From NCBI GenBank assembly GCA_015490455.1, contig WFXU01000028.1:1-61512 (forward strand): a DNA stretch of 61,512 nucleotides, in the 5' to 3' direction. The DNA is from Hyphomicrobiales bacterium (lineage in GTDB: Bacteria; Pseudomonadota; Alphaproteobacteria; Rhizobiales; Devosiaceae). The notes below the pieces were generated by a model. That model did no database searches. It was not told where the DNA came from and saw only the letters and a program-made list of their open reading frames with translations. This document shows positions 1 to 61,512 of this stretch, piece by piece. The position numbers and the translations under genes were made by a program. Each line of letters starts with the position of its first letter. The stretch's first letter is position 1.

Positions 1-142
1 CATTTTTTATAGTTTTACGCATTAAATTTTCATCACCCCCATGCGCGCCGCAGGCAATGGAAGCGCTAGAAATAATTTTTATTAATTCATCATCAAATTC
101 TGCCCCCTCCCCCATATCGGCATTAAGATCTATCAATTTCAT
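1..142 (-). CDS. pxpA: 5-oxoprolinase subunit PxpA (LamB/YcsF family), 5' part only
   Basis: Only the first 47 codons are in the window; the gene runs off the left edge. The start reads [13 protein letters not shown] and continues to ACGAHGGDE, matching the N-terminus of LamB/YcsF proteins, which form the catalytic A subunit of the prokaryotic ATP-dependent 5-oxoprolinase (5-oxoproline to glutamate). The ATG follows the pxpC stop codon with no spacer, so the two are translationally linked. It is the last gene of a minus-strand pxpB-pxpC-pxpA operon, which supports the assignment despite the truncation. Confidence 0.85.
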
Positions 143-1063
143 TTATATTTCCTTCAATAAAGATTGTGCATATTCAAGAGTTATTGGGCGAAAATAAATT
201 TCACTTTTGGGGCGCATTTGTAAAAAATCGTCAATATCAGAACTAATAATAGTTCCAATTCTTGGATATCCCCCGCTTGGCTGGTGGTCACGCATTAAAA
301 TTATGGGTGTTCCATCACCCAAAATTTGAATATCCCCGACAACTACTGGCTCTGATACTAAAGAGAGCTGGGTAAAATCGCTAAACACTCCCTCTTTATC
401 AATTAGCTGCACCCCCATACGATTGAGATTAGCGCTGATAAGAAAAGGCTTTTGACAAAAATTATCTAAAATTTGTTTTGGAAATATATTTTGATGTAAT
501 CCCCATATAAAGCGAAAAATATTATTTTCTCTTTGTTGCGGTATTTTAATTTTTTCTTTTTGCTTTTTTTGCTTATTTTCTATCTTATTTTCATCTTCCA
601 AATAAATAATATCTCCTTTTCTTAGTGCTCTACCATCAATTCCGCCAATTCCAGCTATAATATTGGTTGAGACACTAGCTAGAACGGGTCTGATTTTAAT
701 CTCTTTTGCAAATTGCACATATCCATAATTGCCCCATTTACCCGGCTTTATTTCTATTTTACTATTATTTTTTATATTGTAATAATTATTCCATTTTTCT
801 TTTTTTCCATTAATATAGAGCGAAAAATCAGCTCCGCTAAAAGCTGCTTTAATATTTTGCCCCTCATAGTGGAAATCAATCCCGCTTGTGGTAATTTCAA
901 TCGCATTATTCTCACTAAGGCCAAGTAAATTTACCCCATAATAAAAACCTTTCCTATCCATAATGCCTGAAGCACTTATGCCAAATTCTAACTGATTAAA
1001 GCGGCCTACATCTTGGATAGTTATTTGTGGCCCCGCTCTTAAAATTCTAATTTTTGACTTCAT
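143..1063 (-). CDS. pxpC: 5-oxoprolinase subunit C (biotin-dependent carboxyltransferase/KipA-like)
   Basis: 306 aa, close to the usual family length. It opens with a GPQITIQDVGR block (about residues 11-21), then GIMDRKGFYYGVN, the family's MDR signature. Near the C-terminus PIILMRDHQPSGGYPRIG corresponds to the conserved D-x-Q-TTGGYP motif, with SGG in place of TGG. A lysine- and glutamate-rich stretch at about 156-178 looks like an AT-driven linker expansion. PxpC works with PxpB and PxpA in ATP-dependent opening of 5-oxoproline. The KipA alternative (Bacillus sporulation kinase antagonist) is unlikely given the pxpA gene directly downstream. Confidence 0.88.
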   Translation of the reverse strand: MKSKIRILRAGPQITIQDVGRFNQLEFGISASGIMDRKGFYYGVNLLGLSENNAIEITTSGIDFHYEGQNIKAAFSGADFSLYINGKKEKWNNYYNIKNNSKIEIKPGKWGNYGYVQFAKEIKIRPVLASVSTNIIAGIGGIDGRALRKGDIIYLEDENKIENKQKKQKEKIKIPQQRENNIFRFIWGLHQNIFPKQILDNFCQKPFLISANLNRMGVQLIDKEGVFSDFTQLSLVSEPVVVGDIQILGDGTPIILMRDHQPSGGYPRIGTIISSDIDDFLQMRPKSEIYFRPITLEYAQSLLKEI

Positions 1064-1092
1064 TTTATTCGCTAAATCACACTTGCCAAATC

Positions 1093-1737
1093 TTACTCAC
1101 TAAGAAAAATAATTTTCTCCCCGCTTTTTATAAAAATGGGCGGCTGTTTATTAATATCAAAATTTATAAAATCAGTATGGCCAATATGGTGCCAGCCAGT
1201 AGGAATGGAGGTTGCACTTATTGCGGTTTGTCCGGCGGCAAAAATAACAGCGCCCCTTTTAATATTTTTAATTTCTGTTTTGCGCGCTATATGGAGTGAT
1301 TTTTCATGCATTCCGCAATATAAAAAGCCCGGCGCAAAACCAGTTGATAAAACTCTTAAGGGCTGTTTATTATGTAGTTTTATAAATTCTTCCTTTGTTA
1401 GGCCGAGTTTTTCGCAAACCGAATATAAATCTTCACCATCAAAATGAATTTTAATTTTATGCTGCCTTACCATTTCTTTTGGCTGATAATTGTCAAATTC
1501 TAATAAGGCCAATCTAATTTCCCTCATGAGAGAAGCAAAATTAACGCGCAAATTATCATAGCGAATAAATGTTGAAACTAAAAAAGAAGCAATTTCCAAA
1601 ATATTAGCGGGAGGATTTTTCCTTAAAAATTTAGCAAAATTAATCGCCCTTTCATTGGCGTCAATTTGTAAGTCTTTGGCAAATTTCACAATAATTGCAC
1701 TATCGCCTAAGATCCTTATTTCAGCAGCTTTTTTCAT
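1093..1737 (-). CDS. pxpB: 5-oxoprolinase subunit B (KipI-like)
   Basis: 214 aa and first gene of the minus-strand pxp operon, 29 bp upstream of pxpC. Family features are GDSAIIVKF near the N-terminus, STGFAPGFLYCG in the middle (the conserved GF.PGF.Y segment) and AAGQTAISATSIPTGWHHIG towards the end (the AG.QTGIYP...GGW segment). PxpB is the small partner subunit of 5-oxoprolinase and contains the cyclophilin-like KipI fold. The gene is divergent from the FMN-riboswitch-controlled ribN, so both promoters must lie in the 1738-2116 gap. Confidence 0.88.
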   Translation of the reverse strand: MKKAAEIRILGDSAIIVKFAKDLQIDANERAINFAKFLRKNPPANILEIASFLVSTFIRYDNLRVNFASLMREIRLALLEFDNYQPKEMVRQHKIKIHFDGEDLYSVCEKLGLTKEEFIKLHNKQPLRVLSTGFAPGFLYCGMHEKSLHIARKTEIKNIKRGAVIFAAGQTAISATSIPTGWHHIGHTDFINFDINKQPPIFIKSGEKIIFLSE

Positions 1738-1843
1738 ATTTTAATATTGGCTATTATATTATTATTAAACAAGCTATTTTATAAATTTATTTTGCTTTTT
1801 TCTAAAATTTACATTATGTAGTTTCTGTCGTTGCATATTTTAC

Positions 1844-2009
1844 ATTCTCAGGGCGGGGTGAAATTCCCCACCGGCGGTAAGAGGTATTTTAACCTTAAGC
1901 CCGCGAGCGCTAAGGGCCAAATACAGAACTTTATGTTCAGTTTGGCTTTTAGGTCAGCAGATTTGGTGTAAATCCAAAGCCGACGGTTATAGTCCGGATG
2001 GGAGAGAAT
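1844..2009 (+). ncRNA. FMN riboswitch (RFN element)
   Basis: The aptamer is recognisable by its conserved blocks in order: AGGGCGGGGTGAAATTCCCC at 1850-1869, CACCGGCGGTAA, then AGCCCGCGAGCG, GGTCAGCAGATTTGGTG with AATCCAAAGCCGACGGTTAT, and AGTCCGGATGGGAGAGAA. The closing stem P1 pairs ATTCTC (1844-1849) with GAGAAT (2004-2009). It senses flavin mononucleotide. It lies directly upstream of an EamA-type transporter, matching the known riboswitch-ribN arrangement of alphaproteobacteria, so riboflavin import should fall when FMN is plentiful. Confidence 0.96.
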
Positions 2010-2010
2010 G

Positions 2011-2066
2011 GAATAATTATTCGCTTCTTCGCTCTAGCGGAGCGTTTGGTGCGCTTAATATTATTC
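2011..2066 (+). promoter_or_regulatory. Likely expression-platform hairpin of the FMN riboswitch
   Basis: Just after the aptamer, GAATAAT... at 2011 pairs imperfectly with ...ATTATTC ending at 2066, enclosing a strong inner hairpin CGCTC-TAGCG-GAGCG at 2030-2044. No U-tract follows, so a classical terminator is not supported. Control could be at translation initiation; the ribN ribosome binding site lies about 40 bases further on. The pairing was done by eye. Confidence 0.5.
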
Positions 2067-2116
2067 CCTAATCCAAATTATCAACCCTGAGGTAGTTCTG
2101 GATGAAAGGAGTTATT

Positions 2117-3019
2117 ATGAGCCAGACAGCCTCAAAATTCTTAAAAATAACAGATAAAAAACTATCAAAGCCCATATTAGGGGCTTTATTTATGCTATTT
2201 GCTGCCTTTAGTTTTGCTTTGGTTAATTCAGCAAATGATTATTCACAGCAAGTAAATGGTGTATCAGCTCCTGCGGTTGCCTTTTTTCAATATTTATTTG
2301 CCAGTATTTTTGCTTTGCCTTGGATTTTGCGCGAAGGGCGAAAGGCTTTGGCCACCAAAAATCTACATTGGCATATTTTACGGGTTATTCTTTCAGCCAT
2401 TGGTGTGCAGGCATTTGTTGCTTCATTCACTATTATGCCTTTTCCGCAAATTATTGCGCTCGTAATGATATCTCCCTTTTTTGTAATTATCGGGGCTGGA
2501 ATTTTTTTGCGGGAAAAAATAACTTTCTTTCGGGTATTAGCAACTATTGTCGCCTTTAGTGGGGCTATGATTATTCTTGAACCTTGGACTAGTGAATTTA
2601 GCTTTAAGGCTTTATTACCCCTATTGGCAGCATTAGTTTGGGCTGGAGCATCGCTAATCACAAAATATCTGACTTTTGATGAGAAACCTGCAACTATTAC
2701 CGTCTATTTATTAATATTATTAACACCCATTAATTTGCTCTTTTATGCCGGCTCAGGCTTTGCAATTCCAGCTATTTCTGCTCTCTGGCTATTAATAGCT
2801 CTTGGGGTGCTGACAGCTTTGGCGCAATATTTTATTACCAAAGCCTATTCATTAGCAGATGCAGCCTATTTACAGCCATTTGATGATCTAAAATTACCAA
2901 TTAATACTTTGGTTTATCTAGTTATTTTTGGCTATGCACTAAGTGCAAATTTTTGGCCAGGAGCATTATTAATTATTAGCGCTTCTCTTTTCATCGCACT
3001 TTATGAAAATAGAAAATAA
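2117..3019 (+). CDS. ribN: RibN-type riboflavin importer (EamA/DMT family)
   Basis: 300 aa, with about ten hydrophobic segments arranged as two EamA repeats, the drug/metabolite transporter fold. I start at ATG 2117 rather than the in-frame ATG 2102, because AAAGGAG at 2105-2111 is an excellent ribosome binding site for 2117 and would lie inside the longer reading frame. The upstream FMN riboswitch makes riboflavin the likely substrate, as for RibN of Rhizobium and Ochrobactrum. Sequence alone would only support a DMT exporter/importer; the substrate is inferred from the riboswitch. Confidence 0.85.
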   Translation: MSQTASKFLKITDKKLSKPILGALFMLFAAFSFALVNSANDYSQQVNGVSAPAVAFFQYLFASIFALPWILREGRKALATKNLHWHILRVILSAIGVQAFVASFTIMPFPQIIALVMISPFFVIIGAGIFLREKITFFRVLATIVAFSGAMIILEPWTSEFSFKALLPLLAALVWAGASLITKYLTFDEKPATITVYLLILLTPINLLFYAGSGFAIPAISALWLLIALGVLTALAQYFITKAYSLADAAYLQPFDDLKLPINTLVYLVIFGYALSANFWPGALLIISASLFIALYENRK

Positions 3020-3023
3020 TTAA

Positions 3024-3050
3024 AGTGAGCGTCACTTTGTGGCGCTTACT
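3024..3050 (+). terminator. Terminator between convergent ribN and AsmA-like gene
   Basis: AGTGAGCG (3024-3031) pairs with CGCTTACT (3043-3050), with one G-U pair, and is followed by CTTTT. It overlaps the stop codon of the minus-strand AsmA-like gene, so it may serve ribN chiefly. Confidence 0.6.
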
Positions 3051-6000
3051 CTTTTGGGCGCGGAATTTCACGAGAGCGAAATTCAAATAAAGAGCGAAAC
3101 ATGCCAGGGGCTAAGATTGAAGCTGGATTAATGATAAATTTTGGACTATCCAAACTGCCACGTATGGCAAAAGTTACTCCGATTAAGCCTTCACCCTCTC
3201 TACCGCCAAGAACGGCACCAAAAAGTGGTAATTTTTGGAAAATTGAATTAAGACCAAATAAGGGAATATATGTCCCGCTTAAATCATATTGATTGTCCTT
3301 AGTATATATAAAGCCGCGTAAAGTTCCTCCTACCTCGCCCCCATCCAAAACAGCATTAATTATTTCTATCCTGTCAGAACGGCGAATAAAATCCGCCTTG
3401 CCATAATTAAAGCTAATCTTATTTTCTCTGGCAATAAGGGTGCGTGATTGGGGGTGATTGCCCAAAATTTCAGCTAGTTTTTCTTCATCCACAATGGAAA
3501 AATCTCTTAAAAATATTTTACCTAAGCCAATTTTTGTTTCTTTATTGGTTGTCAGCACAAAACTACCCCTACCTCCCAATAAGCGTGGATAAACATTGAG
3601 AAATCTTAATAAAATGCCGGCATCATTAAAGGCCACGCTCATTATGGAGCTTTCTTCAGTTTGATTTGTAGAAATGGAAACCGCATTATTTTGCGAAAAT
3701 TGCGTCTGTAAAGAAACATCGTATATTTCTTCGCCGCGTAAATCCATTTTCAGATTAAAATTATTGGCAATTACTTTATAAAAACCAATTGCCTGTTGTA
3801 ATTTTATATCTAATAATAATCGCCTTTTATATTGGGTAGAGCGCACTCCTCCAGCTGAAGGAGAAGTAAGAGAAAAAGCTCTATTTAAGGTGGGTTTAAG
3901 ATCCATACGTTTACCCCTAATATTTAGGGCATATCCATTTTTCATTGGCTCAATTGAAAGGCTGGCATCATCATTCTTATTTAGAATAAAGGTTGGGAAA
4001 TTAGCGGATTTTAGACCATTATTTTCAATTAATAAATCTCCCTTAAGCCTGACATTGTTAAATGAGAGATTAATATCAGAAAGCAAATATTGCTCTTCTC
4101 TTTGCTTGATAATTGCGCTTAATTCACCATTGACATTTTGTTCTTTTTTAAGGCCAATATCAGCAATATTTAAGCTGGCATTTCTAATATCCGCCGCTAG
4201 CTGAATTGCTTCATCTTCTAAAATTTTAATCGCAAATTTAATCTTTCCCTTCATAAAGGAAGATAAATCAAACCCTAATTGCTTTATTTCAGCAATGGTT
4301 AGTTCGTTAAATAGATAAATATTTGTTTTTTGCCCCAAAATACCATCAATTTTTATTTCTATAGGCAAATTTGCAATATTAGCCTTTCCATCTATTTCAA
4401 AACCATTTTGAGTTGCAGAAAAAGCAAATTCCCCCTTATCAAGCGTAAAGTTTGCTATTGGCGAGAGGCTCAAAAAATCGGAAATATTTCCAATTGCGCT
4501 ATATTTGACATTCTTAACCCTATCTTTTTCTACCACTATATTTGTAGTAATGAAGGTTTCTACATCGGCACGTAAATCATTAAGATTAATAGAAATTGCA
4601 CTTTCATCCAAAATATCTGGTAAATGGGCGCGAATAAAGGTCAAAAGCGAAGGGAAAGCCCCATTAACATTACCAAATAAATTATAGGTTAAAAAATCCG
4701 GATTGGAACTATCAAGAATTAACCCTCCATTCTTAACAATAATATCTCCTTCATTAGTTGGGACTTTAGAGCCTTGCATAGCAAAATTAACAATATTATC
4801 TGTGACCTTAATTTTTGCATCACCTTCAATATTAATTGGTTGCATGCCTTTTAGCGGAATGAGAGAGACATTTTCGCCTATCATTTCAATATTAATTGCC
4901 CCTTTGGGCAAGGGAAGCGCCTCATCTGGTTTGCCAATAGAGCCAATTGGAAAATTAAAAACCATATTGGCACTTTTTAGCCTGCCGGTTTTTACATTTT
5001 TAATAAACCATTTACGCGCGTCAGTTGCGATAAAATATGGCCATAATCTTTTTAGATCATCAAGATAGGCGCCTTCTCCGCCAATTTCAAAATTTAGCCC
5101 AATCCCGCGTTGCACAATATCAAAACGTCCCTTAACGCGAAATTCAACCCCTTCTCTTTTCGCTAACAAATAATCTATTCCTGTTGCGCCATATAGGGGA
5201 GCAGACCAGCCAATAAGGGAAATTTTATCAAATGGATTTTGTGGGGCAAGTAGATCATTTGGATAAATAAATACTCTTTCCGCTTCAACGGACATTCGCA
5301 TAGTGGGGCCGAACATTTCGTCTACGCCCGAGATAAAATCTGCTGAAATTTTACCCGAACTATTCCCTATTCGCACATTTGTTGGCTCTAACGAAAATTT
5401 AGCTAAATCGGGATCCCATAAAATATTGATTTTGTCAGCTCTGACTGGATAATAATCATTATTTATACGAAAATTGCTATTTATTTCACTGATGGTAAAT
5501 TCGCCATTTAATAATTTGGAATTTTGTTTATCAAAACTGACCCCTAAATTTATATTACCTGCTCCCTCAAGGGCAAATATGCTATTTTTATCGTCCAAAA
5601 ATGGCAAAATAGAAGAAAAATCTATATTTTCTATTTCGGCCAATAATTTTACCAAATTATCTTTGGTTTGGCGCCTAAATTTTCCGCTGGTTTTACGCGA
5701 AGCTAATTGCAGAGAAAATTCTCCTGCCACATTGTTATTTCCATCAATAGGATAAAGTTTAAGATTTATATTTTCAAATTGACGCAATAAACCATAAACA
5801 GAATCATGCATATCAACTTTAGCATCAATAATTTGCAATTTTGATATTTTACCAGCACTCACTAATTGCTGAAAAGTCGCAAGACTTTGCTCTGCGGCCT
5901 GAAAATTAAAAATAGCTAAAGCATTATCTGTTCTTAATTCCAGTTTTTCACCGGCTGCATTTATTTTATGAAAATCAATACCTCTGGCGGTTATATTTAT

Positions 6001-6519
6001 TCTTGGATAAGATTTATTCCCCTCTAATATATATATTGCCGCTTCATTGGAATTGGGCTTTTCTTCAACTATTTCAAATTCAGCCAGACGAGGCCCTAAC
6101 AAATCCTGAATAATCTGCAAGTTGGGACGCACAAGCGAAATATTCAAACTTGGCTGACCAATAATTGCTCTAATTGGCGAAAAGCTAACATCTAAAGCTG
6201 CCAGTTTGATTTGCGCGCCATTATCTTTATCAATTATTGTTGCTGGGCTAAATCGTATTGTGGGCAAAAAGCCGCGCTCTAGTGCCAAAGAAACAGAGCC
6301 TAACTCAACTTCATAATTGTCCGGCAGTGCATTTATTGCCGCCTGTTGAATGGGAGCGCGAAAATATTGAAGCGAAATTGGTGTAAATAATAAAATTATA
6401 TATAAAGCTAACAGCGGCAAGAAAAGGGCAAGAAAAATCCAAAAGAAAATTTTGCCCAAATGCTTAAGAAGCCTATTTTCCTTATTTTTGGCAGTTAATT
6501 TTTTGCTAGCTGCATTCAC
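3046..6519 (-). CDS. AsmA-like / DUF3971 envelope protein (YhdP/TamB-type)
   Basis: 1157 aa. One strong transmembrane segment follows a lysine-rich N-terminus (about residues 22-47, FFWIFLALFLPLLALYIILL), and the rest is periplasmic beta-rich repeat sequence typical of AsmA-like proteins. The C-terminal part (GLNSIFQKLPLFGAVLGG, then FAIRGSLDSPKFIINPASIL) is the diagnostic end of the DUF3971/AsmA_2 family. Relatives such as YhdP and TamB form long grooves that move phospholipid between inner and outer membranes. It is divergent from the M23 peptidase gene. Specific function cannot be read from sequence. Confidence 0.85.
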   Translation of the reverse strand: MNAASKKLTAKNKENRLLKHLGKIFFWIFLALFLPLLALYIILLFTPISLQYFRAPIQQAAINALPDNYEVELGSVSLALERGFLPTIRFSPATIIDKDNGAQIKLAALDVSFSPIRAIIGQPSLNISLVRPNLQIIQDLLGPRLAEFEIVEEKPNSNEAAIYILEGNKSYPRINITARGIDFHKINAAGEKLELRTDNALAIFNFQAAEQSLATFQQLVSAGKISKLQIIDAKVDMHDSVYGLLRQFENINLKLYPIDGNNNVAGEFSLQLASRKTSGKFRRQTKDNLVKLLAEIENIDFSSILPFLDDKNSIFALEGAGNINLGVSFDKQNSKLLNGEFTISEINSNFRINNDYYPVRADKINILWDPDLAKFSLEPTNVRIGNSSGKISADFISGVDEMFGPTMRMSVEAERVFIYPNDLLAPQNPFDKISLIGWSAPLYGATGIDYLLAKREGVEFRVKGRFDIVQRGIGLNFEIGGEGAYLDDLKRLWPYFIATDARKWFIKNVKTGRLKSANMVFNFPIGSIGKPDEALPLPKGAINIEMIGENVSLIPLKGMQPINIEGDAKIKVTDNIVNFAMQGSKVPTNEGDIIVKNGGLILDSSNPDFLTYNLFGNVNGAFPSLLTFIRAHLPDILDESAISINLNDLRADVETFITTNIVVEKDRVKNVKYSAIGNISDFLSLSPIANFTLDKGEFAFSATQNGFEIDGKANIANLPIEIKIDGILGQKTNIYLFNELTIAEIKQLGFDLSSFMKGKIKFAIKILEDEAIQLAADIRNASLNIADIGLKKEQNVNGELSAIIKQREEQYLLSDINLSFNNVRLKGDLLIENNGLKSANFPTFILNKNDDASLSIEPMKNGYALNIRGKRMDLKPTLNRAFSLTSPSAGGVRSTQYKRRLLLDIKLQQAIGFYKVIANNFNLKMDLRGEEIYDVSLQTQFSQNNAVSISTNQTEESSIMSVAFNDAGILLRFLNVYPRLLGGRGSFVLTTNKETKIGLGKIFLRDFSIVDEEKLAEILGNHPQSRTLIARENKISFNYGKADFIRRSDRIEIINAVLDGGEVGGTLRGFIYTKDNQYDLSGTYIPLFGLNSIFQKLPLFGAVLGGREGEGLIGVTFAIRGSLDSPKFIINPASILAPGMFRSLFEFRSREIPRPKE

Positions 6520-6685
6520 TTTGGTGCCCGTTTAGTCTTGCTAAAAATTATATTTTTCACTTCGGTAGGAAATAACCAATAACCATGTGCATTAAATACC
6601 AATATTTATTAGGCTATATTTGTTTATTTTTTGTTTGTTAACCATAATATTATAAATTTTTCCCAGTAATTTTGGGAGTATTTAG

Positions 6686-7897
6686 TTGCGACTTTATAAT
6701 TCAGAAAATAAAATCGGGTTTAGAACTTCTTTTGTCCCCTATATTGCCGATGATAATAGAATAAGCCGTAAATTATTCTATTTTATGTTTAGTTTATTAT
6801 TGCTGACAAATATATTAACATTTATAGCACTTTTTTTTAGCGCCGATATTTCCCGCTTTTTAGATTCTAAAAATGCTGAAATTATAGCCGCTTACGAAGA
6901 TAGAATAGCCCAATTAAGAATTGAAGTTGATAGGCTTTATTCGCGTCAATATGCGCAAAATGGTAATCTTAACTTGCAATTAGTAGAGTTAGCGCAAAAA
7001 CAGGCAGCCCTGCTTGAAATTCAACCCATTGTCAAATCTTTAGCCGAAAGCGCAAATAATTTAGGGCTACTAACAGGTAAAAATGAAGTTAATTTGGAAA
7101 CTATTCCCTCCTTTCCGGTAAAAAATGAGTTTGATAATATTAGCACTGGCTCAATTGAAGAACAAAATAACACTAAACAGCAACAAATTAATTCCTTAAG
7201 AAGCTCAATTTATCAACTATCTAATGATATGTTTGATGCTCTTAATTCACTTTCCCTTGCTGCAGAAAAATCAACAAATGAGATAGTTTCTTATTTAGAG
7301 CCAATTGGTTTTGCGCCAAAATTCGGCGTTAATTCCACTCATTATGATAAAAGCGCTATGGGAGGGCCGATGATTGAGGATAATATTAAAACTTCTGAAT
7401 TAAACTTTATTGATGATGCCAATAAATTGCTAGAATCTCTAGAGCGCCTTAAAGAAGCAAAAAGGGCGATAGATTTAGCTCCGATTTTTATGCCTCTTAG
7501 CGGTTCATACCGTCTAAGCTCTAGATATGGAAAAAGGTCAGATCCGATTAATGGGCGTAGAGCTTTTCATTCCGGCAATGATTATGCCGCCCCCTATGGC
7601 TCTGATGTTAGAAGTGCGGGTGATGGTGTGGTAATTTTTGCTGGACTTAAGGGGGGGTATGGGAAGGCCGTTGAAATAAAACATAAAAATGGCATTATCA
7701 CTAGATATGCGCATATGTCAGCATATTTGGTAAGAAAGGGGCAAAATGTAAGAGCTGGCGACCTGATTGGCAAGGTCGGGTCAAGCGGGCGCAGCACTGG
7801 TGCGCATCTTCATTTTGAAGTCCGCTCAACCGATAAGGCTCTGGATCCAAATAAATTTTTACAGGCCGGAAAATATTTAGCCCAATATAGAAATTAA
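6686..7897 (+). CDS. Membrane-anchored M23 (LytM-type) peptidoglycan endopeptidase
   Basis: 403 aa: cytoplasmic N-terminus, one transmembrane helix (about 30-52), a coiled-coil-like periplasmic region (about 60-280) and a C-terminal M23 domain. Zinc-ligand motifs are intact: His295-x3-Asp299 (FHSGNDYAAPYG) and His374-x-His376 (GAHLHFEV), so it should be catalytic and not a LytM-degenerate activator. The start is TTG at 6686, supported by TGGGAG seven bases upstream and no better ATG. It probably cleaves peptide crosslinks during growth or division. Rhizobial polar-growth factors such as RgsM have a similar architecture, but orthology is not shown. Confidence 0.87.
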   Translation: MRLYNSENKIGFRTSFVPYIADDNRISRKLFYFMFSLLLLTNILTFIALFFSADISRFLDSKNAEIIAAYEDRIAQLRIEVDRLYSRQYAQNGNLNLQLVELAQKQAALLEIQPIVKSLAESANNLGLLTGKNEVNLETIPSFPVKNEFDNISTGSIEEQNNTKQQQINSLRSSIYQLSNDMFDALNSLSLAAEKSTNEIVSYLEPIGFAPKFGVNSTHYDKSAMGGPMIEDNIKTSELNFIDDANKLLESLERLKEAKRAIDLAPIFMPLSGSYRLSSRYGKRSDPINGRRAFHSGNDYAAPYGSDVRSAGDGVVIFAGLKGGYGKAVEIKHKNGIITRYAHMSAYLVRKGQNVRAGDLIGKVGSSGRSTGAHLHFEVRSTDKALDPNKFLQAGKYLAQYRN

Positions 7898-7942
7898 CTA
7901 CTTATAGGCTTTGCAAAATGAAGCATTATACAATAAATAGAC

Positions 7943-8014
7943 AGTCGACCGTGAAGAATTTTATTGATATTTTTGACATCTTCTCCTATTGAGCATTTAA
8001 TATTGCAAGATTTC
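7943..8014 (+). repeat. Truncated copy (R1) of the TIR repeat family R
   Basis: The sequence from AGTCGACCGTGAAGAATTTT through TGAGCATTTAATATTGC matches the left half of the repeats at 30591-30776, 43184-43348 and, inverted, 47751-47937. The right half is missing: similarity stops at about 8014, where the E-type element begins. Confidence 0.75.
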
Positions 8015-8015
8015 A

Positions 8016-8163
8016 ACTCCCCTTAGGTGGGGCAAATCAGCCCATAGCTTTAAGTTATGGCGCTTGCCCAACCAGCCAGACTCGCGCTTTCGCACCGCGC
8101 CTTGTTAGAGAGGACTGATTTGACTTCAAAATGGTTCAAAATAATCAGGGAAAAGCTCTAAGC
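8016..8163 (-). repeat. Partial copy (E1) of a TIR-bounded repeat, second copy at 50798-51068
   Basis: On the minus strand this reads GCTTAGAGCTTTTCCCTGAT, then TTGAACCATTTTGAAGTC, AAATCAGTCC and a GC-rich core, ending at CCCCACC. The same order of blocks occurs at 50798-50940. Internal pairings CAAATCAG (8033-8040) with CTGATTTG (8115-8122), and GGGCAA with TTGCCC, are conserved or nearly so. Only one terminal end is present; the other half of the element is lacking. Confidence 0.75.
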
Positions 8164-8345
8164 AAAAAAGAACAAAATTGAGAGAAAGAAAAGGGCGAAA
8201 GGACGAGAAATGCACAGATGGCTTAGCTGGTACGCAAAACCAGAAAATCCAAGCCTTTGCCATCTATGCGCTCTGATATTCTGTTCAGATATAAAGTTAC
8301 TCTTATCATATTGAACAGCCTTCATATGGGTACTCCGTACAAAAC
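8158..8345. other. Structured intergenic segment upstream of parE, with a possible 55-aa ORF
   Basis: Three stem-loops lie close together: AGATGGC with GCCATCT (about 8215-8265, enclosing CTGG/CCAG), CTGTTCA (8281-8287) with TGAACAG (8312-8318), and CATAtGGG with CCCcTATG near 8323-8352. On the minus strand a 55-codon frame runs from ATG at 8325 to TAG at 8158-8160, reading MKAVQYDKSNFISEQ through HRWQRLGFSGF to SILFFFA. I cannot tell whether this is a small RNA, a small protein or repeat-derived DNA. It matches no tRNA, SRP RNA, 6S RNA or RNase P RNA that I know. The rest of the gap, 8350-8639, is AT-rich with no recognisable feature. Confidence 0.3.
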
Positions 8346-8639
8346 CCCTATGCGGCTATTATTAACAAAGCTCACTTAAAAAAGTGCTGATACAAAGCAA
8401 ATTAAAAGTAAAGATAGGCAGTTTTTGCCGCCAAATTTGTTCAATTTTGAACCAATTTCTTTTTTTTTGAGATTTTTTATTAAAATAACAAATAATATTT
8501 TAAGCTCAACAGGTCTATTCAACATAAATTCTATACATGTAAAATTCCCATTTATGCTAATAATTTATCAATGCGATTCGTTTAAACAGCTATTAACCAG
8601 CTAAACAACTAAATATTAATTGATTGATATGAAAGATAA

Positions 8640-10694
8640 ATGAGTAGGGAAAATGATTTATTTGCCAAATTAGCTGCTTCCTCAAAGGAGGAAATAGGCT
8701 CTGATTTGGCGATAAAAAAATCAATAAACAAGGAAACTAATAGAACTAATATTAAGCGCTCTTCCTCCTCTAATTCAGAATATAGCGCCTCTGATATTGA
8801 GGTTTTAGAAGGTTTAGAGCCGGTTCGGCGTCGTCCGGGCATGTATATTGGCGGCACAGATATTAATGCGCTACACCACCTATTTGCCGAGCTTATTGAT
8901 AATTCTATGGATGAGGCTATTGGCGGGCACGCCACAAGAATTATGGTGCACCTGAGCGAAGATGGTTTTCTTACTGTTACCGATAATGGACGTGGAATTC
9001 CGGTTGATAAACATCCAAAATTTCCCGATAAATCTGCATTAGAAATTATTATGACTACCTTACATGCCGGTGGCAAATTTGATTCAGGGGCTTATGAAAC
9101 CAGCGGCGGCCTACACGGGGTTGGAGTTTCGGTTGTTAACGCGCTTTCCGAAAAACTAATTGTTGAAGTGGTCATTAATCAAACTCTTTATAGGCAATCA
9201 TATTCACGCGGAAAACCAACCAGTAAATTAGAAATAATAGGAAAAGAACATAATCGTCGTGGCACTTCAATAAGCTTTCGCCCTGATCCGGAAATATTTG
9301 GCAATAAGCTGAAATTTTCAGCCAAAAAAATATTCAAAATGGCGCGCGCAAAGGCATATTTATTTGGCGGCATAGAAATTCGCTGGTCATGTGATGAGGG
9401 CCTAGCCAGCGAGGAAGTGCCCATAAAGCAAACATTCTTATATAGGGGCGGATTGCGTGATTTTATGCAATCACGCATTGAAGGAAAAGCGCTTATTGTT
9501 GATGATATATTTTCTGGCACTAAAGGCAAACCCGGAACGCACGGCGCGGTTGAATGGGCAATAAGCTGGTATATTGGAGATAGTTTTACTTCTTCTTATT
9601 GTAATACTGTTCCAACTCAGGATGGCGGAACGCATGAGGCAGGTTTACGATTAGCGTTGCTACGTGGGTTAAAGGCTTATGCTGAACTGACAAATAATAA
9701 ACGTGCAGCAATCATAACGTCAGAAGATATTTTAGCTAATTGTGCGGCAATGTTGAGCATATTTGTGCGCGAGCCGGAATTTGTCGGTCAAACAAAAGAC
9801 AAGCTAGCAAGCCCTCAAGCCAATAAAATTGTTGATAATGCGGTGCGTGATGCCTTTGATCACTGGCTTGCAGATTCCCCAAATCAAGCAAAAAAGCTTC
9901 TCGACTGGGTCATAGATAGGGCAGAAGAGCGACTAAGAAGACGTAAACAAAAGGAGATAGACCGGCAAAGCGCCACTAAAAAATTACGCCTTCCTGGAAA
10001 GCTCGCCGATTGTTCCCAAGCTGGGGCTAAAGGAGCAGAATTATTTATTGTTGAGGGTGATAGTGCGGGAGGAAGCGCAAAACAGGCAAGAAATAGGGAA
10101 AATCAAGCCGTGTTGCCATTACGTGGCAAAGTGTTAAATGTTGCCAGCGTAACAGAGGAAAAATTATTGGCCAATCAGCAAATTAGTGACCTTATTCAGG
10201 CTTTAGGTTGTGGCACGCGAGAGCGTTATAATGAGGAAGATTTACGCTATGAAAAAATAATCATTATGACCGATGCCGATGTTGATGGGGCGCATATTGC
10301 TTCTTTGTTGATGACGTTCTTCTTTAAGGAAATGCCGCAACTTATTGATAATGGACATTTATATTTGGCTCTTCCTCCCCTATTTCGCATTACGCAAGGA
10401 GCTAAGACATTTTACGCTATGGATGAAGAAGATAAGGAAAAAATTATCGCAACAAAATTTAACAAAAAACAAAAAATAGATATTACCCGTTTTAAGGGAC
10501 TGGGAGAAATGCCATTTAAGCACCTCAAAGAAACAACAATGAATCCCAAAACCAGAAATATGCTGCAAGTCAGAATTATAAATGACCGTCCTAGCACAGC
10601 AAATAGTGTTGAGCGGTTGATGGGTAACCGTCCTGAAGCGCGTTTTGAATTTATTCAGGAAAACGCAGAATTTGCCAAAGATTTGGATATTTAG
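8640..10694 (+). CDS. parE: DNA topoisomerase IV subunit B
   Basis: 684 aa. The GHKL ATPase domain is recognisable by VRRRPGMYIGGTD, ELIDNSMDEAIGG (Mg-ATP binding) and GLHGVGVSVVNALS. The TOPRIM domain carries EGDSAGGSAKQ and the acidic DADVDGAHI motif. IGGTD and LIDNSMDEA, together with the absence of the GyrB-type insertion, favour ParE over GyrB. With ParC it decatenates daughter chromosomes. About 45 residues precede the ATPase domain, low-complexity and typical of alphaproteobacterial ParE. It follows a 742 bp noncoding gap. Confidence 0.93.
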   Translation: MSRENDLFAKLAASSKEEIGSDLAIKKSINKETNRTNIKRSSSSNSEYSASDIEVLEGLEPVRRRPGMYIGGTDINALHHLFAELIDNSMDEAIGGHATRIMVHLSEDGFLTVTDNGRGIPVDKHPKFPDKSALEIIMTTLHAGGKFDSGAYETSGGLHGVGVSVVNALSEKLIVEVVINQTLYRQSYSRGKPTSKLEIIGKEHNRRGTSISFRPDPEIFGNKLKFSAKKIFKMARAKAYLFGGIEIRWSCDEGLASEEVPIKQTFLYRGGLRDFMQSRIEGKALIVDDIFSGTKGKPGTHGAVEWAISWYIGDSFTSSYCNTVPTQDGGTHEAGLRLALLRGLKAYAELTNNKRAAIITSEDILANCAAMLSIFVREPEFVGQTKDKLASPQANKIVDNAVRDAFDHWLADSPNQAKKLLDWVIDRAEERLRRRKQKEIDRQSATKKLRLPGKLADCSQAGAKGAELFIVEGDSAGGSAKQARNRENQAVLPLRGKVLNVASVTEEKLLANQQISDLIQALGCGTRERYNEEDLRYEKIIIMTDADVDGAHIASLLMTFFFKEMPQLIDNGHLYLALPPLFRITQGAKTFYAMDEEDKEKIIATKFNKKQKIDITRFKGLGEMPFKHLKETTMNPKTRNMLQVRIINDRPSTANSVERLMGNRPEARFEFIQENAEFAKDLDI

Positions 10695-10845
10695 CACTAA
10701 TCATTGACATTTTTGTCACACTCTTAGCTGGTTTGTTAACAAAGAATTTAGATTATGATTGACTAAAAAACCGCTTTCGCTATGTTTCGCCCATTCAGGA
10801 GCCACTTTTAAGCACTAACTGCAAATAATTGAGTGGGCAGGAAAT

Positions 10846-12192
10846 TTGACGGATAATTTTACTAGACTAGGCTTAAGCGATAAAACTACTAAAGCAGTAG
10901 CAAAAATAGGATATATTAGCCCTACTGAAATTCAGGCACAGGCTATTCCGCTAATAATTGATAAATATGACCTTATTGGAATTGCCCAGACCGGAACCGG
11001 CAAAACCGCTTCCTTTGTCCTACCAATGCTAACATTGCTTGAAAATGGTCGCGCCAGAGCGCGAATGCCCAGAACATTGATTTTAGAGCCAACACGTGAG
11101 TTAGCCGCTCAGGTACACGAAAATTTTGAAAAATATGGTATGAACCATAAATTAAATCTGGCGCTTTTAATTGGTGGGGTGTCTTTTGAAGAACAAAATA
11201 AAATTTTAAATCGTGGTGCTGATGTTTTAATTGCTACTCCGGGTCGTTTATTAGATCATTTTGAGCGTGGCTGTTTATTATTGACCAAAGTTGAAATTTT
11301 AGTAATTGATGAAGCCGATAGAATGTTGGATATGGGCTTTGTTCCCGACATTGAGAAAATTTGCACTCTTTTACCGAGCAACAGACAGACTTTATTTTTT
11401 TCAGCAACAATGCCAGAAGAAATCCGCTCTCTTACCAGTAAATTTTTGAAAAATCCGATTGAAATTGAAGTCTCCAAACAAAACTCAACAGCCAAGACAA
11501 TAGAACAAAAATTGCTTAAAACGGGCGAAAAACCGGCACAAAAGCGCGCTAGCCTACGTGAACAGATAGATAAAGCAAAAGATTTACAAAATGCAATTAT
11601 TTTTTGTAATAGAAAGCGAGATGTAGCAATTCTTACCCGCTCGCTTTTACGCCATAATTATAGTGCCGGTGCACTACATGGCGATATGGATCAAAAATCA
11701 CGCACGCAAATATTGGAAGACTTTAAGAAAAATAAAATTACTATTTTAGTAGCCAGCGATGTTGCAGCGCGTGGACTTGATATTCCAAATGTTAGTCATG
11801 TTTTCAATTATGACGCCCCAACACATGCCGAAGATTATGTGCATAGAATTGGTAGAACCGGCCGCGCAGGCAGAACTGGCTATGCAATTACTTTAGTCAC
11901 AGCTAAAGATGATAAATACATAAGAGCCATTGAAAAATTAATTGGTAAAAATATTGCCTGGTTAGAGAATAGTCTAAATCTGGATAATAAAGAACAAAGT
12001 CATTGGCAAAAAGAGGCAAAAATTAAACCCGAGAGAAAAGCAAATCAAAATAATAATTTCGCTTATGCAAAAACCAAAGCTAAAGCAGTAGATAAAACAA
12101 AAAAAACCAATAATCAGAATGAGATAATCAAAAAGTCAGCTTTTGGAAAATTTGGCCATATTCCTGCTTTCTTACTAAGATCTGTGAAATAG
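10846..12192 (+). CDS. DEAD-box ATP-dependent RNA helicase (RhlE-like)
   Basis: 448 aa with the full set of motifs: Q motif (TEIQAQAIP), AQTGTGKTA, PTREL, DEAD, SAT, then HGDMDQ, ARGLDIP and HRIGRTGR. The tail after about residue 375 is basic, rich in lysine and asparagine, as in RhlE-type helicases of alphaproteobacteria. The start is TTG at 10846, with AGGAAA just upstream and the next residues (TDNFTRLGLS) matching the usual RhlE N-terminus. The role is likely ribosome assembly or RNA decay; substrate specificity is not visible. Confidence 0.92.
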   Translation: MTDNFTRLGLSDKTTKAVAKIGYISPTEIQAQAIPLIIDKYDLIGIAQTGTGKTASFVLPMLTLLENGRARARMPRTLILEPTRELAAQVHENFEKYGMNHKLNLALLIGGVSFEEQNKILNRGADVLIATPGRLLDHFERGCLLLTKVEILVIDEADRMLDMGFVPDIEKICTLLPSNRQTLFFSATMPEEIRSLTSKFLKNPIEIEVSKQNSTAKTIEQKLLKTGEKPAQKRASLREQIDKAKDLQNAIIFCNRKRDVAILTRSLLRHNYSAGALHGDMDQKSRTQILEDFKKNKITILVASDVAARGLDIPNVSHVFNYDAPTHAEDYVHRIGRTGRAGRTGYAITLVTAKDDKYIRAIEKLIGKNIAWLENSLNLDNKEQSHWQKEAKIKPERKANQNNNFAYAKTKAKAVDKTKKTNNQNEIIKKSAFGKFGHIPAFLLRSVK

Positions 12193-12247
12193 CCTATACT
12201 TCCAAAAAACAAAATAAATATTCAATTTTAAGTATTTCTTAGTATCG

Positions 12248-12274
12248 CCTAATTATATTAACTGATATATTAGG
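12248..12274. other. Inverted repeat upstream of the GGDEF gene
   Basis: CCTAATTATAT is followed by ATATATTAGG with a short loop. It lies about 50 bases before the diguanylate cyclase start and could be an operator or a weak terminator of the helicase gene. No T-tract follows. Confidence 0.3.
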
Positions 12275-12321
12275 ACCTCATTTATTGAGAGGCAGACAGA
12301 TGGGGACGAAGATATTTCCAG

Positions 12322-13374
12322 ATGCAAAATAATGATGAACTAATAGAAAAATATTCTAAGAGAGCTATAGGGATATTAAAGCGCTCCGGCATCCCAGCAT
12401 ATCCTAAATTTTATGACCTGTTCTACACCTATGCTAGCGGCACAAATTTTGAGCTAAATCGCAAATTAAATGAAAAATTTGCTTCCGGTATATGCCCTGA
12501 CTTACAGTTTGTAGAGGCGCTATATAGCGAATTTCTAAGTTCAAAGGGAGTTGAAGATCGCCTTAGCGCGGTGACAGATGAAATTTTAGGAACTATTGCA
12601 AAAGTTCATACGACAATTGATAGCGCCAAATCAAACTCTGATAATTATTCTGAAATGCTTGATAATGTTATTGGTGACCTATCTGAGCAATCAGACCAAA
12701 AGGCAATAAGCCAATTGACCATCAAGCTCATTAAAATGACCAAAGAAATGCAGCATGCCAATGAAAAGCTAAAAGATGAGCTCGCAACAGCAAAATCGAA
12801 TATTTCTTCTCTTAAGGATGAGGTAGACCAGGTAAGGCAGGAAGCTCTGCGGGATCCATTAACTAAAATTGATAATCGTAAATCTTTTGATAGATTTCTT
12901 GCCAATGCTGTTACTAATGCCGAAGAAAGCGGAGAGCCGCTATCTTTGGTAATGATTGATATTGATCATTTCAAAAAATTTAATGATTTATGGGGACATC
13001 AGACGGGAGATCAAGTTCTGCGCCTTGTTGGCTCAACTTTAAGATCTGGCACTAGAGAATCAGATTTGGCCGCACGCTATGGCGGAGAAGAATTTGCCCT
13101 TGTGCTGCCTGATACAAATCTTGAACATGCAATAAAGGTTGCGGAGAAGATTCGTAATATTATCAAGGATAGAAAATTATATAAACGTTCAACTAATGAA
13201 AATCTTGGACGGATAACTATTTCGGCCGGCGTTGCAACTTTCCGCTCCGGTGATAGTTCAGAATCCTTGGTAGAAAGGGCTGATAGATGCCTTTATGCTG
13301 CAAAACATAATGGGCGCAATAGAGTAATTGGTGAAGATAATCCGCTGGTAAAAAAAATTAAAAAAGTAGCTTAA
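12322..13374 (+). CDS. Diguanylate cyclase (GGDEF domain) with intact inhibitory site
   Basis: 350 aa and cytosolic. An N-terminal region of about 120 residues is followed by a helical coiled-coil stretch (about 125-180) and then a GGDEF domain. The active-site motif is GGEEF at 254-258, compatible with activity. An RxxD inhibitory site (Arg245-Glu-Ser-Asp248) sits exactly five residues upstream, so product feedback by cyclic di-GMP is expected. The N-terminal domain resembles that of other rhizobial stand-alone cyclases, and I cannot assign its signal. It is the only cyclic di-GMP gene in the window. Confidence 0.9.
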   Translation: MQNNDELIEKYSKRAIGILKRSGIPAYPKFYDLFYTYASGTNFELNRKLNEKFASGICPDLQFVEALYSEFLSSKGVEDRLSAVTDEILGTIAKVHTTIDSAKSNSDNYSEMLDNVIGDLSEQSDQKAISQLTIKLIKMTKEMQHANEKLKDELATAKSNISSLKDEVDQVRQEALRDPLTKIDNRKSFDRFLANAVTNAEESGEPLSLVMIDIDHFKKFNDLWGHQTGDQVLRLVGSTLRSGTRESDLAARYGGEEFALVLPDTNLEHAIKVAEKIRNIIKDRKLYKRSTNENLGRITISAGVATFRSGDSSESLVERADRCLYAAKHNGRNRVIGEDNPLVKKIKKVA

Positions 13375-13398
13375 AATCTGAAATTTAATTTACCGCTA

Positions 13399-13770
13399 TT
13401 AGCTCTTATCTAAGGCTAATTTTTCTAAATCTGCCTTTTTCAATTGCACGCTCAAACCGCAACCGCATTCATCGGTCTGGTTTGGATTATTAAACACGAA
13501 GCCGCTGGAGAGTTTTTTAACTTCATAATCCATTTCTGTGCCTAAAAGATAAAGAGTAGCCTTTTTGTCAATATATATATCAACATTATGCGATCTAATA
13601 TGATCATCATTTTCGTTTACTTCATAAACTTTCTCAACCACGTAAGAAACTCCAACACAGCCGGCATTTTTTATGCTAATACGTATCCCAAGAACATTTT
13701 CATCAGAAGAAATAATCTCCTTAATCCTATCGGCAGCCCTATCGGTAATTGTAATAATATCAAATTTCAT
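13399..13770 (-). CDS. sufA: A-type Fe-S carrier SufA/IscA-like
   Basis: 123 aa. The three conserved cysteines of A-type carriers are present: Cys in KNAGCVGVSY and the pair in DECGCGLSV. The family accepts or transfers iron-sulfur clusters to target apoproteins. It is the last gene of the minus-strand suf operon, four bases after sufT. A SufA-type role is inferred from the operon; by sequence it could also be called IscA or ErpA. Confidence 0.9.
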   Translation of the reverse strand: MKFDIITITDRAADRIKEIISSDENVLGIRISIKNAGCVGVSYVVEKVYEVNENDDHIRSHNVDIYIDKKATLYLLGTEMDYEVKKLSSGFVFNNPNQTDECGCGLSVQLKKADLEKLALDKS

Positions 13771-13774
13771 AATT

Positions 13775-14179
13775 TTACCAGAGATTAAGCGCTATTTGCG
13801 CCTCTTCACTCATCCTATCTACGCTCCAGGGCGGATCAAACACCATATTTACTTTAGCACCCCTGACACCCTCAACCGATTCAACCGCATTTTCAACCCA
13901 AATAGGCATTTCTCCCGCTACAGGACAACCCGGAGCCGTCAAAGTCATATCTATAATTATATTTCTGTCCTCATCTAATTCAATCTTATAGATAAGTCCC
14001 AATTCATAAATATCAACTGGTATTTCGGGATCATAAACCGTCTTTATCGCTGCAATTACATCTTTTGTAATACGCTCAATTTCCTCTTCACTAATTGCTG
14101 AATTATCCGCTGGTTTTATAAGTTCAGCTTCATTAGCCTCTTGTTTAGTTTTTAATTCTTTATTTTGTTCTTTTGTCAT
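13775..14179 (-). CDS. sufT: SufT (MIP18/DUF59 family Fe-S maturation factor)
   Basis: 134 aa. The conserved core reads TVYDPEIPVDIYELGLIYKI, then MTLTAPGCPVAGEMP with the family cysteine, and VNMVFDPPWSVDRMSEEA. Alphaproteobacterial suf operons commonly carry this gene between sufS and sufA. It assists cluster delivery, especially under high demand. It starts 13 bases after sufS. The N-terminal 35 residues are low-complexity and charged. Confidence 0.9.
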   Translation of the reverse strand: MTKEQNKELKTKQEANEAELIKPADNSAISEEEIERITKDVIAAIKTVYDPEIPVDIYELGLIYKIELDEDRNIIIDMTLTAPGCPVAGEMPIWVENAVESVEGVRGAKVNMVFDPPWSVDRMSEEAQIALNLW

Positions 14180-14192
14180 TTTCTTAATTTAA

Positions 14193-15425
14193 TTAGGTGA
14201 AAAAACTGATCGCCTTTTTCAATCCGTCAATTAACCTATCTACATCATTTTTATCATTATAAAGCGCAAGTGAAGCTCTGCAAGTGGAACTAAGGCCAAA
14301 CCTAGTTAATAATGGCTGCGCGCAATGTGTGCCAGCACGCACTGCAATAGCATATTTATCTAAGATTGTTGCAATATCATGGGCATGAATATTAGCAATT
14401 TCAAAGGAAAAAATCGCTCTTTTCTCTATATTGTCGCCAACTAATCTTAGGGAGTTAATTTCTCTTAGCCTATTAAGTGCATATTGCCCTATTTCACTTT
14501 CATGCTTGGCAATATTTTCCTGTCCCAATTTAAGAATATATTCTAAAGCCGCACCTAAACCTATTGCCTGCACAATTGGGGGGGTTCCTGCTTCAAATTT
14601 GTGTGGAGGAGAATTATAGGTCACTTTTTCAAGGCTGACCTGTTCAATCATTTCCCCGCCTCCCATAAAGGGTCGCATATTTTCTAATAATTCATATTTA
14701 CCATAAAGAACGCCAATTCCGGTTGGTCCATATAATTTATGCCCTGTCATTATATAAAAATCGGCATCCATATTCTGCACATCTATTTTTTTATGCACCG
14801 CTCCTTGCGAACCATCAACCACGACTTTAATATTTCTCTCATGCGCTATTTTTATAATTTCCTTAATTGGCGTAACGGTTCCTAAAATATTTGACATATG
14901 GGTAATGGCAACTATTTTTGTCTTTTTGCTCAGACTATTAGCAAATTTTTCTAAACAAAAACTACCATCATCATTTATATCAACCCATTTTATTATAGCT
15001 CCCTGCCGTTGACGCAAAAAATGCCATGGAACAATATTAGAATGATGCTCCATAATTGACAGCACAATCTCATCACCCTCCCCTATTAGGGGGGCGGCAA
15101 AACTAGCAGCAACCAGATTAAGCGCAGCCGTTGCACTTGAAGTAAAAATTATTTCTTTATTTTCTTTGGCATTGATGAATTTTCTAACAATTTCCCTTGC
15201 CCCCTCATAAGCGTCTGTCGCTCTGTTTGAAAGAGTGTGTAACCCCCTATGGACATTGGCATATTCATGTTCATAAGCATGAACAATTCGTTTTATGACC
15301 ATATTTGGCTTTTGTGCAGATGCGGCGCTGTCAAGATAAACCAGCCTATTGCCTTCAACTATTTCGTTGAGAATAGGAAAATCCGCTCTTATTTTTTCAA
15401 CATCAAAGCTCATTAGTTCAGCCAA
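14193..15425 (-). CDS. sufS: Cysteine desulfurase SufS (group II)
   Basis: 410 aa. The PLP lysine lies in MTGHKLYGPTGIG and the catalytic cysteine in RAGTHCAQPLL, the group II (SufS/CsdA) form with a short active-site loop. It abstracts sulfur from cysteine as persulfide for the SufBCD scaffold. It overlaps the end of sufD by 13 bases, indicating coupled translation. No sufE or sufU is in the window, so the usual sulfur acceptor must be encoded elsewhere or be replaced. Confidence 0.94.
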   Translation of the reverse strand: MAELMSFDVEKIRADFPILNEIVEGNRLVYLDSAASAQKPNMVIKRIVHAYEHEYANVHRGLHTLSNRATDAYEGAREIVRKFINAKENKEIIFTSSATAALNLVAASFAAPLIGEGDEIVLSIMEHHSNIVPWHFLRQRQGAIIKWVDINDDGSFCLEKFANSLSKKTKIVAITHMSNILGTVTPIKEIIKIAHERNIKVVVDGSQGAVHKKIDVQNMDADFYIMTGHKLYGPTGIGVLYGKYELLENMRPFMGGGEMIEQVSLEKVTYNSPPHKFEAGTPPIVQAIGLGAALEYILKLGQENIAKHESEIGQYALNRLREINSLRLVGDNIEKRAIFSFEIANIHAHDIATILDKYAIAVRAGTHCAQPLLTRFGLSSTCRASLALYNDKNDVDRLIDGLKKAISFFT

Positions 15426-16603
15426 TCATCAATTAATTTTTGCAAAATTTCATGGATATTTTTATTTTCAACAAAGTCAAAAATTTCTGCCAAAAATGCC
15501 TTTATCAACATGGCTCTGGCTGTCTCATATGCAATACCGCGTGACATAAGATAAAATAGGCTGTCTTTATCCAGTTCACCACAAGTTGCCCCATGCCCAC
15601 AAATAACATCATCGGCATAAATTTCTAACTCGGGCTTCACTAAAATTTGCGCATCATCTGAAAGCATCAAACCTTTATGCATCATTTTAGCATCTATCTT
15701 TTGCGCATCACGCTCTACCAAAATCTTACCTTGAAAAATACCCTTTGCCCTATCGCGGACCACCGATTTATAATTTTCGCTGGAACTAGTATTTGCAACA
15801 GCATGGCTAATATTTATAGAAATGTCAGAATGTTGCTCACTTTCAGCCAAAGTTAGGCCGCTAAAATCGGCGTGCGAATTTTCACCGACAAATTTTGCAA
15901 AAAGCTGGGTGCGAGCCAAATTTGCACCCTTATGAATAATGAGCGAATTAAGCCTTGCTTCTTTTTCAACTTCATATGTAAGCGTATAAAGGTGTCTATT
16001 TTCCTTAGCAGATAAATCAAGCACAATATGAGTTAGGTTGGAATTTTCAGCTAAATTTATTCTACTTGCATGATTACTTAAATGCGAATTATTGGAGCTG
16101 GTAAATATTTCAATAATTATGGCATTAGCATTAGCCAATAATTCAATTTCTATATTATCATTAATAAAGCTAGCCTGACCATTAGAGCGATGCTCAATAT
16201 AAATAATATTCTCTAAATTCCCCTTAATTTCCAGCTGCAAACTTTCCTTGCTTAGGGCGCTGTTTAATTTTGCAACTATGTCATTTTCCGGTGTAAAAAC
16301 CGTGCCGCTTATAGTTCCAATTTCTACATCTTTTGGTAATTTTTTTGCTATTTCCACCCTACCATTATTGATAAAAATATTATAAGCCCCAGCAATATTA
16401 AATTCCGGTTCACTACTAAATTCACCATTCTCTAAAATATCCGGAATATTATCTAATAATAATTTTAGATCACTATAATGATAGGATTCATTTTTTCTGT
16501 TTGGCAAACCGGATTGCAAAAATTCATCAGCAATATTTTGCGCCTCAGCCTTAATCAGCGCATTATATAAGATTTTTTCGCTTGCTTTTAATCTAACAGC
16601 CAT
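15413..16603 (-). CDS. sufD: Fe-S assembly scaffold protein SufD
   Basis: 396 aa. The C-terminal beta-helix region carries GIFQGKILVERDAQKIDAKM, then LSDDAQILVKPELEIYADDV and CGHGATCGELD, characteristic of SufD with the conserved histidine. SufD pairs with SufB and two SufC subunits in the SufBC2D scaffold. It lies six bases after sufC and overlaps sufS. Confidence 0.93.
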   Translation of the reverse strand: MAVRLKASEKILYNALIKAEAQNIADEFLQSGLPNRKNESYHYSDLKLLLDNIPDILENGEFSSEPEFNIAGAYNIFINNGRVEIAKKLPKDVEIGTISGTVFTPENDIVAKLNSALSKESLQLEIKGNLENIIYIEHRSNGQASFINDNIEIELLANANAIIIEIFTSSNNSHLSNHASRINLAENSNLTHIVLDLSAKENRHLYTLTYEVEKEARLNSLIIHKGANLARTQLFAKFVGENSHADFSGLTLAESEQHSDISINISHAVANTSSSENYKSVVRDRAKGIFQGKILVERDAQKIDAKMMHKGLMLSDDAQILVKPELEIYADDVICGHGATCGELDKDSLFYLMSRGIAYETARAMLIKAFLAEIFDFVENKNIHEILQKLIDDWLN

Positions 16604-16608
16604 AATAA

Positions 16609-17367
16609 TTAACTCACTTCGTCAAATTTAGAATAGCCTTGTTTTTCTAGTTCTAAGGCAAGCTCTTTATCGCCGGTTTTAACAATTTTGCCGTCCGAGA
16701 AAACATGCACAATATCAGGCACAATATAGTTTAATAAGCGCTGATAATGGGTGATAATAAGCATTGAGCGGTTTTCATTTCTGAGTGCATTTACGCCTTT
16801 TGCGACAATTTTTAGTGCGTCAATATCCAAGCCGCTATCGGTTTCATCAAAAATACACATTTTAGGTTTTAGCAAAGCCATTTGTAAGATTTCAGCGCGT
16901 TTTTTCTCGCCACCAGAAAAACCAACATTAAGCGGGCGTTTTAACATGGAACTATCAATATCCAGCTCTTGTGCTGTCTTTTTAACTGCGCGCATAAAAT
17001 CAGGGGTTGAAAGTTCTTCTTGCCCTTTGGCTTTTCTTTGCGCGTTCATTGCCGCTTTAAGAAAAGTCATTGTGGTAACACCGGGAATTTCAATTGGATA
17101 TTGAAAAGCCAAGAATAGTCCTGCAACGGCTCTTTCATTGGGCTCCATTTCTAAAATATTCTCTCCATCAAGTAATATTTCACCCTTTGTAATTTCATAT
17201 CCCTCTTTTCCCGTTAAAGCGTAAGAAAGGGTAGATTTACCCGATCCGTTGCGCCCCATAATGGCGTGCACCTCACCCTTTTTTATAGTGAGATTAACTC
17301 CTTTTAATATTTCCTTATCTGCAACATTTACATGCAAATTCTTTATTTCAAGCATTATATCGCTCAT
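16609..17367 (-). CDS. sufC: Fe-S assembly ATPase SufC
   Basis: 252 aa soluble ABC ATPase. Walker A is GRNGSGKST, the signature is FSGGEKKR and Walker B is MCIFDETDSGLD, the ETDSGLD variant being typical of SufC. It drives conformational change in the SufBC2D complex. A 162 bp spacer with repeat-like sequence separates it from sufB, unlike the tight packing elsewhere in the operon. Confidence 0.96.
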   Translation of the reverse strand: MSDIMLEIKNLHVNVADKEILKGVNLTIKKGEVHAIMGRNGSGKSTLSYALTGKEGYEITKGEILLDGENILEMEPNERAVAGLFLAFQYPIEIPGVTTMTFLKAAMNAQRKAKGQEELSTPDFMRAVKKTAQELDIDSSMLKRPLNVGFSGGEKKRAEILQMALLKPKMCIFDETDSGLDIDALKIVAKGVNALRNENRSMLIITHYQRLLNYIVPDIVHVFSDGKIVKTGDKELALELEKQGYSKFDEVS

Positions 17368-17399
17368 ATTATTTTGCCTTTAATATTGTTATAATTTTG

Positions 17400-17522
17400 C
17401 TACCAGTCCCATTCCAAACTCTCCAAGCCCTACCCTAAACTTATCGAAGAATGAAACACTATAATCCTCTGGTTCGACAGGCTCACCATGAGAATTATTA
17501 AACCTTACCCTAAACTCTTCAT
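17400..17522. repeat. REP-like degenerate repeat inside the suf operon
   Basis: The sufB-sufC spacer contains CTGGTTCGACAGGCTCACCA and two copies of a CCCTAAACT block (near 17433 and 17509). Motifs of the form TTCGACAAGCTCACC or TTCGACAAGCTCAGGG are common palindromic intergenic repeats in many bacteria, and a relative is near 59218-59240. It probably affects mRNA folding or stability between sufB and sufC. Confidence 0.5.
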
Positions 17523-17529
17523 GCGCCAT

Positions 17530-19014
17530 CTAGCCAACACTTCCCTCAAGCGAAATATTAATAAGCTTTTGTGTTTCAACCATAAATTCCATCGGCAAAT
17601 GCTGAATAACATCGCGCACAAATCCATTTACAATCAGCGCCACCGCCTCTTCTTCATCTAAGCCCCTTTGCTGACAATAAAATAATTGCTCATCAGAAAT
17701 TTTTGATGTTGTCGCCTCATGTTCAAACACAATAGAAGCATTTTTTGCCTCAATATAGGGCACAGTATGCGCGCCACATTTATCGCCAATTAAAAGACTA
17801 TCACATTGGGTAAAATTACGCGCTCCTTTTGCCCTATTATGCGCAGAAACAAGCCCGCGATAAGTATTATCAGAGAAACCGGCAGCAATGCCTTTTGAAA
17901 TAATTCTACTTGAGCTGTTTTTGCCCAAATGAATCATTTTTGTGCCACTGTCAATTTGCTGATAGCCATTAGAAATAGCAATAGAATAAAATTCACCGCG
18001 TGAATTATCACCGCGCAAAATACAGGAAGGATATTTCCAAGTTATGGCTGAGCCTGTTTCAACCTGCGTCCAAGATATTTTAGAATTTTTACCGCGACAA
18101 TCACCGCGTTTGGTCACAAAATTATATATGCCGCCCTTACCTTCTTTATTACCGGGATACCAATTTTGCACAGTAGAATATTTTATTTCAGCATCATCAA
18201 GCGCTATTAATTCAACAACGGCGGCATGGAGCTGATTTTCGTCCCGCATTGGCGCAGTGCACCCCTCTAAATAGCTGACATAGCTACCCTCTTCAGCAAT
18301 TATTAAAGTTCTTTCAAATTGGCCAGTATTTTTCTCATTTATACGAAAATAGGTTGATAATTCCATAGGGCAACGCACGCCTTTTGGAATATAAACAAAG
18401 GAACCATCGGTAAAAACCGCACAATTTAGGGTTGAATAATAATTATCAGTAATGGGAACAACTGAGGCGAGATATTTTTTTATCAATTCTGGGTGTTCTT
18501 TAATTGCTTCAGAAATGGAACAAAAAATTATCCCGCTTTTGGCTAATTCTTCTCTGAAAGTTGTCACCACAGAAACAGAATCAAATACAGCATCAACCGC
18601 AACCTTTGCCCCCTCAACTCCGGCTAAAACAGCCTGTTCGCTTAAGGGAATGCCCAGTTTTTCGTAAGTTCTAAGCAATTCCGGATCAACCTCATCAAGG
18701 CTTTTTGGAGCTGATGCGGATTTTGGCGCCGCATAGAAATAAATTTCATTAAAATCTATTTTTGGATATCTTAATTTTGCCCATTTAGGCTCGTCCATTG
18801 TAAGCCAGCGCCTATAGGCCTCAAGACGCCAATTTAACATCCATTCTGGCTCATTTTTTTTAGCCGAAATAAAGCGCACAATATCTTCACTAAGCCCTCT
18901 AGGCGCCTTATCGCTTTCAATCTTAGTTTCAAAACCATATTTATATTCCTGCACATCAATTTTTTTGACCTGCTCAATGGTTTCCTTATCAATATTTTCT
19001 TTTACTGAAGCCAT
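17530..19014 (-). CDS. sufB: Fe-S assembly scaffold protein SufB
   Basis: 494 aa, typical length. Characteristic stretches are [55 protein letters not shown] and [18 protein letters not shown] near the C-terminus, where the cluster-ligand cysteine and acidic residues lie. SufB is the core scaffold on which the cluster is built. It begins eight bases after the upstream cysteine desulfurase gene ends. Confidence 0.96.
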
Positions 19015-19022
19015 ATTTTACC

Positions 19023-20177
19023 CTAATTTTTGACCATTTTTGCAAATTTTCTGGTTTTTAGAACTTTTGCAAAAGCCGATAAAAATTTTTCCACATCTTC
19101 AATGGTTGAATTCCAACCAAGACTAACCCTTAAACTTTCGCTCGCTAATTGGAGCGAAACTCCCATTGCGCGAAGAACATGACTATGAGCAACTTTTCCT
19201 GAAGAGCAGGCCGAACCTGAAGAGAGCTGAACCCCTTCAAGATCCAACCCCATCATGGCAATTTCTGCTTTTAGTCCGGGAATAGCAAAATTTATAATAT
19301 TGCCCATACGCTCGCTATTTTTGGCAAAAACAACCAAATTGTCGCTTAACTTCCTTAATCCAGTTTCAATTTTTTCAATCAGCTCTTTTAATAACTGCTC
19401 ATTATATTTTTTAGGAAATTCAATTGCCGCCTCACCAAAGCCGGCAATGAGAGCAGCAGGAAGAGTTCCGCCGCGCCGATTTTTTTGCTGCCCTCCCCCT
19501 TCAATTAAACGAACCTCATCGCAATGAGATTTCATCAATAAGGCGCCAACCCCCACCGGACCGCCAATTTTATGTGCGGAAATGGCCATCATATCAACAA
19601 AACGAGAAGAAAAATTCAGTTCCATTTTGGCAAAAGCCTGCACTGCATCAACAAATAGATAATGCCTAGTGGGAGCAATAATTTTTTCTATTTCCCTAAT
19701 TGGCTGAATAGTTCCCGTTTCATTATTTACCTCGTGCACACAAATAAGCGCTGTTTCTTCGCTTTCATCAATTTTGCCTAAAATCTGCTTAAATTGTAAC
19801 AAATCTATCTGCCCATTATTGAGTAAAGAAAATTTTTCTAACCCAACTCCACTATTCTCAGCAGCCTTAAGAGCCGCCTTATGTTCGCCTGCACAAATAA
19901 TAATTTTATCAATATTAAGCGCCTTAACAGCTCCCTTAATCGCCTGATTTATGCTTTCGGTTGCCGATGAAGTAAAAACCACCTCATCTCTTTTCGCGCC
20001 GCTAATTTTAGCAATTTTATCCTGCGCCAGCGCTATAATTTTAGATAATTTACGCCCGCAATAATGTATAGAAGAAGGATTACCAACAAGCTCAAGAGCA
20101 TCAATTATTGCCCTTTTGGCATCAGGCAATAATGGCGCCGAAGCATTATGATCTAAATAAGTAATTTTTTTTGCCAT
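19023..20177 (-). CDS. Cysteine desulfurase, IscS/NifS-like (group I)
   Basis: 384 aa. The PLP lysine lies in SAHKIGGPVGVGALL and the catalytic cysteine in SSGSACSSGKVAHSHVL, in the long flexible loop typical of group I enzymes. It heads the suf operon, an arrangement seen in Rhizobiales, where two desulfurases of different groups share the operon. It may supply sulfur to other thiolation pathways as well as to SufBCD. An Irr-type palindrome lies 90 bp upstream. Confidence 0.92.
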   Translation of the reverse strand: MAKKITYLDHNASAPLLPDAKRAIIDALELVGNPSSIHYCGRKLSKIIALAQDKIAKISGAKRDEVVFTSSATESINQAIKGAVKALNIDKIIICAGEHKAALKAAENSGVGLEKFSLLNNGQIDLLQFKQILGKIDESEETALICVHEVNNETGTIQPIREIEKIIAPTRHYLFVDAVQAFAKMELNFSSRFVDMMAISAHKIGGPVGVGALLMKSHCDEVRLIEGGGQQKNRRGGTLPAALIAGFGEAAIEFPKKYNEQLLKELIEKIETGLRKLSDNLVVFAKNSERMGNIINFAIPGLKAEIAMMGLDLEGVQLSSGSACSSGKVAHSHVLRAMGVSLQLASESLRVSLGWNSTIEDVEKFLSAFAKVLKTRKFAKMVKN

Positions 20178-20266
20178 TTAATTGAGCGCTTCTTTATAAG
20201 TTGGTAATTTATGCCTAAATATTCACTATTCGGTTATTTTTGACTATCAATAATCAGATGTGATAG

Positions 20267-20283
20267 TTTAGAATAATTCTAAA
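20267..20283. promoter_or_regulatory. Irr-type iron control element (ICE) upstream of suf operon
   Basis: TTTAGAATAATTCTAAA is a perfect 17-bp palindrome with 8-bp arms around one central base. It matches what I recall as the rhizobial Irr box/ICE form TTTAGAAnnnTTCTAAA. It sits in the divergent promoter gap, about 90 bp upstream of the suf operon and 130 bp upstream of the hydrolase gene. Irr is the heme- and iron-status regulator of Rhizobiales, so iron-dependent control of suf is inferred. Confidence 0.75.
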
Positions 20284-20412
20284 GTAAATATTTTATATGA
20301 GCTTATCTACAGAGCCAAAGCGAATTCGTCAAGTATGATTTGCTGTTAAATTTTAATTGTAAAAAAATGAAATATCTTATATTCCAAGCAAAACAAAAAA
20401 ATAGGGATTAAA

Positions 20413-21075
20413 ATGCCAGAAGTAATTTTTAACGGACCTAGTGGACGAATTGAGGGGCGCTATCATCCCGGAAAGGAGCCAAACGCGCCTATTGCTATTG
20501 TTTTACATCCGCATCCTGAATTTGGCGGAACTATGAATAATCAGATTGTTTATCATTTATATTATATGTTTGCGGAGCGTGGATTTGCGGTTTTGCGTTT
20601 TAATTCGCGCGGGGTTGGTCGCTCTCAAGGCATATTTGATCATGGACCGGGCGAACTTTCAGACGCTGCAGCGGCTCTTGACTGGTTACAAGCCCTTAAT
20701 AAAGAAAGCAAGGCCTGCTGGATTGCCGGATTTTCCTTCGGCGCCTGGATTGGCATGCAATTATTAATGCGCCGCCCTGAAGTTGAGGGCTTTATTTCGG
20801 TTGCGCCACAAGAAAATCTTTATGATTTTTCTTTTCTTGCCCCCTGCCCTGCTTCGGGCTTAATTATTCATGGCTCAGAAGATAGGGTTTCACCGCCTGA
20901 AGAAGTGCAAAAATTAGTTGATAAATTGCATGAACAAAAGGGAATTACGATTGAACAGCAAATTGTTGAGGGCGCAAATCACTTTTTTGAAGGTAAAATT
21001 GAAGAATTAATTGAAAGATGTGGTGATTATTTAGATCGCCGTCGCGCCGAAATTGCTGCTGGTGGTAGTCGTTAG
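20413..21075 (+). CDS. Alpha/beta hydrolase
   Basis: 220 aa. The nucleophile elbow is GFSFGAW (serine about residue 108), the oxyanion region [12 protein letters not shown], the acid in [12 protein letters not shown] and the catalytic histidine in EGANHFF. The family belongs to the dienelactone hydrolase-like clan; its substrate is unknown. It sits beside the suf operon in many Rhizobiales, here divergently transcribed, and is followed after eight bases by tyrS, suggesting co-transcription. Confidence 0.88.
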
Positions 21076-21083
21076 GAAGAAAA

Positions 21084-22328
21084 ATGAGTAAATATAAATC
21101 TGAATTTTTACAAGTTTTGGATGAGAGGGGCTTTATTCATCAAATTTCGGACGCTAGTGGCTTGGATGAAAAATGCGTCAAAAATTCAATAGTTGCATAT
21201 GTTGGCTATGATGCAACCGCAACGAGCCTACATATTGGCAATCTTATTTCTGCCTCTATGCTTTATTGGTTGCAGCAAACGGGACATAAGCCAATTGTGC
21301 TTATGGGGGGAGGCACTTCAATGGTTGGCGATCCTTCCTTTAAGGATGAACAGCGGACGATTTTGAGCAAAGAAAAAATTGCCGAAAATATTGCCGGAAT
21401 AAAGAAAATTTTCAGTAAAATCCTTAAATTTGGTGATAGTAAAACCGACGCTATAATGGTTGATAATGCTGAATGGCTTTTGGAGCTGAATTATGTTGAT
21501 TTTTTACGCGAGATTGGCAAACATTTTTCGGTCAATCGTATGCTTTCTTTTGACAGTGTGCGCCTAAGGTTAGAGCGCGAGCAGTCGCTCTCCTTTTTGG
21601 AATTTAACTATATGATTATGCAGGGTTATGATTTTGTTGAACTCAATAAGCGCTATGGCTGTATTTTGCAAATGGGCGGCTCAGATCAATGGGGAAATAT
21701 AATAAATGGCGTTGATTTGGGTCATCGTTTAAGAATAGAGCAACTTTTTGCCTTAACTACCCCGCTTCTGACTACTGCATCAGGGGCAAAAATGGGCAAA
21801 ACGGCAAGTGGAGCTGTTTGGCTGAATGAGGATTTATTCTCTCCTTATGATTTTTGGCAATATTTTCGTAATAGTGAAGATGCAGATGTTGAAAGATTTT
21901 TGAAAATTTTTACCAGATTGCCACTAAGTGAAATATCCTATGCGGTTAAAGAAGATATAAATGAAGCCAAAAAATTATTAGCAACTAAGGTAACTGAAAT
22001 TGTGCATGGACCTGAAAAAGCACAGCAAGCAGCAAAAACCGCTAAAGCCACATTTGAAGAAGGGGCAATTGATTTATCATTGCCAAGCGCTAAAATTTCA
22101 AAGGCTGAACTAAATGAGGGAGTTGGGCTATTAACGGCATTTGTTAAAGCAGGGCTTGCCTCATCAAATAGCGAAGCTCGCCGGCATATAAAATCCGGCG
22201 CGCTAAAAGTAAATAATAAACAGATAACTGATGAACGCGCAATTTTAAGCGAAAAAGACCTATTGCCAGAGGGCGTAATAAAACTTAGCTTAGGCAAAAA
22301 GCGCCATGCTCTCTTAAAGCTGGTTTAG
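21084..22328 (+). CDS. tyrS: Tyrosyl-tRNA synthetase
   Basis: 414 aa, class I synthetase. The HIGH-type motif is HIGN in [10 protein letters not shown], and the KMSKS loop is KMGKT in [17 protein letters not shown] in the middle matches the family tyrosine-binding region. The C-terminal 60 residues ([20 protein letters not shown]) form an S4 RNA-binding domain. It starts eight bases after the hydrolase gene and is followed by a strong terminator. Confidence 0.96.
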
Positions 22329-22360
22329 AATTTTTCTGATTATATCATAATTTATTAAGC

Positions 22361-22390
22361 ATAGATTTTAACGTTAAAATCTATTTTTTC
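22361..22390 (+). terminator. Rho-independent terminator after tyrS
   Basis: A perfect 24-base palindrome (arms ATAGATTTTAAC and GTTAAAATCTAT, 22361-22384) runs into TTTTTT. Confidence 0.85.
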
Positions 22391-22483
22391 TGCTATCACA
22401 CCTTAGTTACCAAAATTAATCAACAAAATATGCTATTATTTCGCAGAATTTAGAAAATTAGGCGGGAATAAGGCGGGAATAAT

Positions 22484-23596
22484 ATGAGTAATCAGGCTAA
22501 TTTAGCGCATTCTTTTGCTGAAAAAACAAGAATAGAGTGGGTTGATAGTGCTAAAGCTATTTCCATTATCCTAGTTGTAATGCTTTATGCGGCCAATTCT
22601 GTTGGCAAAGCAACGGGGGAGGTTGGCTTTTTACATTATGTGATCGGCTTTGCCACACCCTTTAGAATGCCTGAATTTTTCCTGATTTCGGGGCTTTTTC
22701 TTGCTAATGTTATAGCTAGAGATTGGAAAAAATATTTAGATAGGCGCTTTGTGCATTATTTATATTTTTATGCGCTTTGGGCAGTGATAACTATTACTGT
22801 TAAATATGCAATTTTTTCTCTTCATCCTGTTCATGCCCTCTCGTTAATTTTCTGGTCAATTTTTGAACCTTATTCGCTTTTCTGGTTTATATATATTTTG
22901 GCATTCTTTTCTTTAGCGGCAAAAATCGCTTACTCATTGAAAATTCCACATTGGGCTATGTTAACGATAGCGGCAATTTTGCAAATGCTACCTATTAATA
23001 CCCCCATTTACGCCCTTAATCAATTTTCTGAATATTTAATTTATTTTTATGTAGGCTATGTGTTTGCGCCTTATATTTTCAAAATTATTGCTTATTTTTC
23101 AATTCGCCCCATTTTGCTAATTATAACCCTATTAGTTTGGGCGGTCGTAAATGGCGCATTAGTATTTTTACCAGAATTTAGCGCTTTACCAGAACGTTTT
23201 ATAATGGGCTTTGCTGCAATTCCCGGTCTTCATCTTCTTCTAGCCTTACTTGGTGCATTGGCTGTTTGCATGTTGGCGGCATTTTTGGTGCGCTTTAAGT
23301 CAATGAATTGGTTAAGCTGGATGGGTAATCATTCAATTGTTATTTTCCTTGCTTTTTCAATTCCAATGGCAGCAAGCCGAGAAATTATATTAAAATTAGG
23401 ACTAATTAGCGATACAGGCCTAATATCATTAATCGTTTTAATTATAGCTATTATTTCCCCGTTAATATTATATTGGCTGGTGCAAAAAACCGGCTATGGC
23501 AAATTTTTATTTGAAAGACCCAATTGGGCGCATATTTCGGGCACAAAGGGAAGTTTGCAACCAAAGGTAAAACTAAACACCAAGCCTGCTGAATAG
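22484..23596 (+). CDS. Membrane acyltransferase 3 family protein (OpgC/OafB-like)
   Basis: 370 aa with about ten transmembrane helices. The N-terminal signature RIEWVDSAKAISIILVVM and then FATPFRMPEFFLISGLF identify acyltransferase family 3 (PF01757), which transfers acyl groups to glycans or lipids at the membrane. The histidine normally found just after the LVV segment is tyrosine here (Tyr35). I recall other rhizobial members with tyrosine in this place, so it may be a subgroup feature. Its own promoter lies after the tyrS terminator. The acceptor is unknown. Confidence 0.82.
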   Translation: MSNQANLAHSFAEKTRIEWVDSAKAISIILVVMLYAANSVGKATGEVGFLHYVIGFATPFRMPEFFLISGLFLANVIARDWKKYLDRRFVHYLYFYALWAVITITVKYAIFSLHPVHALSLIFWSIFEPYSLFWFIYILAFFSLAAKIAYSLKIPHWAMLTIAAILQMLPINTPIYALNQFSEYLIYFYVGYVFAPYIFKIIAYFSIRPILLIITLLVWAVVNGALVFLPEFSALPERFIMGFAAIPGLHLLLALLGALAVCMLAAFLVRFKSMNWLSWMGNHSIVIFLAFSIPMAASREIILKLGLISDTGLISLIVLIIAIISPLILYWLVQKTGYGKFLFERPNWAHISGTKGSLQPKVKLNTKPAE

Positions 23597-23675
23597 GATT
23601 AACAGCTATTCACAGCTTAGTTATATATGGGAATAGTTCTTGACCATTAGATATTTCAAGGCTTAGTTTCAAATT

Positions 23676-24644
23676 ATGGTTTCAAAAGCACATAGTGGGC
23701 ATAAAATGCCCTCGCTCGCCAGCGCAAGCCCAGAGCAGGCGCGAGCGCTAAAAATATCTGCTTGGCTCACGGGAATATATTTTCTTATTGAATTAGCAAT
23801 TGGTATTTATACAGGTTCAATTGCGGTTCTTTCTGATGCTTTTCACACATTTTCTGCGGTTGGCGGGGTGTTAGTAGCTATTATTGCCACCAAAATAGCT
23901 ACAAAAAAAGCTAATCAAAGTAAAACATTCGGATTTTATAGGGCAGAAATTATTGGCGCATTGGTAAATGGAGTTTTTCTCTTAGTGATGGCGCTTTTTA
24001 TTATTTATATGGGAATTATTCGGCTTAATAAGCCGATTGAATTACCAACCACTCCAATGTTATGGGCGGCAGCGGGGGGAATTATTACCGAAATTATTTC
24101 GCTTTATTTACTAACCAGAGAAAAAACAAATAATTTGAATTTGCGTGGCGCTTTTTGGCACGTAATGCAAACATTTGTTGGCTCAATCATTATAATAATT
24201 GCCGCCTTAGTAATTAAATTTACTGGTTTTATGGCGATAGATCCAATTTTGGGCGCCGGGTTTGGGTTTGTTCTGTTGTGGGCATCTTGGGGGATAATGC
24301 GTGATGCAACCCATTTGTTAATGGAAGGGACGCCCAATGAAATTAGGTTAGACAATGTAATAAAGGCGCTTAATAATATTAAAGGGGTCGCAGATGTGCA
24401 TCATGTTCATGCTTGGGCTTTAACCTCTAATAGATATGTTTTTTCGGCGCATTTATTGTTAGATGAGCAAATAAGAGAAAAGAATGAAACCATATTAAAA
24501 CAGGCGCATAAAATTCTAAAGAACGAATTTGGCTTTTATTTTGCTACTGTGCAAATTGAAAAATCATGCTCTGCAAAAAATAATGCTGATGAAATTGATG
24601 TGAATTTTATTGCAAACCACGAGCATGAACACAAACAAGGCTAA
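23676..24644 (+). CDS. CDF-family cation transporter with atypical metal site
   Basis: 322 aa with six predicted transmembrane helices and a cytoplasmic C-terminal domain (ADVHHVHAWAL), as in CDF proteins of the ZitB/CzcD group. In TM2 the usual HxxxD is His57-Thr-Phe-Ser-Ala61, and in TM5 it is His162-Val-Met-Gln-Thr166, so both canonical aspartates of the transport site are missing while both histidines remain. The C-terminus ends HEHEHKQG and the N-terminus has HSGHK, possible metal-binding tails. The substrate is therefore uncertain. Confidence 0.85.
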   Translation: MVSKAHSGHKMPSLASASPEQARALKISAWLTGIYFLIELAIGIYTGSIAVLSDAFHTFSAVGGVLVAIIATKIATKKANQSKTFGFYRAEIIGALVNGVFLLVMALFIIYMGIIRLNKPIELPTTPMLWAAAGGIITEIISLYLLTREKTNNLNLRGAFWHVMQTFVGSIIIIIAALVIKFTGFMAIDPILGAGFGFVLLWASWGIMRDATHLLMEGTPNEIRLDNVIKALNNIKGVADVHHVHAWALTSNRYVFSAHLLLDEQIREKNETILKQAHKILKNEFGFYFATVQIEKSCSAKNNADEIDVNFIANHEHEHKQG

Positions 24645-24756
24645 AATTCAGACAATAAATGTTAGCATTTAACCTTTTTACTTGCCTTTTTTGTAAGTTT
24701 TCCTAACAAGAAACTATCTCAAACAGGAGGCGCCCTTTGGGTTTGTCAAATTGTAA

Positions 24757-25422
24757 ATGAAATCGGCCCTTATCATATTTCCCGGCTCAAATCGTGATCG
24801 TGACATGATTAAGGCTGTTAAGAAAATTTCTAAAAAAGAGCCAATTTTAGTTTGGCATAAAGAAACTAATTTGCCAGATGTTGATGTAATAATCATTCCG
24901 GGCGGTTTTTCTTATGGTGATTATTTACGCTCCGGTGCTATTGCTGCCCGCTCCCCCATTATGAAGCAAATTAAACAAGCCGCAATTAAGGGCGTTAGGA
25001 TTTTGGGGGTTTGTAATGGCTTTCAAATATTAACCGAAGCCGGGCTTTTGCCCGGTGCTTTAATGCGTAATAAATCGCTACATTTTGTCTGTAAAACCGT
25101 AAAGCTAGAAGTAATTAATAATAAAAGCGATTTTACCGCTGGTTATAAAAAGAAACAGATTATAAATTGCCCTGTAGCCCATCATGATGGTAATTTTTTT
25201 GCTGATGAAAAAACACTAAGCGAAATAGAAGCTAATGAGCAAGTCGCCTTTCGTTATGCAAATGGGACGAACCCCAATGGCTCGCTAAATAATATCGCCG
25301 GCATATTTAATAAAGAAAAAAACGTGCTTGGCATGATGCCACACCCAGAGAACTTGATTGAAAAAGCGCATGGCGGCACAGATGGACGCACCTTATTTGA
25401 AAGCCTATTAGGAGTAAAATGA
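24757..25422 (+). CDS. purQ: Phosphoribosylformylglycinamidine synthase subunit PurQ
   Basis: 221 aa class I glutamine amidotransferase. The nucleophile cysteine lies in [20 protein letters not shown], and the His-Glu pair in [15 protein letters not shown]. It supplies ammonia to PurL for the FGAR to FGAM step of purine synthesis. It overlaps purL by four bases. In most Rhizobiales purS lies just upstream; the 112 bp upstream here encodes no PurS. Confidence 0.95.
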
Positions 25423-27635
25423 TGAAAATTCCTAATGAGCCAAAAATAGATAAAGATATAATAGAAAATCACGGACTTAATGAAAGTGAATATCAAAAAA
25501 TAATTGAAATTTTGGGGCGTGAGCCTTCATTTACTGAGCTTGGGGTTTTTAGCGCTATGTGGAACGAACATTGCTCTTATAAAAGCTCTAAAAAATGGCT
25601 AAGGACTCTTCCCACCACTGGTGAATGTGTGATTATGGGACCGGGTGAAAATGCCGGCGTGGTTGATATTGGCGATGGGCAGGCGATTATTTTTAAGATG
25701 GAAAGCCATAATCACCCCTCCTATATTGAGCCTTATCAGGGTGCAGCAACTGGCGTTGGCGGCATATTGCGTGATGTTTTTACTATGGGCGCGCGCCCAA
25801 TCGCCGCAATGAATGCGCTTAGATTTGGCGCACCATCTCATAAAAAAACTCGTCATTTAGTTTCTGGCGTTGTTGCAGGGATTGGTGGCTATGGCAATTG
25901 TTTTGGCGTGCCGACCGTTGGCGGCGAAGTTGAGTTTGATGAACGTTATAATGGTAATATTTTAGTCAATGCTTTTGCCGCTGGTTTGGCTGACACAGAT
26001 AAGATTTTTTATTCTAAAGCTAAAGGCGTTGGCTTGCCTGTGGTTTATTTGGGAGCAAAAACCGGGCGCGATGGGGTAGGTGGTGCAACAATGGCAAGCG
26101 CCGAATTTGGCGATGATATTGAGGAAAAACGCCCTACCGTTCAGGTCGGTGATCCATTTACCGAAAAGCGCCTAATGGAAGCGACATTAGAACTTATGCA
26201 AACTGGTGCAGTGATTGCTATTCAAGATATGGGGGCGGCTGGCTTAACTTGCTCGGCAGTTGAAATGGGGGCAAAGGGCAATCTTGGCATTGAATTAAAT
26301 CTTGATAATGTGCCAACCCGCGAAGAAAATATGACTCCTTACGAAATGATGCTTTCTGAAAGCCAAGAGCGAATGCTTATGGTGTTGCACCCCAAAAAAG
26401 AGAAAGAGGCACGCGCCATTTTTGAAAAATGGGAGTTGGACTTTGCAACAGTTGGTAAAACCACAAATGATTTACGCTTTAGGCTAATTTGGCAAGGCAC
26501 CGAAGTTGGCAATATGCCAATAAAAGAGTTGGGCGATGAAGCGCCAGAATATGATAGACCTTATGTTGAAACCCCCTCACCTGCTCCTTTGGCGCAACAA
26601 AATTTTACTGGTGATGTTGCAAAAATTTTACTTAAACTAATCGCTTCACCTAATCTTTGCTCTAAAAAATGGGTGTGGGAGCAATATGATACGCTAATTG
26701 GTTCAAACACAATTCAAATTCCGGGAAGTGACGCTGGGCTGGTGCGGGTTGATGGGCATGAAACAAAGGCGCTCGCCTTTAGTTCTGACGTTACCCCACG
26801 CTATGTTGAGGCAGATCCGTTTGAGGGCGGCAAGCAGGCGGTTGCTGAATGTTGGCGTAATATTACTTGTTCTGGCGCTTTGCCGCTTGCGGCAACCGAC
26901 AATCTAAATTTTGGCAACCCTGAAAAGCCCGAGATTATGGGGCAATTAGTCGGGGCAATTAAAGGTATTGGCGAGGCGTGCCGAGCGCTAAATTTCCCGA
27001 TTGTTTCGGGCAATGTCTCGCTTTATAATGAAACAAATGGTGTTGGCATTTTACCCACCCCAACCATTGCTGGCGTTGGTCTTTTGGCTGATTGGCAAAA
27101 GGCAAGCAATATTGCCTTTAAGAATGAGGGCGAGGTTATTTTACTGATTGGCGCCCCCAATAATTGGGGTAGTCATCTTGGGCAATCGCAATATTTACGC
27201 CAAATTGAAAATCGCATTGAGGGCGCACCGCCCCCAGTTGATTTAAGCCACGAGAAAAAGATAGGCGATTTTGTGCGAATGTTAATCAATGAGCAATTAA
27301 CTAGTGCCGTGCATGATTGTTCTGATGGTGGTTTAGCTGTTGCTTTAGCGGAAATGGCAATAGCGGGAAATATTGGCGCAACTATTGATGAACCTAAAAA
27401 TAATGCGATAGAGGCATTTTTTGGCGAAGATCAGGGGCGCTATATTATCACTATCAAGCAAAGCGATTATGGAAAAGTTATAGAAAAAGCCAAAGCGGAA
27501 AATATTGACATAAAAAGAATTGGCACAACAAAAGAGAATAGCTTGAAACTTGGCAATGCTAGCTCTATATCTGTTTCTGAATTAAAAACAGCGCATGAGG
27601 CTTGGTTGCCACAATATATGAAAGATAAAATATAA
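25419..27635 (+). CDS. purL: Phosphoribosylformylglycinamidine synthase subunit PurL (small form)
   Basis: 738 aa, the small PurL that needs PurQ and PurS, in contrast to the roughly 1300 aa fused enzyme. Landmarks are [14 protein letters not shown], the ATP/FGAR-binding [22 protein letters not shown] at its conserved place, and [16 protein letters not shown] near the C-terminus. The start overlaps the purQ stop, and ATG is doubled there (25419 or 25422). Its stop overlaps the bolA start. Confidence 0.96.
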
Positions 27636-27859
27636 TGGAAGTAGAAGAAATTGAACGCCTAATTATTGAGGCAATTCCCGATGCAAAAGTGAAAGCACAA
27701 ACAGAAGATGGGCGGCACTATCAAGCTGTGGTTATTTCTGAAACATTTAGAGGTATGCCGCGCGTGCGCCAGCACCAGATGGTCTACGCAGCATTGGGCG
27801 AAAAATTAGGCTCAGATGAGTTACATGCATTTGCCTTAACAACAAAGACACCAGAATGA
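27635..27859 (+). CDS. bolA: BolA family protein
   Basis: 74 aa. The BolA fold motif VISETFRGMPRVRQHQMVYAAL matches the family, including the loop histidine of the class that partners monothiol glutaredoxins. The start codon overlaps the purL stop (TAATG). A BolA-Grx complex binding a shared [2Fe-2S] cluster is well known, and the next gene is exactly such a glutaredoxin. It probably acts in Fe-S trafficking or iron sensing. Confidence 0.93.
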   Translation: MEVEEIERLIIEAIPDAKVKAQTEDGRHYQAVVISETFRGMPRVRQHQMVYAALGEKLGSDELHAFALTTKTPE

Positions 27860-27870
27860 TTGGAAATAAA

Positions 27871-28209
27871 ATGAGCAATATAGAAGAAACAATTAAAGAG
27901 CTTATCAATTCAAATGATGTATTTTTATTCATGAAAGGCACGCCAGATTTTCCACAATGCGGATTTTCAGGGCAAGTGGCGCAAATTCTTGCCTATTTAG
28001 GTTTGGATATTGGCCATTTTAATATTTTAGAAGATGAAGAAATGCGCCAAGCTATTAAGGATTTTTCAAATTGGCCAACCTTGCCACAACTTTATATTAA
28101 GGGCGAATTTATTGGTGGAGCGGACATTGTGCGCGAAATGTTTCAGTCTGGTGAATTGCAGGATTTATTAAGAGAAAAAAATATTCCCTTTAATGATGAG
28201 GCTAATTAA
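27871..28209 (+). CDS. grxD: Monothiol glutaredoxin, Grx4 family (CGFS)
   Basis: 112 aa from the ATG at 27871. An in-frame ATG at 27856 overlaps the bolA stop and would add five residues, but GGAAAT is spaced well for 27871. The active site is KGTPDFPQCGFS and the glutathione-binding part includes NWPTLPQLYIKGEFIGGADI. This class carries a glutathione-ligated [2Fe-2S] cluster and works with BolA. Both genes continue the pur transcript. Confidence 0.94.
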   Translation: MSNIEETIKELINSNDVFLFMKGTPDFPQCGFSGQVAQILAYLGLDIGHFNILEDEEMRQAIKDFSNWPTLPQLYIKGEFIGGADIVREMFQSGELQDLLREKNIPFNDEAN

Positions 28210-28674
28210 ATGAGCAAGATCTGGTCAATATATCTTTCAGGTGAAATTCATACTGATTGGCGCGAGCAAATAATTAAAGGCGCAAAGGAGTTCAATTTAC
28301 CGGTTGAATTTAATTCACCCAACACTAATCATGAAGATAGTGATGATTGTGGCGCAATAATTTTAGGAAAAGAGGAAAGTAAATTTTGGCACGATAATAA
28401 AAGCGCTAAAATTAATGCCATTCGCACCCGCACTCTCATAAGCGAAGCCGATATTGTTGTGGTGCGTTTTGGTGAAAAATATAAGCAATGGAACGCTGCC
28501 TTTGATGCGGGCTTTGCTAGTGCGTTAGATATTCCGCTTATCATTATGCATCAAGATGAACATCAACACCCATTAAAGGAAATAGACGCAGCGGCATTAG
28601 CGGTTACTAAAACTCCAAAACAAGTGGTTGATATTTTAGCCTATATTATAAAGGGAAAACTTCCACCCAACTAG
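28210..28674 (+). CDS. YtoQ family protein
   Basis: 154 aa. MSKIWSIYLSGEIHTDWREQ, then NHEDSDDCGAIILG and FGEKYKQWNAAFDAGFASAL identify the YtoQ family, which resembles nucleoside 2-deoxyribosyltransferase-like folds and has no established role that I know. It follows the grx stop codon immediately, so it belongs to the purQ-purL-bolA-grx transcript. Confidence 0.8.
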   Translation: MSKIWSIYLSGEIHTDWREQIIKGAKEFNLPVEFNSPNTNHEDSDDCGAIILGKEESKFWHDNKSAKINAIRTRTLISEADIVVVRFGEKYKQWNAAFDAGFASALDIPLIIMHQDEHQHPLKEIDAAALAVTKTPKQVVDILAYIIKGKLPPN

Positions 28675-28717
28675 GTCTTAATTTTCACCTGGCTAATAAA
28701 TCTATTAGCAAATATCA

Positions 28718-28762
28718 CCCCAGCATAATTCCCCCAATAAAAAGGAGCTGGAGTAGCTGGGG
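28718..28762. other. Inverted repeat between convergent YtoQ-family gene and ettA
   Basis: CCCCAGC (28718-28724) pairs with GCTGGGG (28756-28762) across a 31-base loop containing a smaller AGCT pairing. It may act as a bidirectional terminator, though no T-tract adjoins it. Confidence 0.35.
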
Positions 28763-28800
28763 CTATGATATAATCGGATTCTGAAATCAGCCCGCCTATT

Positions 28801-30456
28801 TTACCTGGTCAGTGGTTTATAGGTCATTCTTTTCGGGTTAACCGCATTTGCGCCAAGACGGCGAATTTTATCTTTTTCATAATCTTCAAAATTGCCTTCA
28901 AACCATTCAACATGGCTATTGCCCTCAAATGCTAGCATGTGGGTTGCTAAGCGATCCAAAAACATTCTATCGTGCGAAATAATAACCGCGCAACCGGCAA
29001 ATTCTTCTAACGCTTCTTCCAGTGCCGCCAAAGTTTCAGTATCTAAATCATTAGTTGGTTCATCAAGCAGTAAAACATTTGCGCCAGATTTTAGCATTTT
29101 GGCTAAATGCACGCGATTACGCTGCCCGCCTGAAAGATTACCAACCTTTTGTTGTTGATCACTACCCTTAAAATTAAAAGCAGAGCAATAGGCACGAGAA
29201 TTCATCTCACGTTTGCCTAAGGTTAAAATTTCGTCCCCACCTGAAATTTCTTCCCAAACAGTTTTATTAGCGTCTAAACTATCCCTACTTTGATCAACAT
29301 AACCAAGATGCACATTTTCACCAAATTCAATTGTGCCGCTATCGGGTTTTTCCTGCCCCGTTAACATTCTAAACAAAGTAGTTTTACCGGCGCCATTTGC
29401 ACCAATAATGCCAACAATTCCGCCAGCGGGAAGATTAAAACTAAGATTTTCAATTAATAATTTATCGCTAAAACCTTTGGAAATATTTTCAACATTTATA
29501 ACTTTATTGCCCAAACGTTCGCCAGGAGGGATAATAATTTGCGCCGAACTGCTTTGCACGCGCGCTTCATTAATTTTGACCAATTCATCATAGGCTTTAA
29601 TACGAGCTTTAGATTTAGCCTGGCGCGCTTGCGGGCTTTGTCCCATCCACTCTTTTTCTCTTTTAAGAACCTTTAATCTTGCCTCATTTTCCCTACCCTC
29701 TTGCTCATAACGTTTGGCCTTTTTTTCCAAATAGGCCGAATAATTACCCTCATAAGGAATGCCCCTACCCCTATCAAGTTCCAAAATCCAGCCGGTAACA
29801 TTATCAAGAAAATATCTATCGTGCGTTATTAATAACACCGCTCCTTTATATTCTCGCAAATGTCGCTCAAGCCAAGCGGTAGTTTCAGCATCAAGATGGT
29901 TAGTTGGCTCATCAAGTAATAATAAATCAGGTTTTGATAATAATAATTGACAAAGCGCTATACGGCGCTTTTCACCACCTGAAAGGTTTTTTACTGAAGC
30001 TTCAGGCGCAGGGCAACCAAGCGCCTCCATTGCCATTTCCACTTGACTATCAAGATCCCATAAGTTTTGCGCGTCAATTTCATCTTGTAATTTTGCCGCT
30101 TCATCTGCCGTTTCATCTGAATAATTCATCATTAATTCATTATATTTATCAAGAATTGCCTGTTTATCTTTAACTCCAAGCATAACATTGCCCAAAGCAT
30201 CTAGATTTTCATCTAAAATTGGCTCTTGCGGCAAATAACCAACACTAGCCCCTTCCGCCAACCACGCCTCGCCGCTAAATTCATTATCCAGCCCTGCCAT
30301 GATTTTTAACAAGGTGGATTTACCAGCACCATTTGGCCCCAAAACACCAATTTTTGCATCGGGATAAAAACTTAAATTTATTCCATCTAAAACCTTTTTG
30401 CCACCAGCATAAGATTTTGTAAGATTTTGCATATGATAAATAAATTGACGTGCCAT
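28801..30456 (-). CDS. ettA: Energy-dependent translational throttle protein EttA (ABC-F)
   Basis: 551 aa with two ABC domains and no membrane segment. Walker A motifs are GPNGAGKST and GANGAGKTT; signatures are LSGGEKRR and LSGGQRNR. The length, the arginine/lysine-rich linker (about 240-320) and the ending NPKRMTYKPLTR match EttA, which binds the ribosomal E site and gates entry into elongation according to energy status. It stands alone on the minus strand. Confidence 0.93.
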   Translation of the reverse strand: MARQFIYHMQNLTKSYAGGKKVLDGINLSFYPDAKIGVLGPNGAGKSTLLKIMAGLDNEFSGEAWLAEGASVGYLPQEPILDENLDALGNVMLGVKDKQAILDKYNELMMNYSDETADEAAKLQDEIDAQNLWDLDSQVEMAMEALGCPAPEASVKNLSGGEKRRIALCQLLLSKPDLLLLDEPTNHLDAETTAWLERHLREYKGAVLLITHDRYFLDNVTGWILELDRGRGIPYEGNYSAYLEKKAKRYEQEGRENEARLKVLKREKEWMGQSPQARQAKSKARIKAYDELVKINEARVQSSSAQIIIPPGERLGNKVINVENISKGFSDKLLIENLSFNLPAGGIVGIIGANGAGKTTLFRMLTGQEKPDSGTIEFGENVHLGYVDQSRDSLDANKTVWEEISGGDEILTLGKREMNSRAYCSAFNFKGSDQQQKVGNLSGGQRNRVHLAKMLKSGANVLLLDEPTNDLDTETLAALEEALEEFAGCAVIISHDRMFLDRLATHMLAFEGNSHVEWFEGNFEDYEKDKIRRLGANAVNPKRMTYKPLTR

Positions 30457-30590
30457 AAAGCGCTAACCTCGTAAAATTATTGATCAAATTTACCTAATGA
30501 TTAAGCGAATATTTGGCAAAAGAAAAGAGCGAAATATTATATTGAGCACCCTAGCTCTAAATTATTTTAATATAGCTGCCATTATAGTCT

Positions 30591-30776
30591 GATTAGTCCT
30601 ACGTGAAGAATTTTTAACATATTGATATTTCTTGATATTTTGCTCCTTTTGGGCATTTAATATTGCCAGATTTTATATCTAATGTGTAGTTTTCTTGCAA
30701 TTTTGATAGATATTTTTGCAATTTCCGACTTCTGACTTCTGACTTCTGAGCGATAAATCTTCATGGCCGACTAATC
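30591..30776 (+). repeat. Family R repeat, full-length copy R2
   Basis: A 186 bp element bounded by imperfect inverted ends: the left end GATTAGTC..CGTGAAGAATTT and the right end, read inverted, GATTAGTC..CCATGAAGATTTAT. Copies are at 43184-43348 and, inverted, 47751-47937. Near its right end GACTTCT is repeated three times (30727-30747). It has no open frame of note. It lies between ettA and the rpoC terminator; the rest of the 403 bp gap has nothing I recognise. Confidence 0.8.
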
Positions 30777-30807
30777 TAACTATTTATCAGCCTTCCTGAT
30801 AAAACAT

Positions 30808-30828
30808 AAGGGGGCTTAAAGCCCCCTT
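30808..30828 (-). terminator. Terminator after rpoC
   Basis: AAGGGGGCT pairs with AGCCCCCTT across a three-base loop, 30 bases beyond the rpoC stop on the minus strand. AT-rich sequence lies on both sides. Confidence 0.8.
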
Positions 30829-30859
30829 TAATTTGGATTATAGAAATAATTTTCTATCC

Positions 30860-33800
30860 CTATTCTTTGGCATTATTTTCTGTATTAGCTTCTGTTGCGG
30901 TGCCAGTTTCAGTCTCACTGCCAGCCTCGCTAACGCTGCTCTCTTCCTGATTAGCCTCTGATTTTGGCGCTTCAAGACGAGCGGCCTCTGCCTGACGACG
31001 GCGCTCCTCAATAATTAAGTCATCACGCTTATTGGCAATATGGCGCATTTTTGTAATGCTTGCGCCGGTGCCAGCTGGAATTAAGCGACCAACAATAACA
31101 TTCTCCTTTAAGCCTTCAAGCAAATCGGCCTTACCGCTAACCGCAGCTTCGGTAAGAACTCTTGTAGTCTCCTGGAAAGAGGCCGCAGAAATAAATGAAC
31201 GGGTCTGTAATGAAGCCTTAGTAATACCAAGCAAAACAGGAACACCTTTGGCCGGCTTTTTACCATCGGCTATAAGTTGCTCATTAAGTTCTTCAAAATC
31301 CAGTTTGTCAATTTGCTCATCTTTAAGCAAACCGCTTTCACCCGGATCTGTTATTTCAACTTTTTGCAACATTTGGCGAACAATAACTTCAATATGTTTG
31401 TCATTAATTGTCACACCCTGAAGGCGGTAAACATCCTGAATTTCATTTATAAGGTAGTTTGCCAATTCCTCAACGCCCTTAATCGCCAAAATATCATGCG
31501 GAGCAGGATTGCCATCAAGAATATAATCACCCTTTTCAATAATATCGCCTTCCTGTAAGTGGAATGGCTTGCTTTTTGGAATTAAATATTCAACTGGCTC
31601 CAAACTCTCATCTTTTGGATCAATAATAATACGGCGTTTATTTTTATAATCGCGGCCAAAGCGAATTGTGCCGCTAATTTCAGCAATAATTGCGTGATCT
31701 TTTGGCCGACGTGCTTCAAATAATTCAGCAACGCGAGGTAAACCGCCGGTAATATCGGTTGTTTTTGCGCTTTCAAGCGGAATACGTGCCAATACATCAC
31801 CTGGGGCTACTTTTTCACCCGGTTCAACCGAAATAACGGCCTCAACCGAAAGATAAGAACGAGCTTCCTTACCATTCTCAAGTTCCACCACTTTACCTTT
31901 ACGGGCAATTGCTAAAGCTGGTTTTAGGTCTGCTCCGCGCTGATTTGAGCGCCAATCAATAACAACACGCTTGGTAAATCCGGTGGCTTCGTCGGTAGTC
32001 TCGGTCATTGAAACACCATCAACAAGATCTTCAAACACGACCTCGCCATTAGCTTCAGCCAAAATTGGATGCGTATATGGATCCCATTCGGCAATTCTTT
32101 GCCCACGTTTTACCACATCACCGTCATTAACATGAATTTTAGCACCATAATTAACGCGATGGGTTGCTCGCTCATTACCGCTTTCATCAAGAATTGCAAT
32201 AGTAACATTACGCCCAATAGCAATTAGAGATTTATCAGAGCCTTCAACAACCTTACGGTTACGTATTTCCACTTTACCTTCAGCCCCGGCTTCAAGATAA
32301 GAACTATCCACAACCTGCGCCGTTCCACCAATATGGAATGTGCGCATTGTCAATTGTGTGCCAGGCTCACCAATAGATTGAGCGGCGATAACGCCAACCG
32401 CTTCACCAATATTAACCGGCGTTCCGCGCGCTAAATCCCTACCATAACAGGCGGCGCAACAACCATATCGAACCTCACAAGTAAGCGGAGAGCGAATGCG
32501 AACCGATTGAATATTAGCCTGCTCAATCAACTCCGCATCTTTTTCATCAATTAATTTACCTTTTTTGACAAGAACTTTACCCGTTTCCCTATCAATAATA
32601 TCTTCAAGCAAAGTGCGTCCCAAAGCCCGTTGACCTAGAGAAACTATCACTTGCCCAGCGTCAATAACAGCTTCAATCGTAAGTCCCTTATCAGTTCCGC
32701 AATCTTTTTGGTTAATAATCGCATCTTGCGCTACATCAACCAAACGCCTTGTCAAATATCCGGAATTAGCCGTTTTAAGAGCAGTATCGGCAAGCCCTTT
32801 TCTCGCCCCGTGTGTGGAGTTAAAATATTCCATCACGGTTAGGCCTTCCTTAAAATTGGAAGTAATCGGGGTTTCAATGATTGAGCCATCAGGACGCGCC
32901 ATAAGTCCGCGCATTCCGGCTAGCTGCTTCATCTGTGCAGGCGAACCACGCGCACCGGAATGAGCCATCATATAGACCGAATTAATTGGCTTTTGTCGCC
33001 CCGTTTCTTCGTCAAACTCAATGGAAGAAATTTTAGCCATCATCTCATCAGCAACAATATCACTACATTTTGACCAAGCATCAACCGCCTTATTATATTT
33101 TTCACCCTGAGTGATAAGGCCGTTATTATATTGGTTTTCAAACTCGGCCACTTGTTTGCGGGTTTCTTCAACAATTTTTGCCTTTGTTTCAGGAATGACC
33201 ATATCATCTTTACCAAAGGAAATCCCCGCCTTACAGGCATGTTTGAAACCAAGATCCATTAATCTGTCAGAAAATATTACTGTCTCCTTTTGCCCGCAGG
33301 CGCGATAAACAATATCAATTAAATTTGATATCATTTTCTTGGTCATTGTTTGATTACAGGCAGAAAAAGGCACCGAACCATCACCCGGCAAAAGCTGCCC
33401 CAGCAACATTCTGCCCGGAGTGGTTTCAACAACCTCATAATATTCATTACCATCCGCATCGCGCGCCTTTACCCGCGCCTTAATCTTGCTATGTAGGGTA
33501 ACAATATTATTATCCAACGCATATTCAATTTCGCCAATTGAAGCAAAGGCCATTCCCTCTCCCGGCTCATTTTTATTCATCAAAGAGAGATGATAAAGAC
33601 CAAGCACAATATCTTGAGAGGGAACAATAATTGGCATACCATTTGCCGGATGTAATATATTATTGGTAGACATCATTAAAACACGAGCCTCCAATTGCGC
33701 TTCCAAAGAAAGAGGCACATGCACGGCCATTTGATCGCCGTCAAAATCAGCATTAAAGGCAGCACAAACCAGCGGATGAAGATGAATTGCCTTACCTTCA

Positions 33801-35137
33801 ATTAATACTGGCTCAAATGCCTGTATTCCCAAGCGGTGCAGGGTTGGGGCGCGGTTTAACAAAACCGGATGTTCACGAATTACCTCATCAAGAATATCCC
33901 AAACTTCCGGTTTTTCTTTTTCTACCAGTTTCTTAGCCTGTTTTACGGTGGTAGAATAGCCCTTTGCCTCAAGTCGCGAATAGATAAATGGCTTAAATAA
34001 TTCAAGCGCCATTTTTTTCGGCAAACCACATTGGTGTAGCTTAAGCTCTGGCCCCACCGTAATTACCGAACGGCCAGAATAATCAACCCTCTTACCAAGC
34101 AGATTTTGCCTAAAGCGACCCTGCTTACCTTTTAGCATATCAGAGAGCGATTTTAATGGACGTTTATTAGCACCCGTTATTGTGCGACCGCGTCTGCCAT
34201 TATCAAATAATGCGTCAACAGCCTCTTGCAGCATCCTTTTTTCATTACGAATAATAATATCTGGCGCGCGTAGCTCCATCAATCTCTTTAAGCGATTATT
34301 CCGGTTTATTACCCGACGATAAAGATCATTAAGATCAGAGGTAGCAAAACGCCCACCATCAAGCGGAACAAGCGGACGCAATTCAGGAGGAATAACCGGT
34401 ATAATGGTCATTATCATCCATTCCGGCTTGTTTCCTGAAACAATAAATTGCTCTACAACTTTGAGCCTTTTGGCTAATTTTTTTGGCTTTAACTCAGTTG
34501 TTGCTTCTTCTATTTCAGTCCTTAGCTGCGCTGCTTCTTTTTCTAAATCCAGTGAAATCAACATTTCACGAATTGCCTCAGCGCCTATCATGGCAGTAAA
34601 AGAATCGGGGCCAAATTTATCCTGCGCATCCAAATATTGCTCTTCGGTAAGCATATCATGTAGCTTAAAGGGAGTTAGGCCAGGTTCGGTAACAACATAA
34701 TATTCAAAATATAAAATACGCTCAATATCTTTAAGCGTCTTATCGAGCAATAAGGCAATGCGCGATGGTAAAGATTTCAAAAACCAAATATGCGCAACAG
34801 GAGCAGCAAGTTCAATATGCCCCATACGTTCGCGCCTTACACGCGAAAGAGTAACCTCAACACCGCATTTTTCGCAAATTACTCCCTTAAATTTCATCCG
34901 CTTATATTTACCGCACAAACATTCATAATCCTTCATCGGACCAAAAATACGCGAACAGAATAAACCATCCCGCTCAGGCTTAAACGTGCGATAATTAATT
35001 GTTTCAGGCTTTTTTATCTCGCCATAAGACCAGGAGAGAATTTTTTCCGGACTGGCAATATTAATACGCATCTGGTCAAACATTTGCATTTGATTTTGTG
35101 GACCAAACGGATCTGTAACATGGTGATGGTGGTTCAT
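30860..35137 (-). CDS. rpoC: RNA polymerase subunit beta'
   Basis: 1425 aa. The N-terminal zinc ribbon is [19 protein letters not shown], the catalytic magnesium loop is NADFDGDQM, and the trigger-loop area ([10 protein letters not shown]) is intact. The last 35 residues are glutamate-, serine- and threonine-rich and look disordered. It follows rpoB after an 86 bp spacer and is the distal gene of the superoperon; a strong hairpin terminator lies just beyond. Confidence 0.98.
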
Positions 35138-35223
35138 TCTTTTATCTCCTATTTCTTCTAGCCATTTTATTTTGACTATGAAGAATTTGGCTAATTCCTC
35201 TTTCGTTTATTTTCTACGCCGAA

Positions 35224-38200
35224 CTATTCCGCCGCATCTAATGGTGCTTCTATTTCATCCGGACTATCAGAATCATCATCCTCACTCAGCTCGCTTTCAG
35301 TAAGTTCAACATTTAGCCCCAGCGATCTGATTTCTTTAACAAGAACATTGAAACTTTCAGGTATTCCGGCTTCAAAACTATTATCCCCGCGCACAATAGC
35401 TTCATAAACCTTCGTTCTTCCGGCAACATCATCTGATTTGATGGTCAGCATCTCTTGTAAAGTATAGGCGGCACCATAGGCCTCAAGCGCCCAAACTTCC
35501 ATCTCACCAAATCTTTGCCCACCAAACTGCGCTTTACCGCCAAGTGGCTGCTGGGTAACAAGCGAATATGGACCAATGGATCTAGCATGAATTTTATCGT
35601 CAACAAGGTGATGAAGTTTGAGCATATAAATATAGCCAACAGTTACCGGACGCTCAAACGGCTCGCCAGTGCGACCATCATAAAGAACTGACTGGCCTGA
35701 ACTATCTAAGCCCGCCCGCTCTAACATATCGACAATATCCGCCTCTTTTGCACCATCAAAAACCGGTGTTGAAACGGGAACACCTTCTGCAAGTTGCTCC
35801 CCCAGCAAAAGAAGCGAATCATCATCAAGGTCAGAAACTGAATCTTCACCCTTGAACAGAGTTTTAACTTCCTCTCTAAGTGGCTCAATATTATTTTTCT
35901 CGCGATAAATGCGCAACATTTCATCAATCTTTTTGCCAAGCCCTTTACATGCCCAGCCCAAATGGGTTTCCAAAATTTGCCCCACATTCATGCGCGAGGG
36001 CACACCAAGCGGATTAAGAACAATATCAACCGGCGTTCCATCTTCCAGATAGGGCATATCTTCCTGTTGCATAATACGCGAAACAACGCCCTTATTACCG
36101 TGCCGGCCGGCCATTTTGTCGCCTGATTGTAATTTGCGCTTAGTGGCCACAAAAACCTTAACCATTTTCATAACACCCGGAAGCAATTCGTCACCGCGCT
36201 GCAATTTATCAACCTTATTAATAAATCTTTGCTCTAATGATTTACGGCTTTCCTCATATTGCTCCTGTAGCCTTTCAATTTCGGACATTATTTTGTCATC
36301 ATCAACCACAAATTGCCACCATTTTGAACGTGGATGAACGGCAAAAATAGCATCATTTAACTTGGTTCCAGGCTGATAGCCTTTCGGCCCGGCAATAGCT
36401 TCCTTACCAAACAACATCTCCTTAAGCCGTGCATAAACATTGCGGTTAAGAATAGCCATCTCATCATCTCTATCTTTGGCGAGGCGTTCAATTTCTTCAC
36501 GTTCAATCGCCATAGCCCGTTCATCTTTTTCAACGCCGTGACGGTTAAAGACCCGAACTTCCACAACCGTGCCGCCATCACCAGGCGGAACGCGCAATGA
36601 AGTATCGCGCACATCAGAAGCCTTTTCGCCAAAAATCGCCCTTAGTAATTTTTCTTCAGGCGTCATCGGGCTTTCACCTTTTGGGGTAATTTTGCCAACC
36701 AGAATATCGCCCGGCCCTACTTGCGCACCAATATGCACAATTCCGGCCTCATCAAGATTGCTAAGCGCCTCTTCTGACACATTGGGAATATCACGGGTAA
36801 TTTCCTCAGGCCCCAATTTTGTATCACGCGCCATCACATCATATTCATCAATATGAATTGAGGTAAAAACATCTTCCCTTACAATCTTGTCGCTTAATAA
36901 AATACTATCCTCAAAATTATAACCGTTCCATGGCATAAAGGCCACCAACACATTGCGCCCCAACGCTAAATCACCTAATTCAGTAGAAGGACCATCGGCA
37001 ATAATATCACCTTCATTAACATGATCTCCTACCACAACCAGAGGAACCTGATTAATGCATGTAGATTGGTTAGATCTTTGAAATTTCATTAAATTATAAA
37101 TATCAACTCCTGATTTAGAAGCGTCTGTTTCCTCTATGGCGCGAATAACAATACGCGTTGCATCAACCTGATCCACAATGCCCGAACGTTTAGCAACAAT
37201 TGCCGCACCACTATCGCGCGCCACTACAGATTCCATGCCAGTGCCAACAAGCGGCGCTTGCGCGCGCAAAAGCGGCACCGCTTGACGCATCATATTAGAG
37301 CCCATCAAAGCGCGATTAGCATCATCATTTTCAAGGAATGGAATTAGCGAAGAAGCAATGGAAATGACTTGTTTTGGCGAAACGTCCATCAAATCTATTT
37401 GCTCACGCGGAGTAAGAGAAACCTCTCCGGCAGTGCGCGCTGTTACCATCTCATTGATGAACTCGCCCTTTTCATTTATTTGTGCATTTGCTTGGGCAAT
37501 ATGATATTTTGCCTCTTCCATAGCTGACAGATAGACAACTTCATCGGTAACTTTGCCATCAACAACTTTACGATAGGGAGTTTCAATAAAACCATATTTA
37601 TTTACCCTAGCAAAAGTAGCCAATGAATTGATAAGTCCAATATTTGGCCCCTCAGGAGTTTCAATCGGGCAAATTCTTCCATAGTGCGTCACATGCACGT
37701 CACGCACCTCAAAGCCCGCTCTTTCCCGCGTTAACCCGCCAGGACCAAGCGCAGAAAGACGACGCTTATGGGTAATTTCAGAAAGTGGGTTGGTCTGATC
37801 CATAAATTGGGAGAGCTGGCTTGAGCCAAAAAACTCACGCACTGCCGCCGCAGCCGGTTTGGCATTTATCAAATCTTGCGGCATAACAGTATCAATTTCA
37901 ACCGAACTCATCCGCTCCTTAATTGCCCGCTCCATGCGCAACAAACCGACGCGATATTGGTTTTCCATCAATTCACCGACAGAACGGACACGCCGATTGC
38001 CCAGATTGTCTATATCGTCAATTTGTCCGTGCCCATCACGTAACCGCACCAAAGTTCTAACAACTTCAACAATATCCTCTTTTCTTAAAATGCGAACACT
38101 ATCATCCACATCAAGGTCTAAACGCATATTTAATTTAACACGGCCAACGGCTGAAAGGTCATAGCGCTCACTATCAAAAAATAGGGAATTAAACATTGCT

Positions 38201-39369
38201 TCAGCAGTTTCAATAGTTGGCGGCTCACCAGGTCGCATTACACGATAAATATCAAATAAAGCATCTTCGCGAGTTTCATTTTTATCAATAGCAAGGGAAT
38301 TACGAATATAGGCACCTATATTTTTGTGATCTATATCAAGAACCGGAATTTCCTCAAAACCGGCTTCCTCTAGCTTTGCAAGCAAAGAAGCGTCAATTTC
38401 ATCACCCGCTTCAGCATAAATTTCTCCAGTTTCCATATTGACCATATCTTCGGAAATATAATGGCCATATATATCTTCTTCTTCGACTAAAAGGTGAGTT
38501 AAGCCTGCTTCGGCGAGTTTTTTGGCACCAAGCACAGAAATCTTCTTACCAGCAGGCGAAACAATCTTACCGCTCTTAGCGTCTATCAGATCCTCTCCCG
38601 GTTTAACACCTTTCCATTTTTCAGCTATAAAGGGCTTCTTCCAACCCTTTTTGGTTTTTTCATAAATATAGCTATCATAATAAGTGGCAAGAATTTCCTC
38701 CGCATCCATTCCCAAAGCCTTAAGGAAGGAAGTTACCGGAATTTTACGACGCCGATCTATGCGCGCATAAACTATGTCTTTTGCATCAAACTCAAAATCA
38801 AGCCATGAGCCTCGATAGGGGATAATACGGGCGGCAAAAAGCAATTTGCCTGATGAATGCGATTTACCCTTATCATGATCAAAGAATACGCCGGGCGATC
38901 TATGCATCTGCGAAACGACAACGCGCTCTGTGCCATTAATAATAAATGTTCCATTCTCAGTCATAAAAGGCATATCGCCCATATAGACTTCTTGCTCTTT
39001 AATATCTTTTACAGATTTAGCGCCGGTTTCTTCATCAACATCAAATACGATTAGACGCAATGTAACCTTTAGCGGCGCCGCATAAGTCATACCCCGCTGA
39101 CGACATTCTTCAGTGTCATATTTTGGTTGTTCAAATTCATAGCGCACAAATTCTAGCGCGGCGCTATCGGAAAAATCCTTAATAGGAAAAACAGACTTAA
39201 ATACTGCCTGTAAACCCTCATTTTTACGCCCACCTTCGGGCTCTTCAACCATTAAAAACTGATCGTAAGATGCTTTTTGCACCTCAATCAGATTTGGCAT
39301 TTTTGTAACTTCTTTAATTTTTCCAAACGATTTGCGCACCTTACGGCGACCATTAAATGTTGTAGCCAT
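35224..39369 (-). CDS. rpoB: RNA polymerase subunit beta
   Basis: 1381 aa from the ATG at 39369 ([18 protein letters not shown]), preferred over an upstream in-frame ATG at 39423 because family proteins begin here and GGAGC lies at ribosome-binding distance. The rifampicin region reads [20 protein letters not shown] with no obvious classical resistance change. An acidic C-terminal tail follows the conserved end. It is transcribed with rpoC; a 233 bp leader after rplL may hold processing or attenuation signals. Confidence 0.98.
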
Positions 39370-39602
39370 AATAGCTCCATTTGTTATGTTGTTGAGAGGG
39401 GCAACTGTCCAAAACACCGACAATCAGCCGTCGAGGTTTTGGGCATTTGCCGCACGCTAAGCCACAGCTTAGCTTTTAATGTTAAAAAATTGTTAACTTT
39501 ACTCTATATTTTACACTATAGATTTTACTCATTGCCATTTATGGCGATATTGAGGCGACAAGGGCCACCCCAATAATCGCTAAATCACTTAAGTTCAACC
39601 AA

Positions 39603-39986
39603 TTATTTAAGTTCAACTTTAGCACCGGCAGCTTCAAGTTTTGTCTTGATTTCCTCTGCTTCCTCTTTTGATACGCCTTCCTTAACGGGCTTTGGCGCAC
39701 TCTCAACCAAAGCTTTTGATTCGGCAAGGCCCAAACCGGTAATTGCGCGAACTTCTTTAATGACATTGAGTTTTTTAGCACCCATTTCGGCCAAAATAAC
39801 GTCAAATTCGCTTTTTTCTTCGGCAGCACCACCAGCTTCAGCAGCACCACCACCGGCAACAGCAGCAACCGCAACCGGTGCAGCCGCAGAAACGCCCCAT
39901 TTTTCTTCAAGTAATTTTGAAAGCTCAGAGGCTTCTAATACAGTTAAAGTAGAAAGTTCTTCCACTAATTTTTCAAGATCTGCCAT
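39603..39986 (-). CDS. rplL: 50S ribosomal protein L7/L12
   Basis: 127 aa. The N-terminal dimerisation helix is followed by an alanine- and glycine-rich hinge (about 35-57), then the C-terminal factor-binding domain [20 protein letters not shown]. It forms the ribosomal stalk that recruits translation GTPases. It lies 59 bases after rplJ, its stalk base. Confidence 0.97.
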
Positions 39987-40045
39987 TTTTTCGGCTCCTA
40001 AATGTTAAGTTATAGTTTCAGTTCGAATGTGGAAATGGTTGCATA

Positions 40046-40564
40046 TTACGCCGCAGCGCCCTTATCAGAATAAGCAGATATAACTCTTGCTATCTGAGAA
40101 CCCGGAGCTGCCACAACGGAAGCAATTTTGGCCGCTGGCTGTGTAAGCAAGCCAGCAATTTTGGCGCGTAATTCCTCAAGTGAAGGCATTTGGGCAAGCG
40201 CTTTAACACCATCGGCATCAAGGCTTGTTTCTCCCATTGCTCCGCCTAAAATAACGAATTTATCGTTTTCTTTAGCAAAATTCACCGCAATTTTTGGCGC
40301 GGTAACAGGATCATCAGAATAGGCAATAAGTGTAGGACCATTAAACAGATCCGAAATATCTGCACTATTTGCTTCTTTAAGAGCAAGCTTTGCAAGGCGG
40401 TTTTTTGCAACCCTTACCCGTCCACCGGCCTGCTTCATCTGCACGCGCAGATTTTCCATTTCAGACACGTTCAGACCGGCATAATGAGCAACGACAATAG
40501 CCGCAGAAGAATTAAAATCCTCCGTTAGCTCTTTGACAAGCTCCGCTTTTTCCGCTCTATTCAC
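40046..40564 (-). CDS. rplJ: 50S ribosomal protein L10
   Basis: 172 aa. [30 protein letters not shown] and [12 protein letters not shown] are family landmarks. It anchors L7/L12 dimers on the ribosome and, in complex with them, represses its own mRNA through the leader just upstream. An alanine-rich C-terminal helix provides stalk binding sites. Confidence 0.97.
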
Positions 40565-40589
40565 TGCTTCTCTCCACAGTTTGGCTCAA

Positions 40590-40832
40590 AATCAAGCCGT
40601 TTCAATTAGTTATTCTAAAGATTTTATGTAAAATCTTAGAACAACGGTTCATTGCCTGCAAGGAACGCCTAATTTAGCATTCCAACTGGTTCGAACTAAA
40701 ACAATTTGGGCAAAGCCCGAAATTCTTATAATTCTAACCCCATCTATGCTGGCCCTTCAAGGTTTAAGGAATATTCCACCCGCAGTCTCTAACAGGACTT
40801 TATTGTAAGAGGAGCCTTTGGCTCATTACAAT
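40590..40832 (-). ncRNA. Probable L10 leader (autoregulatory rplJL 5' region)
   Basis: The roughly 300 bp gap between rplA and rplJ contains, on the minus strand, GTTAGAGACTGCGGGTGGA, which resembles the conserved GAGACUGCnGGUG kink-turn core of the L10 leader, and AGGCGTTCCTTGCAGGCA further on, rich in pairing options. In bacteria L10(L12)4 binds this leader to repress rplJL translation. The assignment rests on position and the core motif; I did not fold the whole RNA. Confidence 0.6.
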
Positions 40833-40854
40833 ATTTTGGGCAAACACCCAAAAT
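40833..40854 (-). terminator. Hairpin after rplA (partial terminator or processing site)
   Basis: ATTTTGGG (40833-40840) pairs with CCCAAAAT (40847-40854) just past the rplA stop. No U-run follows on the minus strand, so read-through to rplJ is expected. A near-copy of this hairpin and its flank lies at 40703-40730. Confidence 0.5.
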
Positions 40855-40863
40855 TCTTATCAT

Positions 40864-41556
40864 TTAGCTAACGGCACTTGCCGTATCAACATGGACACCC
40901 GGACCCATAGTTGATGAAATAGAAATTCTTTTAATATAAAGACCTTTTGCACCGCTAGGTTTGGCTTTATTAACCGCATCGGTAAATGCGCGTAAATTTT
41001 CAGCCAGCGCTTCATCACTAAATGATGCTTTACCAATTCCAGCGTGCACAATCCCAGCCTTTTCTACCCGAAATTCAACCGAACCCGCTTTTGCGTCCTT
41101 AACCGCTTTTGCAACATCATTAGTAACTGTGCCAACCTTTGGATTTGGCATTAAATTGCGCGGCCCTAAAATTTTACCCAAACGGCCAACAAGCGGCATC
41201 ATATCAGGCGTTGCAATACAACGGTCAAATTCAATTTTGCCTGCAAGAATTTCATCCGCTAAATCTTTATCGCCAACAATATCAGCGCCAGCGGCCTTTG
41301 CTTCTTCGGCCTTTGCATCTTTTGCAAATACCGCCACACGCACCGATTTACCAGTACCATTAGGCAAATTCACAACCCCGCGCACCATCTGGTCTGCATG
41401 ACGCGGATCCACACCCAGATTTATAGCTATATCAATAGTCTCATCAAATTTAGCATTCGCACGCTCTTTGACCATTTTAATAGCCTCTTTTAATTCATAA
41501 TTTTTCTTTTTATCAATTCCCTTAAGAAGGGCTTTATATCTTTTTCTGCTAGCCAT
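40864..41556 (-). CDS. rplA: 50S ribosomal protein L1
   Basis: 230 aa. Landmarks are [37 protein letters not shown] and the ending [19 protein letters not shown]1 forms the mobile stalk by the E site and represses rplK-rplA translation. It begins 12 bases after rplK. Confidence 0.98.
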
Positions 41557-41568
41557 ATCTACCCCTCT

Positions 41569-41997
41569 TTACCCTTCTATCTCTACGCCCATTGAACGGG
41601 CAGAACCAGCAATTTGCGCCATTGCAGCTTCAATAGTATCTGCATTCAGATCTTGCATTTTTTTCTCGGCAATTGCTCTTAATTGCGCTTGAGAAATTTT
41701 CCCTGCTGTTTCGTGACCAGGCTTATTTGAGCCTGACTTAATTTTAAGCTCCTGCTTAATATAATAGCTAACTGGCGGCATTTTGAGTTCAAAAGAAAAA
41801 CTCTTATCCGCATAAATAGTAATAATTGTTGGAATTGGCGCGCCCTTATCAAGCTCTTGCGTTTTGGCATTAAATGCCTTGCAAAATTCCATAATATTAA
41901 GACCGCGCTGACCTAAAGCCGGCCCTATCGGGGGCGCGGGATTGGCCGCTCCTGCTGGCACCTGCAATTTCAGGTAACCGGTAATTTTCTTCGCCAT
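41569..41997 (-). CDS. rplK: 50S ribosomal protein L11
   Basis: 142 aa. The N-terminal proline-rich [19 protein letters not shown] and the C-terminal rRNA-binding part ([14 protein letters not shown]) are as expected. It binds the GTPase-associated centre of 23S rRNA. Order secE-nusG-rplK-rplA is the classical one; 140 bp separate it from nusG, room for a promoter. Confidence 0.98.
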
Positions 41998-42137
41998 AAT
42001 CGTCCTTTCAACTCTGACCCAAACGGGCGCTTAATTATATTGACGTTTGTGGTGCAAGGTTTGCAATAGCTGGCATTTCCCTCTAACGGCACTATTGCCC
42101 TCTTCCACATTATTGAACAGATCAAATAAACCCTAAA

Positions 42138-42668
42138 TCAGATTTTCTCAACCTGCCCATATTCTAATTCAACCGGAGTAGGCCGGCCAAATATAGAAAC
42201 TTCTACCTTGAGGCGCGAACGCTCCTCATCAACATCCTCAACAACTCCATTAAATGAAGCAAAGGGACCATCACTAACTCTTACCTGCTCACCAACTTCA
42301 AACGAAATAGAAGGTTTTGGCCTATCAACTCCCTCCTGCACTTGCTGTAAAATATTTTGCGCTTCCGCTTCAGAAATTGGTGAAGGCTTATTATCCGACC
42401 CTAAAAATCCGGTTACTTTTGGAATATTTTTAACAAGATGAAAGGTCTCATCATTCATTTCCATCTTTACCAAAATATAGCCCGGAAAAAATTTACGCTC
42501 AGCATCAACTTTTTTACCGCGTCTTACCTCAACAACTTTTTCGGTCGGCACCAAAACCTCGTCAAACATATGTTCCAATTTTGATTTGGCAATTTTCTCC
42601 AAAATTGCATCAGCAACTTTGCGTTCAAAATTTGAATATGCCTGAACTATATACCAGCGTTTTGCCAT
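42138..42668 (-). CDS. nusG: Transcription antitermination factor NusG
   Basis: 176 aa from the ATG at 42668 (MAKRWYIVQAYSNFERKV). A longer frame from 42698 adds ten residues absent from the family. The NGN domain holds RKFFPGYILVKMEMND and the C-terminal KOW domain VGEQVRVSDGPFASFNG. It links RNA polymerase to Rho or to ribosomal protein S10. The gene follows secE. Confidence 0.97.
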   Translation of the reverse strand: MAKRWYIVQAYSNFERKVADAILEKIAKSKLEHMFDEVLVPTEKVVEVRRGKKVDAERKFFPGYILVKMEMNDETFHLVKNIPKVTGFLGSDNKPSPISEAEAQNILQQVQEGVDRPKPSISFEVGEQVRVSDGPFASFNGVVEDVDEERSRLKVEVSIFGRPTPVELEYGQVEKI

Positions 42669-42724
42669 TTCTAATTCCAAATAATTATCCAAAATCAAAT
42701 TAAAAGCTAATAATCACATATAAC

Positions 42725-42919
42725 CTATCTAATAGATAACAAGCTCTGCACCATCCAGGATATTAGCTGGTCAGCCAACATAAAAAACAGGCTGGCAAGC
42801 AAAACCATTATTAAAACCATTATTGTTGAAACAAGCGTTTCATTTCTCGTCGGCCAAACTACTTTTTTCACCTCTGAGCGAACCTGCTGCAGGAAAGTAA
42901 ATGGATTTGTGCGTGCCAT
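42725..42919 (-). CDS. secE: Protein translocase subunit SecE
   Basis: 64 aa, the short single-helix form. PFTFLQQVRSEVKKVVWPTR is the conserved amphipathic motif, followed by one transmembrane helix. It is the clamp subunit of SecYEG. In many alphaproteobacteria tRNA-Trp precedes secE; none is found upstream here. Confidence 0.94.
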   Translation of the reverse strand: MARTNPFTFLQQVRSEVKKVVWPTRNETLVSTIMVLIMVLLASLFFMLADQLISWMVQSLLSIR

Positions 42920-43019
42920 AGAGACCTAGCTTTCTTGTTTGTTTAGAATTAAACCAATATATTAAAAAATATTCAATCCAAATAGATTATGCCTCAAACC
43001 ATATCCCAAAGAAATCAAC

Positions 43020-43058
43020 ATCACCCTGAAATAAATTCAATATCACCCTGAAATAATT
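43020..43058. repeat. Tandem ATCACCCTGAAATAA repeat (period 22)
   Basis: ATCACCCTGAAATAA begins at 43020 and again at 43042. It resembles common intergenic CACCCTGA palindromic repeats. The second copy supplies the stop codon of the gene fragment at 43043-43129. Confidence 0.7.
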
Positions 43059-43129
43059 GCCAATATTCCAGATGCTAAACCTAGCCAACCCGCCTGCTCG
43101 GGATTCCAACGCCAGTTTTCCAGTGCTGT
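43043..43129 (-). pseudogene. Orphan C-terminal fragment of a membrane-like protein
   Basis: On the minus strand 28 codons read TALENWRWNPEQAGW, then LGLASGILAIISG and a stop. Tryptophan-rich sequence followed by a hydrophobic helix looks like a genuine protein C-terminus, but an in-frame TAA (43130-43132) sits just before it and no start exists. I take it for a decayed gene remnant and cannot name the family. Nothing else is recognisable in the 42920-43183 part of this gap. Confidence 0.35.
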
Positions 43130-43183
43130 TTATAAAAAAGTGAACATAAAAGCAAGAGTTTTGTGAAAAATAATAAATTAAAT

Positions 43184-43348
43184 GATTAGTCGTTCGTGAA
43201 GAAATTTTAATATATTGATATTTTGCCCTTATTGAGCATTTAATTTGCCAGATTTTACCTCTCCATATTTAGTTTTCTTGCAATTTGATTATGGATATTT
43301 TTGCGTTTTCCGACTTCTGAACGATAAATCTCCGCGGCCGCCTGATTA
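43184..43348 (+). repeat. Family R repeat, copy R3
   Basis: A 165 bp element in the same orientation as R2. Left end GATTAGTCGTTCGTGAAGAAA, internal TTGAGCATTTAATTTGCCAG and TTTTCTTGCAATTTGAT, right end AACGATAAATC...GGCCGCCTGATTA. It has only one unit of the ACTTCTG heptamer. It ends 12 bp from the recJ stop codon. Confidence 0.8.
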
Positions 43349-43359
43349 AAGCTATTTAT

Positions 43360-45147
43360 TTAGCCCCAAGCCGCGTCAATTGCGCGCAATTGCACTATTT
43401 CGCGGCCATTCCAGTGATTTATATCCAAACTACCAACAATATGAATAGCTCTATTATTTTGCGCAGCTAAAATTGCCTGCCCCAATTCATTATCCGCAGA
43501 CTGAAAAGCAATTGCATCAATTTTAGCTCCATCCCCGCAATAAAGTGAAAAACGAACATGCCTACCCTCCCCTACAATTTTAGCAAACCTAACCCTATGA
43601 GCCGGAAAAGCAAAAATCGGGGGAGGATTGCCAGCCCCAAATGGACCAGCCCTTTCTATTTGTTTAATAAAATCAATATTGGCCGCACGGGCGGTAATAG
43701 CGGCGTCGATCTTAATATATTCACTCCTAGTTGCCGCTTCAACTTGGCTTGCTAACTGCTCAATAATAAATTTCCTAAATTCCCCTATTTGCGATCGTGT
43801 TAAACTGATTCCCGCAGCCATTGCATGCCCGCCCCCCTTTTCTATTATTCCAGCCTGCACGGCCTTTATAACAGCAGAGCCTAAATCCACCCCAGCAATA
43901 GAGCGGGCAGAACCTAGTGCTTTATCATTTTTAGCAATGGAAATGGCAAAAGCAGGACGAAAAAAACGCTCCCTTAACCTAGAAGCCAGTAGACCCACAA
44001 TGCCCGGATGCCAATTTTCTGAAGCCAAAACCAATATGGAAGGCCCCTCACCCGAACCAATCTCGGCATTTGCCGCCTCAACTGCTTCTTTTAATGCTTC
44101 ATTTTCAATATGTTGTCGTTCTATATTTAATTGGTTTAGTTGTGCAGCTATTTTTGTTGCTTCATCTTCATTGTCCAAAGCTAATAATCTAGCCCCAAGT
44201 GACGCATCACCAATTCGCCCACCCGCATTAATACGTGGTCCAATAAGAAAAGCTAAATGATAGGGATTTATTGCCCCCCCTATTCTGGCGGCAAGACTAA
44301 GCGCCCTAATGCCTATATTTGTGCCGTTGCGCATTAATTCTATGCCACGCTGCACAAAGGCGCGGTTTAGCCCTTTTAATGGCACAATATCACAAATTGT
44401 TGCCAAAGCGACCAAATCAATAAATCGCATTAAATCGGGCAGGTTTGTTTCGCCCTTCATGCGTAAATAGCGATTAAGCCCAACTAATACCATAAAACAA
44501 ACACCGGCAGCCGATAAATATCCCAATGAGGAAATATCATCTAAGCGGTTGGGATTGGCAATTGCATCTGCGGGTGGCAAGTCACCGTCAGATAAATGAT
44601 GATCTATCACTAAAAAGTCAGCTCCCAAATTTTTGGCATATTTAATCACATCCGAACTAGTCGTGCCACAATCAAGGCTGATAATCAGCTTTACGCCCTG
44701 TTTTACAAAATTGTCTATTGCCGCTTTATTTGGACCATATCCTTCAAAAATCCTATCTGGAATATGCGTAATTACATCCATATTGAAATGTCGCAAATAG
44801 CGCTCCATTAACGCAACCGAACATGCCCCATCTACGTCATAATCGCCAAATAGAGCTATTTTTTCTTTATTGATTATAGCGCTTGCTAAATAAGCAACTA
44901 AATTATCTAGATCTGTTATGGAGGAAGGGTCTGGCATTAAATCCCGTATGGTTGGGGTTAAGAAAATTTCCGCTTCATGCGGTTTAACCATTCTTGCCGC
45001 TAAAATTCGTCCAACTATTTCGCTCAAATTGCTGGTTTGGGCGATAGTTTTCGCATTTCGCGCCATTTCAGAATTGAGCCTATCCACCCAGATTTTATCA
45101 GTAATGGATTTTTTTACATTAAGAAAAAATTTTTCTTCTTCGCGCAT
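43360..45147 (-). CDS. recJ: Single-stranded-DNA-specific exonuclease RecJ
   Basis: 595 aa. DHH phosphoesterase motifs are in order: LFGDYDVDGACS, SLDCGTTS and VIDHHLS; the DHHA1 part has GGHAMAAGISL. RecJ degrades single-stranded DNA 5' to 3' in RecFOR recombination and mismatch or base-excision repair. It stands 92 bp after the upstream glycosyltransferase start-side neighbour ends. Confidence 0.94.
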   Translation of the reverse strand: MREEEKFFLNVKKSITDKIWVDRLNSEMARNAKTIAQTSNLSEIVGRILAARMVKPHEAEIFLTPTIRDLMPDPSSITDLDNLVAYLASAIINKEKIALFGDYDVDGACSVALMERYLRHFNMDVITHIPDRIFEGYGPNKAAIDNFVKQGVKLIISLDCGTTSSDVIKYAKNLGADFLVIDHHLSDGDLPPADAIANPNRLDDISSLGYLSAAGVCFMVLVGLNRYLRMKGETNLPDLMRFIDLVALATICDIVPLKGLNRAFVQRGIELMRNGTNIGIRALSLAARIGGAINPYHLAFLIGPRINAGGRIGDASLGARLLALDNEDEATKIAAQLNQLNIERQHIENEALKEAVEAANAEIGSGEGPSILVLASENWHPGIVGLLASRLRERFFRPAFAISIAKNDKALGSARSIAGVDLGSAVIKAVQAGIIEKGGGHAMAAGISLTRSQIGEFRKFIIEQLASQVEAATRSEYIKIDAAITARAANIDFIKQIERAGPFGAGNPPPIFAFPAHRVRFAKIVGEGRHVRFSLYCGDGAKIDAIAFQSADNELGQAILAAQNNRAIHIVGSLDINHWNGREIVQLRAIDAAWG

Positions 45148-45239
45148 AAATATATAACCTGTTTTTCTGGACTAAATTATAAGGCTATTTTACCCGAAAA
45201 CTAAATAATATTTCGCTTTATAGTGAGTTTTACTTTATA

Positions 45240-46256
45240 TTATTTTTCAATAAAGGGTAAATTATCCAGGAATATTTGTGCGCTGCGCTCCCAACTAAAT
45301 TTTCTTGCATATTGCACACATTTTTCTCTTGCAATTTTCACCGCCCTTTGCGCTGCTATTTGTAAATTTTCATCTAAAATGCCAGCCCCCGAATCCGCAA
45401 TTACATCAAGCGGCCCCTGCACAGGATAAGCGGCAACGGGTAAACCGCTGGCCATCGCCTCAAGTAAAACCAAACCAAATGTATCTGTTTTTGAAGGAAA
45501 TACAAAACAATCCGCACTGGCATAATAGCGTGATAATTCAATACCTTTTTTAGGACCAACAAAGACACAATCCTGATATTGTTTTTTTAATTGTTCTAAT
45601 TGCGGGCCTGAACCAACAATTAATTTAGTCCCTTGCAAATTTAGTTTAAGAAAATCCTCAATATTTTTTTCAATAGCAACTCGCCCAACATAGAGGAATA
45701 TTGGTCTTGGGAAGTTAAATTCTACAGAATTTTCATCTCTGAAGGAGGGGTTAAAAATCTCACTATCAACCCCCAAAGACCAATTAACAATATTGTTAAA
45801 CCCTTTTTCTTGCAAACGTTTAGCTACTGTTTTTGAAGATATAAGACAATATTTAGCAGCCGAATGAAAACGGCGAAAATATGCATAAGACCATTTAAGG
45901 GGAACTGGGGCTCTGGCGCGTAAATATTCTGGATATTGTGTATGAAAGGAAGTTGAAAAAGCAATATTTTTCTTTATGCAATATCTTCTGGCCATTGCGC
46001 CAAGCGGTCCTTCCGTTGCAATATGAATAGCATCGGGGTTAATTTCTTCTATTTTGTTCCTAACCACGCCCGGCAAAGCTACGGATAATCTTATTTCCTT
46101 ATAGGTGGGCATTGGAAATGTAGGAAAAGCAGAAGGCTCTAAAAATTTAATATTATAATTTTTCTTTTGTAAAATTTGCGCAAGCTTATCTAAAGTGCGC
46201 ACCACGCCATTTACCTGCGGATAATATGCATCGGTGACAATCAGAATAGTTTTCAT
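45240..46256 (-). CDS. GT4-family glycosyltransferase (mannosyl/glucosyl-type)
   Basis: 338 aa, GT-B fold. The N-terminal acceptor-side motif is YYPQVNGVVRTL and SFHTQYPEYLRAR follows. The donor-side E-x7-E region reads PSKTDTFGLVLLEAMASGLPV. The nearest known relatives are GDP-mannose-dependent alpha-mannosyltransferases and related glycolipid enzymes. Donor and acceptor cannot be determined; an envelope glycolipid is likely. Confidence 0.85.
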   Translation of the reverse strand: MKTILIVTDAYYPQVNGVVRTLDKLAQILQKKNYNIKFLEPSAFPTFPMPTYKEIRLSVALPGVVRNKIEEINPDAIHIATEGPLGAMARRYCIKKNIAFSTSFHTQYPEYLRARAPVPLKWSYAYFRRFHSAAKYCLISSKTVAKRLQEKGFNNIVNWSLGVDSEIFNPSFRDENSVEFNFPRPIFLYVGRVAIEKNIEDFLKLNLQGTKLIVGSGPQLEQLKKQYQDCVFVGPKKGIELSRYYASADCFVFPSKTDTFGLVLLEAMASGLPVAAYPVQGPLDVIADSGAGILDENLQIAAQRAVKIAREKCVQYARKFSWERSAQIFLDNLPFIEK

Positions 46257-46330
46257 ATATTTGACCCTATTTGACCCTTTAAGCTGATTACCATCCTAAC
46301 ATATATGCTAACTCAATATTTAGACAGAAA

Positions 46331-46356
46331 AAAAGGGGACATACCAGCCCCCTTTT
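46331..46356 (-). terminator. Terminator after rpsI
   Basis: AAAAGGGG (46331-46338) pairs with CCCCTTTT (46349-46356), 22 bases after the rpsI stop. On the minus strand the hairpin runs into TTTTTTTCTG. Confidence 0.85.
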
Positions 46357-46377
46357 GCAATAAATATAAAATCAAAA

Positions 46378-46869
46378 TTAGCGTTTTGAGAATTGGAAGG
46401 ATTTACGCGCCTTTGCTTTACCATATTTTTTGCGCTCAACAACACGAGCATCACGCGTAAGAAAACCTCCCCTTTTAAGAACAGCACGAAGTTCTGGCTC
46501 ATAAAAGGTTAGGGCTCTTGCAATAGCGTGTCTAACAGCGCCAGCCTGGCCAGAAAGACCACCACCAGAAACAGTTGCTACAATATCATATTGCTCTGTT
46601 CGCTCCGCAGCCTCTATGGGTTGACGTAAAATCATCTGTAAAACAGGGCGGGCAAAATATTTTTGATAATCTTTGCCATTTATTATAATTTTGCCTGCGC
46701 CGGGCTTTATCCAGACGCGAGCAACTGCGTCTTTTCTTTTTCCTGTCGCATAAGCACGGCCAAATTTATCTAATTTTTGCTCATATTTTGGCGATTGCTG
46801 ATTTACTTGCTCATCCTGATCTGATTCCACATTTGCTAGTTCTTTAAGAGAATTAATTGTTTCAGCCAT
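46378..46869 (-). CDS. rpsI: 30S ribosomal protein S9
   Basis: 163 aa. The core [14 protein letters not shown] and the C-terminal [16 protein letters not shown] are conserved; the terminal basic tail reaches the P site. The N-terminal extension of about 35 acidic residues relative to E. coli is usual in alphaproteobacteria. It begins two bases after rplM. Confidence 0.97.
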
Positions 46870-46871
46870 GA

Positions 46872-47336
46872 TTATTGTACCCTGACATTTTTAGGATTAA
46901 GAGAAGCAACGTCCAAAATTTCTGGCTGTTGCGCTATATGCGGATGCTCAGAACCAGCATATATACGTAAATTTTTAAGCTGTTTACGGGCCAATGGACC
47001 TTTGGGCAGCATGCGCCGAACCGCATTTTCAAGGACACGCTCGGGGAATTTTCCTTCTAAAATTTGCCGCGAAGTGCGCTCTTTAATTCCGCCCGGATAG
47101 CCAGTATGCCAGAAGAATTTGCGTTGATCGAGTTTCTTGCCGGTAAGCACAATTTTATCGGCATTTATAACAATAATATTATCGCCCATATCCATGTGCG
47201 GAGTAAAGGAAGGAAGGTGTTTCCCGCGCAACCGCTTGGCAATTATTGAAGCAAGCCGACCAACTACCAAGCCTTTTGCATCAATCAAAATCCATTTCTT
47301 CTCAATATTTTCTGGCTTTGCCGAGAAAGTTTTCAT
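46872..47336 (-). CDS. rplM: 50S ribosomal protein L13
   Basis: 154 aa. [20 protein letters not shown] and [12 protein letters not shown] are family landmarks, with [11 protein letters not shown] near the end. It is an early assembly protein of the 50S subunit. rplM-rpsI is a conserved two-gene operon. Confidence 0.97.
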
Positions 47337-47517
47337 ATTATCTTGTTCCTTAAGTTCAAACTATTTATCATCGCTTAAATTAGTTTAAGTTTTGCACGTG
47401 CTGATATATGATACTAAATTATTCGTCAAGCAGAAAGTTTATTCTTATTTTTCTTATGGTTAGTTCTGAGGTAAAATAATACCGCAAAATATATCGCAAT
47501 AGAGAAAGGTCATTATA

Positions 47518-47724
47518 ATGCAGCGAGGGGGTAGAAAATTAGTAGGATTATTTATGTTAATTATTTTACTTTTCATTTATCCTGCCATTGCAAGTCTAAT
47601 TTATGAAAAATTTCTTCTTGGCGCAGCTATTTGGCTTTTATTGATTTATTTTGCCATTGCCGGCTTGTTATGGGCAATACCCGCTGGAATTGTCATAAAA
47701 TGGATGTTAAAGCCTGAAAAATAG
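47518..47724 (+). CDS. Small membrane protein, DUF2842-like
   Basis: 68 aa with two hydrophobic helices (about 8-27 and 33-57). The pattern R-K-L-V-G at the start, LIYFAIAGLLWAIPAGIVIK and a terminal WMLKPEK resembles the alphaproteobacterial DUF2842 family. AGAAAGG lies seven bases before the ATG. Function unknown. It is divergent from rplM. Confidence 0.7.
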   Translation: MQRGGRKLVGLFMLIILLFIYPAIASLIYEKFLLGAAIWLLLIYFAIAGLLWAIPAGIVIKWMLKPEK

Positions 47725-47750
47725 ATAGCATCTCGTCTGTAACATATATG

Positions 47751-47937
47751 GTCGGCTGTGAAGATTTATCGCTCAGAAATCAGAAGTCGGAAGTCAGAAA
47801 TCAGGAATCGCAAAAATTTCTATCAAAATTGCAAGAAAACTGCATATGGAGAGCAAAATCTTTCAATATTAAATGCTCAGTTATGGCAAAATATCAAGAA
47901 ATATCAATATGTTAACAATTTTTCACAGACAACTATA
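47751..47937 (-). repeat. Family R repeat, inverted copy R4
   Basis: The reverse complement aligns along its length with R2: GTTAACATATTGATATTTCT, then TGAGCATTTAATATTG, GTTTTCTTGCAATTTTGATA and TGAGCGATAAATCTTCACAG. The ends are GTCGGCTGTGAAGA and, inverted, GTTGTCTGTGAAAA. The heptamer near its end is expanded to about four degenerate units. The rest of the gap to alaS has nothing I recognise. Confidence 0.8.
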
Positions 47938-48050
47938 TAAAATTATTTTAGAAAAATGAGATTTTCGATGATCGGCAATTCCGGCATATAATATTATTGG
48001 AGACGTAATATTAATAAAGCTGGAATTAGTTCAAACTATGTTTGGCAATA

Positions 48051-50726
48051 TTAAAATCTAACATTTTCTAATTTTGCCAACTCCGCTTCAATCGCCTTTA
48101 TTGCTTCATCTGCTTTTGCCCCGTTTGGGCCACCGGCTTGCGCCATATCAGGGCGCCCTCCCCCGCCCTTGCCTCCCATAATGGCTGAGCCAATTTTTAC
48201 CAATTTAATTGCATCAAATTTATTAAGTAAATCATTAGTCACGCCAACAATAATGGCGCCTTTACCTTCATTCTTTGTGGCTATGGCTACAATTCCTGAA
48301 CCAAGCGATCTTTTACCCTCATCAACCAAAGCTTTAAGATCTTTAGGGGCTATTTCTGCAACACTTCGGCCTAAAAATTTAATTTTGCCAATATGTTTAA
48401 CTAAAGAGCTACTATTTTTATTAGAAGCGCCCATTGCCAGTTTCTTTTTGGCTTCAACTAATTCTCTTTCAACTTTCTTTTTCTCTTCAACCAATAAATT
48501 AGCCCTGTTAACTATCTCCTTTATGGGGCTTTTGAAAAGAAAAGATAATTTTTTTAATTTTTCTTCCTGTTCCTTATAATATTGGCGAGCAGCCAGGCCG
48601 GTTAGCGCTTCAATTCGTCGCACGGCTGAAGCGATTGAACTTTCCTGAATAATGCAGATTATGCCAATATCGCCAGTTCTCTTCACGTGCGTTCCTCCAC
48701 ATAGTTCCATAGAAAAACTGTCTTCTTCTCCTTCATCATTTATGGTTTTACCCATAGAAACAACCCGCACTTCATCGGCGTATTTTTCGCCAAATAGCGC
48801 CATTGCACCCGCCTTTCGCGCTTCCTCAATTCCCATTAAACGAGTAGTTACTTCAGAATTTTGCAAAACCATCTCATTAGCAATCTGCTCAACCCTGTTA
48901 ATTTCCTCCTCACTCATTGCCTTAGTATGGGCAAAGTCAAATCTTAATCTTTCCGCATCAACCAAAGATCCCTTTTGCACCACATGTTTTCCTAAAACCT
49001 GTCTTAAGGCGGCGTGTAACAAATGAGTGGCCGAGTGATTTGCACGAATTTTATTACGATTTTTGCTATCAACCCGCAGTTCTAAACCCATTCCCCTTCG
49101 TAAATTACCCTTTTTAACCTCAATATGGTGGACAAACAAACCATCTAGCTGTTTAGTGACATTGGTAACTTCTACCAGCAAATCTTCTCCGACAATTTGC
49201 CCAACATCACCAACCTGTCCGCCACTTTCGGCATAAAAGGGCGTCTGATTAAGCAGCAAAAATCCGCTCTCCCCCTCATTTAACTGGTCAATCTGTTGCC
49301 CATTTTTTACAATGGCCAACACTTCACCCTGCGCTACCTCCTTATCATAACCCAAAAATTCTGTTGGCTGATTATTCTGCAAAATTTCAAACCAAACCTT
49401 CTCAGTAGCGCTTCCTCCAGCCCCTATCCAATTTTTTCTTGCTTCTTCCTTTTGTCGAGCCATCGCGTCCTCAAAACCTGCTAAATCTACATTGATGCCG
49501 CGATGACGCAATGCATCTTGCGTTAAATCAAGCGGAAAGCCATAAGTATCATAAAGCTTAAAGGCGGTCTGCCCATCAAGCATATCTCCCTTTTTAAGAT
49601 TAGCAGTTTCTTCTTCCAAAATTGCCAAACCTCTATTTAAGGTTTGCAAAAAACGCCCCTCCTCAAGCAAAATAGTTTCACTAATCATATTTTTGGCTTC
49701 GATTAGTTCCGGATAATGCTGCCCCATTTCGTTAATTAAGACTGGAACTAGGGAATGAATAATTGGCTCTTGCGCGCCAAGTAGGGTTGCGTGGCGCATG
49801 GCGCGACGCATTATACGCCGTAATACATATCCCCTACCCTCATTAGAAGGCAAAATCCCTTCAGCTATTAAAAAACTCATTGAGCGTAAATGATCGGCTA
49901 TGACCCGAAAAGAACTTTTGTTCTCTTCATTCATATCCACCTTAAACGAATTTAGCGCCGCCCCAATTATATTTTTGAACAAATCAATATCATAAACATC
50001 GTGCTTATTTTGCAAAATGGCCGATATTCTTTCTAATCCCATGCCGGTATCAATTGATGGGTGGGGTAAATTTACTCTTTTCTCCTTGCTTATCTGTTCA
50101 TATTGCATAAATACCAGGTTCCAAATTTCAACAAATCTATCACCATCCTCATTTGCACTGCCTGGGGGACCGCCAAAAACCTCTTCGCCATGATCATAGA
50201 AAATTTCCGAACATGGACCACACGGCCCCACATCACCCATAGACCAAAAATTATCGGAAGTAGAAATAGGAATTATTTTATCTTCACTTAAACCAGAAAT
50301 TTTGCGCCACAAATTAAAAGCAACATCATCCTCACTATAAACCGTTACCAATAATCTTTCCTTTGGCAGGCCATATTCTTTGACAACTAAATTCCATGCC
50401 AGCTCAATCGCTCTTTCCTTAAAATAATCGCCAAAGGAAAAATTACCAAGCATTTCAAAAAAGGTTAAATGGCGCGCAGTAAAGCCGACATTATCTAAAT
50501 CATTATGTTTACCGCCAGCTCTTACGCATTTTTGCGAAGTTACAGCCGTTGAATAGGGACGTTTTTCAACACCGGTAAAAACATTCTTAAACTGCACCAT
50601 GCCGGCATTGGTGAACATAAGGGTAGGATCATTGGTAGGCACAAGCGGGCTGGAAGGCACCTCCTCATGCCCCTCCTTTACAAAATAATCCAAAAATTTA
50701 CTGCGAATTTCATTTACACTAGCCAT
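48051..50726 (-). CDS. alaS: Alanyl-tRNA synthetase
   Basis: 891 aa from ATG at 50726 ([20 protein letters not shown]). An upstream in-frame ATG at 50780 adds 18 residues not seen in the family. Class II motif region [14 protein letters not shown], editing domain [13 protein letters not shown] with [13 protein letters not shown], and the C-terminal glycine-rich [16 protein letters not shown] (DHHA1) are intact. It lies next to recA, as in many Rhizobiales. Confidence 0.97.
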
Positions 50727-50797
50727 AATCAAACCCAAAAAGAGCTCAGGAGCCCAAAAAATTTCATTGCTTCTTATCAACTATTATAGGCTCATGT

Positions 50798-51068
50798 CTA
50801 GAGCATTTTCTGTTATATTGAACCATTTGATGGAGTCAAATCAGTCCAGCTGCAAGGCGCGGTGCGCGGCGCGATCTGGTTGATCGGGCAAGCGCCGGAA
50901 CCTAAGCTAGATGGGCTTATTTGCCCCACTTAAAGGCGGTTTTTCGTGCTTTGTAAGGCTTTGTTACATTCCGCTTGGGTCAGTTGGACAACGGCGCGAA
51001 ATGTGCCTTTTCAGCAAACGCGAAAAAACGCTTCAAACATCCTCCAATCTAATCAGGAAAAGCTCTAG
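50798..51068. repeat. TIR-bounded 271 bp intergenic element (E2)
   Basis: The ends CTAGAGCATTTTCTG and CAGGAAAAGCTCTAG form a 15-bp inverted repeat with two mismatches. About 140 bp at the left half matches the minus strand of 8016-8163, including TTGAACCATTT, GTCAAATCAGTCC, CAAGGCGCGGTGCG and GGGCAAGCGCC. It is more GC-rich than its surroundings and codes for nothing long. No clear target duplication was seen. Confidence 0.75.
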
Positions 51069-51146
51069 TTCCTAATAAAATCCAAACAATATATTTATTT
51101 AGCTAAATATAATTGCCCACAATATGGGAAATAGATGATAAAATAA

Positions 51147-51178
51147 GAGCGGCAATATTAGTTAAAATATTGCCGCTC
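51147..51178 (-). terminator. Terminator after recA
   Basis: A perfect 13-bp stem (GAGCGGCAATATT and its complement) with a six-base loop lies 16 bp past the recA stop; on the minus strand it is followed by TTATTTTATC. Confidence 0.88.
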
Positions 51179-51193
51179 ACTTCTAAAATATTA

Positions 51194-52285
51194 TTATTCT
51201 AAATTTTCAATTTGTGTATTTTGTGTATTTTTATCTTCTTTAATTGTAAGCAATTCTTCATCGGAAAGTAGACCGGCACTTTCCCTAATACCCTGCTCAA
51301 TAATAGCGGCAATCTCTGGATTTTCTTGCAAAAATTGACGGGCATTTTCCCGCCCCTGCCCTAGCCGCTGGCTATCATAAGAAAACCAGGAACCTGATCT
51401 TTCAACAATACCGGTCTTAACTCCAAGATCAAGCAACTCACCAGTTTTAGAAATGCCCTCACCATAAATAATATCAAATTCCACTTGGCGAAATGGTGGG
51501 GCTAATTTATTTTTAACAACTTTGACCCTTGTTTGATTCCCTACAACTTCATCCCTATCTTTAATCGCGCCAATGCGCCGAATATCAAGGCGAACAGAAG
51601 AATAAAATTTAAGCGCATTACCCCCTGTGGTAGTTTCGGGAGATCCAAACATAACACCAATTTTCATACGAATTTGGTTAATAAAGATAACCATTGTTTT
51701 TGAGCGCGAAATAGAGCTTGTTAATTTACGCATAGCCTGACTCATTAAGCGCGCTTGCAAGCCGGGAAGATTATCTCCCATCTCTCCCTCAAGTTCAGAT
51801 TTTGGCGTTAGCGCGGCAACACTATCAACCACCAAAACATCAATCGCGCCTGAACGAACCAAAGTATCCACAATCTCCAGCGCCTGTTCGCCAGCATCAG
51901 GTTGTGAAATTAGCAATTCATCAACATCAACCCCTAATTTACGCGCATAAATCGGATCTAAAGCATGTTCCGCATCAATAAAGGCGCAAATTCCGCCCCT
52001 TTTTTGCGCTTCGGCAACAACATGCAGCGCTAAAGTTGTCTTGCCTGAGCTTTCAGGTCCATATATTTCAATAATCCTACCCTGTGGCATTCCACCAACG
52101 CCAAGCGCAATATCAAGACCAAGCGAGCCGGTTGGTATTGTCTCAACTTCCATAATGGCCTTATCGCCCATTTTCATAATTGAGCCTTTGCCAAAAGATC
52201 GCTCAATTTGCCCCAAAGCTGCTTCTAGCGCTTTATTTTTATCCATTGAACCTCCCTCAATCACTTTTAGCCTTGATTGTGTCAT
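51194..52285 (-). CDS. recA: Recombinase RecA
   Basis: 363 aa from the ATG at 52285. A second ATG two codons earlier (52291) abuts AAGGAG, leaving no spacing, so 52285 is preferred. Walker A is [29 protein letters not shown] and loop L2 ([16 protein letters not shown]) are conserved. It carries out strand exchange and induces the SOS response. A possible LexA site lies about 86 bp upstream. Confidence 0.98.
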
Positions 52286-52370
52286 TACCATCTCCTTATT
52301 TCACGCCCAGCCAATTAGTGCAATAATTTCTATATTTTTAGCACCGAAATATTTAATATGTGCTTGCTTT

Positions 52371-52397
52371 GTTCTCATTTTGTTTTGGTTTTGTCAA
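52371..52397 (-). promoter_or_regulatory. Candidate recA promoter with SOS-like box
   Basis: On the minus strand TTGACA (52392-52397) is followed within the spacer by AAACAAAATGAGAAC (52371-52385). Alphaproteobacterial LexA sites have the form GAAC-N7-GAAC; here the second half is exact and the first is AAAC. The position between -35 and -10 suits repression. Confidence 0.5.
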
Positions 52398-52452
52398 GTA
52401 AAAAATTATTTTTTTGCACTTTTCCTAACAATAAAAGCAAATATTACAAGAA

Positions 52453-53769
52453 TTATTCGTCAAACACTCTAGAAAAAATCAGATCAACATATTTTAAGTG
52501 ATAATTATCATCAAACATTAAATCAATTTGCTCATTTGTCAGTGCTGAACTCACCTCTTCATCTTCTTTTAGAAATTGCGCGAACTTATTAGCCCTATCT
52601 CCTTCATATTGCCAAACTTTCATCGCATTTCTTTGCACAAGCCGATAGCTATCCTCGCGCGAGAGCCCTGCCTGAGTAAGGGCTAGCAATATTCTTTGTG
52701 AATTATGTAACCCTCCTAGCATATCCAAATTTTTCTTCATATTCTGCGGATAAATAAGCAAATTTTCTATTATATTAGTCAGGCGGGCAAGGGCAAAATC
52801 AAGCGTAATTGTGGCATCGGGCGCTATCATACGTTCAACCGAAGAATGGGAAATATCTCTTTCATGCCAAAGGGCAACATTTTCCATTGCCGGTATCGCC
52901 ATTGAACGAATTAAACGCGCTAAACCGGTTAGATTCTCACTAAGAACCGGATTACGCTTATGCGGCATGGCAGATGAGCCCTTTTGTCCTTTAGAAAAAT
53001 ATTCTTCAACCTCCAAAAGTTCACTTCTTTGCAAATGGCGTATTTCAACAGCAATACGCTCAATAGAAGAAGCAATTACGGCTAAAGTTGCAAAATAGGC
53101 AGCGTGCCTGTCGCGCGGAATAATTTGTGTTGAAATTGGCTCAATATTAAGACCTAATTTTTGTGCAACATATTGTTCTACTTCAGGGCCAATATTAGCA
53201 AAAGTGCCAACCGCTCCGGAAATGGCGCAAATAGCTATCTCCCTTTGCGCCGCTAATAATCTTTCGCGATTACGCCGCATTTCGGCATAAGCCTGAGCCA
53301 ATTTTAAGCCAAATGTGGTTGGTTCGGCATGGATTGCGTGCGAGCGTCCTATAGTAATGGTATATTTATGTTCAAAGGCGCGTTTTTTTAGCGCACTAAG
53401 CAAATCATCAATATCAGCTAATAAAATATCCGTTGCGCGCTTTAATTGTACAGATAAAGTCGTATCCAATATATCAGAAGAGGTCATGCCCTGATGCACA
53501 AAGCGCGCTTCCTCACCGATAATTTCTGCTAGATGGGTCAAAAAGGCAATTACATCATGTTTGACTTCACGCTCAATTTCATCAATTCTTTTTACATCAA
53601 ATATAATATCTTTGCCCTTTTGCCAAATTATCTTAGCAGCTTCTTTTGGTATTAGCCCCAATTGGGCTTGTTTTGTTGCGGCATGCGCTTCTATTTCAAA
53701 CCAAATTCTAAATTTTGTTTGTGCCTGCCAAATTGCAACCATTTGCGGGCGAGAATAACGTTCTATCAT
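52453..53769 (-). CDS. purB: Adenylosuccinate lyase
   Basis: 438 aa. The fumarase/aspartase signature is GSSAMPHKRNP at about 265; TSSDILDTTLSVQL and HAIHAEPTTFGLKLA carry further active-site residues. It acts twice in purine synthesis, on SAICAR and adenylosuccinate. It is transcribed on the minus strand upstream of recA but separated by 167 bp holding the recA promoter. Confidence 0.96.
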   Translation of the reverse strand: MIERYSRPQMVAIWQAQTKFRIWFEIEAHAATKQAQLGLIPKEAAKIIWQKGKDIIFDVKRIDEIEREVKHDVIAFLTHLAEIIGEEARFVHQGMTSSDILDTTLSVQLKRATDILLADIDDLLSALKKRAFEHKYTITIGRSHAIHAEPTTFGLKLAQAYAEMRRNRERLLAAQREIAICAISGAVGTFANIGPEVEQYVAQKLGLNIEPISTQIIPRDRHAAYFATLAVIASSIERIAVEIRHLQRSELLEVEEYFSKGQKGSSAMPHKRNPVLSENLTGLARLIRSMAIPAMENVALWHERDISHSSVERMIAPDATITLDFALARLTNIIENLLIYPQNMKKNLDMLGGLHNSQRILLALTQAGLSREDSYRLVQRNAMKVWQYEGDRANKFAQFLKEDEEVSSALTNEQIDLMFDDNYHLKYVDLIFSRVFDE

Positions 53770-53921
53770 CTAATAATATCGCTCTTTAAGGGTTAATTTA
53801 ATTTAGCAGCGGGTTAACATGATAATATTTTACGCGCAACAAACTATTCACTTTTTTGCGAATTGGATTTTTATTATTGTGTTTATACATCCATGCTGTA
53901 AAAGAAGTTAATGAGGTAAAA

Positions 53922-54659
53922 ATGGATGAGTTAACTTTTCCAATAATATTTGTGGCTGGCATATTAAGTTTTCTTAGCCCTTGCGTGCTTCCGCTTGTTC
54001 CGCCCTATTTAACCTATATGAGCGGAGCTTCATTTGAGCAATTACAACAAGAGGGAGTTAATTCCAAGATATTGTGGCGTCGCACGGTGGTTACTTCTTT
54101 ATTTTTTATTCTTGGTTTTTCCTTGATTTTTATTACGCTTGGCGCAAGCGCAACCGCTTTTGGTCAGCTTTTTCGTCAAATAATGCCTATTTTGGTGCCA
54201 ATAGCCGGGATAGTAATTATTCTGATGGGTTTACATTTTCTGGGACTATTCAAACTGGCTTTTCTTAATATGCAATTTCGTTTTAGAGGTCCAAAAATTG
54301 CCAGCGGGCCAATTGGCGGTTTTGGTCTTGGTTTGGCTTTTGCCATTGGCTGGACGCCCTGTATCGGCCCTGTTTTGGCGGCTATTTTATCCATAGCAGC
54401 GGTGCAAAATTCTGCGCTTGAAGGCGCTACTCTCCTAGCAATTTATTCATTGGGGCTTGGGGTTCCCTTTTTACTGGCTGGCATGGCTATTGGTCCATTT
54501 ACCAGCTTTTTTGATGGCTTCAAAAAACATTTAGGAACAGTAGAAAAAATAATGGGCGCCCTTTTGGTGCTTACCGGAATATTATTTTTAACCGGAGATT
54601 TTACTAAAATCGCTTACTGGTTTCAGGCAACTTTCCCTGTTCTCAATCAACTCGGCTAG
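53922..54659 (+). CDS. ccdA: CcdA-type cytochrome c biogenesis/thiol-disulfide membrane protein
   Basis: 245 aa with six transmembrane helices. I start at ATG 53922, preceded by GAGGT, because the longer frame from 53856 adds residues not in the family. The two redox cysteines lie in LSFLSPCVLPLVPPYLTYMS and AIGWTPCIGPVLAAIL. CcdA passes electrons from cytoplasmic thioredoxin to periplasmic thiols, mainly for cytochrome c maturation. Divergent from purB. Confidence 0.92.
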   Translation: MDELTFPIIFVAGILSFLSPCVLPLVPPYLTYMSGASFEQLQQEGVNSKILWRRTVVTSLFFILGFSLIFITLGASATAFGQLFRQIMPILVPIAGIVIILMGLHFLGLFKLAFLNMQFRFRGPKIASGPIGGFGLGLAFAIGWTPCIGPVLAAILSIAAVQNSALEGATLLAIYSLGLGVPFLLAGMAIGPFTSFFDGFKKHLGTVEKIMGALLVLTGILFLTGDFTKIAYWFQATFPVLNQLG

Positions 54660-54730
54660 GCTGATAATAAATAATCTTAAATTCAACTTATTATTTACTT
54701 CATTCTTAGAAACTGTCGCCAAAGATATTT

Positions 54731-55933
54731 ATGATTGTTAATCGGCAGTGGCTCTATATTATGAACAGGCAAAAACTAGTCTTTAATAAATTTATTGATA
54801 ATAGATCTTCATTACAAAATATATATTTTGCCCATACTAATAATATTGCCGATATTCAGAAAGAATGGCGTTATTTAGAGAATTTTGGCGTCCAATCGCC
54901 AGCTCAAACTTATGATTTTACTAAAGTCTGGATTAATAATTTAGAGATTGAGCCAAGAAATCAGTTTTTTTCCATTGTAACTCTTGATAAAAGGCCAATA
55001 ATTTTAATGGCTTTGGAAAAAAGAAAAAAATGGGGCTTAACTATATTTACGCCCTTTTTCGCCCGCCATGTTGGCACCAATGCTCCCTTAATTGATAGTG
55101 AGCAAATTGCCAAATTAAGTTTAATAGAGCGAAAAGCAGTTTGGCAGGCGGCAATTGAACCAATTAAAAATTCTGCCCATTTGCTTTTTTTCCCCCATAT
55201 TATTGAAAATAAAATTTCTAATATAGACCCTTATGATAAATTGGGGCTTTCCTGTAAAATTGACAATCTTTATCGTGCGGAATTTAATAATTGGCAACAA
55301 ATTGATAAGGAGCGCAGAAATCGCTCAAGACGAAAACATGATAAGCAACATAGGGCCAAACTTAGTAAATTAGGTAATGTAACCTTTGAAGAAATAATGG
55401 GAAATGATGTAAGAGCGGATAAAATTATCGCTCTCATGTTTAGACAACGGGCAGAACGATTTGCCAAACAGGGAATTAAAAATCCTTTTAGCGATGAGAA
55501 AATAAAGAAATTTTATTATCAGGCCATAAAGTTAAATAATAAACCGCGCGGCTCATTACATATTTTGCGATTAGATAATGAGATTATTGCAGTAAGATAT
55601 AATATTATTTTTCGGGAAAAAATATTTTGTCTAATTTCTTCCATGACCAATAATCCAACTATTCAAAGGGGGGGGCCGGGTAAACAAAATTTGCTTTATA
55701 TTATGCAGACTATTTTTGAGAATGGAGCCAAAATCTATGATATGGGGGCAGGTTTAACTGATGAAAAAAGAATTTGGTGTAATAGGAAAATTAATTTACG
55801 CCATTATTATCGTCCTCTAACCCTTTTAGGCTTTATTCTTTCTTTGGCAGCTCTAGTGCAAAATAAAACCCGCTATAAAATAAAGAATAATCAATTTTTA
55901 TTTAATCTGATTAAGCGAATTAGAAAAGTTTAA
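54731..55933 (+). CDS. GNAT-fold (BioF2-like/CelD-type) acetyltransferase
   Basis: 400 aa, no signal peptide. The N-terminal half matches the pattern [22 protein letters not shown], and the C-terminal half contains [20 protein letters not shown] and AKIYDMGAG, as in the BioF2-like acetyltransferase domain (PF13480). Basic stretch [12 protein letters not shown] is in the middle. It is very AT- and lysine-rich. Its 3' end overlaps the convergent radC gene by 14 bases. ATG 54731 or 54761 could be the start; the substrate is unknown. Confidence 0.75.
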
Positions 55934-56612
55934 GCCCTCTTAATGAAGAATGACCGGATCTGCCAATAATAATATGATCATGCACGATAATACCTAGCGG
56001 TTTGGCAATATTATTTATTTCTTTGGTCATTTGGATATCTGCTGCCGATGGTGTTGGATCACCTGATGGATGATTATGCACTAAAATTAAAGCGGTAGCA
56101 GAAAGTTCAAGCGAGCGCTTTATTACCTCACGCGGATAGACTGGGGTGTGATCTACCGTTCCAATCTGCTGCACCTCATCAGCAATTAAATAATTTCTTT
56201 TATCTAAAAATAAAATCCGAAATTGTTCTTTGGTTTCATATGCCATTTGTTTTTTGCAATAATTCAACAATTCTCCCCAAGAACTAAGTATTGGCCTATC
56301 AATAATTTCTTCTTTGCTAAAACGCTGCGCTGCAGCCAGAATAACCTTTAGATCAATAATCGCCCTTTTTCCTAAACCATCTATCTCTTCTAATAAATGC
56401 GCCGGAGCGCTTAGAGCTTCGGTAAAATTGCCAAATCTTTCAATCATTGCCTTTGCCACAGGCTTAGTATCACGGCGCGGTAAAATTCTAAATAAAATTA
56501 ACTCTAATAATTCATAATCCTGTAAAGAGCTGGCGCCATTTTTAGCAAATCTTTGCCGTAATCGTTCACGATGACCATGAAAATGTTTCTTATTATCCCG
56601 TTCAACACTCAT
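55920..56612 (-). CDS. radC: RadC-family JAB-domain protein
   Basis: 230 aa. A helix-hairpin-helix part ([13 protein letters not shown]) precedes the JAMM metal motif [19 protein letters not shown]. Despite the name, a DNA-repair role is not proven for the family. It starts four bases after map and shares the minus-strand transcript. Confidence 0.93.
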
Positions 56613-56616
56613 TTTA

Positions 56617-57456
56617 TTACTTATTATTTTTTTGTGCTTCTAAAGGATTAAATAATCCCTTTGGCGAATTTGTGAAAATCTCACACCCATCTTTGGTTAC
56701 CCCCAAAGAATGTTCACACTGAGCAGAAAGAGACCTGTCCCTTGTTACTGCTGTCCACCCATCTGCCAATATTTTTACATTTGGGCGACCAAGATTAACC
56801 ATTGGTTCAATGGTGAAAATCATACCTTCCCTTAATTCTATACCCGTTCCCTTAGTGCCAAAATGCGGAATATTTGGCTCATCATGAAATCTTTGCCCTA
56901 CCCCATGACCGACAAAATCTCTCACAACAGAAGCTCTTTGACTTTCAACATATTGCTGAATAGCTGCGCCAATATCTCCTATTTTATTGCCGGGTTTTAC
57001 CTGCTCAATCCCTCTTTTTATGGCCTCATAAGTTATTTCAATTAAGCGTTCGGCCTTTCTTGAAATATTGCCAACCGGATAAAGACGAGAACTATCCCCA
57101 TGCCACCCATCAACAATTAAGGTTATATCTATATTGACAATATCACCCTCTCTTAATGGTTTGTTTGAAGGAATACCATGACAAACTACGTGATTTATAG
57201 AAGTGCAAATAGAATGACGATAGCCGCGATAAAATATTGTTGCCGGTATTGCCCCATTATCTTTGGCAAATTCAAATATTATCCTATCTAACTCTAAAGT
57301 TGTAACGCCGGGGCGCACTTTTTCAAATAAAATATCTAGCGCTTGGGCGGTTAGCTGCCCGGCTTTACGCATTTTAGCAAATCCCTCTTCATCATAAAGT
57401 GGAATTATTCCTAATGTCTTTCTTTTAGTTTTATTTGCTTCAATATAGGTAACCAT
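56617..57456 (-). CDS. map: Methionine aminopeptidase type I
   Basis: 279 aa. Metal ligands are visible: Asp in [17 protein letters not shown] (two), His in [18 protein letters not shown], Glu in FTIEPMV and Glu in [10 protein letters not shown]. It removes the initiator methionine. The first 25 residues ([15 protein letters not shown]) are basic. It is the promoter-proximal gene of map-radC. Confidence 0.96.
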
Positions 57457-57518
57457 AAAATCCCCAGCTTAAATTAGGACACTAGTAAGGCCTATTTGTA
57501 AATTGCAAAAATTAAAAA

Positions 57519-57561
57519 GACAATTATTTTCAATATATTTCAATATATCAGTATAATTGTC
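57519..57561. other. Inverted repeat in the divergent map / CinA-like gap
   Basis: GACAATTAT (57519-57527) and ATAATTGTC (57553-57561) form a perfect 9-bp inverted repeat around a duplicated CAATATAT. Its position between divergent starts suggests an operator, but no regulator is recognised. Confidence 0.35.
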
Positions 57562-57660
57562 GCTTTATCAGTTAAAAGTTGCGTCAAGAGAAAAGCTAGG
57601 CCATTCTCAATATATCTGATTTTCTTTACTATTTCACTATAAGAGCCTATTTATGGAATT

Positions 57661-58446
57661 ATGGAAAATAAACGAAAAAATCTATCTTTATTAATTATTG
57701 GCGATGAGATTTTAAGTGGACAAACAAAAGAAAAGAATATTCACACTATTGCCCTTTTCTGTAATGAGCACGGTTTAGATCTCAAAGAGGTTAGAATTGT
57801 CGGCGATGAAATGGAAATGATTATTCACGCTGTCAATGAATTACGCCACAAATATGATTATTTATTTACCACTGGCGGCATTGGCCCAACTCACGATGAT
57901 ATAACAGCAATGGCAATTGCAAAAGCATTTAATCTTGAATTGAAGATTAACCAGCAAGCTATAGAAATGATTAGAGAAATCAGCCCAAACCATGAAATTA
58001 GTGAAGGGCAAATGCGAATGGCTAAAATTCCACAAGGGGCAAAGTTAATTAAAAATTTTATCAGCGGGGCGCCCGGTTTTATAGTAGAAAATATTTTTGT
58101 TTTGGCTGGTGTTCCTAAAATTATGCAGGCAATGATTGAGGAAGTTGCCAAAATTATACCTTCGGGCGCCAGACTTTTTTCAAAAACCATTTATTGTGGA
58201 GTTGGGGAAAGCAAGATCGCCAAAAATCTAGCAAAAATACAAAGTAATTTTCCAGATGTAAAAATTGGTTCCTATCCAAAAATTGGTAAATCGCTAATTT
58301 ATAGTTTGCTAGTTTTACGCTCAACTAATAAAGAAAGTTTGGAAAAAGCAGAAAAACAGGTGCAAAAGATGATAAATATTGTGCATAAGGAAAATAATGT
58401 GGATTTTGCTAAAATAAAGATGGAAGTTAATAATGGGGACAGCTGA
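57661..58446 (+). CDS. CinA N-terminal / molybdopterin-binding domain protein
   Basis: 261 aa. [17 protein letters not shown] at the start and [20 protein letters not shown] are the MoCF-binding landmarks. It has only the N-terminal domain; the C-terminal nicotinamide-nucleotide amidase domain of full CinA is absent, as is typical for alphaproteobacterial stand-alone forms. Its end overlaps the next gene by 14 bases. Confidence 0.88.
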
Positions 58447-58924
58447 TAAATCATTTCCCGTTAGTTGGGATCAATTTCACCGTGATTCGCGGGCATTGGC
58501 CTGGCGTTTGATGAATATTGGCCCCTTTGATGCTATTGTGGCAATTACGCGCGGAGGGCTAGTTCCGGCGGCAATTGTTGCACGCGAATTAAATATTAGA
58601 GTTGTTGATTGTATCTCGGTTAAATCTTATGATCATACAAATCAGGGAGAAATTAATATATTAAAACATTTATCAACTGATATTTTAGAGATGGATAGAA
58701 ACGGAAAAATATTGATTATTGATGATTTAGTAGATACTGGTGCTACAGCTAGGGTGGTACGCGAAATATTACCCAATGCGCATTTTGCTACAGTATATGC
58801 TAAACCGCTGGGAAATGAGATGGTTGACACATTTATCACTGAAGTTTCACAAGATACTTGGATTTATTTCCCTTGGGATCTTGACGTAACCTATGCAGAA
58901 CCAATATCAGGTAGCACAGACTAA
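58433..58924 (+). CDS. gpt: Xanthine(-guanine) phosphoribosyltransferase
   Basis: 163 aa. The PRPP-binding loop is [15 protein letters not shown], and [22 protein letters not shown] is the N-terminal family motif. It salvages xanthine and guanine to nucleotides. Its ATG lies inside the end of the upstream CinA-like gene, indicating coupled expression. tRNA-Leu follows eight bases later. Confidence 0.93.
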
Positions 58925-58932
58925 TGAATTAT

Positions 58933-59020
58933 GCAGGCGTGGTGGAACTGGTAGACACACAGGACTTAAAATCCTGAGAAGGTAACCTTCGTGCGGGTTC
59001 GAGTCCCGCCGCCTGCACCA
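58933..59020 (+). tRNA. tRNA-Leu (anticodon TAA)
   Basis: 88 nt class II tRNA. The acceptor GCAGGCG pairs with CGCCTGC, the anticodon stem CAGGA/TCCTG encloses loop CTTAAAA giving anticodon TAA, a long variable arm follows (AGAAGGTAACCTTCG), then GCGGGTTCGAGTCCCGC. The 3' CCA is encoded. Confidence 0.98.
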
Positions 59021-59199
59021 TATTCATTAACGGCTATTATTATTTCCAAGTCTATAATAATCTCGTAGTTAATATGGCTATAGTTATATAGCTATAGAAT
59101 TTCGTAACCTGACGATAGGAGATAATTAAATAATTATAATTAAATTATATGAGAGTTGTTTTTACCATCCTTAATTCCTCCCCTATTATCTTTGTTGTG

Positions 59200-59300
59200 C
59201 TCTTCTATCCCCACACCCTTTGACAAGCTCAGGGTGAAGGTGAGGTGGAGGGGGTTAAGCTTAAAGAGTAGTTTCGTTAATGTTGCTGCTTCAGCAGGGT
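59200..59300. repeat. REP-like sequence downstream of tRNA-Leu
   Basis: ACACCCTTTGACAAGCTCAG (59212-59231) with GGGTGAAGG and, further on, TGCTGCTTCAGCAGGGTGAC are motifs of common palindromic intergenic repeats, related to that in the sufB-sufC spacer. The rest of the 59021-59487 gap is AT-rich with no gene I can support. Confidence 0.5.
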
Positions 59301-59487
59301 GACATATAGGGTATATTTCATGGAATGAACAGGCGATAGGGCTGATATTCCTGAGATAATTTGCCAGCGATAATGCAGTCGACACATTAAAACACGAAGA
59401 AATTGAGGTAATTTTACTGCGCTCTTATGTTAAATAAATATAGTTTCTGAACGTAGAAAGGAAATACTAAGCGAAAAGGTTAAAGAA

Positions 59488-59511
59488 AAGGCTCGGGGAT
59501 TCCCGAGCCTT
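59488..59511 (-). terminator. Terminator after the porin gene
   Basis: AAGGCTCGGG (59488-59497) pairs with CCCGAGCCTT (59502-59511); on the minus strand it is followed by TTCTTTAACC. Confidence 0.9.
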
Positions 59512-59535
59512 CATAAATATTAATTCCAAATAGAT

Positions 59536-60780
59536 TTATTGGAAAGATTTTGAAGATTTGAAAGTGCCTTTGTAGAAGCCTTCAGCATTACCTTCAAATT
59601 TAACAGATGATTTAAATCCACCACCTGGTGCCCAAGCTGCTTCAACAGAGCCGTAGACTACAGATGTTGGAGCGCCAGCAGGAACTTTACCATCAACTCC
59701 AACTTCAGCTGTTACTGTTACTGTTTCTGTAACTTTAGCTGTTAGCTTTCCTGCAACTTTCCATTGCTCATCTGAAGCAACAGTTGTATCATGATCGTCC
59801 CATTGTCCACCAAGAGCGATAGACACTGTGTCTGTTACGTCAGCTGAAACAGAACCAGCTAGCTCAAGTTGATTTGCTGAGTTTCCATAAACAGAAGCAG
59901 CGATTTTGAACATATCAAATGCTGCCTGAACAGAAGCCATCGCATCCCAAGTTGGAAGCACTACACTTTCATAATTGAAAGCTGCAAGGATTTTGAACAT
60001 ATCTAATGTTACTTCACCACCTGCATGTAAGCTCCATTGTGAGATTGTTCCGGTTAGAATATCATCACCAACGAATGTAATGTGGGCTGCAAGTGTATCA
60101 CCTGAATAGTTTAGAACACCAACAAGTGAACCAAGACCACCAAGATCTTCAAGACCAATACCAACATCAACACCATTACCTAAGTCTGAGGTAAGTTGAA
60201 TAACATGACCACCAGTTGAGCTTGCAATGCCAAAATTATCATGGCGAAGACCTAGATAATTATAGGCTGTGTCATGACCAAGTGAAGCGATTGAGCCTTT
60301 TTTACCAGCCATAAGAACTGTTGAGTTCCCAACTGCAGCATAGGCTTCATCAACGGTGAGGCCTCCACCTGTAGGACCGGTTACAACTTCATTAGTAGCT
60401 GAATAATCTTCGTCAAAACCAAGTTTGATGACAGCTTTTGCAGGACCAAAATCACTATCGGCTGTGCCGACAAATTTTAGCCATGCGTCAACTTTTGAAT
60501 TCCAATCCTGAACAGCTGGCGCAACACCACCATTATCAGCAGGAGCATGTAGCCAGCCAGGACTAGCAACAGAGCTATCATAATCGCCCCATTCAAACAA
60601 ATATTCAACGCCACCAGAAATTTGCAAACAATTGCTATCTGAAGAAATAGTTAGACCTGAAATCCCTAAAGCGTCACAAACGTCAAGCGACGTAAGAACC
60701 GCAGCAGGATCAGCAGCCATTGCAGCTGAAGAAAGGCCAGCTGCCGTAACTGTTGAAAGTAGAAGAGTTTTAATTTTCAT
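59536..60780 (-). CDS. Porin, Porin_2 family (Rhizobiales type)
   Basis: 414 aa. A signal peptide MKIKTLLLSTVTAAGLSSAAMA ends at about residue 22. The mature start DVCDALGISGLTISSDSNCL followed by GGVEYLFEWGDYD matches the conserved two-cysteine beginning of Porin_2 proteins. The rest alternates as beta strands; codon use is more GC-rich and regular than in neighbours, suggesting high expression. The C-terminus is SKSFQ, with glutamine after the phenylalanine that normally ends outer-membrane barrels. Confidence 0.88.
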   Translation of the reverse strand: MKIKTLLLSTVTAAGLSSAAMAADPAAVLTSLDVCDALGISGLTISSDSNCLQISGGVEYLFEWGDYDSSVASPGWLHAPADNGGVAPAVQDWNSKVDAWLKFVGTADSDFGPAKAVIKLGFDEDYSATNEVVTGPTGGGLTVDEAYAAVGNSTVLMAGKKGSIASLGHDTAYNYLGLRHDNFGIASSTGGHVIQLTSDLGNGVDVGIGLEDLGGLGSLVGVLNYSGDTLAAHITFVGDDILTGTISQWSLHAGGEVTLDMFKILAAFNYESVVLPTWDAMASVQAAFDMFKIAASVYGNSANQLELAGSVSADVTDTVSIALGGQWDDHDTTVASDEQWKVAGKLTAKVTETVTVTAEVGVDGKVPAGAPTSVVYGSVEAAWAPGGGFKSSVKFEGNAEGFYKGTFKSSKSFQ

Positions 60781-60799
60781 TATTGACCTCCAAAGTCAA

Positions 60800-61030
60800 A
60801 ATTAAAGTTCAAGTTATGTCAGAATATCTGACAGTTTGTCTAATTGTCTAAACGCGACCCTTAAATGGTTAACCGGATGGTTAAAGCCGGCAATCTGACC
60901 TTTCTCCGGTAGCCCGGCTTTACTCACTGCCAGCACCCACATCAGCGCCGCGCCTGCAACAGACAAACGACCCCATGCATGGATTCGCAAAATGCAACTT
61001 ATATTGTCAGAGAAACTAAGCAATAGGAAA
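60800..61030 (-). promoter_or_regulatory. Long GC-richer leader of the porin gene, with a possible 69-aa frame
   Basis: Between about 60840 and 60985 base composition rises well above the surroundings, with potential pairings (AAAGCCGGCA with GCCCGGCTTT). On the minus strand a frame of 69 codons (60814-61023) reads MLSFSDNISCILRIHAWGRL and ends FRQLDKLSDILT. It could be a structured 5' UTR of a highly expressed porin, or a small protein. GGAGG lies eight bases before the porin ATG. Confidence 0.4.
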
Positions 61031-61406
61031 ATTAAATTTTTGGCCGTAGTTTGTGTGATAATTTAGCGCTGTTGTAAAAAGAACACAGTTTTGGTTACAC
61101 TCTGTTAACAAATCTGAATATTTGCTAAATATTGGCCAAAATAAATTAATCCAAGATAAATTAATCATGGTGAGTTAAATGGCGCTGACTTTATGTTGGT
61201 TTTGTGATGGGTGAAGGATGAAGGAATTATCAACTATAGATGGGGGTAAAAGTCTTTTCAGATCCATACCAGCCGCATAAACATACCATAACGATAATAC
61301 ACCATAGATAAATTTCTATGAATTTATTGTGCTGGGCAAGTTCAACTTTGCTTATATCCAACTCAGTTGATTATGAACTTTATCCCTATTTGCATTAGGT
61401 GAAAAT

Positions 61407-61428
61407 AAAAGGGGCTTTCGCCCCTTTT
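61407..61428. terminator. Strong hairpin, probably a bidirectional terminator
   Basis: AAAAGGGGC (61407-61415) pairs with GCCCCTTTT (61420-61428) and both sides end in A- or T-runs. A pyrimidine-rich stretch with repeated CTTCTTCG follows (61431-61470). Otherwise 61031-61512 holds no gene I can support. Confidence 0.75.
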
Positions 61429-61512
61429 GCCCTTCTTCGTTCTTTCTTCGCCCCTTCTTCGTCCCTTCATATTGTTAATGTTTGGCAGTGTTGTTTGGCT
61501 TAAAATTCTGCC

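Follow-up and report, generated by a model that had tools for sequence, protein, structure and literature searches.

A TA-flanked, MITE-like element with a conserved two-arm interior between recA-like and alaS-like genes of a Hyphomicrobiales bacterium

The window analysed here (61,512 nucleotides from a Hyphomicrobiales bacterium of the Devosiaceae) was found to contain a TA-flanked insertion, element E, with a recA-like gene on one side and an alaS-like gene on the other. E showed several features by which MITEs are recognized: terminal inverted repeats (TIRs), a target-site duplication, occurrence in multiple copies and the lack of a transposase gene. We consider it probable, though well short of certain, that E is a non-autonomous MITE-like element that is moved by DDE transposases and carries a conserved structured module of two arms. 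The ends and the mode of insertion of the E family are MITE-like, and comparison of the copies points to what is unusual about it, namely structural conservation of the interior combined with exchange of the ends.

The element and its insertion site

The features of E and its surroundings are as follows.

8020–8160, minus strand: truncated relative of E with one TIR and a left arm (left arm 8024–8130, 33.5 bits)
48051–50726, minus strand: alaS-like gene, named by reading (ATG at 50726; the ORF call is 48051–50780 with a TTG start)
50799–51067, plus strand: element E including the flanking TAs (265 bp between the TAs; recA-like and alaS-like genes on either side)
50801–50828, plus strand: left TIR of E, 5′ side of stem P1 (from P1 covariation in 27 copies; inner limit approximate)
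50829–50932, plus strand: left arm of E in plus-strand sense (covariance-model match, 63.9 bits)
50933–51038, minus strand: right arm of E, the module reverse-complemented (placed via alignment to relatives; limits approximate)
51039–51065, plus strand: right TIR of E, 3′ side of stem P1 (from P1 covariation; inner limit approximate)
51147–51178, minus strand: terminator-like hairpin behind the recA-like ORF
51194–52291, minus strand: recA-like ORF

A sequence-only reading had proposed a 271-bp element at 50798–51068 with 15-bp inverted ends. Such ends are present (13 of 15 positions match, 87%) and the element is real, with its exact unit corrected to 50799–51067, that is TA (50799–50800)-GAGC…GCTC-TA (51066–51067). 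ORF calling gave no frame of 100 aa within E. The predicted fold of E was better than that of all 200 dinucleotide shuffles (z of −4.5 with RNA and −4.6 with DNA parameters).

E was shown to be absent between recA and alaS in all four congeneric genomes compared, with TGTCTAG kept at the site. The empty site was ATGTCTAG in three congeners and CTGTCTAG in one, and the window reads ATGTC-TA-E-TA-G; the unoccupied CTAG of all four congeners, compared with a TA on either side of E, thus reveals a target-site duplication. One more genome of the family (L271) was also without E and had the site ATGTCCAG. Of 13 copies with TACC-type ends, six had the same triplet (TNA) on either flank. In Thalassospira mesophila, the 10 full copies examined showed 89–100% identity to one of them (L185) by BLAST, and 20 full-length pairs of ends were found in Thalassospira besides single pairs spanning 227, 144, and 68 bp. 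Mobility of the E family is well supported by these sequence comparisons, i.e., by the empty site, the TA flanks, the multiple copies and the near-identical copies in T. mesophila.

E is located just upstream of the alaS-like gene, the ATG of which lies 72 bp from E. A minus-strand TATAAT was noticed within 50783–50798, 10 bp off the end of E and upstream of alaS; it was absent from the output of the promoter scan. Judged from this motif, the insertion of E may have altered the upstream promoter of alaS.

In its own genome, 10 matches to E were obtained at E ≤ 0.001, E itself and the relative at 8020–8160 included. Two of the others are near-full-length copies (93 and 83%), and the remaining matches are partial or diverged. 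The relative, which the earlier reading had placed at 8016–8163, is real and partial; it lies on the minus strand and matches positions 2–139 of E at 80%, and no second TIR was seen on reading 8020–8160. Folded alone, 8016–8163 was no more stable than its shuffles (z of −0.25; 78 of 200 shuffles equally good), and this copy is therefore no basis for the structural claim. The genome also contained 65 12-mers similar to TAGAGCWTTTTC (at most one mismatch) compared to 16 for the reversed pattern, an excess beyond the share of the E copies; other TAGAGC-ended repeats may exist there.

A conserved pair of arms between changing ends

Complete copies were found to consist of a TIR of 25–30 bp around two homologous hairpin arms of approximately 103 nt, usually inverted relative to each other. 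The internal pairing proposed from the sequence alone belongs to the left arm; the complete layout comprises a TIR stem and, inside it, two arms homologous to each other. A model built solely from left arms detected an adjoining second arm on the opposite strand: 134 matches from 72 sources were aligned, comprising 74 first arms, 52 second arms and eight self-antisense readings, which were set aside. All 52 arm pairs were convergent (plus, then minus); however, the pairing script accepted a second arm solely on the opposite strand, so that the inverted arrangement is partly built into this count. The second arms scored 22.8–74.5 bits, and 41 of the 52 scored above the highest self-antisense reading (34.8 bits). 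The right arm of E itself was not recovered by the left-arm model at E ≤ 1; it was recovered in relatives. Both arms share unpaired letters in the loop beside a 7-bp stem, namely AGG (0.95–0.97 in first and 0.92–0.98 in second arms) and, in the same loop, ACG (0.88–0.99 and 0.92–0.96, respectively), and more weakly AAG.

The plan was shown to vary. Some elements with matched ends have a single arm (164 bp, L109; 144 bp, L195 from Thalassospira), and in two of the 10 T. mesophila copies (L189 and L208) one arm is reversed (99% identity over 97 bp) within copies that are otherwise alike, the covariance model reading both arms of L189 on one strand. The inverted arrangement is thus usual and not obligatory. 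In one copy (L026), two more short palindromes were observed between the arms (129–154 and 166–189, in the interval 129–189).

Across 59 elements, TIR identity was 93% (0.928) between the two ends of a copy and 38% (0.383) between the left TIRs of different copies, the within-copy value being conditional on the choice of these elements for matched ends. The 56-nt left apex showed 78% identity between copies in the same set, a value inflated by the search pattern. The end types seen were TAGAGC, TAGACC, TAGCCCG, TACCAA, TAGTGGC, and TAGCACC. Cores 86–87% alike were found with unrelated outer ends in L139 (TACC type, with TGA on both sides) compared to L165 and L094 (TAGAGC type); the ungapped TIR identity of 23% in this comparison is in part due to an offset, and the inner 13 or so bases are similar. 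These comparisons suggest that it is the arms, and not the ends, that the element keeps.

A non-redundant set comprised 41 copies plus E. In the left arm (41 copies), 84.3% of the cells were paired, and 198 cells were changed on both sides compared to 63.6 in shuffles. The covariation score was 0.396 compared to at most 0.188 when the pairing was slid, although a slide of +1 kept 143 both-side-changed cells. Stem c is invariant in the left-arm apex, which is no evidence, the apex being fixed by the search pattern. The TIR stem P1 (27 copies, including two of other classes) was 95.7% paired, a percentage inflated because most of these copies were chosen for matched ends, with 178 both-side-changed cells compared to 46.2 in shuffles and a score of 0.704 compared to at most 0.134 when slid. 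All these counts are inflated by relatedness, the cells not being independent; the slid controls retain that relatedness. The sequence-only reading had made its proposal depend on additional copies and on compensatory changes in the stems: many copies were found by the apex pattern and by genome searches, and compensatory changes, overlooked at first, are abundant in the TIR stem and the left arm.

A folded strand tolerates G-U pairs, and on the opposite strand the same change appears as A-C. In the alignment not fitted to structure, G-U exceeded A-C in the left arm (76 vs. 28; 27 elements vs. 5, with 10 ties). The right arm gave 25 G-U vs. 58 A-C on the plus strand, which in the sense of the arm itself becomes 58 G-U vs. 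25 A-C (21 elements vs. 4, with 17 ties). The right-arm count omits three mostly G-U columns as wrong pairs, and keeping them reverses the plus-strand count. Ratios from the model-fitted alignment were 143:19 and 114:28, G-U being favored there by construction. For P1 the counts disagreed (33:16 when not fitted to structure, 40:31 otherwise). The excess of G-U in each arm's own sense points to selection that probably maintains each arm as a fold of one strand; folded ssDNA would favor G-U as RNA would. Of the two possibilities left by the earlier reading, a structured RNA or a palindromic mobile repeat, mobility is well supported by the empty site in all four congeners, the TA flanks and the multiple copies, and structure is supported by covariation; what folds is probably a single strand, either RNA or ssDNA.

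Distribution and candidate transposases

Among 61 genomes searched (its own and 60 relatives), the element was found in four, i.e., its own and three from other families of the order, and in none of the four congeners. An apex pattern of 20 fixed bases matched at least 121 places in at least 120 loci of named genomes. Of 121 places, 18 were listed without flanks and 77 had matched ends (at least 20 of 24 positions, 230–340 bp apart); among the matches listed, TA was present at both ends in 61 of these 77 copies, and the set of 59 elements used above is these 61 minus two mis-anchored ones. The titles of the matches listed were alphaproteobacterial or plain "Proteobacteria" with one exception, a match (L178) in a MAG titled Anaerolineae, which is possibly a binning error, the alternatives being transfer or chance.

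Of 289 genomes sampled from the class, 29 contained the module according to the left-arm covariance model (E ≤ 1e-6), as did 19 of 299 sampled from the phylum. The genome of E is counted in both, and 13 of the 19 were outside the class; copy numbers from this model are lower bounds, at most 13 candidates being scored per genome. In five copies from other classes that were read (L311, L312, L314, L316, L317), the ends matched at 19–20 of 20 positions and were 264–287 bp apart. A second arm scored 40–48 bits in three of them and 28.5 bits, which is background level, in L317; none was found in L316 by the left-arm model. One of two scans of viral sequences gave a single matching contig and the other none, a phage collection gave no match, and two plasmid records gave partial matches over four queries. 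The gene context of the elements was assessed from crude ORF calls (48 of 59 usable), which are too noisy in GC-rich DNA to support a claim.

The host's own genome contains an IS630-type IS of 1051 bp (L183, 978–2028; contig C67, 14323–15373) with TA flanks and TAGAGC-type GAGCGAGATGATTTTAG ends. Its reading frame is split over frames, for which decay or frameshifting are candidate explanations. The IS end TAGAGCGAGATGATTTTAG is alike at 17 of 19 positions to the end of an Anderseniella copy (L062). In two other host genomes (G065 and G064), IS630 ends beginning TA-GAGC were found; among the IS ends that could be examined in other hosts, TAGAGC-like ends were seen solely on these. The ends of an IS5-type IS in G064 (TAGGGTCCGGACYCA) resemble those of element L313 of another genome (TAGGGTCCGTACTCA). 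The TIRs of the resident IS (its own IS630 and the IS630 of the two hosts) are similar and not equal to those of the elements, and no IS was found to have a TIR identical to that of an element residing in its own genome. IS ends were compared where they could be reached; the PF13358 and PF01609 matches of Inquilinus (G062) sit at contig ends.

DDE_3 (PF13358) matches were present in three of six genomes, PF01609 matches in four of six and PF13340 matches in four of eight, the last with no match in the element's own genome. When 215 sequences (1.16 Mb) were searched for inverted ends bounded by TA and spaced 600–2600 bp apart, one convincing IS emerged, the IS630 of the own genome. The hit at L096 was rejected as an IS: it combines the end of an element with a further TAGAGC end, and the ORF between them is unrelated. 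In Thalassospira, neither a DDE_3 match nor a pair of element-type ends at IS distance was found, and its IS5-type IS was rejected as a source of ends, its ends being unlike those of the Thalassospira elements. TACC-type ends at 83 positions in four genomes formed pairs 259–264 bp apart, with a few at 58, 67, and 362–628 bp, and no pair 700–3000 bp apart (38 of the 83 positions computed, 45 read by eye). The assignment to DDE transposases (IS630-like, and one IS5-like) is partial.

Interpretation and relation to known repeats

In the reading we prefer, DDE transposases supplied in trans would use the TIRs as DNA ends and insert the element at TA (C-TA-G). In the interior, two homologous hairpin arms, as a rule inverted to each other, would fold as a single strand, and the arms would be retained while the ends are swapped between transposase systems. 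With inverted arms, a read-through transcript of either direction would reach a sense arm first. The folded molecule would be RNA rather than ssDNA, and the arm would be of use to the element; most likely it would fold within transcripts as an RNA module that reduces damage to the host gene or is itself protected. The flipped arms weaken the case for such a module in read-through transcripts, and they also argue against a strict need for inversion. A wider version of this idea, which we put forward tentatively, is a structured nucleic-acid parasite tied to no single transposase, whose RNA-like arms may have spread through the phylum by repeatedly gaining new TIRs (IS630-like, IS5-like, TNA-duplicating) and would act as folded RNA.

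The same data were weighed against three other explanations. The ends that match within copies while copies differ, the lack of a consistent wobble bias in P1, and arms that flip without visible decay would all suit a plain MITE with functionless arms, in which template-switch correction of palindromes during replication copies one stem side to the other and mimics compensation. Such correction predicts equal numbers of G-U and A-C, in contrast to the 76:28 and 58:25 of the arms in their own sense (the latter with the three-column caveat), and it leaves unexplained the unpaired loop letters that are common to both arms and present in other classes; we regard this explanation as unlikely. The G-U bias fits folded ssDNA as well as RNA, and an inverted hairpin pair puts one sense arm on each strand, as would suit an element whose inverted arms are recognized as ssDNA hairpins like the REP pairs in REPINs, with the TIR/TA ends being secondary. 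Against this stand the long matched ends at 77 of 121 pattern places (among the matches listed) and the empty site, which reveals a TA-flanked insertion; long matched ends with TA-flanked insertion are the pattern of a DDE rather than a Y1 enzyme, and we hold this account to be improbable. The third explanation, a normal small RNA gene of the host or a cis-regulatory RNA repeated by chance, would agree with the conserved fold and with the position of E just upstream of the alaS-like gene. The lack of E at this site in all four congeners speaks against it, and no Rfam match at gathering score was obtained over a copy in the window or in 10 copy-bearing loci; we give it almost no weight.

Above gathering score, no Rfam family matched over any copy examined; the best score inside a copy (Atu_C8, 19.4 bits compared to a gathering score of 50) was poorly aligned and was rejected as a relative. 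Elsewhere in the window, an FMN riboswitch was observed (1840–2013, 119 bits). No description of this repeat family was found in titles and abstracts, subscription papers being mostly outside this coverage. In the parts of the sources available to us, RUP, the repeat unit of pneumococcus, is described as a non-autonomous element of 107 bp with IS630-like TIRs, TA termini and a predicted stem-loop (PMC3049150, PMC2229807). It thus resembles the E family in being small and non-autonomous and in its TIRs, TA termini and predicted fold; it differs in its length, and a homologous, covarying arm pair and end exchange are not described for RUP in those parts. Correia/NEMIS and other bacterial MITEs, as far as covered there, share the TIR, terminal TA, target duplication and stable fold with the E family (PMC2229807, PMC10969869), whereas in the E family it is the interior that is conserved, and the TIRs differ from copy to copy. 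The CcrM-associated intergenic repeats of Caulobacter (CIR) are, in the part of the source available, approximately 110 bp with two folded arms, internal GANTC and no TIR (PMC2229807). The E family likewise is an alphaproteobacterial intergenic repeat with two folded arms, but it has TIRs and does not show the internal GANTC of CIR as so described: in 59 elements GANTC occurred at 0.44 compared to an expected 0.96 per element, with 25 of 26 sites near the ends. RIME (Rhizobium intergenic mosaic elements) are repeats with two large palindromes and in this respect like the E family, by description and not by sequence. REPINs are non-autonomous inverted hairpin pairs moved by a Y1 enzyme (RAYT); by description, the E family shares the inverted hairpin pair and non-autonomy, and REPINs differ from it in being much shorter and Y1-moved.

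Small bacterial repeats are usually classified by their ends, and their interior is regarded as filler. In the E family, conservation across classes lies in the structure of the interior, whereas the ends of any one copy vary together. If the wider, tentative version of the idea is true, the folded core and not the ends would define this mobile element. If confirmed, the E family would allow a clean test of the role of a structured core in an enzyme-less transposon, and it could unite many unannotated folded intergenic repeats into one family.
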